Source: Sanguinoderma infundibulare
Lineage: Eukaryota > Basidiomycota > Agaricomycetes > Polyporales > Polyporaceae
Length of the DNA stretch: 64,000 bases
NCBI GenBank assembly: GCA_032821775.1
Contig: JAVLRN010000006.1
Coordinates: forward strand, 1,674,001-1,738,000
Direction of reading: 5' to 3'
Shown: positions 1 through 64,000 of the stretch, one piece after another
Layout: each line of letters opens with the position of its first letter
How positions within the stretch are numbered: position 1 is the stretch's first letter
Notes under the pieces: model-generated
What the model was told of the DNA's origin: nothing
What the model saw: the letters and a program-made list of their open reading frames with translations, nothing else
Database searches by the model: none
Translations under genes and position numbers: made by a program

Positions 1-73
1 GTTGGGGGGTAGCCCGGCCCTCGGTATGCTGGATGATTTTGAATTACGGTGTCTAACCTTGTGGATCGACTAG

Positions 74-3000
74 GCCATGTGCCGCTTGCGGTAAAGCCAT
101 GCAGGGGGCGTTTGTGCGAGCCCTCGGCGCTGTGTACCACCTTCAATGTTTCAAGTGCATGGTAAGCCGTCGTCGCTGCAGCTCGCTCTGAACCACCGTC
201 GTACTCACATCCGCGCAGGACTGCGGTACCGTCGTCGCGTCAAAGTTCTTCCCGATTGACGGCCAAGATGGGAAGCAGCACCCGCTTTGTGAACGGGACT
301 ACTTCCGGCGCCTGAATCTGATCTGCGCGAAGTGTGGGATGGCATTGCGCGGAAGCTACATTACGGCTTGCAGTAAGTTCCCCTTGTCGTTTGGGAGATT
401 GCGTGGAGTTGGTGAACGTGCATTGCAGACAAGAAATTCCACGTTGAGCACTTCACTTGCTCGATATGTCCGACACTCTTTGGCCCACAAGACTCGTACT
501 ACGAGCACGAGGGGGACGTGTATTGCCATTTCCACTACTCGACCCGATACGCTACCAAGTGCGTGGGTTGCAATAGCGCAATTCTGAAACAGTTCGTGGA
601 GATCAACCGGAACTCGCGGGACGAATGTTGGCATCCGGAATGCTACATGATCAACAAGGTACGGTTCCCAACGGCCCCTTGGAACAGTTTCCTCACAGTT
701 TCCGCATCAGTTCTGGAATGTCAAGGTCTCCACACGTCGACCAACTAGCCTGCCACCCCCGGCAGAAGATGGCGAGCCGGCCCAACCCCCTGAGCCTCCT
801 CACGTTGAGGAGGAGCGTGCGGAGACGGCACAATCTCTACGAGAGAAACAGATCAGGATGGAGCAACAGGTGTATCGGATATGGACGTGAGTTCGTTTTT
901 GTTCCCGATGGAGCTTATTTGCCTGACTTTGTTCAGTGTACTGTCCGCATTCGAAGAGTCCAGCGCTGCGTGTATCTCCGACATGCTGCGACAGGTTAGC
1001 AATGGGCAATATTTGGACGCCATCCGGATGGCAGAGAAGTTCATCCTGCACGTCGAAGTGCTCTTTGCGACCATCGACGATTTGGAATACCACTTCGCTC
1101 GGCTGAGGTTGAAAGGTTAAGCATTTTGCCTTTGTCGCTACTCGTCCACGCTAACGACCCAGAATTACGGCAGGCATGTCGCACGTTCGCGAGGCGAGAA
1201 TGCTGTGCCGAAAGACCGTGGATCTCTTTACCCTTCTATCTCATACCCAAGAGACTGGCGCCCGGCGAATGGGCATGACGCAGGAGCTGCTCGCCCTGGT
1301 CACTGGGCTCGCGCACTATCTTAAGATCCTCATTCGTATCGCCCTGACAGGTGCCTTGAAACTCGAGCGGGAACAAGACGTCCGCGAGGCGATCACCAAC
1401 TTCCTGGACAAGCTGCATATGCTCGCCATCCAGGGCAGCAACCCTTCTGCGCGGCGCATCATGAAACGCCCGAATGGCGAGCTGATCCCGCAGAGCGACT
1501 CAGGTAATCTTGGTACCCAGGGTGTCACCTACGGTTTCAAGAGTCTTGCGCCGGAAAACGCTGGTGAAAGTCCGTTCAGCTCTGCCCCCAAGGACCCCCT
1601 CCTCGCCAAAGTCCCTGTTGTCAACCCTCCGTCAGACCTGTGTATCAAGTGCAATCAAACCGTCGAAGAGGATTGCGTACGCCTCGGAACGTACCAGCGG
1701 TGGCACTCCCATTGTCTCGCTTGCCAGACCTGTGGTAAAGCAGCGGCCATGCCAGCGATCAAGGAGAAGGCGGATGACAAGGAAAGGGACTCAACAAAGG
1801 ATGTCTCGCAGCTTGGTCAAGAGAAGGAGCCGAAGGCGAAGCCTTCCACCGCCAGGAGACCCCCGGCAAATGTCGGTTCGTTTGTCTTCGAAGTGGAGAC
1901 GGTGAAGGAGACCACATCGTTCGGTGTCGTACCCACTGCCATCTTCTGCACAGAGCATGGCCATTCTGGTTGTCGTGCAGGGTTCCAGGCGGTCTCACGC
2001 TTGGAGCAATACGCATTCTTGTTGAATGTCGCGCTGCGACGATTGTATGTGTTACTGAAGAAGCGGGGCGTTGTCCCTCTTTCGCCTGGTGAGTTCCTTT
2101 CTTTGACCTTCCCTTTCGGCTGGCGTCTCACCCGTGACGATTTCAGCGCCGGGCCAAGTGCGCGATCCCGACGAGGACCCTTACCGAAACTCTGGCGACA
2201 TCAACCGTCTCCGTTCTGTCCATTTGGATCGGAAACTGTCTTCCACCGCGCGAGTGGCAAAGAGGTCGACCATCGTCGAGAGCCCAGCAGGGAAAATCGC
2301 ACAACCTTCAGACATCTCGCATCGTCCGCACGAGGTCACTCCCAACGCGCGCACACCCGCGCCTCAGATCGCGCAGCAGGGCACCGCGCGAAGCCAGAAG
2401 GCGCCTCTCATCCATACCCAACAGCCACCTCCACCTCAGCAGCAACGATCGCTACCATCTCCGGGCACGATCGACACCAGCGTCGGGTCGCAGGTCATCC
2501 GGCCCTCGTTCGGACGAGGGAACGCCGGTATCAAGATTGTCGACGAGTCCGGCCCCAGCTCACCTACGGGTGGCTCGGACGAGCAGATGGTTGGTGGCAT
2601 CGAGGATGGCATTACCCTCGCAGATATCCCGCAGCTCTTTGAGGCGGCGCAAGCTCGAGAGCAGAGGCGGTCGCTCCCCAGTCAGAGTTCGATACCGTAC
2701 ATCGGGGACCTGAACCCGCTCCAGCTCGCCATCGTCAAGCACTGCGCCGTGCTCGTCCTCCAGCGGTCGGCTCTCAGAGATCAGTTTGACCTGGACGAGA
2801 TCCTGGAGTTGGTCGAGGTCAAGAAGAGCTCGTTCTGGAACAAGTTGTTCAAGCCTGGCAACGATAAGAAGAACGTGAAGAAGAAGGGTGCGTTGACTCG
2901 AGCGAGTGGTACGACTTTCTGGGCTGATCCGGTCGCTTATAGGTGTCTTCGGCGTACCTCTGGAGCTTTTGGTCGAGCGAGAGGGCGCGGACTCTCTTCT

Positions 3001-4351
3001 CGGTGCCGGACGCACAGCTCTTCGCATTCCGAGTTTCGTCGATGATGCCATCTCCGCGATGCGACAAATGGGTATGCTATAGATTCCTGATCGATGTGTG
3101 TCTCTAATCCGGGCCCTCTCTAGACATGTCCATTGAGGGTATCTTCCGGAGAAATGGCAACATCCGTCGCTTGAAGGAGCTCACCGAGGCGATCGACCGT
3201 GACGCGCCGTCTGTTGACCTCACGCAGGACAACCCAGTACAGCTCGCTGCGCTGCTCAAGAAGTTTTTCCGAGATCTTCCCGACCCTCTCATGACGTTCA
3301 AGTTGCACCGGCTGTTCATTGCGACTCAATGTGGGTGGCCTGCTGACGAAACATCTTCTGTGTTCGCTGACCCTGCTCGGTAGCATTGCCAAATGAACAA
3401 GAGAGGAACCGGATGCTTCATATGGTGTCGCTCATCTTGCCCAAGGCGCACCGCGATACTCTTGAGGTGCTCTTCGTTTTCCTGAAGTGGGTCGCATCGT
3501 TCGCGCACCTGGACGAGGAGACCGGTAGCAAGATGGATTTGCAGAACCTTGCGACCGTCATCTGTCCAAGCATCCTTTACTCGCGTGGAGCGAACGCCGT
3601 AAGAGACGAGAGCTTTGGTTCGATCAGGGTGGTCACTGCGCTCCTGGAGAACCAGGATGAGTTCTACTGCGTCCCGGAGGAGTTCCTGCCCATGCTCGTC
3701 GACGAGGAGTACTTCGCCAACTGCATGGAACTGCCCAGCAGGGAGTTCCTGAAGAAGGTCGACAATTATATGCGTTCCAAGACGGGTGGCCGAACACCTG
3801 GGCTCACCTCGCCCACCCTTGGCAGTGCGACGTTCAATTACAACCCGGGCACACCGCGACCGGAGGACATGCGTTCCATGCCACCAAGGTAAGAATTTTA
3901 GAATGTGATTAGGTGTGTGGGTCCCAGCTGACTTTGATTGCCGCGATTTAGGGCGACACAATCGAACCCACAGTTCCTAGATAGGCCACCGATGGCCAAT
4001 CCATCACCATCGGACAGCATGCTCCGAAACGGTGGCCCTCCACAACGGCCACAACCTCCGCCGATGCAACACTCGGCCTTCTCATACCCTCCCCCAGCAG
4101 GGGGCCCGCAATCGGCGTCGCAGCCGACCATGGGGATCGTCTCGCCCCAGCCGCGGATGCCTGCGAACATGCAGGGCATCCAGAGCCAGAGCCCGGACTG
4201 GGCGCTGGATCGCCCTCCGGTGGTGCAGGACCCGAACCGGCCATCGTCGCGTCCGTCGTCGTTCATCAACTCGAACATGAACCCCTCGTCGAGGACGAGC
4301 AGCGAGAGCCCGCATCCGTACGTGCCAAACGGCCAGCACCAGCAACGGTAA
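74..4351 (+). CDS. LIM-domain RhoGAP protein (Rga1-like), 5' partial
   Basis: Predicted GTPase-activating protein for a Rho/Cdc42-type GTPase, acting in polarity and actin control. Coding exons seen include 74-161, 219-372, 429-658, 711-886 and about 937-1115, then long exons to the TAA at 4349-4351. Earlier exons lie off the window. Two N-terminal LIM fingers are encoded at 80-658 (CAACGK, HLQCFKC, CAKCG, CSICP, HFHY). A helical middle segment follows. A third LIM finger starts near 1650 (LCIKCN, HSHCLACQTCG). The C-terminal RhoGAP domain (about 2940-3720) has the arginine-finger segment GIFRRNG and a conserved block ending NLATVICPSIL. A Ser/Pro/Gln-rich tail follows. Two or three N-ter LIM domains plus a C-terminal RhoGAP is the architecture of yeast Rga1/Rga2. 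Family is certain; the exact target GTPase is inferred. Confidence 0.92.
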
Positions 4352-5106
4352 CCCCTCACCGGCGCCCCGCCCCGTCCGTCCCGTCGTCGCTCTTTGCTTA
4401 CTGCTCCCGACCCCCTTCGTCCAATTCTCATTTCTCATTCGCGTCCTGACTGTCGTACACCTTGCTCCGCATCGCATTCAGCCTCCGCCGCCGCATCGAG
4501 CATACCACACGTACATATGGCCCCACCGTTGTCTCAGCTACTAGTCTCTCGTCCGCTCCGAGTCGAGTCGGACGCCTTCGCACATCGCCATTGCCATTTT
4601 ATACATCGTTCACGGTAGTATCCCCCGCACTCATTCGCTTCTCTATATACTCGGTACCGCATCTCTGCACTCTCCCCCTCCCTTGCCCCAACAACCCGCT
4701 CGGCCCGTCCCTCTCTCTACTATCCCCTTTCTGAATTTGCCGCGTATCTGTACTTCACCTTACTCACTTAACCTATAGCATGGACGAACATCTATACCCT
4801 CTCTCAGACCAGCCACTAGGGCAATGAACCATGAAAATTGGATAGTGCGCGTGTGACCGCGTGTTTGCACTTTGGGGGGCTTTGTACAGTTATAATGATC
4901 AAACGTACGGGGGCTTGTCTATGCGTCACATCGACGATTCTTGCGGTGGTGGTGGACTCGAAATTATCACATGGATCGTTATGGCGGAATGCATACGAGC
5001 ATGCGTTCCGGGTGCGTACAGCCTGCATGTTGCATAATACTTTTGGACTACTGCACATGGTAATGGACGAAAGCAACATAAAAATCGTAAAACCCGATCC
5101 TCTCCT
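4352..5106. other. Intergenic, 3' flanks of two convergent genes
   Basis: This stretch lies between the stop codons of the RhoGAP gene (+) and RPS15 (-). It begins with a C/T-rich segment, then turns AT-richer. The open frames here resemble no family I know and look like chance frames, so I treat it as untranslated flank. Confidence 0.6.
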
Positions 5107-5873
5107 CTACTTGAGAGGGATGCTATGTGAGATTGGTCAGAGACCGGCATTTGAGTCAACATGAAGTGAATCGACATACAATCGCGAGGAGTGGGTAGCA
5201 CCAATACCCGGACGACCGTGCTTGACGGGCTTGTATGAGCACGAGAACTCAGCGAGGTAGTGGCCGACCATCTCAGGCTTGATCTCGACGGAGTTGAAGA
5301 CCTGCACCATTCCAAAACAAACGCCTCGGTCAATCCTCTTTTGACCTCGGTCTTCACGGTGAGTACGCACCTTGCCGTTGTAGATGCCGACGACGGAGCC
5401 GATCATCTCGGGGACAATGATCATATCGCGGAGGTGGGTCTTCACGACCGCGGGCTTTTCGTTGGGGGGCGCCTCCTTCTTCGCCTTGCGGAGCTTCTTG
5501 ATGAGGCCCATGGGCTTGCGCTTCAGGCCGCGCTGGAAGCGCCTGCGGGCACGGGCATGGACGACCTGCGAGGGGGTTATGTCTGTGTGCTCGGGTGGGA
5601 CTTCGATGGCTCTTGACATACCTCAACGAACTGGGAATCGCAAGTCAGAATCGGACGATAGAAAGGACATGTTTTCGTGCGCACCTCCTCGTTGCTCAGG
5701 TCCAGGAGCTTGTCGAGCTCGATTCCACGGTAGGAGAACGTGCGGAACGTCCGCTTCTTCTTGAGGTCGGCGGCGACTTGGGGGTCGGTAACGGATGAAT
5801 CAGCCTGCAAATCACACCAGCAAATGTCCCGTCAGCAGTCCCCCGTCGCCTTCTACGAGCACACACTCACCAT
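5107..5873 (-). CDS. RPS15: 40S ribosomal protein uS19 (S15)
   Basis: Component of the small ribosomal subunit head. Six exons can be placed: 5871-5873 (the ATG alone), 5685-5804, 5622-5630 (9 nt, encoding FVE), 5371-5565, 5180-5301 and 5107-5122. The joined product starts [10 protein letters not shown], continues through [71 protein letters not shown] and ends HSSRFIPLK. These are the hallmark segments of eukaryotic uS19, at full length. The last exon is only 16 nt including the stop. It is divergently arranged with the P2 gene across about 0.44 kb, fitting a shared ribosomal promoter. Identification is secure; the ATG-only exon is inferred from the needed MADSS start and an ATG followed directly by GTGAGT. 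Confidence 0.95.
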
Positions 5874-6309
5874 CTTGAGGATGTTGTGGGCGGTCTGGCG
5901 GGTGGGGTCGAAGGGCTTGCAGCTCCTGCGCGTCTTTGGAACGGAGCCTGAATCGAGTCGAGTGGCTGAGCGCTTGTCGCTGCGCGTGGGAATGGAACTG
6001 TATAGTTCTCAGCCACCGGCGCGGTCCCGCCTTGAGTCGATCGGGCCAAGTGTGCAGCAAACCATCCCATCGTCCTCGGATAGAATCCACAGGTCTTCCC
6101 TCGCGGATTAAAAGGTGCGCTCGTCGTCGTCTGCAGCGTCGCGCAGCTCCGTCTAACGTTCTGTGCACAACGCACAGTGATTTGTGGCTACCGGCCCTAA
6201 CCCCCTCGTGAACACCAAAAACTATCACCGTGCGTTTCGCAAGTCACGCTTGTGCAAGTTCGAGCCCCGAGGCCTGACCTACATAACCCTCGTTCCCCAT
6301 TTCGTACAG
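5874..6309. promoter_or_regulatory. Bidirectional ribosomal-gene promoter region
   Basis: Region between the start codons of RPS15 (-) and RPP2 (+). It contains a telobox-like CCCTAACCCC at 6195-6204. A likely 5'UTR intron of RPP2 runs from GTGCGT at 6230 to the TACAG ending at 6309, directly before the RPP2 ATG. No TATA box is obvious. Promoter function is inferred from position. Confidence 0.5.
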
Positions 6310-6773
6310 ATGCGTCACATTGCAGCGTACCTCCTCCTCCAAATCGGCGGCAACGCCAGCCCCTCTGCTGCGGACATCAAGAAGGTCCTTGGTGCTGTCG
6401 GCGTTGAGGCCGACGACGAGCGCCTCGACAAGCTCATCTCTGAGCTCGAGGGCAAGGACGTTGCTGCCTTGATCGCTGAGGGCTCCTCCAAGCTCGCCTC
6501 CGTACGTGTTGGATCTCTCGTGCCACCCTGCTACGAGGAAGCTTATTTTTGGACGGCTCACACAGGTCCCCTCTGGTGGTGCGGTCGCTGCTTCTGCCGG
6601 CGGTGCTGCCGCTGGTGGTGCCCCCGCCGCTGCTGCCGAGAAGGAGGAAGAGAAGAAGGAAGAAGAGAAGGTCGGTTGTCGTCTACTACTTTGGTGGCGT
6701 ATGACGCTGATTGACTGTGTTCGCTTTGCAGGAGGAGTCCGACGACGACATGGGCTTCGGTCTGTTTGACTAA
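6310..6773 (+). CDS. RPP2: 60S acidic ribosomal protein P2
   Basis: Stalk protein of the large ribosomal subunit that recruits translational GTPases. Exons 6310-6501, 6566-6670 and 6732-6773, giving about 112 residues, normal for P2. The N-terminal dimerisation domain starts [16 protein letters not shown] flexible Ala/Gly-rich hinge follows, then the Lys/Glu stretch [10 protein letters not shown] and the universal P-protein tail [12 protein letters not shown] that binds elongation factors. The start is preceded directly by an acceptor-like TACAG, suggesting a 5'UTR intron. It is head to head with RPS15. Confidence 0.97.
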
Positions 6774-7752
6774 TCCTTGTAGCGTTAGCAAAATTGTTCG
6801 TACCGTACATCTCGCCATGCCGGCGGCTCGGTTGTTATGATGACACGCTTGCACGACTTGTTATCCGTGAAGACCGTCTCATGATTTGTGTCGGCTCCGG
6901 TATGTACTTCTAGTACCATACGCGATCTGTTCTATTGATCCGGCGGATGCATGCATTGCGTACTGGCTGATCACCTCAAGCCGTATACTTGTAACCACTG
7001 AGGGCAGTCGGAATGAACGTCGATGAAATTAGCGGGTATGTCCTTGAGGCTGAATCTCGCGCAAATTGCGCAGACGAGGTGTCTGGGACGAGGGATACGT
7101 TTTTGGAATTAGTGTAATCAGAGTTTCAGGAACGGTGGATATAGAGACGAGAATTCGGCACACCGCCACCTGAACCGGGGGCAAACCCGCCGGCTGGTGC
7201 AAGGCTCGTGATGGAACTCTGTCCAGCACTTGCCGGCGGCCTGGCAGTGAACAGCGCTCTCAAGCCCCATGCTGAACGAGTCCCCGCCGCCTGACGTCCA
7301 CCGATCCGCCCGCGGTACGTCCGTGCATCGCTGCTTATGAAGCAACGCACAAGCTGCTGCAACCTGTCTCTCAATAAAACTTTAATGCATGTGGAGACCG
7401 GTGAACGTAGCCCCACAACGTGGCAGGCGAGGCACCGGGGAGAGGCGTCGGCTAGATAAGTGCAAGGGTGCCGCGGCATGGGACGGAGCCGGGGGAGTGG
7501 GACGAGTGTCGCCGTCGAGTAGCCGCCAAGACGCGTTCGTGTCCCAGTCCCGTCCTCAGACTGAATGGCTCTCTTTGCCCGATGACACTCGCCCGTTAAA
7601 GCTCGCCCAGCTTCCTCGCAACATACTCCCTTTCCACGCTCTCTCCCCATCCCCGTCCAGCTCCCCGCCATTGCCCTGCTCACCGCTCTCGTGCCCGCCG
7701 TCCGACCCCGCACTGCCCAACCTCTCTCAGCGCCGAACCGTGTCCTTCCCAC
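6774..7752. other. Intergenic region upstream of the Zn2Cys6 regulator
   Basis: About 1 kb without a recognisable gene. The second half (about 7560-7750) is strongly C/T-rich on the + strand, as is common near fungal transcription starts, and probably belongs to the promoter and 5'UTR of the following gene. The open frames present are low-complexity and unlike any known family. Confidence 0.5.
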
Positions 7753-10335
7753 ATGCCTCCTCTCGCAGACTCCAGGCAGACTCATCAGCGACCCCATCTT
7801 GTTATTCCTCCCAGCTCTTCGCCCTCGACCATGACCTGCTCAAACCCTCCCAATGGCAGGCCGCAAGAGCAAGAACAGGTTTCCGTAGCCTTCGTAAAAG
7901 GCGGGAAGCGCAAGCGTCTCAGCAAGGTGCGCACCTGTCTCTTCCTCGCCCCTTTCCGTCCCTCACGACCTCTCCAGGCTTGCGATGCGTGCCATAAGAG
8001 CAAGCGGAGATGCGACGGCACAGGTGCGCACGCGTTTGCTTCCCCAGTATGCTCTCTCTGACTCCATCTCTGCTCAGCTCCCTGCAGCAACTGGTACGTC
8101 TGAAATCCGTGCGCGAGCGTCGGATCCTCAACCCTCCTTCAGTTATTACGCGTCGAAGAACTGCACATATACCGATGCTGCTGGAAGACCCGTCCCAGCC
8201 CCTCGAGTTGCCCATCCCGAGCGACCCGCCGGTGTTGCAACGGTACCTGGCGTTCACATAATCTTACGTCTTATGTTCACAACCCGTGTTTCCCAGGCAC
8301 AACCGGTAACCGAAACCCCCCCATGGGCCGGTCAAGCGACATTAGCAAGTCCTCCGGTCAATCCCCAAGGCGGCCTCGAACGAGACCCAACCACAAAGCG
8401 GTCCCGGACAGGACAAGACGCTCCGGATGCCAGCCCTACACCGAGTTCCAACACGGAGGCCTCCTCCGAAAACTTCACACATACTCCGGACCCCGCCGTT
8501 ACCCATGAACTAGTCAATAGTTTGTTTTCATCTTACGTTCACCGCTTGCTGCTTTTTGACGCGCCCTTCCCTCCAATAGTATTCTTCGCACACTGCAATC
8601 CGCAACGCATGATCATCCACAAACCTTCTTTCTCCGCCGATCTCGCGCTCAACAAAGTTCCAGCGTACCTCGTCTTGACTGTCTGCGCCGTTGCTGCACC
8701 GTTGTCCAAATCCATTGCGAGCAAGGCATCCCATCCCCGCCTCGCCGGTGTTCCCTTCTTCCAACAGGCGCTAAACTTGATGTTTGACAACTCGGGGAGG
8801 CTGCTTTGTGAGCCCTCGGTGAGCACCGCGCAAGCACTTTGCCTGCTCGAGATGCACGAGATCGCCGCCAGCCACTCGTGGACGCGTCATTTCAGGTATT
8901 TCGGTGCGTGTTTTCAGGCCAACCCTTGAATCCCGCCGGCAGTTCTTGGCAAAAATATCCACGCGCTCACCTAATCCATCGTCCTCTGTAGAACTGGCGC
9001 TGCAGGTGCTCGAGGGCAGCCTCGAGGTACAGAAGCCTGACAGCTCCACGCCACCTTCGCCCACAGACTCGAGCGCGTTGATGCACTTTATTGACAGAGA
9101 GTGCACCCGGCGTTGCTTTTGGCTCATCTTGCTTATGGCGTGGATCAGCTACATATACACTCACCGGGATGTTCGGCCGCGCATGGTCGAGCTTGCGGAC
9201 GTAGTGCGGTTACCCATCGACGAGACCACGTTCGAGTTGGCGTCTGTGATGAGCTCAGCTAGTAAGTGCAAAACTGGAAATTTCAGACGGTATCGTTGCG
9301 TTAGTTCTGACATAGGCATGGTCGGTTGTACCACATAGCTTCTGAGTACTTGCGTCGTCTAGCGCCACGCACAAGATATGCGTCGCAATTTGGCCACATG
9401 CTCCGCATCTTGGAGATATACCACAATGTCGAGCACGTCCTTAGTATGTGTCTCTACTCGTCACATGGGGGCTAGTGCTGAGGTCTCTGTTAGCCACCAA
9501 AGAAGGTCCAAGTCGTGCCGCTGCCATGCCACCCCTCCGCAAACAATTAGAGGTCGGTCTCTTTACAGTACACTTTTTGTGTTACTTTACTCACCAGACT
9601 GTACAGGATTGGGTCGCTTCATTACCTAGCCATCTGCAGTTTAACGATGAGAACTTGGAGACACAAGTCACAATGTTCGAAACGTCTTCAAACTCGGGTG
9701 CCTGGGCGTTCTGCTTCATGCACGCCATGTATCCATGCTGCTACCTTGCGTTGCTCGAGGTACGACATGCGGCCCATTCACGGGACGCGCATATATCTCC
9801 GCTTTGCCCCTTAACCGGTATTAACCCTCTCTTCAGGGCGAAGGCACGCTTTCGGAACCGATCCCTTGGGTCCGCGAACAGCTCAATTCGATTTTCGACG
9901 CCGCCGGTACACGGGCCAAGACTTCCATACTGTGTACGTACGACATCCCTCTGCGCTCCCACTGCCGCCGGCAGGTGACTGATAAGCACATTCTGTTCTC
10001 AAATGTTCACCAACGCCGTACCTATTTGTTTCCACGATCAGCGGCCTGTGCGCTCTGGGTAAGATTTGCACGTTCCTTCCTCGAGAAGCGTAGTCATGCT
10101 GACCGCGGGCGGGCCTGGACTTTCATATCCGCTCTTCCCCGCTCCGTCTCGACAGTCGTACAGCAAATACAGCCCCGACGACCCGCAGCTGCAGGTATGG
10201 GACCGCGACTTCGAGAAGCTGTGGGGCTTCAAGGTCGTCATCGTAGCGGAGCAGTGGAGACAGAGCCAGGCTGAGGCCAAGGATAAGGAACGCGCTCAGA
10301 TTGCACAACAACAGCAGCAACAGCAACAACAGCAA

Positions 10336-10376
<41 letters not shown>

Positions 10377-10827
10377 ACAACAACAACAGCAGCAGCAGCA
10401 GGCGCTTTACTGCTGCCGAGAACCGTCCAGCTCCCAATCAAGCTCGAATTCCCCCACTTCCTCCCACTCCTCCCACTCCTCCCCCACAGCTGTCACGCTC
10501 CAGGCACAGCCGTACGAGGGCCGACGGGAAGGCGGAAACCCTCGTGCGCTGCTCCGCACAAACGCATCGATGCCCGACCTCGACTCGCGTGCAGGGTTCA
10601 CGCCACGAACGAGCTTGCCCTCGCTCCAGCAGGCTGGGCTGCGGGACTCGCTGAACATGAAAGCGCCCTTCGAAACGTTCACCACCTCGCTCTCGCTCGG
10701 GTCGCAGAGTTTGCCTCCCGGCGCGGGGGGTCTTTCCGCCCGAGGGCAGCTCAGTCCGGCGTCCGTCGGTTCGATGCCCGCCGGTATGAACTGGCTGATC
10801 GACGCAGGCGGCGGGGTGCGGCCATGA
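7753..10827 (+). CDS. Zn2Cys6 fungal-specific transcription factor with polyglutamine run
   Basis: Predicted sequence-specific regulator. Thirteen exons: 7753-7926, 7978-8023, 8078-8093, 8143-8242, 8297-8519, 8580-8903, 8992-9261, 9339-9443, 9494-9552, 9598-9759, 9837-9933, 9987-10058 and 10094-10827. Joining exons 2-4 yields a complete Zn2Cys6 cluster (CDACHKSKRRC, APCSNC, then SKNC) followed by CTYTDAAGRPVPAPR. The fungal-specific regulator domain follows (FFAHCNPQRMIIHKPSF, ECTRRCFWLILLMAWISY). The last exon carries 32 consecutive Gln codons (10306-10401, mixed CAA/CAG) and then a Ser/Pro-rich tail. The target pathway cannot be read from sequence. The exon 11/12 join uses a weak GATAAG acceptor but restores the frame. 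Confidence 0.88.
10306..10401 (+). repeat. CAA/CAG trinucleotide run encoding 32 Gln
   Basis: Uninterrupted glutamine codons inside the last exon of the Zn2Cys6 regulator. CAA and CAG are interspersed, which tends to stabilise such tracts. Confidence 0.95.
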
Positions 10828-11386
10828 GCGGATTTGGGCCGGGTGCGGTGAGGAATGAAAGCTGCCGTGTACTTAATCCGTAATTGTGTTCAGGGTCGTG
10901 GATGGACTTGTCGTCTTGTCTTGGGGCTCATCCTGCGATTCGAATACGCGTGTATTGGGGGACGTTCCTGGTGCCTGTACGTTTCCGACGGGAGAGAGCC
11001 AAATGTGTAAGATGACGTTGCGAGTGTACATAATGGCAACTATGACTATGTATAGTGTGCTCCAATATTCTTGCTACCTACTTCTTGCTACCTACTACCT
11101 ACCTACCTACCTATCTAGTCGTCAGAAACGGTTTATTCTTGTTCGTTCATTCACTCGGACTTGCCTGGTGACGCATTGATGCTGGCGTTGTGATGAAAAG
11201 CATGCTCGGGTATATGACTTTGTAGTTATACAATGTGTATTGACTCTGCCGTGGTCTGCGGCTATGTATATGGATCGTCCGATGGTCATTGATCATGAGA
11301 GCTCTATCCGCACCGGGGCGCAGTCCGAGACGGAGAGTGAAAGCGAGCGGTCGAGCGGTCTGAGCGCATGCATGCGAGGGGTGTCT
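10828..11386. other. Intergenic, convergent 3' flanks
   Basis: Between the stop codons of the Zn2Cys6 regulator (+) and V-ATPase subunit G (-). It holds a short (CTAC)n tetranucleotide tract around 11085-11115. No gene is recognised. Confidence 0.6.
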
Positions 11387-11951
11387 CTACTCCAGCTGCT
11401 TGAGGTTGCGGTGCAGCTCGGGCTTCACGAGGACGACACGGTCGAGGAGCTTGTTGACGACCTGGTCCTTGTTGGACTCGTACGCCGCGCGGATCTCCTT
11501 CTGCTTCGCCTCGGTCTCCTTGTCAATCTGCGCCTGGACGGTCTGGGTGTTCCCTGCGTGCTATATCGAGCGTACCGAGTGGGATCCGGGTGTCTGATGA
11601 GCGTCGGGGAAGACGGAGAGATCAAAGGGATGGCGAAGGGACGTACAGACTGCTCGAACGCCTTGAATTCCTGTTCCTTCGACTTCTTGTACTCCTCTAT
11701 CTCCTTTGCGGCCTCTGAGCGGGCGTCCTTTAGTCTCTGGACACGGTCTGGGGAAAGTGAATGGAGTAAGGACAAGCCGATTCTTTGAACTGCTCTTAGA
11801 ATGAACGGACATTGGCGCGCCTGCTGCACGACCTTTGCGGCCTCCTTCTCGGCCTCAAGGAGCGTTTGGATGCTTTGTGACTGTTGCGCGGCCTTCAAAA
11901 GCGTTGTTCAGCGTCCAGCTTTAGTGCAGAAAGGCATTGGCCACCGACCAT
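11387..11951 (-). CDS. VMA10: V-type proton ATPase subunit G
   Basis: Peripheral-stalk subunit of the vacuolar H+-ATPase, pairing with subunit E. Exons 11949-11951 (ATG alone), 11811-11892, 11647-11747 and 11387-11560, about 119 residues, normal for the family. The product reads MAAQQSQSIQTLLEAEKEA, VVQQARQYRVQRLKDARSEA, EIEEYKKSKEQEFKAFEQS, HAGNTQTVQAQIDKETEAK and ends KPELHRNLKQLE. This is the coiled-coil of subunit G. The start is inferred: the open frame itself has no ATG before AAQQSQ, but an ATG followed directly by GTCGGT lies 56 nt upstream of a TTTTGAAG acceptor. It is head to head with the symplekin gene over 193 bp. Confidence 0.93.
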
Positions 11952-12144
11952 GGTGCTCGAGTGCAAGGACGGATTCAGACTCCGCCGCGAGTGACGTGCC
12001 GGGAAAGGAAGCCTTAGCGCCAAGCCCTGGTGTCGACCGACCTCCGAGTCCCAGCCGTCCGTCCTCGCTCTTCTGTTCCCCGTCCCTCTCGGTCCCACAC
12101 AAATTTGCGGCCCCACCTGCTGCGAGCACGGCTCCGCAAGCAAG
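11952..12144. promoter_or_regulatory. Short bidirectional promoter VMA10/PTA1
   Basis: 193 bp separate the two divergent start codons. The PTA1-proximal part is C-rich on the + strand. Shared promoter use is inferred from position only. Confidence 0.4.
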
Positions 12145-15100
12145 ATGGCTGCCACCCCCGTCGACCCCCTCACGCAACTCTCGCTCGCCCTCGCCGCACC
12201 GGCCGACTCGAAGGAGCAGGCGGAGCTGCTCGCGACGCTGCGCGAGTCGCTCGAGAACCACCCGAGCCTGTCCATCCTCTGCTCAACGCTCATAAAGACG
12301 CTGTCTGGCGGCGCGGGGGACTCGCTCGTGAAGACGTGGGTCCTCAGCCTGCTGCACTTTGCGATATGCAAGTCGAATCTGAGCCAGGACGCGCGCACCC
12401 AGCGTGCGTGACTTTTTATCTATTTGAGTCGCACGAGCGAGTGGATCGTGACGTTGACATGGCTTGCTTTTGGGTGTTAGTTGCGGACCAATCGTTGGAG
12501 ATCCTTGCGGGGCTGCTGAATGACGGCAACGTCAAGACGGTGAAGGTGGTTGTGCAGTGCTTCCCGACGGTGTACGCGCTGCTGTTTCGGTCGCTGTGAG
12601 TGGCACGCACATTAGGCTCTCCCCCTTCCGCTCCGTCATGTGAGATTGCGTCTGTGTTGACTAGATAATATAAAGATGCGTGAACCGTAACAACCGCAAG
12701 CCATGGGACATCCTCTCCCAGGTCAAGGCGCGGATCCTCGAGTTCGTTTGGGCGCCACACGTCAACAGCGGATTGAGGATGTCTGCCGTCAAGTTCATGC
12801 AGCGGGTCATTCTGGTCCAGACACGCGGGATTAACGACCCCAGGGTGCGTCCATGTCCCCGTTTGAAAGCGTTCAGTGCTGATTTGGTCGTACCACTTAG
12901 CTCCAAAACAGGGATGATCCCAACGTAAACATGGTTCCTTCAGACCACCCCTTCCTGTCCGTTCAGGCTTTGGAGACAGAGGGCGTGAAGCTTCTCGAGG
13001 GGGTCATCACCACGCTGTACACGACCAAGTGAGTGTCGGTGCTGTATGCGCAGTTGAGCCCGCTTTGACAAGCACCGACCCAGCGATCCGGATATGCTTT
13101 CGGCTATCTTGAACAGTTGGGCCAACCTCGTCAAACGACGTCCTGCGCTCGTGGAGTTGGTGGTGTCGGCACTCATTCAGTGGACGCCTATCAAACTCGA
13201 AGGCCTTCCAGCCTCGATCATCCGGAGTACGGAGAAGGCACTTCGCATTCTACTGACGCATTTATCTCGGTATGTATTATTACATTCGACTGTTTTGCTG
13301 GTGTTCACTATTTGTAGCACGCAACAGGGTCAGCCGTTCATTGGACAGATGCAAACTGCACTTGCCGCACAAGGAGCTAGGATGGAGCAGGCAGCGGCGG
13401 AAGAGAAGGCTCGTAAAGCGGCAGCAGCAGAAGCCTCCAAGAAGCGCGCAACCGCAGCGACGCCTATTGCTGAGGCACCAGAGTCGAAGCGACCCAAATT
13501 GGAACACGAGGCTACGGCCCCCGTCGGTGCTGCCGGTTTCGACTTCAGCTCGCTTCCTGCCTCTCTTGTGACCGACTTGATCGTCGCCAACTTGCAAGCA
13601 CACACAGAAAATGCGCTTATCGGGCTCGTTCAAGCATACCGACATAAGAAGGCTACGGCCACTGCATCATCCGATATCCCCGGACTGTCATCGACACCGA
13701 CACCAGCAGAGCAGGCTGCCCCTACCCCACCACCTCCCGCCCCGCGCCCACCCCCTTCAGGACCGCGTGCTGATCGTGAAAAGAAGCCGAAATCGCCGCC
13801 ACCCCCACCCCCACCTGCTCCGGTTAAAGTGGAGGAACCCGTGGATCCTCTCAAAATGGACATTGACGATGAGGAGATGGAGTATGAACCCGACAGACTC
13901 AACTTCGAGGTATGATGTTCTTCTGTTCCGTTGCGCTAGATGCCTCACAGGCTTTGCAGATATCCGGGGAGGCGGAGCCTGTTGACGAAGCCGAAGCAGC
14001 ATTAGACCATGAAATGGCGGAAGCGGAAGTGCCTGTCGCCGACTTCACGCTTCCACCCGCACGCGAGCTCGACGCAGACGACCGGGAAGTGCTCATGCGC
14101 AAAGCCATCACTCGAATACGGGAAGGTGCCAAGGAGCTTGCGACGGCTGAGAGTGCCCTCGATAGCTCGGATCCTCACCACCTCAGGACGACTCCGTCAG
14201 ACATGTGGATGTTGCTTCTAGTAAGGATGGTCACTCGTGTCAGTGACCCTTCCGCTTTACAGGAGGAGAGTGAGGATGATATGAAGACGGACGATGCAGT
14301 GGTGAAAAGATCGGAGATCTACGATCGACAGGATCGCCTACGACATGCATTGTGCGAGTATATCATGGCCGACTTTTCTGGACGGTGAGTATCATCAACA
14401 ATGAAGTTGTAATGTGTACTGATTTCAGCTAAAGGATACGACTTGCGACGACCTGGATGAATGAGGAGTGGTACAACGACAGGATACGTCGTCAACAAAA
14501 TCGTGAATGGGTACGCTTTGCCCCATTTATTTGAGTTGAATCACCGCTGACATATGCGACCTCAGCAACCCAATTACGAGACTTGGCTGAGCCAGATCGT
14601 AGCGGCGTATCAGACACATTCGGAAGGCAAGGATAGGACATTCTCTCGCTTCTTGCTTGATTTGCCCGCCGTACCACAAGATGTCCTCAATCTCCTCAGA
14701 GAGTCCTGCGTTGAGCCAGAACGGTTTGTTTCATCTGCATGCACTCTACGTCGTTCGGCAGAAATTGAATGCATTGCTATACCATCAGACGACAAATGGG
14801 TTTTGCGGCTCTGAGGGAGTTCGTATCACAACGTCCGTCATTACGCGCTGAAGCCATGAACATGCTCCTGGAGTTGACAACACATCCCGACAAAATCACG
14901 CGTGGTGCGGCGATCAACACGGTCAAGCGGTGGATCCCCGATGTACAGCCTATGGCCGACATGGTCCGCGACTTCGCATTGCAACTGCTTCGTCGACTCC
15001 AGTCTCGCCCAAAACAGGCCGAGGAAGAGAAGCCGGAGAAGCCCCAGGCAAACGGCGCCGACCACGATGAGAACATGGAGGATGGGCAACTTCCCCAGGA

Positions 15101-16549
15101 GGATATCATCCAAACGCCGTACCTTCCGGAGCAGCTCGAGCTTCCCGCGGTGGACGCACAAATTCTGCAGCACGTGGAGCTCCTGTTCGCCCTGTCGACA
15201 AAGGTTCCGGAGTTTTTGGACGAGTACGTGCCTGCTTTCCGACCTTTCGTAAATTATGTTGCTAAGGTGATGTTGCCAGGATCTTTGCGGCCTACGGAGG
15301 GATGGATGTGACAGTGCAGGAGACCATCCAACAGTTGATTACACCACTGGTGCGGGCACTGGGGTCAACACACGGGAAGCTCCTCACACTCCTTCGGACA
15401 TTCCCTCCTGGAGCCGAATCGCTGGCGCTACGTGTGCTGAACATCTTCACGGAGTCGGGCCGACCGAGTGCGCAACTGGTGGCATTGGTGAAGAGTCTCG
15501 TCAACGAGCGCGACCTCGACGCACGTTTCCTTATCCCGATCATCGCAGAAATGGACAAGGTATTTACGTTTAGTCTATCGTCACGCAGTGCGTACTCTTA
15601 CCCTTTCTCAGGCCGATATCCTGCGACATCTACCGCGCATCGTGTCCATCCTCAACGGCACGCCAGAACCCAAGCAGCTCGTGCGTTCGGTGTTCAGTTC
15701 CGTCGTCAGCACACCCCCAGAAACGTTCGGTAAAGTTACGTCTAACCTACCGCGAGTGCGGCAAAGCGAGCTGCTAACACCGGCGGAGCTCATGGTCTTG
15801 CTCCACGAGTCAGAGAGAGAGATCGGGCTGAGGAGCGCGATAGAGGGTAAGCACCGGTTGAGCAGATGCTTTACACGACGCCGCTGAATTGACGACGCCA
15901 TCCGCAGCTATCTCCATCTGTTTCTCGATGACTGACATTTACCGCTCTGAGATCCTTGGCGTCGTGATGAACCAGCTCGTGGATGTCCCCAATCTCCCGA
16001 CGCTGTTTATGCGGACAGTACGGCCACCTCTCGTCTCACTACTATCTGACGAGCCCCGATGTTTTTCGGGCCGCTGACGCCTCCCTCCCTCCCTTTTCAC
16101 CACAGGTGATCCAAGCCGTGACCACATACCGCTCGCTGCGCGGCTTCGTGTCGACGACGCTTCTCTCGCGCCTCATTACGAAGAAGATCTGGACGAATCC
16201 GCCGCTGTGGGAAGGCTTCATCCGCTGCGCCAAGCTCATCGCACCGCAAAGTTTCGGGGCGCTCCTCCAGCTGCCAAAGGAGCAGCTGCGCGAGGTGGTC
16301 GAGAAGCAGCCGACACTCAAGGCCGAGCTGCGTGAGCACGTCATGAGGAAGGGCACCAACAAGGCGCGCGTCGCCGGGTACCTCGACATCTTCGGCGAGG
16401 ACGACTCGAGCACCACCACTGCGACCACCACTACGGCCGCAAGCCAAGGGTCACCAGCTCCAGATTCCACTCCGCAATCCGAGCCGGAACCGGATCCGGC
16501 GGAACCAGAACCGGAACCTCTTCCTGTGGTGCCTGCGCAAGCTTCTTGA
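12145..16549 (+). CDS. PTA1: Symplekin/Pta1, pre-mRNA 3'-end processing scaffold
   Basis: Scaffold of the cleavage and polyadenylation factor in the nucleus. Fourteen exons: 12145-12403, 12481-12595, 12676-12844, 12901-13028, 13084-13269, 13318-13909, about 13961-14384, 14435-14510, 14566-14723, 14789-15223, 15280-15559, 15612-15846, 15908-16017 and 16106-16549. The N-terminal part is the symplekin/Pta1 HEAT-repeat domain (NRNNRKPWDIL, MSAVKFMQRVILVQTRG, LSAILNSWANLVKRRP). A Pro-rich, charged linker follows. The C-terminal symplekin domain contains LLTPAELMVLLHESE and the WTNPPLWEGFIRCAKL block. The acceptors for exons 3 and 8 (AAAG type) are weak but keep the frame. Length of roughly 1,200 residues matches symplekin rather than the shorter yeast Pta1. 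Confidence 0.92.
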
Positions 16550-16862
16550 ATCTCAAGTTTGCTGTAGGGTGCTCGCTGCACATGCTCGTAAATATTGGTA
16601 CGCATTTCTTAGTGTATAGTAGCCGTAGTAGTAGAGCGTAGCACATCACGCCCCACCTGTAGCATGCTTGGACAGTGACGATGGTTGGTTCGCCACGCGT
16701 TGGGTACGGTACATAGGTAGCACGGTAGCGAAACATCCCATCTTCTCCAAAGTGAGGATCCTATCGGCCTTGGTCCGCAACTCGAAAGGCCCTCAAACCC
16801 GCCGCAGGCCACAACCCAAAGCGTCCCGATTGCTGATTCTCGTGTAGCATGAAAACGGGAGG
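16550..16862. other. Intergenic, convergent 3' flanks
   Basis: Between the stops of symplekin (+) and Rpc53 (-). Nothing recognisable. Confidence 0.6.
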
Positions 16863-18572
16863 TCATGTAGTGTCCATGGTGAGGAGGCCGTCGCCGAGTT
16901 CGAATGCTGGAGGAGGGTTGTCCGCGAGTTCCATAGCACTGAGCAAGGCGTCGAGGTCTGGGGTGACGACGAATCGCCGGTTAACTTCCCCCAAGACGCA
17001 CAGCCGCTTGTTGGTCGAGTCGAGGTGGACGGCGTGTTGGAGGAACGAGGGTTGTGTAGCGGCGGTGACCTGTAGACGTCTGTAAATAGCCGCACGAGTG
17101 TAGAAACATAGATAGATAGGCGGTGTTTCGAACGGAATGGACACGCACATCCATGACGATGCCGTTGCGCATGCGCATCTTGACCGCGCCGCTCTCGTAG
17201 ATCTCGAGCTGGCCGACGACGCCGTCGACCGTCGGCGACTCGGCTGCTTTTTCGGCAGCAGCTTGTCCGTCGGGCGCGGCTGCTGGCGGTTTTGTGTCCT
17301 GCGCGAAGGTGACCTTCTTGGTCGACTCTTCGCTCGTCCCCGGCTCGGCTTTGCCTTTGCCTTTGACGTCGGCGTTTTGTGGCGCGTGACGGGACTGGAA
17401 GACGGGGAAGGGTTCTGGGAATTGGAAGAAGTATAGTCGTTCTTGGCGGATGTCTGCATCCTACACTCGGAGTGAGCACGGATGACCCCGTTATGTGAAG
17501 TGCTCCGGAGACGGGAGACGGCATACCTCTTCCATTCCTTGAGCTTGGGCGAAGTCGTCAATGATGTCTTCCAGTTCCTCCTCCGACTCGCTTTCGCTGA
17601 GGTCGACGGCGTTGGCCATGTTGACCTCCTCTTCCGGCGAGCCCTCCCGGTCGACGTCCATGGCATCCGCTACAACCATAGAAATCTCAGTACTATACCC
17701 TGACGTGCGGAATAATAGCATATATGCGCACCACGTCGCTTCTCATCCTTTAGCTCCACCTTTTTCTCCTTCTTGACCTTGCCCTTTGTCCTGTTCTTGC
17801 CCGCCTCCCTCTCCTTCCGCAGGCTCTCCGGCGCCATCCAGTCCATCTGCCGCACGTTCTCCATATCGACGATCTCCACGCCCTCGTCGGGGTCCGAGTA
17901 CGCCTCCTCCTCTTCCCGCTTGCGCGCCTCCATTTCGCTCTCACCGTCCCTGCCCCGCTCCTTCTTCAGCGACGGCGCCGTCGTCTGCGTCAGCCCCGCG
18001 CCGAGCTTCGCCGAGCCCGCAGGTCCCCCGACAGGCGCGAAGTTGGAGCGGGGTGCGGTGCGCCGCGCGGAGGAGGTGCCAGCGAGGGCGGGGCCCATCG
18101 CGAACGGCCCGGAGGCGGTCATCTCGACGGCGGGAGGGCGGGGTGCGGCGCCGCCGCGTGCTGCCCCTGCGCCGTCGGCTCCACGCCCTCGACCGCGGCC
18201 GCGTCCCCGGTCTGCGCCCCGCCCGCGGCCACGGTCGGTGGAGGGGGCGGAGACGGGTTCGTCCTGCGGAGGAGCGGGAGGATTGTGGTGAGACGGGCAT
18301 GCGGTGACGGATCTGTGTGCGGGGACGTACTTTCTTGGGTTCTCTACATAACATAGTCGGTCGATCAGTTGCAGAGTTGCATGGGGTGTGGCAAGGGAGA
18401 CTCACTCCTTGACGCGGCGGGGCGGGAGGGTGGGGAGGAACTTGAGCTTCTGCGTGCCGAGCCTGGTCACGTCGCTCTGCTTCTTCGCGAGGCTCGCGAT
18501 TGCTCTTCCTGGGGTGCTCGAGCCCGAGCCGGAGGGCACGGGTGTCCCGCTGCCAGAGGGCTGCTCAGACAT
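16863..18572 (-). CDS. RPC53: RNA polymerase III subunit Rpc4/Rpc53
   Basis: Subunit of the TFIIF-like Rpc53/Rpc37 heterodimer of RNA polymerase III, needed for termination and reinitiation. Exons 18406-18572, 18331-18343 (13 nt), 17732-18263, 17527-17669, 17149-17460 and 16863-17069. The N-terminus is low-complexity, with an Arg/Gly-rich stretch and a Lys/Glu-rich stretch (KKERGRD, KVKKEKKVELKDEK). An acidic run follows (SESESEEELEDIIDD). The C-terminal Rpc4 domain contains ERLYFFQFPEPFP, KVTFAQ, GQLEIYESGAVKMRMRNGIV and LGEVNRRFVVTPDLDALL. The last segments are the conserved core by which this family is recognised. It is head to head with the phosphoribosyltransferase gene over 277 bp. Confidence 0.92.
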
Positions 18573-18849
18573 GGTTGTACGCTGCACTTGGTTTGGTTGG
18601 AGGAGAGACGACCGCGGCGTCCGAGTCCACGGCGCGGCGTCGCGTCTCGGAGTCAGTGCGTCCTCGATTAGAAGTACTCAAAAACGGATCTAGATCAAAT
18701 GGAGATAAGGCTAAGCGAGAGATGATCTTATCCGCCGTCATGGAATCCTCGGAGCCGGCTCGAGCCTCGTCTGGCAATATTCCTCCCCACCCCTCCCCCG
18801 TCTCCGCCTAGTCTCTAGGTCCTCGCTCGGAAGCCCACACGCACCCGCC

Positions 18850-20025
18850 ATGGCCGGACAAGAGCCCGAGCATTTCCGCGTCACGTACAACGACGTGCAC
18901 AACCTCATCCGCGCGAGCGCGGCCAAGATCGCCGAGTTCAAGCCGGACATGCTCATTGCGATTGGTGCGCCCCGAGCATCCTCCCCGAGCGTCGTGTGCT
19001 AATCCGCTTCACCCCTCTTGCGCAGGTGGAGGGCAAGTATACCCTCTTGCTGCTCTTGGGATTTGATCTTGACGTTCCCCGACGATGCAGAGGCTTCTTC
19101 CCTGCCCGCGTCTTGGTGTGTGCCCCTTGTCTACGTTCGGTGCTGGGTGATACGCTGAACTCTCTCGCGTTTGCGCAGCGCACATTCCTGAAGAGCCCGG
19201 AGAGGAAAGGCAACATCCCGATCCATGCCATTGGCTTGTCGCTGTACGAGTCCCTCCCTGGCTTGACTGCCGAACAAATCGGCGCGGAGGTCATCCGTAC
19301 GCAGTGGCTGTAAGCTCCCTTGTTCGATGCGCGGCGGCTTTACCCTTATTCTGGCATTGACAGTGGCCCCGAGTCCGGCGAGCTGCTCCTCGGCAGGCGT
19401 GCTCTCATTGTGGTCAGTGTCATTCTCGTCCATTCAATCTTCCCACTGCAAGTGATGAACCGGGGCTCTTGTAGGACGAAGTGGACGACTCTCGCAAGAC
19501 TCTCCAGTAAGATTCGCTATACTCTGTTCAGCGGAGCTAATTCTGACCCATATCTACGGTTAGTTACGCGGTGACCGAGCTCCAAACAGACGTCGAACGC
19601 GCACTCCAGGCGCTCCCCGAATCCCAGCGGGATGCGAAGCGCACCAAGTTCGCTGTTTTCGTGGTCCACAACAAGCTCAAGCCCAAACTCGCGGAGCTTC
19701 CCGCCTCGCTCCCGTACGCAGATAATCTCTCCTCCAGCGTGCAATGTACACGTGCGCAGATGCCTGAGACACGCTCTATAGATACTACGCGGGGGAGGAG
19801 ATTGAGGATGTCTGGTGAGAAGATTTGCCTGCGCTATTCTTGGGGACTGGCCCACTCATTGAGACGATGCATCGATAGGCTCGACTACCCCTGGGAAGCG
19901 CAGTGAGTCCCTGGCCGGCTTCGTCCCACGGGCGCTCGCACTAAGTCTCATCTCGCAGAGACATTGAAGAGCATGACCGCCTTGCAGCAGAAGGCAAGAA
20001 AAAGCGGGCAGCTGCAGCCCAATAG
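18850..20025 (+). CDS. HPT1: Hypoxanthine/xanthine phosphoribosyltransferase (Hpt1/Xpt1-like)
   Basis: Purine-salvage enzyme transferring phosphoribosyl from PRPP to a purine base in the cytosol. Ten exons: 18850-18964, 19026-19032 (7 nt), 19091-19115, 19179-19309, 19364-19412, 19475-19506, 19564-19713, 19782-19814, 19879-19902 and 19959-20025. The product has IAIGGGGFFPARV near the N-terminus, LSLYESLPG, IRTQWL and the PRPP-binding loop ALIVDEVDDSRKTL, then VVHNKLKPKLAELP and DYPWEAQ. This matches yeast Hpt1 in order and length (about 220 residues). The intron starting at 19033 has a GC donor (GCAAGT); no GT donor there keeps the frame. Preference for hypoxanthine, guanine or xanthine cannot be told from sequence. 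Confidence 0.9.
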
Positions 20026-20731
20026 CCAAGCGCAATCAATGTCAAGGGCCGCCTCGAGGCTCGCGCCCTTGCGTGGTCCGTCTAGGCGATTGGGCGAGGG
20101 GCTTGAGAGATCCTATTGGCGGATGGTAGCCGCGCGCAAGGGAGGGGCAGTAGCGAGCAGCATTGTCGCACGCCAGGTTGATGGTCACCCACACACGTAC
20201 TCGTGAGCTGGTACGGAGAGAGAAGAAGCGGGGGCGTCGTGTACGGTACCTAGACGATAGAGGTCGAACATGTTTGTCTGTACGCCTGTGCGATGGCCGC
20301 AGCGGGGACGATGATTGGGTGCGGGGGACGGAGGACGATGAGTGGGTGTAGTCAGAGTGGCTGATTGAGAGATGGGATGACTGGGAGGGTATACGGCAGA
20401 CGGATGAGGCGGCTGCTCGTGCCAAGTGCCACGCCCTCTTTTCCCATTTGCCACCGCTGCCAGTCCACGCGCTCCCATCGCCCCCACCGCCGAGCTCATC
20501 CCGGCCTGAGAGCATCCCTGACTGCCTTGCTATAAGACCAGCTCTCGCCACACGCACAGGGTCGCATCTCCCCTCCCGCTGCCACCCGCGCGCCGCCCCG
20601 GGTCCATCTTTGCGTCCCCTTCGCGACTATCTGCCGACGTCGACCGCGACCGCCACGACGACGTGAACTGAAGCTCGCCCCGCCCCTCGACCCTTCAGCT
20701 TTTGGAACCGCAACGCCTGTTTTCATATTAT
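20026..20731. promoter_or_regulatory. Intergenic region upstream of the mitoferrin gene
   Basis: About 0.7 kb with pyrimidine-rich segments between 20440 and 20700 and an AT-rich CTTGCTATAAG at about 20525-20535 that could be TATA-like. No coding potential recognised. Promoter role is inferred from position. Confidence 0.4.
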
Positions 20732-22319
20732 ATGGCAGAACACATGCCAGAGCACATTGAGGAGATCGAGTATGAGGGTCTCTCGGCGAACGCGGGTCTC
20801 GGGGTGCGTTTTCCTACGTTTTTGACAATGAAGAAACGGTCAAGTGACGCAGACGTTTGGACAGGTCAGCATGGCGGCGGGGGCTCTGGTAAGTACACCG
20901 CCCGCTAAACGTCCCAAACACACACACAGGGCATTGGGAGCCGGCGAGGAGAGCTTTGCTGAACGGTGACATTTGCAGGCCGGGATCACAGAACACGCCG
21001 TGATGTTCCCCGTGGACAGCATAAAAGTCCGTACTCAACCGCCTCAGACACTCGCGCAAAATGCTGACTTTTGCCACGCATGATGCGTCCGCAACCGAAC
21101 GAACACTCAGACCCGCATGCAAGTCTTCGCGACCTCGCCAGCGGCCGTGTACACCGGGGTCGGGAACGCGTTCACGCGCATATCCTCGACAGAGGGCATG
21201 CGCGCCCTCTGGCGCGGTGTCTCCTCAGTCATCATGGGCGCAGGCCCCGCACACGCAGTACACTTCGGTGCGTACGAGATGATCAAGGAGTTCGCTGGTG
21301 GCAACGTCGAGGGGGCGCAGAACCAGTGGATAGCAACATGTGCGTTCCTCGTCTTCTCGTCTTCTCTTCCCTTCGCGCACCCGAGATCTGACCACGCTTG
21401 GTCTCCTTAACCCGAATCCTCCGAACTCGCCGAACATGCTATCCGTCAAACGCCGCGCGTCCGATCCCGAATATGCCGAACGGACTCGATACGAAAAACC
21501 TATGACGACACCAACGGCTGCGCCGCGAGCAGCAATAGCAGGCGCGTCCGCGACGATCGCGAGCGACGCGCTCATGAACCCCTTTGACGGTGAGATGTCC
21601 GCCTCCTCTCGCGAAACCGCGCATCCGACCCTTTTCCCTCCCTCCCCCGCCCTCGCGTTCTCCGTTCGCCGCATCGCCCATGTCCATGCGCACGTCCGTG
21701 TCCATGTCGCCTGTGCGCGCGCAACGCCGAACCCGATCGGTGTCCTCCCCCGACAGTGATCAAGCAGCGCATGCAGATGCACAAGTCGAGCTACCGCACC
21801 GCGTTCGACTGCGCCAAGACCGTCTACCGCACAGAAGGCCTCAGCGCGTTCTACGTCTCGTACCCGACGACGCTCACCATGACCGTCCCGTTCACCGCGG
21901 TGCAGTTCACGGTGTACGAGCAGCTCAAGAAGCTCTTCAACCCCCAGGGTTCGTACTCGCCCTCCACGCACATCGTCGCTGGGGGACTCGCGGGAGCCGT
22001 CGCCGGCGCGGTGACGACGCCGCTGGACGTCGCGAAGACGATCCTCCAGACGCGCGGGACGAGCCACGACCCCGAGATCAGGCACTGCAAGGGCCTCGTC
22101 GACGCGTTCCGGATCATCTGGACGCGTGACGGCGCCAAAGGTTTCATTCGCGGGCTGTCTCCGAGAGTACTTACGTTCATGCCAAGCAACGCGCTCTGTT
22201 GGCTGTCGTATGAGTTCTTCAGTGCGTCTTTTCTTCTTCCCTTTCTTCGCGCGTCGGACGCGTGCTGACGTCATGCGACCGGCTTGACTCTTTCAGAGGC
22301 CGCAATACGCGATCAATGA
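20732..22319 (+). CDS. Mitochondrial iron carrier (mitoferrin, Mrs3/Mrs4-like)
   Basis: Member of the mitochondrial carrier family, predicted to move Fe(II) across the inner membrane for heme and Fe-S cluster synthesis. Exons 20732-20803, 20865-20888 (24 nt), 20979-21026, 21111-21339, 21539-21589, 21757-22221 and 22297-22319. The three carrier repeats are visible through their signature segments FPVDSIK-TRMQ, NPFDVIKQRMQMH and TPLDVAKTILQTR, each a P-x-[DE]-x-[VI]-K motif after a transmembrane helix rich in Gly. GAGPAHAVHFGAYE and VPFTAVQFTVYEQLKK are typical of Mrs3/4 and mitoferrin. About 300 residues, the usual length. Confidence 0.92.
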
Positions 22320-23704
22320 CGAGCGGACGCAGGTGGCTCCTCGCCTGTGTGGTGCACCGTCGTGTCGCGGTCATAGCCCCACCGCGCCAGCGCGTTCCGA
22401 CACGCGTTCGTTCAACATCCACGCGCCCGCCGCCGCATCGTCAAAATGGGACTGGGGTTTGATTCTTGTGTGCGTCGCGGCGGAGGCATAGGAAGACGGA
22501 CATGTCACTCGCCCCCGCCTGACCCCTGCCCCGCCTCCGTCCGTCTCTTCGCACATCCGGCGTCGCGCGCAGAATGCCGACGCCGACGTTTTGGGTCCTC
22601 CACGAAACTACCGATACTTATTCTTGGTTGTAATTACCTCATCATCGGGGGTCAGGAAATTAGTTTGATACATAGTAATGAGATGACGAGACACACAAGT
22701 CACGATTGATATACATCATCATCATCACCACCGCCGCTCCCCACATATACATATGTCGTTATCGCCTGCCCGATGTGCTCGCTGTGCTTTTGTCTCTCGC
22801 GCTCTGCCGTACATGATTGTTCTAGAATCGTTCATCGAGGACATTGCCTCGTGCCGCCACCCGCCGCTCGTAACACATGTACATCGATCATATTGATGCA
22901 TGACGAACAGTCACAAAACGTTTCCCATAGACGGCGGCACGCCGACGACATGCATAATTCATCACGTTTTTTGTCCCTTTCCGTGCTTTGGTGTGATGCA
23001 ACCAGGATGCAGCCAGGTTGTCGTTCGGGAGGCGAACGACATAGTATCCCACCCCTTCTTTCCGAGAGCGACTACGACGATCTCTTTTCTACAACGACAA
23101 GGAGTCGACTCGGATCCTGTGGTAAGATTCTTATTGGTGTGTTGACGGCAGGCATCGAGGTTGCATTTCACGGCATGTTTTGGAAAGGCAGGTGGTAGGA
23201 AGAAGTCCCGCAGGCCATGGAATAAGACAAGGCGAACATAAACGCTCCTGCATAAGCGATGTACGGGTCATGTTTCGACGTTGTGCGATAGCCGGGGGTC
23301 GCGGTGAAGATAAGAGAGCCTGCATACCCACAAGAAGTAAGCGGACTTATTCATGCTGTGGACGACTGGTACTTAGGGTATACCCACCTCTTGAAGTGGG
23401 CCAGGCAACGGTTGGGGGCGTTGAGGAGATTCGACAGCAGTGAGTGCGTTGCTTTGGTGACGAACGATTGCCACTTCCAGAGCACGCTGAATCCAAGAGC
23501 CTGGTTCACAATGTTCCAACTCCATCTTGAATTTATCCGTATCTAGTGAGCGGCACGAAGTCTCCAAACCCGGCCTTGTGGTTAACCATCTCAACATCGG
23601 CGCATATCCGGACATCCGATATTATTACGTACAGTTCAGCAGACCATAACGAGATGGCCCGCTCCGAATAGGGTACGTCGCGCTTTTTTTTTTTGGGGGG
23701 GGGA
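22320..23704. other. Gene-poor region
   Basis: No recognised gene in about 1.4 kb. A short ATC repeat lies near 22711-22730. At 23684-23703 an 11-T run abuts a 9-G run at the edge of the P450 relic, an unusual homopolymer junction. Confidence 0.55.
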
Positions 23705-23990
23705 GATCATTGACGATCTCCAAACCATTCAGGAACAGGACGGGGAAGCCCATCTAGACATCCAGGTGGACCACGTCTCCTAGAGCACCATTGATTCTTC
23801 GTCAGTGTCGTTCCCACCTCAGGAAAACGCAGTCTAACAACCTTGCAATAATCCTTCCTCCACTCGTACACCTGTTGCGGGGCGGTCACGTCCAGCAAGT
23901 TGCCGAATATCGGCAGGCCAGGAGGGCGACCAGGAGGCGACGACAGCTTGCGCTGACGCTCAACACGAACCGCCGCCACCCCCAAGAGCA
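23705..23990 (-). pseudogene. Cytochrome P450 N-terminal relic
   Basis: The reverse strand encodes the membrane-proximal start of a microsomal P450: hydrophobic GVAAVRVERQRK, the proline-rich hinge SSPPGRPPGLPIFGN, then YEWRKDY. A second exon-like piece reads DVVHLDV-stop-MGFPVLFLNG, which is the next conserved block of the same family. It carries an in-frame TAG at 23754-23756. The intervening intron's donor has decayed (GCAAGG preceded by T rather than G). The remaining roughly 400 residues, including the heme-binding Cys motif, are absent. I call it a truncated pseudogene. Confidence 0.75.
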
Positions 23991-24003
23991 GGACACCTGC
24001 GCA

Positions 24004-25847
24004 TGGGATCGCTGTCTACGTGAGTGCGCAATGAGGTACAATGCGGCAGCTGCCTTAGGCTGGTCGTCGCGCGTTAGATCGCGGGTTATGCCAGTGGCAT
24101 GGCGATGTTGCAACTGCGAACAGCACCCACTGGAAGTGACGATTCAGACCCATGGCATCCGCTCCATATCCGATGTGTTGTTCCCGTCCGGAACGTATAT
24201 GACTTAACCGTCCGACATCGGCGTGACAAGTGTGAGAAGGACGACTGGAATGGCTTCCTGCCCAGAGTTCGGGTCGATAGATTGAGTTCACTTTGCCATT
24301 GAGAGGTTAGTTGGCATGAAGCTGTGTCCGCTGTGGCGCAAATATTGAAACTGCCGACAATCGGCATGCGCTTCCGGGCGAGTGGGGACGCCGCCGCTGG
24401 TTTACGCGCACCGTACGTCGACACGGTCTTGAGTAACTTGAAGTTGATTCATTCGTGTGCAGTGGGATGTGAGAACGGCGAGAGCGGGATGATAAGGGTC
24501 ACGTTCTGGGGACTGGCAGAGTTGAAATTGGAGTCCCGTCGTTTGTTTGACCAAGACGCGAAACGTTGCTATAATAACCCCGTGAAGCCGACTCGCATGC
24601 TATTCAAAAAGATCGCCTCAATCCCTTCACCAACACATAGTAAGCGACAAATCACCCTTCACGACCGGCGCACTGGAGCATCGATGTGATGTCCGCGTAG
24701 TGGCCGCGAGTAGCAACACGACACCCGCCAAGGATGCCGCACCGCTGACCAACGGTCTGCTCTTCGAACGCTCTGGGGTGGAGATCGATGACGATCAGCA
24801 CGTTCTGCCGTCGTAGCCGCCACGCCGCCTCGCCACTCACCCACTTGGTGGTCAAGGTCGACATCGCAGATATCGTTTAAGTAGCACATGCTATAGCACA
24901 GAGTCCCCCCCGATCGCGTAGACGAACATCAACGTCCACACCGTAGCCGGGCCCCAGCTTCTCGATCCGCGCGCACAGCGTGATACCCTATGCTACGGGT
25001 AAAAGCTGGTTAGACAAGGCATAACTGGTTGACAGATATTCCTTACCACTAGGCCAGAATAGGAGGTCGGAGCTCGTTGGCAACATGTACAGACGAGCGA
25101 GTAGGCACATACTGAGGACGCAGAACTTTGCGGCGAGGACTTGGCCTGGGCCTGCTTCTCGAAGAACGGCTTTGTACTCGACAGGGTCCGGCTCAGAGTA
25201 CCCGGGGGGGAGGCGTCTCTAGATTGTCGACAGGACTGCCCACCACATGGGTCCATAAATACTTGCTCAAGTTGAGAATCAACATTCGACAGGTGTATAT
25301 GTGGCCTGTACTATACTCACCTTCCCTTCGATCCAACCTCGTTCCTTCCCAGCTTGGCACATGGGTGGTTTCCAATCAGTGCCTTGGTCCCACGCGCAAA
25401 CTGGGCGGAACATTCAGCACTAGCCCGGGATGCGTGCAGTACTGGATGTCCAGTATCAGAGTAGGCAACATTTGCACACACCTAGCTTCCTCGACCTCTC
25501 GGCGGGTCCTTCAACCGATTGGGTACCTGATGTAGTGATAAGCTGGACACCGTTCTACAGTCATAGGGACCAAGTTCGAGTGCGAGTGTGTGGCATACCA
25601 TCGTGTAGGTGGCGGCGGCAGCGTATAAAGTCCGGTTTGATCTCTCATAAGGGGCGGACGAGATCGAGCTTGACAATCGTGGGGTATCGATGGGACGTTG
25701 AAAGAAGATGTAAGGATGCCCTGTGGTGTAATACACAAACATGTGTGACATTATGACGGTACTGTACAGGTGAGTAATCTCCAGGGGCAAGCGTGAAGAA
25801 CCAATGTCCAGAGAGGGGAAGCGTACGGCTACTAATCTAATGGGGTG
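24004..25847. other. Gene-poor region, possible decayed coding DNA
   Basis: About 1.8 kb with scattered open frames on both strands, none longer than about 135 codons and none resembling a known family. Position beside the P450 relic makes it a plausible graveyard of decayed genes, but I see no specific homology. Confidence 0.45.
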
Positions 25848-26590
25848 TTACATGTAGAACTCCGGCTTGCGGGAGTTGATGCCATACTCGGCAAGGGCTG
25901 CACTCAGGTCGTCCATCGTCAGCGTCGTCTTGGTCTTGTCCTGTGGCGCACAACCACCGAACACCATCTTGATCAGCAACGGACGGTTTGCAGGCGGAAG
26001 AGGTTCGCGCTCACCCGGGCAGACGCAGTCCCTGACGGCTGGTTGGCGCGAGAGCGGCCTCCTGTAGCGTTTGCACGTATTCGCGCGTGCTGGTACGCAT
26101 CCGCAGCGATGTCCGACACGAACTTCTGCGCGGCGAGCGACAGGAGCCGTTTGCTGGTTCATCCGTGAGGTATTCGTTTCAGCACAATCCGGTGGTTAAG
26201 AGCACGGGATGATGCTCACAGTCTGACGTCCTCGCATTCGAACCCTACTCGCTGGAGATAGTACTCCGTGACCTCGTTTGGTATCTGTGGTCATACGTTA
26301 ACGCACAAGTCCCAAGCGCGAACGCATCTCCTCCGCATCCGCACTTCGTTCAATGTCGTACGCACCAGAGGCTCGTAGTCGTCGAGCATGAGCAGGAACT
26401 CTGCTAGAGTCTTGTCTTTCCTCGCTTCCTCCGCTGCCGGCCCTGCGAGCGGCCGGGATGGTTGAGAGGTGCTAGGACCAGGCTGCGTGAAGTCTGGTGT
26501 CGATTGCGGGTGTGGGGACGGGGCAGAAGGCGTCGGAGTAGCAGCGTAGTAAGCGGTGTTCTGAGACTGGTCCTGGTATGGCGTAGACAT
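25848..26590 (-). CDS. TAF10: TFIID/SAGA subunit TAF10
   Basis: Histone-fold protein shared by TFIID and SAGA. Exons 26366-26590, 26220-26284, 26015-26153 and 25848-25940, about 170 residues. The N-terminus is Pro/Ser/Thr-rich and disordered. The conserved core then reads [54 protein letters not shown] and [18 protein letters not shown], ending RKPEFYM. These are the diagnostic TAF10 blocks. All splice sites are canonical and in frame. Two other SAGA genes lie nearby (32219-33322 and 52388-53568). Confidence 0.96.
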
Positions 26591-27164
26591 GGTGAATGCG
26601 TTATTTCCGACAGGCAGCGACGATAGCGGATGAGAGAGCAGTCCTGGTCGAGTTCAAGTTCAACGAGCCTCGACGCGCCAGTGGCCTCTATTAGCCGCCC
26701 GCATCGGAGATCTCCAATGGGCGTCTATCTCGCGACCTGGCATAAATTTGCGGGCCTGCGTCGGGAGTATCGTCTGCTCTTCTCCCCAGTTCTCCCTCTC
26801 TCAACGTCTCAACGGTCGACCGTTGCTCATCGTGCCTGATACTCAATCCATGGTAAGCACCCGAGCTTATCTTCTGCATAGCCTTCTGGGTTTTCGTCAT
26901 GATGTTTGAGGCATTTGGCTTTAGCAGGACTTCCTGCGTTGCAGAAACCTATCTCAGCTACCTTCGGGCCCCTCGCTTTGGCGGGAGGGTCCGCTTTTCT
27001 GAACACTTTCTTCCTTGACCAAAAACATTGGAGCGTATTGCTGATCAACGTGATATTCCACAGCCCGTCATGTCAATACCGATCGAGCGGCCGCGTCCCC
27101 CAGCGTATTATACTGTCGTAGCCACAAAAATACATTGCAATGACTTCTTTGGTATCTCTTGTCC
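26591..27164. other. Intergenic region upstream of TAF10
   Basis: Between the TAF10 start and the stop of the next gene on the same strand. It should contain the TAF10 promoter. No gene recognised. Confidence 0.5.
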
Positions 27165-28751
27165 TCATTGCACTCGCCCCACCTTCTCGACTTTCTCAGG
27201 CAGCACGTACTTGCCTTGCCGACGAACCTATTGTGGTCAAGTTAGCCTCTGCTGCCCAAGAGCTGTTGACGTAGGTACGCGTACCTCGTCAAATGTCTCC
27301 ATCATGATGATGGTCTTCTCATGCGTCCACAAGTCGCTCTCAATCTTCCCCGCCTTGACGCATCTTGCGACCTCGTCCGCCTCGTATTGCCATCCACCAC
27401 CCACGTAGCTGAACGACTTCGTCTCTTCCCGTACGACCTTTCCCCCCGGTCCGTCCAAGTACTGCACGGTGAACGACGGCGGGCGGAAAATTGGCGGAGC
27501 CACCTTGATCGTGCCGTTCTTGTAGCGGATGACCGCGCCGAAGTGCGCTGTGGGCACGGTGATGCTGCAGCTGAGGACAGCCTGGGCCCTAAGCTGTTCA
27601 GTGAAGTTGACCGTCCAACTAGTGCATGCATCAACGTCGGTGATGGTTGACTTGATAATGGAACCAACGACGCTGGTTGGTTTCGTGTTCTTGTTGGACG
27701 GGTGCTCGTAGAGAGCGAGCATAGCCTGGGTGCCTGGGTTTCAGCAGACGTTGTTGGGTTTGCGAAACACTTACCCAGAACATAGGGTAGGGGCCGCTGC
27801 CAAGTCGTGAGTCCTCTACTCCCGCATGGAAGTCCTAAACCTCACTTACAGGTCCAAGAGTGCACCTCCACCCAACCGCGGGTCGAGGATTCGATGAGTC
27901 AAAGGCTGATCTGCGCAACTCATCAGCCCTTCCTCTTTGGACGCATCGGAAATGGTATGTTCAAGCTCACCCTCGGTATGGAAGTCGGCGGACAGATCGG
28001 CGTGGAGCACGACCGGGTCACCGAGCGCACCCTCTTCCGCTACTCTCTTCAGCTCCAGGGTCAGAGGATGGAAGCGCGTCCACAATGCCTCCATGAAGAA
28101 CAGGTTCTTCTCCTTCGCGAGCGTGATCAGGGCCTTCGTCTCCGCGGCATTGGACGTGGTCGCCTTCTCGCACAGAACGTGCTTCCCGGCGTTCAGCGCG
28201 TCCGCCGCGTTCTCGTAGTGGAGGGTGTGGGGCGTCCCTGAGCTCGTACGTCAACAGCCTCTTTCGCGACAATCGCCCCCTGCTTCAGTCAGTGCGTACC
28301 AATGTATACCGCATCCACGTTCTGAAAGTTAAAAACGCTGTTGAGCCCTGTGGCACTAGCACGATTGCTGCTCCATATTGCCCACCTTGTCCGCGAACAC
28401 TTCGGCATAGCTACCGTACGCCTTGACGTTTCTATCCCCATTAATATGCGCATCAATGAACTTCTGCGCATTCTCGCGGTTTCGGGACCCAACGGCCGCT
28501 ACTTTGTGTGCCACGTCCGTGACGTTCCGGCTGCCGGCGTGCACGATCTCAGTTTACTCTTTCCGCTGATTCGTGTTCGAGCTACGAGCCACATACGTCG
28601 CTGGGTCGACCAGAAGGTCCTAGACAACACCCGTCCACACTATTCAGACACAAAGTCGCTAACTTGTCACTAGTACTTAGGAACGTACCTTCGCAAAATC
28701 CATGGCAATCCTGCCGGTGGAAATGATGCCCCAACGAAGTTCGAAGGCCAT
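27165..28751 (-). CDS. Gfo/Idh/MocA oxidoreductase, dimeric dihydrodiol dehydrogenase-like
   Basis: Predicted NAD(P)-dependent oxidoreductase; the family oxidises trans-dihydrodiols or sugars such as D-xylose. Nine exons: 28689-28751, 28597-28619, 28386-28530, 28300-28321, 27971-28237, 27850-27910, 27775-27796, 27285-27725 and 27165-27227. The N-terminus LRWGIISTGRIAMDFAK carries the Rossmann G-x-x-x-T-G motif. HKVAAVGSRN, VDAVYIGTPHTLHYENA and FFMEALWTRFHP are family landmarks. The usual E-K-P motif reads CEKATTSN here, with Ala where Pro is normal. The C-terminal domain includes GPYPMFWAMLAL and GGWQYEADEVARC. Substrate is unknown. It is head to head with the F-box gene. Confidence 0.87.
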
Positions 28752-29166
28752 GTTGCTGAGTCTCTGCGGCCTGCGTGGTGAGTGGAGAGGAGCTCTTCAA
28801 GCGGAATCCTTGTGACCTTGGTGCTTATAAATGATTCACGAAGTTCTAAAGCAGCCGTGACTGCTGTCAGTAGGCAAGTTGGGAATCACTTCGGCGGAAC
28901 CTATCGAAGTTGCGGGCCGACAAGCCGGAGTCACCACCACCCAGCCACCGTGCACCTGCATCGAAAAGACGACTCTCTGATCGGCGACTGTAATTGTTCA
29001 AAGCAGGCAAGGCCTTGCGGGAAATCGTAATCGGATTAGATTGCGGGCGGAAGTGTGGTTGAATCATAATCCATTGTTCGCCAAATCTGGTGTACATTTG
29101 AAGTTCAGTATGTTTGGGCGCTTTCTAGCTTACCTTTCAACAGCATCCACCACACATTCACCACAA
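28752..29166. promoter_or_regulatory. Bidirectional promoter region
   Basis: 415 bp between the divergent start codons of the oxidoreductase and the F-box gene. No motif identified. Confidence 0.35.
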
Positions 29167-31754
29167 ATGCCTCCCCGTAAGAAGGTGAAGACGAACTCCG
29201 GCGCACCAGCTAGGACGGGCCGCACCACGCGGGCGAGCATCAAAGCTACCACGGACGCGTCTAATGGCCAACCACCGGTCGCGGCGCCGGTAGTGGTCAG
29301 GATGCGAAGGGGCCCCTGCTTGAAGGACATTCCCAACATTGCCGTCGAACTACATACAACTCCAGGTGAGCATTGCCCCTAACTCCTTTTTAGGGGTTTC
29401 GGACTCGACTGACTACTACGCACCCAGATCTTTGGGCACTTGCACCCACAGGACCTGTTCAACCTTTCTCGGACTTGCAAAATGTTCCACGACTGGTTCT
29501 TGCACCGGAGCAACGAGCGGCTTTGGGAAGCTGCTCTGGAGAACGCGGACGATTTGCCCGAGAGGCCGCCGTGGCTGAGTGTCCCCGCATTCGTCCATTT
29601 GCTCTATTCGACCCATTGCCATGTGAGCCACTGCCACATCCACTACCTCAACAGGGGGGTAACACTGACTCTCATCCGCTTGTGCAGAATTGTGGGTGCG
29701 CAAATATCCGCAAGATAATATGGGCATGGTGGGCCAGGTACTGCTCCAACTGCTTACCGAAGGTGAAAGTCAAGGTGTCGCGTTGGGATCCGTGCAGTCT
29801 TTTGACGTTCTTCCTTGTCTTTCCAGATCTTGTACCGTGTCATATGCTAAACGGAAGTTCGCAGCAGACCAGACCTTGTCCAGATACACAACATATTATT
29901 CGTCTCTTCTTCGGGGCATTCCAACTCCTAATAAAAGCCAACAGTACGTTTCTTTATCCCAGTGAAGTCCGTCCATTTGAATCACTGCTGAGGGGCTATA
30001 ATCAACTAGGTCCCAGTCTCGACGGCGGTACAATGGATACCATGGCTACGATCCCGCCGAGAGCACCGAGTGGCTTCTCAAACGGCATGTCGATGATCTC
30101 ATGGGACAATGGTCCTCGCTTCCCGAGCCTAGAGATACGGTAGTTTGGAATAAGTTTTACGCGGAACGTCGCAAAGAGATTTTTGTACAGGACCAGGTAT
30201 GTATGCATGGTTTCTGAGGATAATGTGCTTTGATCGAGCCGTCGTTCAGTACGCTCGCCAATGCGAAAAATGGCACGATCCGCTCGAGGAAGAGCGGAAG
30301 GGCGAGTTGCGGAGCGGGCGGGAAGAACGATTCGATGCGTGAGTGCTTCATGATGCGATTGCTCAAGCTGATTCTGACTGGTACTATTGCGACGGCAATC
30401 TAGTATCGTCGAGAAGTTGAAGGAAACCGGCTGGGAAAAGGAGTTGCAGTTCCTCGGCAAGGATGGCCTCGAAAAGCTGTCTCGACAACCAGTCGTCCGA
30501 CGGTCTACGCAGCTCACCGACAAAGGTGAACCGATCTCGCATTGGCCCCCCAAGCCGAGCGTCACTAACATTGTACGCAGAATGGCAGAAGGTGCAAGAG
30601 GCACTTCACACGTTCGAATTCCTGAACGAGGCGCGCTCGGAACGGCTCGCTGAAGAGCGGAAGACCGTGATCAAGGACCGATTCGCCGAACTTGACGCAG
30701 CGGTCGTCGCGCACTGCGTCACCATCCCTCGAAAAGCGACCATGGACTGCCGGCCTGTCGCTTTCGATCTGGCATACATGAAGAAACTCGAGTCTCTGGC
30801 AAACGCACCGAGCTCCAAGACCGTCACACGGGATACATTTGCGAGGATCGTCCCCAAGCTTGTTGAAGCCTGGCACGCCGAACAGCGCAAGTCTCTCGAA
30901 AGCCTCCTCCGTCCGTTCATCCCATCAGTTCCCCGTGAGGTGGACATCTTCGACCTCGCCATCGCCGTGTTCCACAAGAGTTCTGGATTGGCTCGTAAGA
31001 TGCGCTTCCCCTACATTTTGACAAGCTCTTCGTTCCGCTACGACTGCGAGTCACACGACCCTCACCATTACGCCGCGCCCCGCCGGTACAGCATTCCATA
31101 CAGCTTGGAATCTTTCGACCCGAAACGAGTCGAGGGTGGCATCAAGTGGATGCGCAACATCGTCACTGAGCTTGGCCTTAACCCCGCGACTGCAACGCTT
31201 GCGGACTTGGACCAGTGCGAGGCGCGATTAGTACGGTGCCTTAAGTGCGCCGAGGCCGGAAAAGGCAATGTCGTCTTCACTTGGGAAGCGGCTGTAAGTG
31301 TCTCGTACATTTCCGATCTTGATGCGAACTGACGCATTTTTGATCGCTGAAATTCGAACACACTGCGGAAAACGACACCACCGACGCCCCGAACCGCTCC
31401 CCGAGGTCGTCGCACAATCTGTGGAGCCGTGTCGACAAGAAGGACATGGGGAGTGTGAGGACGCTTGAGGCAGCGGCCCATGTGCTCTCGCCAGACAGGG
31501 ATTGTTGGTGGTCGTGTGCGCTCTGCGTCGACCAGGACGAATATGGGGGCTCGGATGTCCGAAAGCATCTTGTCGTGGCGTAAGCATCTGATTATTGACA
31601 TCCACCCTGTCGCATGGTGACTCATACCATTTCCAGACACAACGTCGAAGACGCTGAGCGTGCTATCGATGATGGGACCATCTATTGGAGTCTGCGGAAC
31701 TCCAAGTCAAGGAAGCCACCCGTAACGCTGCCGCGAGGTGCTTCCGCTCGGTGA
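29167..31754 (+). CDS. F-box protein
   Basis: Predicted substrate receptor of an SCF ubiquitin ligase. The basic N-terminus MPPRKKVKT leads to an F-box beginning LPSNYIQLQIFGHLHPQDL and continuing NLSRTCK (about 29339-29500). Next comes the Cys/Trp segment CGCANIRKIIWAWWARYCSNC common in Agaricomycete F-box proteins. Long charged helical exons run to VVAHNVEDAERAIDDG near the end, with the stop at 31752-31754. The F-box is one frame off from the MPPRKK exon; an intron 29259-29325 (GTCTAA to TTGAAG) restores it, otherwise there is a frameshift. The exon after 29762 is also unclear. A CALC-(13)-HLVVAH arrangement near the C-terminus resembles a C2H2 finger. The substrate is unknown. Confidence 0.75.
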
Positions 31755-32218
31755 CGCTTCGATAAGGAGTATACGAGCCGAGACGGCTTTCATTTCATTT
31801 GCTTTCATTGTATATATAGTCATCCTAGAAGTGGTTCGAGTCTTAGTGGCAGCACTGGTTTCAAGGACGGGATTTCATTCCACTTACTCTGTTGTTCCGC
31901 CGGAGAATTGTTGTGTCCCCAATTTCGACTTGTGCCAGCGGAAGGTATGAAGATGAGAGCGAAAGGTCGCGAGGATATTGGCGGAGCCCAATCCTGTTGA
32001 GAACTCGACATTTCAATAAGTCTCCGTCATCGTCATCGTCAGCATGATACCGCTGGGAAGCAGAGCTTGTTGAACACGTGTAACCACGACTGCGTTGTGG
32101 TTGGCCTGTCCTCGACAACACAAGACGAAACACAGGCATCTGGGGGACATCTATGTCTATACAATCAAGGAGGTATCAATCCAGACAAGCATGAATAAAC
32201 AAAATAAAGCATGCGCTA
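31755..32218. other. Intergenic, convergent 3' flanks
   Basis: Between the stops of the F-box gene (+) and Ada1 (-). Nothing recognised. Confidence 0.55.
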
Positions 32219-33322
32219 CTAGTGCAATGTCCGCAAGGCCTCCTTCACCGTGCTCCTCTCGCTGAGCAGAGCAAAGAGCTGCCATCTTTGATCTTTGACT
32301 TCCCTATCTTTCATGGCGTAGTCGTCCTCAGCGGGTTCGTTCTCGCCGATGGCCAGCCGCATCGCTGCGGCCGACCTGTTGGGTAGAACAGCGGGAGAGA
32401 CGGTGAAGAGACTGTCAAACGAGGACGCGGGAAGCACATAGCTATGCGAGTGTGGCTCTGCGGCTCGGATGGACGTGATAGCATGCGAGGTCGAAGTAAG
32501 GGCTAGAGCCTGAGTTATCAGCTGCTTGAGTTTGGCCTACAGACGGAGTCAGACGATGGTGCAGGTGGGTCGAGGGTATGGACGCACCTCGAACGCTAGC
32601 ATCAACAAGGATGCGACCTCTTTCGAAGGGGCACCTAAGTTGTGCTGGGCTGATATGAGATTTATGCGTTCCGAGATGTGCTGCAGGGTCGGGCCACGTG
32701 TCATAGACGCGAGGTTCAATGGCAGTCGACTGCCAGGGGACTCTAGAACACATTCAACTCCCGATCGGCATCTTGCACGCGGAACGCTCACCTCCTCGTT
32801 CTGCCAACAGCTGAACGCCGCGTTCGGCAGCAATCTCGTCCGTGTATGATTTAGGAACACGGGGATCGCTGAGCGCCACAGCCTCCAACGTACGGATGCG
32901 GTCCCGCTCCCGTCTCCCCAAACCAACGGTCCACTTCTTCAGCCTCTCCGACCTAAGAGTAGTCTGTTCCGATGGATCCGGTCCTTGGTATGGTAGCGTA
33001 CGCCGGCGTTTCCGCGCTGGCGGTTTGGGTATGTCGGGCGGAGGGGTAGCCGGAGCGAGATGAGCCGAGGTATCAAATAGGGAGACTATAAGGGCATTAT
33101 GTAGGTGCACTGCGCCACCATGAGAAATGGATACGCGTCCGAGTGTGCAGGAGACCCACGTAGAGGTACACTGTCGAGGTAGGTCTTGATCCGGTCGTCG
33201 TATTCGTTGCGTGAGATGCGTCCTGCGAGGTATTCTTTCAACACATTGAAGTACAGAGGCGCCTTTTGACCCAGCGCATTCGTAAGTTGTGCCTTGACGG
33301 TGGATGTGGAGGAGAGCGACAT
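32219..33322 (-). CDS. HFI1: SAGA core subunit Ada1/Hfi1 (TADA1)
   Basis: Histone-fold adaptor of the SAGA coactivator. Exons 33172-33322, 32792-33109, 32588-32742 and 32219-32536. The SAGA-Tad1 pattern is clear: VKAQLTNALGQKAPLYFNVL, KEYLAGRISRNEYDDRI, then LHNALIVSLFDT after the first intron, a basic PARKRRRTLPYQG linker, TLQHISERINLISAQHNL and LKQLITQALALTSTSHAITS. The last exon is an acidic/polar C-terminus. I chose the second of two nearby ATGs (33320-33322) because it keeps the SLSSTSTVKAQL frame. Paralogue confusion is unlikely since this domain is specific to Ada1/TADA1. It is head to head with the makorin-like gene over 262 bp. Confidence 0.9.
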
Positions 33323-33584
33323 AGAGCGACATGGAGAGCAGGACCAGCCGGACTCGTGCGGCGCGGTAAGGCGACGGATTACGTAAGGGCCGCGGTGGTT
33401 ATGGGCGCCTTGGGGCTTGAGAGTGACGCTAGCAGCGTAGCGTGCTTGGTGGCTGCAGCAGCTACCGCAGGCCAGCGCTGGGACCCACGCTCCTATTCTT
33501 ATTTCACCCACCATCTCGCTTTCTGGCTCGTCTCTTCTCTCTCTGCGTCGCCCCCCAATTATTTCAGAAGTCCCTCTGCGACGC

Positions 33585-36003
33585 ATGTCTGACCCCGTTT
33601 CCACCTCCAACTCGACAACCGCTTCCTCCGATGCCACACGCCCTTCTACATCCAAACCACGAGGCATATGCGCATACTAGTAAGTGCACACAATCGCCCT
33701 TTACGACCGTGACTTCGATACTGACTGCGTCCACGCCTACGCCTGCAGCAAATCCGATCGCGGTTGCTACAACGGCGATCGCTGCAAGTTCCTGCACGGC
33801 GAGAGCGAACGTCTGACCCCGTACGACCGGAACAAGATCTGCAAGTTTCACGCGGCCGGATACTGTAGGCATGGAGAGAAGTGCTGGTTCATCCACACCG
33901 ACCCGAGCGCGTCTGGTCCCCCGAGTCGCGAGCCACTAGCAGATCCGGACGACGAACACTTGTGCTCCATATGCTACGACAAGCCTGCCACATATGGTTT
34001 ACTTGGTGAGTGTTCTTGCGATATTGGAAGACACATATGTTATGGTTATGTCGCGTTTCCTGCGGAGCTGCGCCCAGCCCTATTAGAGAGACCTTGACGC
34101 CGGTGGTTGGCTGGAGTCTCCACGGTGTTTGGGCGAGTCTCCGAACGCGTTAATACTGCTAGCTATTGATGCAACGCATGATAGCGATGTAGGAAAGTAA
34201 TGATCACTCGCTACGCTATACTCGATCTCGTCTGTGGCGTTCTTCTGTCGCATGCCGAGAGTTGCGTACGGAACAACGATAAACAAGGGCTCGAGTTCCA
34301 ATATCCATCATTAAGTGCCCAGATGTAGCACGGGCTAAAACTCTGAGCAACCAACAACATGCAAGCCCATAGGCTATCCAGTTCTTCTGACAACCTTTTG
34401 CGTCTCCGCGATTTGTGGTCTGATCACTGACTTCGTATTCAGTCGGCTGCAGCCATATCTTCTGCTTACCGGTATGTCTGTCGCTAACTTGAGGTCCGCT
34501 TCATCTGATGTTATTCGGTTGGATTTAGTGCATAAGAAATTGGCGCGGTACTCAAGGAAAGTCCTCAGACATGGTCGAAGCTGGCACTACCAAAACGTGT
34601 CCCATGTGCCGTACATCTTCCCGCTTTGTCACTCCTTCTGCTCTCTTCTTCCCGGAAGGAGACCCGAAGAAGGCTGAGATTATCGAGAAGTACAAGGCAA
34701 GCATGGCGCTTGTCAAGTGCAAGTAAGCATCAACCAATCACTCTAGAGCGTGCCTCGTGTTGAGTGAGTCTCAGGTACTTCGAACAATCTCGTCCACAGA
34801 GACGTTTCTGCCCTTTCGGCAGGGACTGCTTCTACAGGCACGAGAACTCTGACGGGACACCTTACGTGTTCCAGCGTGGTGCGGAATACTACATGGAAGT
34901 ACGTACTCCTTGAGTTACGAACCAGGGGTCTTGCTCACATTATGGAGTAATAGCGGCGGCGCTCCCGTAGGGATGCTAACGACTTTGCGTGGCAGCTCAG
35001 TGATGAGAGCAGCATCGAAGATATGCTGAACTATTTTACGCGTGCGTTCAGTAGTTCACGTGATATGGTGAGCTACTCTCTTTCACGAGAAGGGTAACCA
35101 GATGTGGACTAAACTTGTCATGCCGCACAGCAGCGAGCCGCATTGTCAAGTGTTGCTGCTGTGTTCGGCGCGGATATCCTCCCTCCGATGTACCGATTGA
35201 ACGAAGACCCTCCGGAGGAAGAGGATTCCACCACGGCAGCAGGCGCGGCTACGGCCTTGGCCGCGGATGAATCTGAGACAGAGCTGCTACCACCCCTACT
35301 ACAACCATGGGGTGACTGGCGTCCGGAACTTGTCACGACAGGTCCCTCGCCAGAAACTCCGGTTCCCGATAACGACGTGCGACAGAATTTCAACGAATTT
35401 CGCCCACTTTTCGCCGACCTGACCCTTGCCCTTTCCCCATCCTCGACCGCTGCTTCTACCCTCGATCCGGATTCTCCTGTCTTCTCCCCGTCCAACATCG
35501 ATAATCTGCGCCCGCTCCCTCCTGGACCAGAGAGCGATGCTTCCCACATGGACCGCCTCTTACGAGGTCTGGAGGAACAACTCCGCTCGAATGAAGAGCA
35601 CTCCGTAGCCAGTTCAGAGACACCGTCGTCCTCTGGGCAATCCGATGCATCTCCAGCTCTAGCTAGGGATGGTGCCATTGCTCACGATACAGACCCGCCA
35701 TTCTTGACGGATGGTCGTGGAAGAGTGGTCTGGAGTAGGACATCTTCGTCACTTTCCCGTGGCCGCGTCCGTTCAAGTTCCTCTTCGGCGACGATCCTTC
35801 CCCACTCCAAGTCTACGATGGACCTCACAACGGCAGAGGAGAGCTCTGACGATCCGCAATCGGATACGCCAGGTGCTAGGTCGGCCAGCTCGTCCCGGCT
35901 GCAGCTTGTTCGTCGGCGTTCCGTTCCCCTCCTTGGTTCCGGCGCGGAGGAGTTCGTCACGGACGGACGTGGGCGCGTCGTCTTCGCATCAACCAGCCTG
36001 TAA
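33585..36003 (+). CDS. Makorin-like CCCH/RING E3 ubiquitin ligase
   Basis: Predicted RNA-binding ubiquitin ligase. Exons 33585-33679, 33749-34005, 34443-34471, 34529-34722, 34775-34898, 34954-35067 and 35132-36003. CCCH fingers: CAYYKSDRGCYNGDRCKFLH (first Cys at the end of exon 1), CKFHAAGYCRHGEKCWFIH and, after the RING, CPFGRDCFYRH. The RING is split across exons 2-4: LCSICYDKPATYGLL, GCSHIFCLP, CIRNWRG and CPMCRTSSRF. This CCCH-CCCH-RING-CCCH order is that of makorins. The last exon encodes a long acidic and Ser-rich tail in which TDGRGRVV occurs twice (near 35708 and 35960). Intron 2 is 437 nt, far longer than its neighbours. Confidence 0.88.
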
Positions 36004-36754
36004 TCAAGTCATATCAACGCTTTATGAGTTTTACGATCCGGAGAGGGGGTAGAGGGGAGAGTAGATCCACAGTGCAGTTTGCTATTTCCGTTCGGACACT
36101 TGCAGCTCTTCACCTGCCCCCGTCTACGACCAAGCTTTGTTATCCCCGCCGCCCAGAGAAGCTTACAGTGTATAGTTTGCGACGAACGAACGAATGTGTG
36201 TATCAGTAGTCGAATTCATTTGGATCATATGCCTCTGGAACGTGTTGACGGCTGCATTTGGTTGACGGGGTGCTAGCGCGCTTGGAATAAATCGCTTGGA
36301 GCTCAGGACCTGAGCACAATATTAATGCCGCTTAGAGAATCCGCATACCGTAAACGCTTCCGTCCCGCTCTTCTCCTCCGTCTGTCCGGATACGCCTCCT
36401 TGTCAGCTGTGGGACCGCCCTGGACGACCTGCTAGCGGTCGAACGCCGCTGGGAGCCTGGCAGACCCCGTTTGCGCAAGTACTGCCACCAGTGGACCACG
36501 ACTGTCTGCGGTTAGCGAGATCTTCTATCGCGAATCTGAAGCACTCCCTCCGAGCCGTCTCTTGTATGTAAATTTCCCGTACGCTTCCCCACTACTTCCG
36601 TCGCTCGTTTATAAACTGCACTCCCCACCTCTCTTGCTCTCGACCGCCGACCGCTCTCCTTCCTCTCGCCACTCAACGTCGCCCGGGTCTCGCTTAATCC
36701 CAGTTCACGCGCCGCGCCCTCCTCGCCCGTTCCGGTTTAGGTTCCACGACACGA
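36004..36754. promoter_or_regulatory. Intergenic region upstream of the MAP kinase
   Basis: 0.75 kb between the makorin-like stop and the kinase start. The last 150 bp are C/T-rich on the + strand, as in many fungal 5' flanks. No gene or clear motif recognised. Confidence 0.4.
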
Positions 36755-39638
<2,884 letters not shown>

Positions 39639-39969
39639 CGTTGTGGTTTGGCCGCTTTGTGCTTGCGAGGAGTGCGGGTAGTGTTTTGTGCTCACGTCGT
39701 GTTGCGATCGCATATAGACGAACGATGTACTAGTTAATCTTGTATTTGTGCATACTCGAGTTTCCCCCAAGTAGATAGATACGCATACATAAGAGTCATG
39801 TTGGACCGATCTGCAAGCACGAAGTAGTAGAGCCGCTATTGCATCTAGAGAGTACATATACAAAATGCTATGAGTCCGTGCTATGGTATGCAACGAGATG
39901 TGGTCATGTCATGAGTCTCCCAAGATATCCTTGATTTCTATACGATGGTTGTGTTCAGCAAGATAATTG
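39639..39969. other. Intergenic, convergent 3' flanks
   Basis: AT-richer stretch between the stops of the MAP kinase (+) and Nbp35 (-). Nothing recognised. Confidence 0.55.
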
Positions 39970-41067
39970 TCAGGAGACCTGAAACGCTGACTCACTGTCT
40001 ATGATGTCGAGGTATGCGATACTGGCGGGGCTATCTGGGTACTCGTCCAGGAAGCTCACGCCATAGTCTGCGCTCTTCCCTATCCGGGGGTCAAGGGGGA
40101 CCGCGCCAAGGAACTCCACGTTCATGTCCTGCGCGAGTCGCCGTCCGCCGCCTGTGCTGGGCTTGAAGATCTGCGACTCGTTCTTGCAGTTCGGGCAAAC
40201 GAAGCCAGACATGTTCTCCACCAGGCCGAGCACCCGGATGCCAACCTTCCTGCAGAAGTCGATCTCCCTGCGCACGTCCTGGAGCGCGACCTCCTGCGGC
40301 GTCGTGATGACCACCGCGCCGTCGATGCCGCTCTCTTTGAGGTACTGGACGATGCTGAGGTGCTCGTCGGACGTCCCCGGGGGAGTGTCGATGACGAGGT
40401 AGTCGAGGTCGCCCCAGTCGACGTCCTTGAGGAACTGGGAGATGAGGCCGTTCTTCTTGGGCCCTCGCCACATGATCGCGTCCTTGGATGAGGGGAGCAT
40501 GAAGCCGACGGACATGACGCCGAGGTTATCCTGCACGTATACTGGGGACCAGCCGGAGGATGACGCGTGCACTTGCTCTGAGGCGATGCCGAGGATGGTG
40601 GGTATGGAGGGGCCGCAGATGTCTACGTCCATGATTCCGGTCTATAACGGATCAATGAGAATCGCGATAGCCAAACGAACGTCGTGGGACGCAAACGCAC
40701 TTACCTGTAGCTGCTCGTCTGCAGCGAACGCCCAGCCCAGCTGCGCAGTGAACGTCGACTTCCCGACACCTCCCTTGCCCGACAGAACGAGGATCTTGCG
40801 CTTGACAGTGGACATGCGCTCACGGACGAGCGGGAGGGCGGGGTCGGGCCCTCGTGTCTGTCCGGAAGCACAGATCTCCTGGTTGGCACACCCTGCACAC
40901 GCATCCGCCTTCCCTGCGAGCTCAGATTCTGTTCCCTAAGTGTGGAAAGTATATCAACATCCAACCGAACGAGGCGGGGTACAAGGAATTACTGGACAGT
41001 GTTCCGGCGCGTTTGCAGGCACCGAAAGAGGATCCGGCGTGGGCACTGCCTGCTGCACGGCAATCAT
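39970..41067 (-). CDS. NBP35: Cytosolic Fe-S cluster assembly factor Nbp35
   Basis: P-loop ATPase scaffold of the cytosolic iron-sulfur assembly machinery. Exons 40993-41067, 40705-40935 and 39970-40641. The N-terminal ferredoxin-like cysteine motif spans the first intron: [19 protein letters not shown] then ANQEIC, spacing C-x13-C-x2-C-x5-C, diagnostic of Nbp35 and absent from its partner Cfd1. The nucleotide-binding loop [28 protein letters not shown] and the C-terminal bridging-cluster motif CPNC are all present. About 325 residues, normal length. It is head to head with the WD40 gene over 348 bp. Confidence 0.96.
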
Positions 41068-41415
41068 TTTGACGCTTCGAAACAGTACGCAGAAGAATGG
41101 GCTAGGTGTCGAGGGCCTGAAGATGTTGCGAAAACTAGTGTAGCCCTTAGTGGGTACGAACTGAGGAAGTGCCTGCAATTGTCCTCAGAAATTGACCTTT
41201 GTCATCGCGCGCTGCTGAGTCAATCTAATCTAATCTCGCGAGTGGGCGACTCTAATCTACTGAATCGACGACGGAGGCCTCACACTGGCCTCACCTTCCG
41301 CTGCGCTGATTGCTTGAACACACACCGCACAGAACGTAGGTTACTTCTCCATCTGCTAGCTCGACGTTATGAGAGGTTGAACTGAAACCCATATTGTAGT
41401 TCAACGCGTGCAAAG
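41068..41415. promoter_or_regulatory. Bidirectional promoter region NBP35/PAAF1-like
   Basis: 348 bp between divergent start codons. It includes a small TCTAATC repeat around 41222-41260. Promoter role is inferred from position. Confidence 0.35.
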
Positions 41416-42898
41416 ATGGACTCACAATCCATTATACTACCCATTTGCACTGTTCAACACGACTTTCAGTCCGGCGTGATTAGCGACGTCCTCGACGGCG
41501 TCCTTCCGGAGGACAAGTTCTGGGTCTCATGCTATAAGCACGGAGAGCCGACCGTGCACGGCAAAGTGTTTGCAACCTTGGATGACCAGAATCGCGATCT
41601 TGTCGTATTCGAGGCTCGTGATGGCGTGGAGTTCAGGGACTACGGCAAGGTGAGCCTACACCCATATTGAAAACACCCACATTGAGAGCACGAACGAAGC
41701 CTCTATGCATGCTGTAGAACACGTATTCAATATCATGCCCGTCCTTGAACATAGAAGAGACTAGGATAGCGGTCCCCAATGCCTCCTTTCTGAGCATATC
41801 GGATAGTCGGAAGGTACGATTTTCTCATAGCCGTCTCCGTTTCCTTTCTGACACCCAGTGTATAAGCCAACGCAAATCACCGCTTTTGACGTTGCTCCAG
41901 ACGGGTCACAGTTTGCGACCGGGTACCACGATGGCTCAGTGTACATTCGTCCTGCATCGTCCGCCACCGCCATCCCTTCAGCCACCAGCAAAGCACATCT
42001 CAGCACTGTTACCTCCCTTCGCTTCTTCCCCTCTTCAAAAGTAGTCTTGACTTCAGGCACCGATTTCTCCTTATCTATCCTCCCTGCCGATCCTCCAGAA
42101 TCCGCGTCATACACTACGACCAAGGTCAGCGCTGCACGCACGTTGCGTGGGCACACCCGCGCTGTCACCTCCACGGGGATCATTGCTCGAGGCCGTAACG
42201 TCCTGTCTGCTTCCAAGGATGGGACAATACGCCTCTGGGACATACCATCTGGAGCGCAGATACGCTCTCTCGCCGCTGGGACCAACCACTTCGTTCCTGT
42301 CCTTGCGCTGAGCACCGGAGAACGATGGAAAGAACCCGATGGCGGGACCGACGACAAATCTGCGGATGCGAACACGGATCCTCGAGAAGTCGACACATCG
42401 GACAAGGTTGTGTTCTGTGCTTTGCAGGACGGCTCCTTCGAACTATTCGACTTGCGCACGAAGCTCGCACAGTTCCGATCGAAACCCGGTCTGTCCGGGG
42501 CACGCTCAGCACTCCAAGCAATCGCGTATAGCCCACAATCGAACCTCGCCACGACTGGCTCTGCGTCCGGCTTGGTTTCCCTTTACGACACCCGGTCACT
42601 CGGGAGCCACCCCGTGGTTGTCTTCAGGCGTAACGAGAGTCCTGTAGAGGACCTCGCGTTCGTCGACCTTGCCAGTGATCACTTTTCCCTTGGTTCGTCG
42701 GCACGCGATGCGGCGGCGGACGTGGGACTCGCGATCGCGACCGAGGACGGGCTGCCGTATGTTGCAGAGGTGCGCCCGTCGGGACTTCGAGTTCGTGCGG
42801 AGCTTGTTGGTACGGACTGCGATGGTGTGCGAGTTGTACGCGCTATTGGGAACAAAGTTTGGAGCGCTGCGGACGATGGAGTGGTGAGGCGATATTAG
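41416..42898 (+). CDS. WD40 proteasome assembly chaperone, PAAF1/Rpn14-like
   Basis: Predicted chaperone for the 19S proteasome base, binding ATPase-subunit C-termini. Exons 41416-41649, 41718-41813 (or ending 41802) and 41859-42898. The first two exons give an N-terminal segment (FWVSCYKHGEPTVHG) and the third a beta-propeller with YKPTQITAFDVAPDGSQFA, LRGHTRAVTSTGIIARGRNV, SKDGTIRLWDIPSG and QAIAYSPQSNLATTGS. RGHTRAVTST plus SKDGTIRLWD are typical of Rpn14/PAAF1. The obvious join AAG|GTACGA to CCCAG|TGTATAAG shifts the frame by one base. A weaker donor (GTCGGA at 41803) restores it. So either the upstream donor is used or one base is missing at the junction. Confidence 0.8.
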
Positions 42899-43355
42899 CC
42901 ATAATTGACAGAAACGTCCCGAGTTCAGTAGATACATGCAATGTGTAACAATAGTTCCGCGGGCAAGTGTTGCCGGAGCCTCCCATGCGCATGTGGCGGA
43001 TGGAGCTTGTGGATCGGACATGGTTGGTCTCCCTCAGGCAGCGGGATGGTGGACATGGTGGCACTTAGGAAGTGGCGGTGCCCCCTCGTTTCTTCTCGGT
43101 GCCACCTCTTGGACGCCATGATCATCGCCTTCGTTTTCCCCCGCATGGTCTGCGACGTACGTACAATGGGCGAGGCAGGAAGGCATTGTCTCCGGGGAGG
43201 AACGAAGTACGTCATCTATCCTTTGCTCTGCACGCCGTCAATCGAGGATTGCATTATTACAACTATGTGTTACTCTGCAAATTATTCAGGCCACCTATGT
43301 CCTTGGCTTTAGATCATCACACTTCGTCTGACATTGATTGTTTTCTGTCGTGTCA
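42899..43355. other. Intergenic, convergent 3' flanks
   Basis: Between the stops of the WD40 gene (+) and the SDR gene (-). Nothing recognised. Confidence 0.55.
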
Positions 43356-44778
43356 TCACCAGGCGTGATAGCCCCCGCTTACGAAGATGCTGACAGCGAG
43401 GTCCGCGACGTTAGCGATACAAAGCCGACACTCTGTCTCTGTGTTTCAAAGACTTACTCGCTCCCAGTACAGAACGAGCTTGCGTCGCTCGCTAACCAAA
43501 CCGCCGCCCCTCGAACCTCGTCGGGACGTCCAATTCTTCCCATTGGGTGCTGCTCGGCCCACTTTTCTTCCAACCCGGGATACATGGCGAGAAACTGTGC
43601 TGTCATACTGAAGATAGGCCAACGGACAGCGAGGCCCTTTCGAATCTGCATCGCTTCGTGACCGAACGGTGAGAGTTGCGTACCTCGTCTTGATGAAGGT
43701 AGGACTGATCGTATTGACTCGAATGCGCTTTGGACCCAGCTCGCAAGCCATGCTGCGCGCCATCTGGAGCACGGCCGACTTCGAAGTGTTGTACGACGAC
43801 GACGTCGTTTGGTCCTGGCAGCCGACCGCGATCAAAGATGTTGTAAGTGCAGTTTCAATCGTGCGGCGGTATGGGTACGGCGATGCACCCACCTTGTTCC
43901 CGCCATGCCCGTAGATGCTGGAGATCATCATGATGCTTCCCCCGTTTCCGAACCGTTCCATCTGCTGGCCGGCGGCCTGTGCGGTGAAGAGGACGCCGTT
44001 AACGTTCACGTCGAGGACCTACGATTGCGGCTTCAGCGTGGATTCGCGAGGAGAGTAGGAGCGCGAGCTTGCCTCCTTAAACTGCGTCTCGGGGTTCGTC
44101 AGGCACGGTCCGTCGCTCTTTGCGATGCCCGCTGCGGCGATGCACACGTCCATCCGCCCCTCCCGGTCCCCGACCGTCTTCCCGATCTTCCACATCGCTT
44201 CCTAATCATCCACAAGACATCATCACGTCACTCGCATCAGCAGCATAAGGAAGTCGCACCTGGTCTCTCACGTCTGCACTCAAGTACTCAAGCCTCCCCT
44301 CCCCGCCCGTCCCTTGCAGTTTGCTCGTGTACTCGCGCACTCCTGTCCACTCCATCCCGGGCGCTTTCGGCAGGTCGAGGCAATACACCACGCGCGCGCC
44401 CGCCTCGACGAGAGCGAGGGCCATCTCGAGCCCGATGCCGCGGTTCGCCCCGGAGACGAGCGCGACGCGGTCTGCGAGCGAAAACTCGTGCGCGAAGATG
44501 GTCGGTGTCGGCGCTGTCAATGCGCGCGGATCGTCATCAGTACCGCCAGCATCAAGGTTGTGCGCCGGGAAGGGGGGTAAGAAGAAGCACATACACGCGG
44601 CTGGAGATGCTGCCAGTGCTCGAGCGACACCGACTGGGCCGTAGGGAGGCAGAGACCCCGTGAGGCGACCGCGGGCATTGTGGGCTACTGCAGAGGTCGA
44701 GAAGCGTGAACGGGTGCAGGCCGGCCGCAACCCGACCTGGGAAGCACCCGTGCGGATGCTTGCGAGTTTGGAGAGCAT
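43356..44778 (-). CDS. Short-chain dehydrogenase/reductase, probably mitochondrial
   Basis: Predicted NAD(P)-dependent SDR. Exons 44595-44778, 44260-44513, 44073-44201, 43893-44018, 43684-43814, 43458-43607 and 43356-43389. The first exon starts [14 protein letters not shown] and is rich in Arg, Ser and Ala without acids, like a mitochondrial presequence. Then come the cofactor motif [36 protein letters not shown], the catalytic Ser in MMISSIYG and the Tyr/Lys pair in [11 protein letters not shown], ending [15 protein letters not shown]. The C-terminus is that of sorbose/mannitol-dehydrogenase-type SDRs. The intron 44019-44072 has a GC donor (GCAAGC). Substrate unknown. Confidence 0.88.
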
Positions 44779-45529
44779 GCTGCGAAGGCGATTGACGGGG
44801 TATTGGAGTTGGGGCAGCCTCAGTGCGAGAGACGGCCCCCGCACATATCAATGTTCTCCTCATGTCTTCTAGCGAGTACCACGTGAGAACGCCATAGCCA
44901 AAGAACGTAAGAACTTAAAGAAGGTAGAAGATGGTTCACACCCCTTGCCACAAGTCGCATTCTTACTTTGTTGAACGTGAGGTCGGAGCCTATAAGTCGG
45001 ACGTTTATCAGCTCTTATTACTAAACATGGAATTGCGATTCCTTTATGCTGATATCGAAGGTCGGCTACGATACATAATTTGTCGGAGCAGTCACTGAAG
45101 TATTGATGTCCGACGTCTTCAGGGGATCCCGGACAAGCCCTGTATATATTGTTGCACGAGCACACCACGGCCGATGTATGCCGCTTGTTCGGAATCCTCT
45201 TGTCGTTGAAGATGGCCCCCAAGCGCCGCGCCAGCAAGGTGGGCTAAAGCTAAACCAGATAGGACATACCCGCCACATCATTAACCATAGATTGACCAGC
45301 AGCGGAAAATGTTGTCTCTGCGGCTGAGCGGTCAGCGTGTCCCCGTTGAGGAAGAATCACTTCCACCACCGGTTTCAAGGTTCAAAACCTTCTTTTCACG
45401 CCCTGGCCACGCGAACGACGCGCAAGCCTTGACCATTCCTCCTTCGTTGTTCTTACCGTTGTCCAGGCTGAGTTACTTTTCACTCCCTTGCTGGCCCAGA
45501 TCGCTTCACACCACGTTGACCAACCGAGC
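44779..45529. promoter_or_regulatory. Intergenic region between divergent SDR and RBR-ligase genes
   Basis: 0.75 kb, no gene recognised. Includes the presumed promoters of both genes. Confidence 0.4.
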
Positions 45530-46836
45530 ATGACCCGGTCCTCGCCGGTGGCAACAGACGCAAAACCCTGCATTTACTATTGCCAAGGTCATTGCACCCG
45601 CGGAGCCCACTGCAAATTCGCACACGTAACTAGTTCTTGGAGATCGCAACCTCCCGCCCACTCTGTGCGGGACAACAAGAAGCCATCAGCTGTTACGATA
45701 TGCGAATTCTACAGACAAGGGTCTTGTCGATACGGGGATAACTGCCTCTTTTTCCATCCTGGCTCGCGATCAGAACCTCACCCCGGCGCAATAGAAATTC
45801 CTTCGGATACTGTTGGTTCTAGAGTCGTTCCCGAGCCCTCACCCCGTCGTCCAATCCCCACCTCGGCCTCGTTCGGCTCATGCAAATTCTACGCTCAAGG
45901 TGCTTGCAACAAGGGGGATGCGTGTCCCTTTCTGCATCCTGCTGCCTCCTTCAACAAGCCAGGCGCGTTCTCTCCTGTCGCAAACGTCTCGTCAAAACGA
46001 TTAGATGGTGCGTCCGCCTCCTTGACACATACATAGACCCCGCTTATCGACATTCCACAACACATACATAGACTCGTGGGCGTCGCGAAGAGCGTTCCCC
46101 GAACAGGTCGACAGTGTTGCCGCACGTCGTCACTCTCTGGACAACAACGGCCTTCTGGTTCCATGCAAATTCTTCCTCCAGGGAACGTGTTCTAAGGGCG
46201 CTGGATGTTCATTTTGGCATGCCGGGGCGGGGCGTGAAAACGACGTGACTACTCTGGAGTCGTTGAAAGATCCTAAGCTAGTGGGTGGCCATTTTTGCAC
46301 ATTAGACAAGGATTCTGATCAAACTATACGAAGCAACCCACCGTGATATCCAAGCAGATGGTGCTAGACGTGCCAGTGCAAAGCAGGAAAGAGATTTCCG
46401 ATCCAGACAATAGAAACATTGTAAGTTCAACGGTCAACGAGAGCATGATGAAGCCAGGCTAACTAATTATTCCCTAAAGGTCGATGAACAAGAAGAAGAG
46501 CCGGTCGCTGTTTTTGTCGACGAACCTTCGAGCACCGATCGCACCAAGCTTGGCTGCAAGGTCACATTTGGGCCAGGGGGTTGCATACAAGAGATCGTGA
46601 CCGCGTTCGAATCGCACGTCGTCCTTCTCCACAACATCCCTACTTCCGTGACACATACGCAGTCGATGGACTTGGCAGAACCCTTCGGCGCGCTGAAGAG
46701 CGTAATCATCATTCCTCACTACGACGGTGTCTCGCAGCCATCCGGAAGGGTCGAGTACCTCAACACACACCATGCCGCACGAGCTGCAGCCGAGATTAGC
46801 CGGACGAGGGAGCTCCAGGGCACACTCGCGGTAGAG

Positions 46837-46838
46837 TA
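46837..46838. repeat. Target-site duplication TA, left copy
   Basis: TA directly before the left TIR. The matching copy is at 48676-48677. Because the TIR itself begins TA, a 4-bp TATA duplication is formally possible, but only TA restores the host reading frame. Confidence 0.8.
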
Positions 46839-46930
46839 TACAACGACACTTGCAAGTTCGACGCCTATTAGGCGTCTCCCACCTGCAAGTGCGGCACATA
46901 GGCGCTGGAAAACACAGCCACATCCCCGCC
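46839..46930 (+). repeat. Left terminal inverted repeat
   Basis: Begins TACAACGACACTTGCAAGTT. It contains the perfect inner palindrome GACGCCTATTAGGCGTC and two copies of the A-C-[TC]-TGCAAGT 10-mer 33 bp apart (46848, 46881). About 8 mismatches to the right TIR over 90 bp. Confidence 0.93.
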
Positions 46931-47073
46931 TCGTCTGACCCCCCTAGAGGCCTCTACTGTCCTCATTGGAGTCCCCGCCATTACTCCCACCTCCTGCTCA
47001 TTGGTAGGCCTCACTGCGGGCCTTGACGAACACAAAAAAGTAGGTAAGCGCTTTACAAAAAAAGAACACTATC

Positions 47074-47148
47074 TGGCAGGCTTGAACCCAGAGCACACCA
47101 TTCCCAACGGTAATCATTGAGCACGCTTATCCACTAGACCATCAGGGC
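47074..47148 (-). other. tRNA-like Pol III unit (left, outward facing)
   Basis: On the minus strand: GCCCTGATGGTCTAGTGGAT, a D-arm/A-box like that of tRNA-Glu or tRNA-Asp, then GGTTCAAGCC as B-box (47079-47088). A run of seven T on that strand follows (+ strand A run near 47057-47063), suitable as a Pol III terminator. Acceptor and T stems do not pair well, so this is a tRNA-derived relic rather than a tRNA gene. Confidence 0.6.
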
Positions 47149-47420
47149 TTGACATAAAGTTAACAGTTTGGCTATATATACCTTCCTCTGGCCCGCAAAC
47201 TTGCAAGTACATTCCTCCGAGAGGACTTGCAAGTTCATTGACCCTCTAAAGTTACTTCTAGCACTTGATTTGGGGGGCCCATGAATGTATACAATAGGTA
47301 CATATATGTTGTATGACCAAACACTTGAAAAGACTGACGGAAAATACAAAGAGACGATGGAGATATAGAAGCAATGGTGTAGAGAGGGGGGGGAGGAGAA
47401 GGTATACGTATCTTGGGAAC

Positions 47421-47511
47421 TTCTTGTTGTATCGCGACGTTCTATAGCGCGTTATAAAGCGACAGACTGTCGCGTTCCAACGCGCTATAGAACGTCACCA
47501 TACAATAAGAA
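47421..47511. repeat. Long hairpin in the middle of the transposon
   Basis: Arms 47421-47453 and 47479-47511 pair over 33 positions with two mismatches and one G-T. The inner 18 bp are perfect (GACGTTCTATAGCGCGTT). Inside the loop a second stem GCGACAG/CTGTCGC closes at 47459-47473. Confidence 0.92.
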
Positions 47512-48482
47512 CTCGTGGAGATATGGAATAACAGCCATTGGAGATAGGGTAGGAGGAAGGGGGAGCTGTACCGTGGATTCTAGCAGTCATGACAATGAGG
47601 TTTCTGCCATGTTGGATAGGGAATATATAGATAAGACGATGTACGAAGTGTCAAAGTGATTCAAGACAAACTGATTCCAGGGGAAAGCGGGGAAGGGGAG
47701 AGATACAGGGCAGAGTGTTGACACAATCGAAAAGGAACGCGTGGATGAATACTCACGGTATTGGAATCGTTCAAAAGCTGTCCAACACCTCTTTCCAACA
47801 AGCTATTACCCATCAACACTGGCCTCCATATGCGAGAGATACGACATGATCTTTCTTCCAGGCTGGGGGGAGGAGGAAGGGGAGGACATACCAAGGCTTC
47901 TAGTGGTCGAAATAGTGTCATCTTGGACTCGTTCGATAGGGAATGAAGAGGAGAACAAGAATCCACGATATTAAAACGATCCATGAAGAAACCATACTGA
48001 AAGAGCGAAGATAGGGAGGGATAGTATAGGGTAGCACAAACAAGGAATAGAATAAGAACGGCCTAACGAAAACATACGCTTCAGGGCTTGTTTGAGAGCC
48101 CTTGAATCTCCCTTTCGAACGCATCCTTTTCCAGCCCAATCGTCCAAACCGCCACAGAGATATCAGCCCATCTTCCTCCCGGCCTATCCTTATCTTGATA
48201 ATTTTGCCAATTTGCGGTAGCTTGAGCTCCTGAACCACAGAGGTCGACATGTAAAGAAAGAGACCTAGTAAGCCCAAAAGAATGAAGCAGACAGCGGCTG
48301 GCGGTGTAGATGGCAGGTGGCGGGGTGAGCGAGAACGATGGCGGGGCGCTGCGAGAGCGCCTAGGCGGATAGGCGGATGGGAGGCGCGCGTTGGAAGGGG
48401 ACTTGCAAGTTCGGCAACTTGCAAGTAGTAAGTACGCGGGGCGGATAAAGGGATATGAGCCTAAAACAAGCTAGCAAATCAA

Positions 48483-48551
48483 AGCCCACTTGGCTTAGTT
48501 GTCAGAGCGCCTGGCTCATTTCTTGGGTTGGGGGTTCGAACCCGGGTTCGC
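48483..48551 (+). other. tRNA-like Pol III unit (right, outward facing)
   Basis: TGGCTTAGTTGTCAGAGC as D-arm/A-box and GGTTCGAACCC at 48533-48543 as a perfect B-box, with a CTCATTT loop where an anticodon CAT would sit. TTTT follows at about 48557. Acceptor stem does not pair; tRNA-derived, probably not a working tRNA. Confidence 0.6.
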
Positions 48552-48583
48552 CTTTGTTTTAGGTTGATTTTCTGGGCGCCAGT

Positions 48584-48675
48584 GGTGAGAATGTGGCTGT
48601 GTTTTACAGCGCCTATGCCCGGCACTTGCAAGTGGGAGACGCCTAATAGGCGTCGAACCTGCAAGTGTCGTTGTA
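48584..48675 (-). repeat. Right terminal inverted repeat
   Basis: Reverse complement of the left TIR, ending AAGTGTCGTTGTA at 48675. The two 10-mers (48624, 48657) are again 33 bp apart. Confidence 0.93.
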
Positions 48676-50550
48676 TACGGCTCACTCGCGAGGCTTGATC
48701 TTCGAGCGGCTGAGAGCGGGAAAGCCATCCTACGCAGTACGAAGGCAAAGCTCAGCTGGTTCGCGCCTAGCCTTGCTGCATGGGCCCACTATTCATCTAT
48801 CGCCAAGGCAAGAGAGAAGGCTGCGCGGTTGGACGGAAAGTCTTTCTGTGGCACGACTATCCGAGCAACGTTTCAGACCCCATCCCGGAGACAACTGACA
48901 TCCTTCTCGGTGGAACTCAAAGGCCTACCGCTCGGCACGTCCGCCGCACGTCTGAAGACGTTCTGCCAAGCTGACTCCGTCGCTCTCGGTTCCCCTAGTT
49001 TCATGATCGAAGACTCGATCCGGGAGCTGCGCAAGATGCTTTCCGCGCACGGGTCTCTGGAAGCCTTCGACTTTGTGCAACCCGACCGACCGAAGCCCAA
49101 GCTCGTAGCGTTCGTGCAGTTCACCGACCCGGACGCAGCAGAGCGGGCGGTCGCCTCGCTTCACAATCACCGCCAAACCTTCCTCCGCGGCAGCCCCATC
49201 TTTCTGGAACTCATACACTCTATCAAGTACATGCTTCCCTCCGCTCAGTTCCAGGCCCTCCGGCCGCAGGTGGACGCGCTCAAGGAGATTCTCCAGACGT
49301 GCAAGCTGCGCTATCACGACAAGGACGAGTACGAGCGTGACACGGAGCGGGTCTGCGTCCGCGCGTACGGGCCTGACGCGAAGGGGCTCGGTCGCCTGAA
49401 GACAGAGATAGAGCTCCTGCTGAAGGGCGAGCCCGTCCTCAACGAGGACGGCCAGGTCGCATGGCACGAACACTATTCCTCGGCGAGCGGCAGCCAGCTC
49501 TTGAGCAGCGTCGCAGTCCAGACGAAAACGTACATCAAGTGCGACGCACGGACGCGGACCCTCTGCGTGTTCGGTGCCCGGGAAGGACGCGGGGCGGCCA
49601 AGACCCGCATTCTGGCGGTGCTTGCGAAGCTGAGGAGGCAGGAACACGTATTGGACCTCGAGCCGGCGGTGTTCCGCAAGATGCTCCATGGGGGCTTTCA
49701 AGCGCTGCAGGCGGAATTCGGAGACAAAGTCCTGTTTGACGTGGTCCACAGGCAACTTGTCCTGCGCGGGGACGAGGACGAGGCTCGCGCCATCCGCGAC
49801 AGCGTCTCCCAACAGCAAAAGGCTGGGGGACAAGCTGTCCGGCACTCTTCGCGCCCTGCGGAGCTGGATGACTCGCCTTGCCCAGTGTGTTTCTGCGACA
49901 CCACGGAGCCTGTGACGTTGCCTTGCGGGCACTGCTACTGCCGCGCTTGCCTCCATCATTACCTTGCCTCCATCGGACAGTCCCAGGGCGGGTCGCAGAA
50001 CGTCGCATCTTGTCTCGCCGAAACCCCACAACCGGATGGCTCCAGCCAACCTTGTGGTCGTGGTGTTCCTCTCGACACCATCCGCTCGATCCTGTCCCCG
50101 GGAGAAGAAGAGCGTCTGCTCGAGGCCACGTTCCTCTCTCACGTCCACAGCCATCCCCAGGAGTACCACTACTGCCCCACAGCCGACTGCCAGACGATCT
50201 ACCGCGCATCCACGGACGACTCGAACATCGTCCTCCGCTGCCCCTCCTGCCTCGCGCGCATCTGCGCCTCGTGTCACGTGGAGTTCCACGAGGGGCTGGC
50301 CTGTGCAGATTTCAAGGACGATGCGTCCGGAGGGACCGAGGCGTTCCGGCGCTGGCGAGAAGAGAACGGCATCAAGGCCTGTCCCGGTTGCGGTGCGGAT
50401 CTGGAGAAGAGCGGGGGCTGCAACCACATGACTTGCGCGCGGTGCGGAACGCACATGTGCTGGGTTTGCATGGAGACCTTCAAGGACATCGATAGCGGGG
50501 GAGGTGTCTACGCACACATGCGGCGGGAACATGGAGGCATCGGGATATAG

Positions 50551-50742
50551 TGGGATTGTGCGACGGAAGTTGTAGTTGCGTGCTGGCAATAAATCTGTTA
50601 AACAATGGATACCGGGCCACTTGGGTTTGAGACAGGTTTGAGACGATGGAGGTGTAAACCTTGGTGACAGATTCGACCAAATATGGTAGTTCAAGCGCCC
50701 TGGTCTGTGGCCCCGCGTCCGAGTTCAACGTTCAACGTTCAA
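50551..50742. other. Spacer with tandem TTCAACG repeat
   Basis: Short spacer between the RBR gene and the oxygenase relic. Three tandem copies of TTCAACG lie at about 50723-50743. Confidence 0.6.
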
Positions 50743-51607
50743 CGTCGAGCCAGAATTGCTCGACTGCATCGCCGAGGACAAGAAGTTCTTCCCAAACTCG
50801 GCTATCCATGTAGAGCCGTACAAGATCCACCTCTACAACCCCAAGGGCCATTTCCGCTCGCACCGTGACACACCGTAAAAAGACCTGGTCGGCGGGACCT
50901 CCCTCCTTGGTCTCGGAGACACCGCCTGGCCAGGGGGTCTGGTCGTAGACGGGAACTTGAGCACCCAGCGCAGGAAGCCCACTGGAGTGCATTCTATCCG
51001 AACATGCCCCACCACGTCAAGGAGGTCTATGGCCGTCGTCGCCCGGACCTCCACAACACTGGAGGGTGAGACCGAGCGGTCGTCGACGGTCCGCCACGAC
51101 GTAGCGCAGCTCATAGGCGGCATGGAGGCGCCGTTCGGGATCCTGCTCGAGCGCAAGTATTGTCTCGGCACCACCCAGTTCAGCGGTTTCGACGCGCTCC
51201 TCGTGGACTGCGCTCGCGCCTTGTCTGGCGTGATCGTCAAGCACCTGCCCATCGTCTTGAAGACGCGCGCGACGTGGGGGTCACGCTTCGAGTACGATTG
51301 TCACGAAGACTACGAGATGAGCTGCAGCACTCAGGTGTACCCGTTCACTCAGGGTCACGTCGATGCGCCCATGCTGAGGCAAGAGGAGGACAGTACTGGT
51401 TGTGAGCCGGGGGATCACACCTATCGTGGGTGTCCCTGGGTCGAGCGCGTGCCGTTCTTCTCGCTGGACCTGTCGCGAGCCTTGCATACGTACAAGCACG
51501 ACTTCGACGAGACGTGCAGCTACGTCGGGAACGAGGCGCAGGCGTGGAGGGACGATAGCGTCTACCTTTCTTACGCGCTGCTCGTCCTGCCCACTCCTCG
51601 CAACTAG
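50743..51607 (+). pseudogene. 2OG-Fe(II) oxygenase (prolyl-4-hydroxylase-like) relic
   Basis: Reads as the double-stranded beta-helix core of a 2-oxoglutarate/Fe(II) oxygenase: PYKIHLYNPKGHFRSHRDTP with the iron-binding H-x-D (His codon 50861), then GTSLLGLGD and GLVVDG. The next block, AFYPNMPHHVKEV with the second His, is in another frame. An in-frame TAA lies at 50876-50878 right after HRDTP, and a frameshift occurs near 50980-50995. A downstream open segment (FGILLERKYCLGTT to LVLPTPRN, stop 51605-51607) matches the C-terminal part seen in Agaricomycete members, as far as I recall. No start codon or N-terminal exon is evident. I call it a decayed gene. Confidence 0.72.
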
Positions 51608-52387
51608 AAGGGCAGGAACGAAGAGAAGAGCAGCAGCGCCTAAGATCTTGTCCTGTGTGAGGTTTCGAGTTTTCGATGTGTGTCGGTTGAGATGACTTTG
51701 CTCGCCAGCGGTGTGGTGGCTTTGTCAGGCGGAACATGGTCAGGGCGGTTGTAGACGCAGGGTGCGAGGTTTTCCGTACAAGGATCGAATGTACGTACAA
51801 CATTATCCCAACTGAACACGTTCTTGCGCCCTGGACTGTCTCTTCAATTTGAACATACGGATCAGACGTTCTGACTCCTGGCCACGTCCGCTCAGTCACT
51901 GTCTCGAACGAAGGACACCGATCAGACTGACCGAAGACCTGTTTCTACGTACTTGCTTAACGGTGACCACCTGTCAGGTATAGGCGGAGCCACTCACATC
52001 GTCGTCCAGATGATCACCGTAGTGCCGACATTTCGTCGTGTCCATCGATGTCCTTGGTGTGGTGTTACTGTGGACAAGATCGAAGTAGCCTCTCCCGCGT
52101 GTGCACTCAGGGCATGACCCTAAGCGAAAGCGTGCAGAGGGTGGCACGCTGGTAAAACCTTCCATGTTCCGATGTTCAAACGGCCTGGCTCCCTGAAGCG
52201 CAGTTCCCCAGCAATTGTGCGGCAATGCTGCGGCCATGCTCTTAGTGAAAGACTCCATTAATCCAGGATCCCATGATACATATTCGGAAGGGGGCAAAAG
52301 AAGCGATAATAATCTACATGAATCTATGGGAAGCATCGATGTTAGCACCGACGGCGTTGTCAATTAAGACACGTACCTCCGAGGGTA
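51608..52387. other. Intergenic region
   Basis: 0.78 kb between the oxygenase relic and the Sgf73 stop. No gene recognised. Confidence 0.5.
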
Positions 52388-53568
52388 TCAAGCCAGCCTG
52401 CTGATTACGGGAACTGCAGGGTTCCGAGGTGGGATCAAGGCGTTGGCAAGAAGATGATTGCAAGTCCGTAATCGTTCTCGACGGGCCACGAACCACGAGC
52501 TGGTATCGCACGGGACAGCAAGGGGCATACCAACGACGCCACGATCGCGCGCGATCCGCACGACGCGCACGAGGGAGTCGAGTTCCGCGTCGGAATCGAC
52601 GTCGTCCAAGTTCTCGTACACATCGTCTGATGGGCCAACATGTGCCGCAGCTTGGATAGCGGCTGCAGTGGCGGCGGTCGTGGCGGCGGCCTTGCCCTTC
52701 TTCTTGGTCGTTGCGCCCGTTGCAGCGGTCGTACTCTTCTTGGTGGTGTCTGCGCCGGCGGCTGTTGCGGCTTCCATCTGTGCGCGTTTCTTCTCGGCCT
52801 TCTCGCGCTCTTTGCGCTCCTTCCTCTCCGCCTTGCTCTCCTTCTTTACGGGCTCGACGAAATTGGGGTTGTTGGCGCGATTCCAATCGAGCAGAAGCTC
52901 GTCGTAGGACTTGGACCGCCCTTGAACGGCGCGCTTGGCACCCATGGAGTGGGACTTGCAGGTGAGGGAGCGGGAGCACGGGAGGCCCTTGTCGTTGATG
53001 ACACCACACTGCTTGTCATAATCGACGGGGCCCTTGACGCGACTGCGGGCCTGCTTCTTGGTCTTTGGTGCGCTAGGGTCGTCCGGGTTGGGCACGTCGT
53101 CCTCTGCCTTGCGCTTCTTCCCCTTCTTGTCTGTCTCAACCACGGGAGACGTCAGCCGGGCGAGCAGACAACGTAATAACGCGGCGATGTGGACGACATA
53201 AACATACCCTCCGTCTCGGCGACCTTTGGCTTCGTGCCCTTCTTCCCTCCGTTCCTGATCTTTGCGCAGTTGTCTGCAAGGAGGACGACGGTGAACCACC
53301 AACCCTGCGAAGAGAAGCGGAGGGCGTGCATACCTGCATGTTCGACTACCGCGCTGCGCAAGACGGGCTTAAGGCAGTCCTTGCACTTGACGATTCCGAT
53401 CTCCTGGAGAAGAGGTTCGGCGCCGAATGTCTTCATGTCGCGCGCGGACAGCCATGACGTTGGGGGGGACGGGGGCCTGTCGAGGTCGAAGGGAGGCGTT
53501 TGGGGCACGAGCTCCCAAGTGAATGGGGATGCCGGAGGAGAGGGACTAGACTTAATCTTGAGAGGCAT
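52388..53568 (-). CDS. SGF73: SAGA deubiquitinase-module anchor Sgf73 (SCA7 domain)
   Basis: Anchors the histone H2B deubiquitinase module to SAGA; relative of human ataxin-7. Exons 53334-53568, 53208-53273 and 52388-53130. An N-terminal zinc finger spans intron 1: CKDCLKPVLRSAVVEHADNC (C2HC), the form found in Sgf73. The basic KKGKKRKAED stretch precedes the SCA7 domain: YDKQCGVINDKGLPCSRSL, TCKSHSMGAKRAVQGRS, YDELLLDWNRANNPNF. A Lys/Glu/Ala-rich coiled coil follows, then a C-terminal segment with RVVRIARDRGVVGMPLAVP. The start is the ATG at 53566-53568. Third SAGA subunit of this window. Head to head with the debranching enzyme. Confidence 0.92.
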
Positions 53569-53860
53569 GGGGGTGCGGTTGAAAGGCGAATTCAAGTCCA
53601 CCTGAGCCTGCAGTGGCCACAGTGCGGGTGAGGCGCCCCCCCAACCACGTGGCTGGTATGCGGAGCGGCCCGAAAAGGAAGGGCGATGGTAGAGCGATGG
53701 CAGAGGAGTGACGGCAGAGGCGCCTCAGCCATTCGATCGTCGACTTCCCAACTTGACTCCTTGTCTCCGTAGAAAAATAAAATGCACCTCGGGCTATATA
53801 GCTCCTCGCCCCCGTCCCCTCCTTCTATCCCTCCATCAGCTCGCCCTCGCTCGACCCGCC
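53569..53860. promoter_or_regulatory. Bidirectional promoter SGF73/GDB1
   Basis: 292 bp between divergent starts. It contains a CACGTG E-box core at about 53647-53652 and an AT-rich AAAAATAAAATGC near 53772 followed by a C/T-rich stretch before the debranching-enzyme ATG. Function inferred. Confidence 0.4.
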
Positions 53861-56800
53861 ATGGCCCTCCCCGAGAAGAAGGCTAAGGCCCCCATCCCCA
53901 GCTTCACCCTCCCCAAACATGACCCCGCCGCCGTGAACGGCGACGCCGCGCCCAAGACCCCCGCCGACGAGGGCATCTTGTTCTTCGAGTCTGGCACCAC
54001 CCAAGAAATACGCGTCTACGAGTTGCGCTTGGATCCCGACGGTGGTCCAAACAAGGACAGATCTGTTGAGTATTCTTCCTTGCATCCGCTTCCCAAGCCC
54101 GCGCCATCCTCCATCGAATCGCATTCACGTCCACTTACTGTTTGCATGTCGCATCTGCACTCGGGCTGACCACTTCTGCAGTACATGCGATTGCCTCCGG
54201 CCTACACGCCGTACGTTCTTCGAGTATCCTTAGATGCAGGAACGCCTGCCTCCCGCAATGGCGTATTCAAGACCAACTTCCCCCTTGACGGTGGCCGCTT
54301 TGCCCGCGACCGTTTTGCCGAACGAAAGTGCGTTCTTTCCAGTTGTTTCACACTGTTCTGCAGCTAACCCGCCTCAGACTCCCCACCAATTTCTCTGCTC
54401 CCATCCAGATAGATCTCCCCATCTCACACGCCGGCGCGTTCGTCTACTGGGTAGAATACGACGGCGACGCTCCCGGCTCTCGTGTCAAGGGCCGTGAAGG
54501 CTACTTCAACATAGACCCCATCCTTCGCACAAAGGCCCGAACCCCCATCATCTCCGGCCGTACCATCGCCCCCAACGGCTCCGTCGTCAAGCCCGACGAT
54601 GTCAACCTCCCCTTGGACGGCATTGCCCTCCTCACCCTCGTCTCCAAATGGATGGGTCCCACTTCCGGTTGGCGCGAGTTTTTCTCCGAGGCCAGCGCGA
54701 GGGGATACAACATGATCCACTGGACGCCCCTCCAGGAGCGCGGCGACAGTGACAGTCCGTACTCCATCCGCAACCAGCTCGCCTACGAGCCGTCCATGTT
54801 CTCCGATCCTGGCGATCTCGGTGACGACGGGGGCAAGGCCAAGTTGGAGGAGATGCTTAAGGTCGCCAGGGAAGAGTATGGCTTGCTCAGCCTAACCGAC
54901 GTCGTCCTCAACCACACTGCCAACGACAGTCCGTGGCTGCACGACCATCCAGAGGCAGGTGTGTTCCCAGGTTCTCTCCAAGTCCTGTTATGCTTTACCA
55001 AAACGTCCACGTAGGTTATAGTCCCTCAAATACCCCGCACCTCACGCCCGCCCTGGAGCTCGACACCGCTCTCCTCGACTTCTCGGCCTCATTGGAGTCG
55101 AGAGGTCTTCCGACGACTATCACATCCGAGCAGGACATCAACCGCATCATAGACGCCTTCGCCACCCACCTCAAGGAACACGACATGTGGCAGTACTATG
55201 TCCTAGACGTCAAGCAGGAGCGCAGTGCCGTTAAAGATGCGCTCGGTAAGCCCGACATCGTCGCTTGGACTGGGAGCGACGTTGCCAACAAGACCACTGT
55301 CGAGCTCGCAAACATCATCCGAGACTCTGGTTGTATCGAGGGCCACCGGAAGTTGGAGAAGAGATTCGGTACTCATGTTCCTGGCCCTGTATCTGCTGGC
55401 TTCATCAAGGCTGCCTTCCCCAGTCTCACCGACAATGACGCGCTTGCCGACGCCTGGATACGTGTCGTCGACGTTCTCAACGTGCCCCTCTACGAGGAAT
55501 GGAAGGAAGACACGACGATATCGTTGGATCAAGTTCGTAACCGTGTCAAGTACACGCGCCTCGAAGAAAATGGCCCCAAGCTCGGACCAGTCACGCGAGC
55601 GTAAGTTCATCCCAGTTAAGCTGTATGATGTATACCAACGCTTCATCTCCCCTCAGTAACCCTCTCGTCGAGCCCTACTTCACTCGCATCAAGGACACAG
55701 AGCCCGAGATCTACTCCGTAGCTAACAATGGATGGATCTGGAACGCCGACCCCCTTAGCAACTTCGCTCTCTGGCCCTCAAAGGCGTACCTCCGGCGCGA
55801 AGTCATCGTGTGGGGAGACTGCGTGAAGCTCCGCTACGGAGACGGACCGTCGTCTAACCCCTGGCTCTGGGAGTTCATCACGAAGTATGTCACGGACCTG
55901 GCCGCAACGTTCCAAGGCTTCCGTATCGACAACTGCCACTCGACCCCGCTACATGTCGGCGTCACCTTGCTGGATGCCGCTCGCGTGGTTAACCCCGACC
56001 TCTACGTCTGCGCGGAGCTGTTCACGGGTAGTGAGGAGATGGACACCATCTTCGTCAGTCGCTTGGGCATCAACTCCTTGATTCGGGAGGCTGGCAACGC
56101 TTGGGATCCTAAGGAGTTCTCCCGTCTAATCTACCGCCATGGTCTTGGGAAGCCGATCGGTAAGCTATCCCTCCGCATTCATCCAGAATTGTGCTTATGT
56201 TTACGTTGATCAGGATCCATGGACGGCGCATGCATGACGAGCAAGGGCGAGCTTCCGCCGCCCACCGGCAAGGGCCCGACGCGCGACTGTGTGGTCATCC
56301 CGCATAACGGATCGGTCCCCCACGCTCTTTTCTACGACCTGACGCACGACAACGAGTCGTACCTCCACAAACGGTCTGCCGAGGATGCACTCTCCACGGG
56401 TGCTTTGATGACTTTCTCGTTCTCCGCCATTGGCTCAGTAAAGGGCCTCGACGACCTCTACCCGAAGCTTCTCAACCTCGTCCAGGAGAAGAGGAGGTAC
56501 CAGGTTACGCACCTCGGGAAGAACAGCGGGATTGCGAAGGCGAAACGTATTCTGAACGCGCTCCACACCGAGTTCGCTTTGGGTGGGTATGAAGAAGGTC
56601 ATGTTCACCAGGAGAACGAAGTGAGTCCGTCTTTCCTTGATATGGGACACTCCCTAACAACGCTTTGCAGTACATTGTCCTTCACCGTGTGCAGCCGCAC
56701 ACGCAAAAGGGGTACCTCCTTGTTGCCCACTGCGCCTTCCAGAAAGGCTCGAAATATCGGGGATTCAGTGAGTGTCATCAGCAGCCATCTCCTGCGAACT

Positions 56801-59326
56801 TACCCTGACGTCCGATCTACGAAGTCACACCTATCAAGCTCCGCAGCACCAAGGCTCGGTTCTTGTACGGCGCACGCATTGACTTCTCGTCTTACGAAGA
56901 CGCCTCGGATAGTGCTACCCTCCGAGGAATGTCCGGCAAGCTCGTGAGCGTGCCCGAGTTCGTCGTGCCGCAAAACCATGATTCCGAAGGCCCGTATGCG
57001 GAGATCGTCGTCCCGGAGTACTTCCCGCCTGGGAGCATCATGCTCTTCGAGACGCAACTGGAGGGCCTGGACAGCGATCTTGACAAATTCTGCTCGTCGG
57101 GCGCGGAGCAGGCGTTTGGCGACCTCGACCTCGTCGACCTCAACGCCGTCCTCTTCCGCGCGGAAGGAGAGGAACGCGATGCGACCGGGGGCGAGATTGG
57201 GGCGTACAACGTCCCTGGTCTTGGTAACTTGGTGTACTGTGGCCTCGAGGGATGGATGCACCCGCTCCGTCACATCATGCGCTACAACGACCTCGGGCAC
57301 CCGCTGTGCGGCCACCTTCGAGAAGGAGCGTGGGCGTTCGACTACGTGCACAACCGTCTGTCCAGGTATGTTATATATAGGTTCTTTCATGCATGAATAC
57401 ACTGACAGTCTTTTACAGACAGACAGATGTTTTGCCGAACCTCGCGAAGCCGGCGAAATGGTTCAAGGAACGCTCTGACCGCGTCAAGGACTCTGTTCCT
57501 CCCTTCCTGCGACCCAAGTACTTCGCGATCATCATCTCCGAGGCATACAAGGCCGCGCGCCGCGCGGCGATCGAACAGTGCTCGAACTTCGTCTCGACTG
57601 GACATGATTTCACGCAGAACCTCGCTCTGTGCTCCCTGCAGATGTATGGCCAGGTCAAGTCTGCATCGCTAGACCCGGGAAAGCCTACCCCATGTTTGGC
57701 AGCTGGCTTGCCGCACTTCGCCGCAGGCTGGGCGCGTACCTGGGGCCGGGACGTGTTCATTTCGCTCCGCGGTCTCTTCCTCACGACGGGCAACTTCAAT
57801 GGCGCGAAAGCGCACATCCTCGCGTTCGCGTCCGTGCTCAAGCACGGCCTCATCCCGAACCTCCTTGACTCGCTGCGGACCCCGCGGTACAACTCTCGCG
57901 ACTCGCCCTGGTGGATGCTGCAGAACATCCAGGACTACGCCGCTCTCGCGCCCGACGGGCTCTCGATCCTCTCCGAGTCCGTCAAGCGTCGCTTCCCGAA
58001 GAACGACACCTGGGTGACGTGGGACGACCCGCGCGCGTACGCGTACTCGAGCACGATCGCGGAGATCGTGCAGGAGATCCTCCAGCGGCACGCGACCGGG
58101 ATATCGTTCCGGGAGTACAACGCAGGCCCGAACCTGGACGGGCAGATGCGGGACGAGGGGTTCAACATCAACATCAAGGTCGACTGGACGACGGGGCTGC
58201 TCCTGGGCGGGAACCGGTTCAACTGCGGGACGTGGATGGACAAGATGGGCGAGTCGGAGCGGGCGGGGAACAAGGGTCTGCCCGGGACGCCGCGCGATGG
58301 GGCGCCGGTGGAGATCACGGGCCTGCTGAAGAGCACGCTGAGGTGGCTGAGCGAGCTGTCGGCGGCGGGGAAGTTCCCGTTCAAGGGCGTCGAGGCCAAG
58401 AGTGAGTGTGTGGTTGATCGGTTTCGGAGCGACGATTGCTGATGGGTATCACACAGTCAATGGGCAGAAGCGTTTGGTAACGTACAAGGAGTGGAGCGAT
58501 CTCATCCAGGCCTCGTTCGAGAAGTGCTACTACGTCCCCACCAGTGCGCATACTGGCTTTTACGATCTATGTTGTCATCTCTCTAATGCCCCTTTTAGAT
58601 GCTAGTGAAGACGTGAAGTACAATATCAATTCGCAGATGGTCAACCGCAGGGGCATCTACAAGGACGTGTATGGTACTCCTACCGAGCGCGAGTGGGCGG
58701 ACTACCAGTTCCGTCCGAACTTCCCTATCGCGATGACCGTCGCGCCCGAGTTGTTCGACCCTCAACACGCCCTGGGCGCGCTCAAGCTTGCCGACCAGGT
58801 TCTGCGCGGGCCTCTGGGCATGAAGACGCTCGACCATGTGGACCTCCAGTACCGTCCTGACTACGACAACGCGAACGACGGCACGGACATGTCTGTGGCG
58901 AAGGGTTGGAACTACCACCAGGTGCGCGGCGCCGTTCGATGATTCGATGAATGACTGGGTACTGACGTATATAATGATTTGATTCTAGGGTCCCGAGTGG
59001 GGTTGGCCGCTGGGCTACTTCCTGCGCGCGTATCTCTACTTTGACACCAGGGTTGGGGCCGGTAAAGAGGTACGTTCCGGCTGTCGGCAGCGGCAAATCG
59101 CATATCATTGACTCGACCTGTCCCGCAGGATCCGACCGTGACCCTACACCACCTGCACGGCATCATCCTGAAGCCGCGGGAGCACATCCAGAAGGACCCG
59201 TGGGCGGGCTTGCCGGAGCTGACGAACAAGGGCGGCGCATACTGCCACGACTCGTGCAACACGCAGGCGTGGAGCTCGAGCTGCATGCTAGATTTCCTCG
59301 AGGAGGTGCACAAGGTGAGCGCATAG
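53861..59326 (+). CDS. GDB1: Glycogen debranching enzyme
   Basis: Bifunctional 4-alpha-glucanotransferase / amylo-alpha-1,6-glucosidase of glycogen breakdown. Thirteen exons: 53861-54064, 54182-54327, 54378-54958, 55015-55600, 55657-56159, 56214-56620, 56671-56767, 56825-57365, 57419-58401, 58457-58543, 58599-58921, 58989-59069 and 59129-59326. The GH13-type half shows the nucleophile Asp in FQGFRIDNCHSTP and the general acid in YVCAELFTGSEEMD, plus SLTDVVLNHTANDSPWL. The C-terminal glucosidase half shows GWARTWGRDVFISLRGL, INIKVDWTTGLLLGGN and KGWNYHQ then GPEWGWPLGYFLRAYLY. About 1,550 residues, usual for the family. The TAG at 59324-59326 is read straight through the last donor; splicing there would append a Thr/Ser/Pro-rich tail. 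Confidence 0.95.
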
Positions 59327-59911
59327 AGAACGCCTGGACGACGCGAAGCATACATATACATATACGTCTTGCCCGGCAGTCCCTTGATCCTCACGGTACT
59401 TGTACAACATCCCCATTGCCAACTTCAACTTCAACTTCATCTTCATCTCCAACTTCAACTCCAACTTCACCTTCATCTCCATCCCCAATTGCATCTCCAC
59501 TTGCACCTCCACTTGCACCTCGACCTCTTGGCCGCAGGGCCGCCGACCTACGAGCGCCATCCCTGTTCGAGAGGTTTGTTCGTTTGCTGCGTTCGTATAG
59601 ATGTCACATCTTCTTCGCTACTGTTGTCTTGCTCGGTCTTTTGTAGAGTTTTGTTGTATCGCAAGCAAACGGCATCCGTGTAGACTTGGGACTTTGGACA
59701 GGACATTATGTAGTCATCATGTACAATACTTTGATCAGAGAGATTCAAGGCGACTTTGATACCTTGACTTGCATCGCACAGTGTGCAGAGATGTATGGAA
59801 TGCATCACTTTTTACGCTCGAGTGTTTCAAACCGTCCCCGGGCTCGACAAATTCGACGCCTCTGATCTACGCAATACGTCCTCTGATTATATCTGCCGCC
59901 TTTGGAATATG
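59327..59911. other. 3' flank with CAACTT-type hexanucleotide repeat
   Basis: Convergent 3' region between GDB1 and the GMC gene. 59412-59525 is a degenerate hexamer array (CAACTT, CATCTT, CATCTC, CACCTC). If the GTGAGC at 59315 is used as a donor with the acceptor ending at about 59380, this array would be translated as a Ser/Thr/Pro repeat ending in a hydrophobic FFATVVLLGLL stretch (stop near 59646). Confidence 0.55.
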
Positions 59912-62737
59912 TTAGGTGGTAATCAATGTCGTCATGCGATACGCTGCACTCACTCTTTCCGCGATCGCATAGACGGTCGTTTGGGGGTGCGTCGCAATCA
60001 ACATCGGGATAACGGACGCGTCGACGACGCGCAGATTGGACGTGCCGTAGACCTTCAGGGTCTTCGGGTCGACCACACCTGACACGAATATCGCCGTCAG
60101 CATTTCCGCTTGGCAAGGCCCCGCAGCCTGAGGTCCCTTACCTCCTAGCTCTCGGGGAACCATCGCTGCCGTACCCACGGGATGGAATCCGGGGATCAGG
60201 AATGTCTTGATGTAGCTGCGCGAGTGGTGGTCAACGGGCGGGGAAAGACGCTCCGTTGTCAAGAAGCCGCTTACTCTAGCCACTCGGCGTCGGTCGTGGT
60301 CGCGTTGAAAGACGGCTCGTGCGCGGCCACGATGAACGACGCGAGGGGCTCGGTCTCGACGATCTTCCGGACGAATTTCGCGCCCTCGGTGACGACTTGC
60401 AGATCTACGAACGATGCGCGCATGATGCCGTCAAGGGGGGGGGGGGGCGGCGAGGATCGCCGAAGGAAAGACATGCTTACCGATACTCTTGTCGCCATAC
60501 TTGGGGTCTATGGCCGGCTGGACGAGGGGATCGGTGGAGTTGACGTGCTGCGGCGTTTCCAAATTGGAATGTTGTCCGGCACGTTAGCTACGCAACACAA
60601 ACGGCGTGATGGCGTGGTGCTGTCAAACGTACCACCGTACCGCGACTGAACGGATGCTACGGAGGAGGAGGGCTCCATCAGCTCGAGTGTCACAATCGAA
60701 ACGATGAGCGCCGACCATATTGGCTGTGTTCACGGTGAGGTACGCAGAACCGGGGGTGGGGCTGAGTGCCGTCATCCCTCCACCAGGATACATCATGAGC
60801 TCGACGTATGCGACGTCGTCCGCTGACAGCCAGCCGTATTGGATTTGGTACTGCGCCTTGGTCAAGGCGGACAGGCTGGGTACATGGAGGAGCTCCTGAG
60901 CCCGTGCTTCGAAGGAGGATAGAACGGCGTCGGGAACCACCGACTTCAGCGGAGGGAACGTCAATGGAGCTTGGACCATCGCAAAGATGCCGGTGCCGCT
61001 CGCAACACTAGGCCCAGGTGAGAAGGTGTTCTCTTGAATGACGCATACAAACATACTATTCCGCTTGCTGCTCAGCCAGGTAAGTCGCGTTATTCCTGAG
61101 CACGTCTGTGGGGAGCGATCAGCGTAGCGCGAGTGGGCAGCGCGGTAACATCTTACCGTACGTAAAGGTAGTGCTGAGGATCTCGAAGTCTTGCGCCAGA
61201 AACGTGTGATCCTGTTGGTCATGAGCCACGAGCCGTCCGCGGAGCTAAGAGATTCAGTTTCACCTGGAGATTTTCCCCGACGCCCGGTAGATCAAGCAAG
61301 CTTTCAATGCCAACGCTTTCAAGGAGAGATTTGTTCCCGATTCCTAGGGCGGAATAAGATATACCGCTGCAAAAACAACCACTGCGACTCACCTGACAGC
61401 TCTAGCAGATGAGGAGTTTGAAACGTGCCTGCCGACAGTACGACTTCCTTGCGTGCGTATATTGTTCCCGTTATGCCGGTTTCGTTGACGGCTACGACGT
61501 AGACACTGTCTGCTTGCAAGTACCCGGAGGAATTGGCGAAACTAATTTTTGTAGCCTATCGCGCATATGAACATGGAAGCCATTTCGTATTCCCAACGAG
61601 CGCTTACATGGGTGGTGAGGAAGACGGTCAGGTTTGGCCTGTCCGCGCTGATGTTGTAGTACGTGCTCGCTGAGTAAGACCGTTTTCCGACGTTCTTCAC
61701 TCGGTCAACGGCCACTTCTACGTTGTAGATGCCAGTAGCATTGCCCTCGTCCTGCGGAGCGGCAGTCAGGAAACCATGGTTGGACAGGAAACGTGCACAA
61801 ACGTACTGGATCGCTATTCGTTGGAATACCCAGATTGTTGACCGCCTCCACGAACGGGTCTGTGATGTTCGAGTACAGAACGTTGAACGACGGCTAGAAA
61901 AAAATACGCGTCATGGATGAACGGTGCGAACGAGATAGGCTGAGCTCACTTGAACGGGGCCATGCTGACCATGGTATAGATAGAACCTTTCTTGAGAGAC
62001 TTGTTGCGCTCCTGGGAAAAGTTGTGCAGGCGTCTGTGGTGAGTCGGCCTCCGTCTTCTTGAAGTATGGGAGCAGAGCGTTCCAATTCCATCCTTCAGCA
62101 CCGAGCTGGGTTCACTAGAATGAGGAAGATAGCGAGACTATTGAAACGGTGCTCGAGGCTGACCTTCTCCCAAGCATCGTATTCCTTGGCCGAGGCTCTG
62201 TCCCATACCATGTAATTCAAGCCGCTAGTGCCACCGAGCATTTTCCCTCTGGCCTGTTCGAGGACATTGCCATTGAGTGCCTCTTGGGGGACGCTTTCGA
62301 ACCTCCAATCGAAATCAGGATTCCCGACAGCCTGACCAAAAAGTTCTGGTGATATTTAGTTGTCGAGCATGTACCGTACGAGTAAGCATCAGTGCAAGGA
62401 CCTACCGGGAGTGTCAACGAGGGGTTCATTAATATGATGAGTGCCAGCTTCGATCACTGCGACGGTGGTGTCTGGATCTTCGCTAAGGCGCGCTGCTATC
62501 ACAAGTCCGGCGGTTCCGCCGCCTTGTGAGCGAAATAGATGGTGTCAGTACGCTGTGTATAGAGACTTTAATAACACTTGCCTATCACCACATAATCGAA
62601 TGTTCGAATTCTGCCACTGCCTGTAGTCCAATGAATCCCTTGGCTTCGGGTTATGAGATAGATGAACACTTACCTTGACCGGAAGCGTGGACTAGAGTGG
62701 TGAGTGCGTAAGCCGCAAGCGTGAGGCGCAAAAGCAT
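59912..62737 (-). CDS. Secreted GMC oxidoreductase
   Basis: FAD-dependent glucose-methanol-choline oxidoreductase, the class that feeds H2O2 to lignin-degrading enzymes. Signal peptide [20 protein letters not shown]. The FAD motif [20 protein letters not shown] spans an intron with a GC donor (62523-62581). Then [65 protein letters not shown] and the C-terminal catalytic segments [15 protein letters not shown] and [19 protein letters not shown] count about 15 exons on the minus strand, ending TAA 59912-59914. One intron, between DPKYGDKSI and [12 protein letters not shown] (about 60433-60482), has a GTAAGC donor but only TTG where an AG acceptor should be, next to a 13-base homopolymer. The gene may be damaged or the base miscalled. 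Substrate unknown. Confidence 0.85.
60435..60447. repeat. 13-G homopolymer in a GMC intron
   Basis: Thirteen consecutive G on the + strand, that is a poly-C tract just upstream of the expected acceptor on the coding strand. Confidence 0.95.
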
Positions 62738-63765
62738 CCTGGTGAAAATACCGGGCAGTAAAGGAACAGGTTGCAAGGATACGGGACAGCGAAGGAACAG
62801 AGTGCAAGGGGGCTTCCCAAGAACGCTGTCCGTGGCCCTCCTTCCAGTTGGTTGGATATCGGGAGATATTGCATCACGAGCACAGAGTCCAATGACAAAT
62901 ATGCGGTATGATCGCAGATGGCGGGGCGAAACGCACTGGGAGAAGCTTCTTGATGGGAGAGACGGCCGCAGCACCGCCGGGAGCTTTCAAGGAGGCGTCC
63001 TCGACATAGATAGAACTCAACCGTTCTAACGGGTGCCCGAGAGGAGACTCTGAGCTTCTACAGCTGCACGTCAGCTCTATTACACTCTTGACGACATAGG
63101 CTGCACTTACGTGATAAATTTTGGTGGCGAAGAAGGCACAGATACTTGTTGCTAGCTATACCGTCCGTCCCTGACTGTCATCCGCGAACACATAGATTCT
63201 AGGCGCCCGGGTGGCATAAAACATCATGTCAGGTGACCGTCCTCATGCTGTCTATCACACTCTTCTCGCCCTCCTCGTTAGCAAGACACTCATCCACACC
63301 CAGGGACTTAGCAAAGGCGGAAGTCAGATTTTCCTCCCCTGGTGGTCTCCCCGCTTTTCGATTACCCTACATGTTTCGTTTACTCATTTCGGAGAGGCGC
63401 TCCTTCCTGTAGACGACCACACGTCGCTACCAGTGCGCATACATAGTGTGATGGTACATGACCGATATCCCATCACTTGAATTATCAGATTCCGAAGCGA
63501 AGTCACTACATAGCTCCGTCTGGTGGCACCCGGTGCAGTTCTACCGCCGTTGTGACTCATCGACATCGGCCGAAGCAAACCCTGTAAGCCGATGCAGATA
63601 GGCATAAAGAGTCTGCAAAGCTCGATACCCAAGCATCGCCCCAGACATTGCGAAGCATCTTCCCCCATCGCTCCAACTCGTGGTATGTAACTCCGGCTGG
63701 GCGTTCTAGACGAGTTAAATCAATAGCTAACATGTTCTTAACCAAGCACAGCGGGCAGTCGCAAC
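62738..63765. promoter_or_regulatory. Intergenic region between divergent GMC and methyltransferase genes
   Basis: About 1 kb. Small open frames on both strands are unlike any family I know. Contains the presumed promoters of both genes. Confidence 0.4.
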
Positions 63766-64000
63766 ATGTCGCAGGACTCCACTAGCATTCATGTCTACAC
63801 TCACGGCCACCATGAGTCCGTCCTACGTTCGCACACCTGGCGTACGGCACAGAACTCCGCCGCGTACCTCCTTCCCCACCTGAAACCCAACATGACCTTC
63901 CTCGACATTGGTTGCGGCCCCGGAACCATTTCCGCCGATATCGCCAAGAACTACGTCCCCGAGGGGCACGTCACCGGCCTCGATGTCCCAGGCGTCTTGG
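63766..64000 (+). CDS. Class I SAM-dependent methyltransferase, 3' partial
   Basis: Open from the ATG at 63766 to the window edge. It begins MSQDSTSIHVYTHGHHESVL, then SAAYLLPHLKPNMTFLDIGCGPGTISADIAK with the SAM-binding motif I (LDIGCGPG) and the acidic motif II in VTGLDVPG. This is the N-terminal third of a UbiE/COQ5-type small-molecule methyltransferase common in fungi. Substrate cannot be inferred. No intron is seen in the visible part. Confidence 0.88.
   Translation, partial: MSQDSTSIHVYTHGHHESVLRSHTWRTAQNSAAYLLPHLKPNMTFLDIGCGPGTISADIAKNYVPEGHVTGLDVPGVL

Follow-up and report, generated by a model that had tools for sequence, protein, structure and literature searches.

The window, a 64,000-nucleotide stretch (C6:1674001–1738000) of the 48.9-Mb Sanguinoderma infundibulare assembly that we searched (87 contigs), contains a CCCH-RRM-RBR ligase gene whose coding sequence is broken by a transposon (Table 1). 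The RRM1 match to the left of the element stops at profile position 62 of 70, the RRM2, RING and IBR domains all lie to its right, and the reading frame stays open on either side and can be joined. For the RBR half, the closest proteins came from Ganoderma leucocontextum (81%), G. adspersum (79%) and G. sinense (77%), which suggests a Ganoderma-like polypore. The broken gene is single-copy: its RBR half was found once in the assembly, which contains the filled site only, so that no empty allele is at hand. Inverted arms, recurring ends and domain matches bear out the proposal of a sequence-only reading, made by a model from the letters and their open reading frames, that a TIR transposon sits in a coding exon of this gene; an insertion of this kind is, by itself, ordinary.

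Table 1 Features of the broken gene and its transposon (window positions), and related loci elsewhere in the assembly (contig positions).
Feature	Position	Strand	Basis or remark
Exon with three CCCH fingers	45530..46006	+	Domain match; limits set by eye
Part of next exon, fourth CCCH finger	46128..46289	+	Domain match; limits set by eye
Exon with most of RRM1, broken at 46830	46480..46830	+	Open frame, homologue alignment, domain match
Left target site duplication, 7 bp, ACTCGCG	46824..46830	+	Comparison of 16 two-ended copies
Non-autonomous KDZ-type transposon (very probable class), 1853 bp, ends GTAGAG...CGGCTC	46831..48683	+	Recurring ends, copies, duplications
Left inverted-repeat arm, 95 nt, 91% complementary to right arm	46836..46930	+	Inverted-repeat search
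Left-arm outward tRNA-like A box + B box pair (putative)	47079..47141	-	A box begins 47141
Right-arm outward tRNA-like A box + B box pair (putative)	48491..48542	+	Box-pattern scan
Right inverted-repeat arm, 95 nt	48584..48678	-	Inverted-repeat search
Right target site duplication, 7 bp, ACTCGCG	48684..48690	+	Comparison of 16 two-ended copies
Remainder of broken exon: RRM1 end, RRM2, RING, IBR; stop codon 50548-50550	48684..50550	+	Open frame, alignment, domain match
Giant family member 1	C11:555913-595639 (L031-L035)		Own 7-bp duplication
Giant family member 2	C2:40810-80537 (L036-L040)		Own 7-bp duplication
Other host loci matching giant pieces	C6:2319497-2321120, C5:1073238, C12:2083275, C3:3311212, C3:4167237, C6:2260388		

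The borders of the element were taken from comparison with its other copies. At other loci too, TATACAACG is preceded by GTAGAG and CGTTGTATA is followed by CGGCTC, with the duplications outside them, and the element therefore ends at 46831 and 48683. Genome-wide searches with the end patterns (up to three mismatches) gave 22 and 29 matches, versus 0 for reversed control patterns. The inverted repeats of about 90 bp described in the sequence-only reading were recovered in the arms, but its borders were not: it had assumed a TA flank duplication, and since the true duplication is the 7-bp ACTCGCG, and TATA is part of the element rather than of the target, the element reaches six bases further on each side. 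Inside the element, window 47421–47511 forms a near-perfect palindrome with 45-nt arms, 87% complementary and 1 nt apart.

Removal of the element together with one duplication (1853 + 7 = 1860 = 3 × 620) yielded a joined protein (...ELQGTLARLDLRAAESGK...) that fits its homologues. We aligned 31 homologues, 30 of which cover the insertion site (P0006 has no sequence there), and none of these 30 has a counterpart of the element; its presence in relatives as a genuine intron is what the earlier reading had named as a refutation. Counted from the alignment, the joined protein is equal in length at the site to 20 of the 30, nine have a few additional residues in the loop directly preceding the join, and P0030 is shorter at this point. 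The earlier claim that the frame rejoins after excision is right insofar as both sides are open and the cut is a multiple of three, as is the TA-based cut; the proposed TA join itself fails, adding seven residues that are absent from all 30 homologues covering the site.

If the element stays in the transcript, the protein ends before the last part of RRM1, RRM2 and the RBR module. Reading through into the element adds 35 codons before TGA at 46936–46938, and the predicted product would consist of the CCCH fingers, most of RRM1 and 35 foreign residues. It had been proposed that such a protein keeps four CCCH fingers and the first RRM while losing the RBR module; the fingers are indeed kept and the module lost, but RRM1 is incomplete and RRM2 is lost too. 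Because the truncated protein lacks RRM2 and RBR, the unspliced allele probably has no ligase activity. No stop codon interrupts the RRM and RBR parts, which fits an insertion too young to have decayed; the sequence-only reading had offered a recent or a heterozygous insertion, either of which may apply.

It is very improbable that the window element is instead removed from the transcript like an intron, in the manner of an introner, leaving the gene working. Frame-keeping, stop-free splice pairs do exist: the region scanned holds 27 GT/AG pairs, the best of which joins the donor GTATAC at 46836 to an acceptor ending at 48692 with a net gain of 3 nt (Val-Glu replaces one Arg), and this donor, sitting in the conserved left end, is present in other copies as well. 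However, while GT is present at the left end, the right end is CGGCTC, without AG, and the frame-keeping pairs are weak or take their acceptor from the flank, as the best one does. At other sites in long open frames, computed by hand, the frame would be kept at C8_2.5 (2552 + 7) but lost at C3_2.5 (2556 + 7) and C8_1.8 (1855 + 7); moreover, 1.86 kb is very long for a fungal intron. Splicing of an intron-like unit, one of the options raised from the sequence alone, is possible on paper and unsupported. Introners resemble the present case in placing a transposon-like unit inside a coding exon, but in the window element the left-end GT is not matched by a right-end AG (PMC9860276; here and below, comparisons refer to the available portions of the cited accounts).

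We examined 16 two-ended copies of the family in the assembly, leaving out one-ended fragments. A perfect 7-bp duplication flanks 13 of them at dispersed, unrelated sites, with sequences that differ among copies (e.g., ACTCGCG, CCTTCTC, AGCTGAA, TGTTGCC, GGACATT); copy C2 has 4 bp, and C18 and C10 have none. The ends read GTAGAG..CGGCTC in 15/16 copies and GTAGAG..CTCTAC in C18. The search for further copies, which the sequence-only reading had suggested, returned two full-length copies (C7 and C11a) at 99% identity to the window element; C7 and C11a show 1 difference in 1853 bases, and the 1854 columns aligned between the window copy and C7 contain 24 mismatches and 2 gap positions. The remaining members have about 400 bp in common at each end and different interiors, many matching by their ends alone. 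One 6.4-kb copy, C3_64 (C3:3710084–3716468, L013), carries an arm of the right type at each end and is flanked by a perfect 7-bp duplication.

Two of the copies are giants of 39,727 and 39,728 bp, 99.585% identical over 39,729 columns, at different sites and with flanks that are not alignable. They encode a CxC2 + KDZ transposase (PF18758 KDZ, E 9e-25; PF18803 CxC2, E 6.2e-33), the best relatives of which, from G. leucocontextum and Dichomitus squalens, match at 74% identity across 60% of the query. Close to its right end the giant has a T5orf172 frame, and no Tet_JBP match was found in the giants. The window element and the giant have both ends in common (80–81% over 419 and 375 columns). At least 87 KDZ matches were counted genome-wide, four of them within the 16 copies and all four in the two giants; the 14 other two-ended copies, the window element included, gave no KDZ match. 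Since its ends are common with those of the sole KDZ-bearing copies among the 16, we consider with high confidence that the window element belongs, as a non-autonomous member, to a family of KDZ (Kyakuja-Dileera-Zisupton) DNA transposons, and that it is inserted in the RRM1-end exon of the ligase gene. We file it at the KDZ superfamily level; the KDZ link runs through the common ends only, because no copy besides the giants encodes KDZ, and the abundance of KDZ genes in the genome counts against it, as do the three copies without a 7-bp duplication and the TIR-bearing ends, which are unlike those of Laccaria Kyakuja (see below). The short copies are probably dependent on a giant or a similar element, since the KDZ matches of the 16 copies are all in giants. 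A further locus, C12:422699–429419, is 80–83% identical to parts of the giant, and by this similarity is perhaps a decayed relative of it, maybe a second giant.

There is little likelihood that the family belongs to another transposase, with the KDZ gene carried by the two giants as a mere passenger. Several open frames of the giants have no Pfam match, the scan covered part of their frames, and KDZ genes are frequent, as noted; yet the 24 giant frames scanned with Pfam contained no other transposase domain, the 7-bp duplication length fits KDZ, and the KDZ region of the giant is matched only weakly elsewhere in the genome (65% over about 620 bp plus shorter stretches) and so is unlike a nested repeat in appearance. 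A Tc1/mariner-like element with a TA duplication can practically be dismissed: TA does flank the element if its start is placed at TACAACG, but TATA and six further bases per side recur at unrelated sites with the 7-bp duplication outside them, and the absence of a TA duplication at the true borders refutes this class.

For a non-autonomous KDZ element, we propose that the transposase of the giant would act in trans on the common ends and that the short element would have moved by cut and paste, a staggered cut by the transposase giving rise to the 7-bp duplication; the element would thereby have landed in the exon encoding the end of RRM1 of the single-copy gene, with the truncated product described above.

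The giant carries pieces 88–94% identical to host loci. One such locus lies in the window itself, where 56457–58892 is a glycogen-debranching enzyme gene (GDE_C and hDGE_amylase Pfam matches); 2 kb of it are found again in the giant, in which 2875–4887 matches window 58892–56457 at 93, 88 and 89%. We infer that the transfer ran from host to element. Gene capture by Pack-MULE type elements likewise places host-gene pieces inside a TIR element, as in the giants; those elements are mostly 1–2 kb, compared with 39.7 kb for the KDZ element here. Capture of the Pack-MULE type is named in PMC6431247.

The giant also encodes a 699-residue protein (L033:6481–8577, minus strand) with no Pfam match and 146 homologues. 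Taking equally long contigs as the same contig, and with 120 of the 146 partner homologues listed and 58 of 59 KDZ homologues usable, we found that 26/58 KDZ homologues apparently lie on the contig of a 699-residue-protein homologue, versus 2/31 RBR-search matches; on contigs below 260 kb, the same comparison gave 13/36 versus 0/16. In G. sinense, GSI_09726 and GSI_09727 are neighbours by tag. This Pfam-less protein thus often accompanies KDZ transposases in polypores. The predicted model of its homologue P0091 is confident, and structure comparison returned no convincing solved relative of that model.

We then considered the arms, each of which contains a putative outward, Pol III type-2 promoter-like pair: an A box and a B box in type-2 spacing, followed by a T-run (on the left an A-run of the plus strand, 47057–47063; on the right a short one). 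Neither ARAGORN nor Rfam called a tRNA in the element arms. Scanning every copy but the 275-bp C10 (15 of 16) with consensus forms of the boxes revealed a perfect pair in the left arm of 14/15 copies, including C3_64 with its right-type arms, and in the right arm of 8/15; half of the right arms deviate from the A-box pattern. Within one mismatch, the pair was present in 15/15 copies on each side, a count that does not represent 15 independent events because the copies are related. In C8_18 the right-arm pair lies 216 bp from the end instead of about 193 bp. Background sequence (279,198 bases) contained no perfect pair, with 0.037 per arm expected at up to one mismatch, and inward pairs were seen only at two mismatches, close to the 0.41 per arm expected by chance. 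One giant holds exactly one perfect pair per strand.

Better evidence than the 15/15 count is the contrast in conservation between the boxes and their surroundings. Over 12 left arms, with C3_64, C11a and one giant excluded, identity was 95% in the A box and 91% in the B box, versus 67% between the boxes, 76% upstream and 49% just downstream, with 81% in the T-run zone. The deviating half of the right arms and the negative ARAGORN and Rfam results count against a Pol III role. A joint reading, which we advance tentatively and regard as possible rather than probable, is that of a giant 39.7-kb gene-capturing KDZ transposon, each arm of which would keep under selection a different outward Pol III (TFIIIC-type) cassette. 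The cassettes might serve as chromatin boundaries or transcription starts that hold the ends open for the transposase, aiding the spread of short relatives, and the conserved, family-less protein of about 700 residues might join in transposition. If the boxes work, they offer a model, open to testing, for the way in which a DNA transposon protects its ends or marks them.

The interest lies in the family: a KDZ member of about 40 kb, in two near-identical copies, with host-gene-like pieces and putative Pol III boxes at both ends. The published fungal KDZ elements compared for size are smaller: KDZ1–KDZ3 of Cryptococcus neoformans measure about 9–11 kb, with TIRs of 139–241 bp and 4–8 bp duplications, a range that includes the 7 bp found here (PMC12810828). 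They too combine a KDZ transposase bearing a cysteine cluster with TIRs and insertions in genes, although their cluster is CxC1 and that of the giants CxC2 (PMC12810828). Target duplications are 7 bp in Kyakuja and 8 bp in Zisupton, the latter having the KDZ superfamily and TIRs in common with the window family but not its 7-bp length (PMC12730594). The window family resembles Kyakuja of Agaricomycetes in its 7-bp duplication, KDZ transposase and basidiomycete host. The two Laccaria Kyakuja families, however, are described in the available part of that account as having CA..TG ends, no TIRs and a TET/JBP gene (Kojima 2025, PMC12730594), unlike the GTAGAG/CGGCTC ends, 95-bp TIRs and putative Pol III boxes of the window family and its 39.7-kb giants without a Tet_JBP match. 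Starships are likewise giant fungal mobile DNA with cargo, but are reported from Pezizomycotina and classified by a tyrosine recombinase, whereas the giants here have a KDZ transposase and TIRs (PMC12134995).

A sister right end (TTGCAAGTGTCTGTGTAGACGGCTC) was observed in seven copies (C1:4436433, C6:349076, C8:1477265, C8:2255641, C10:976276, C18:184930 and C20:45556), which probably represent another family with related ends.
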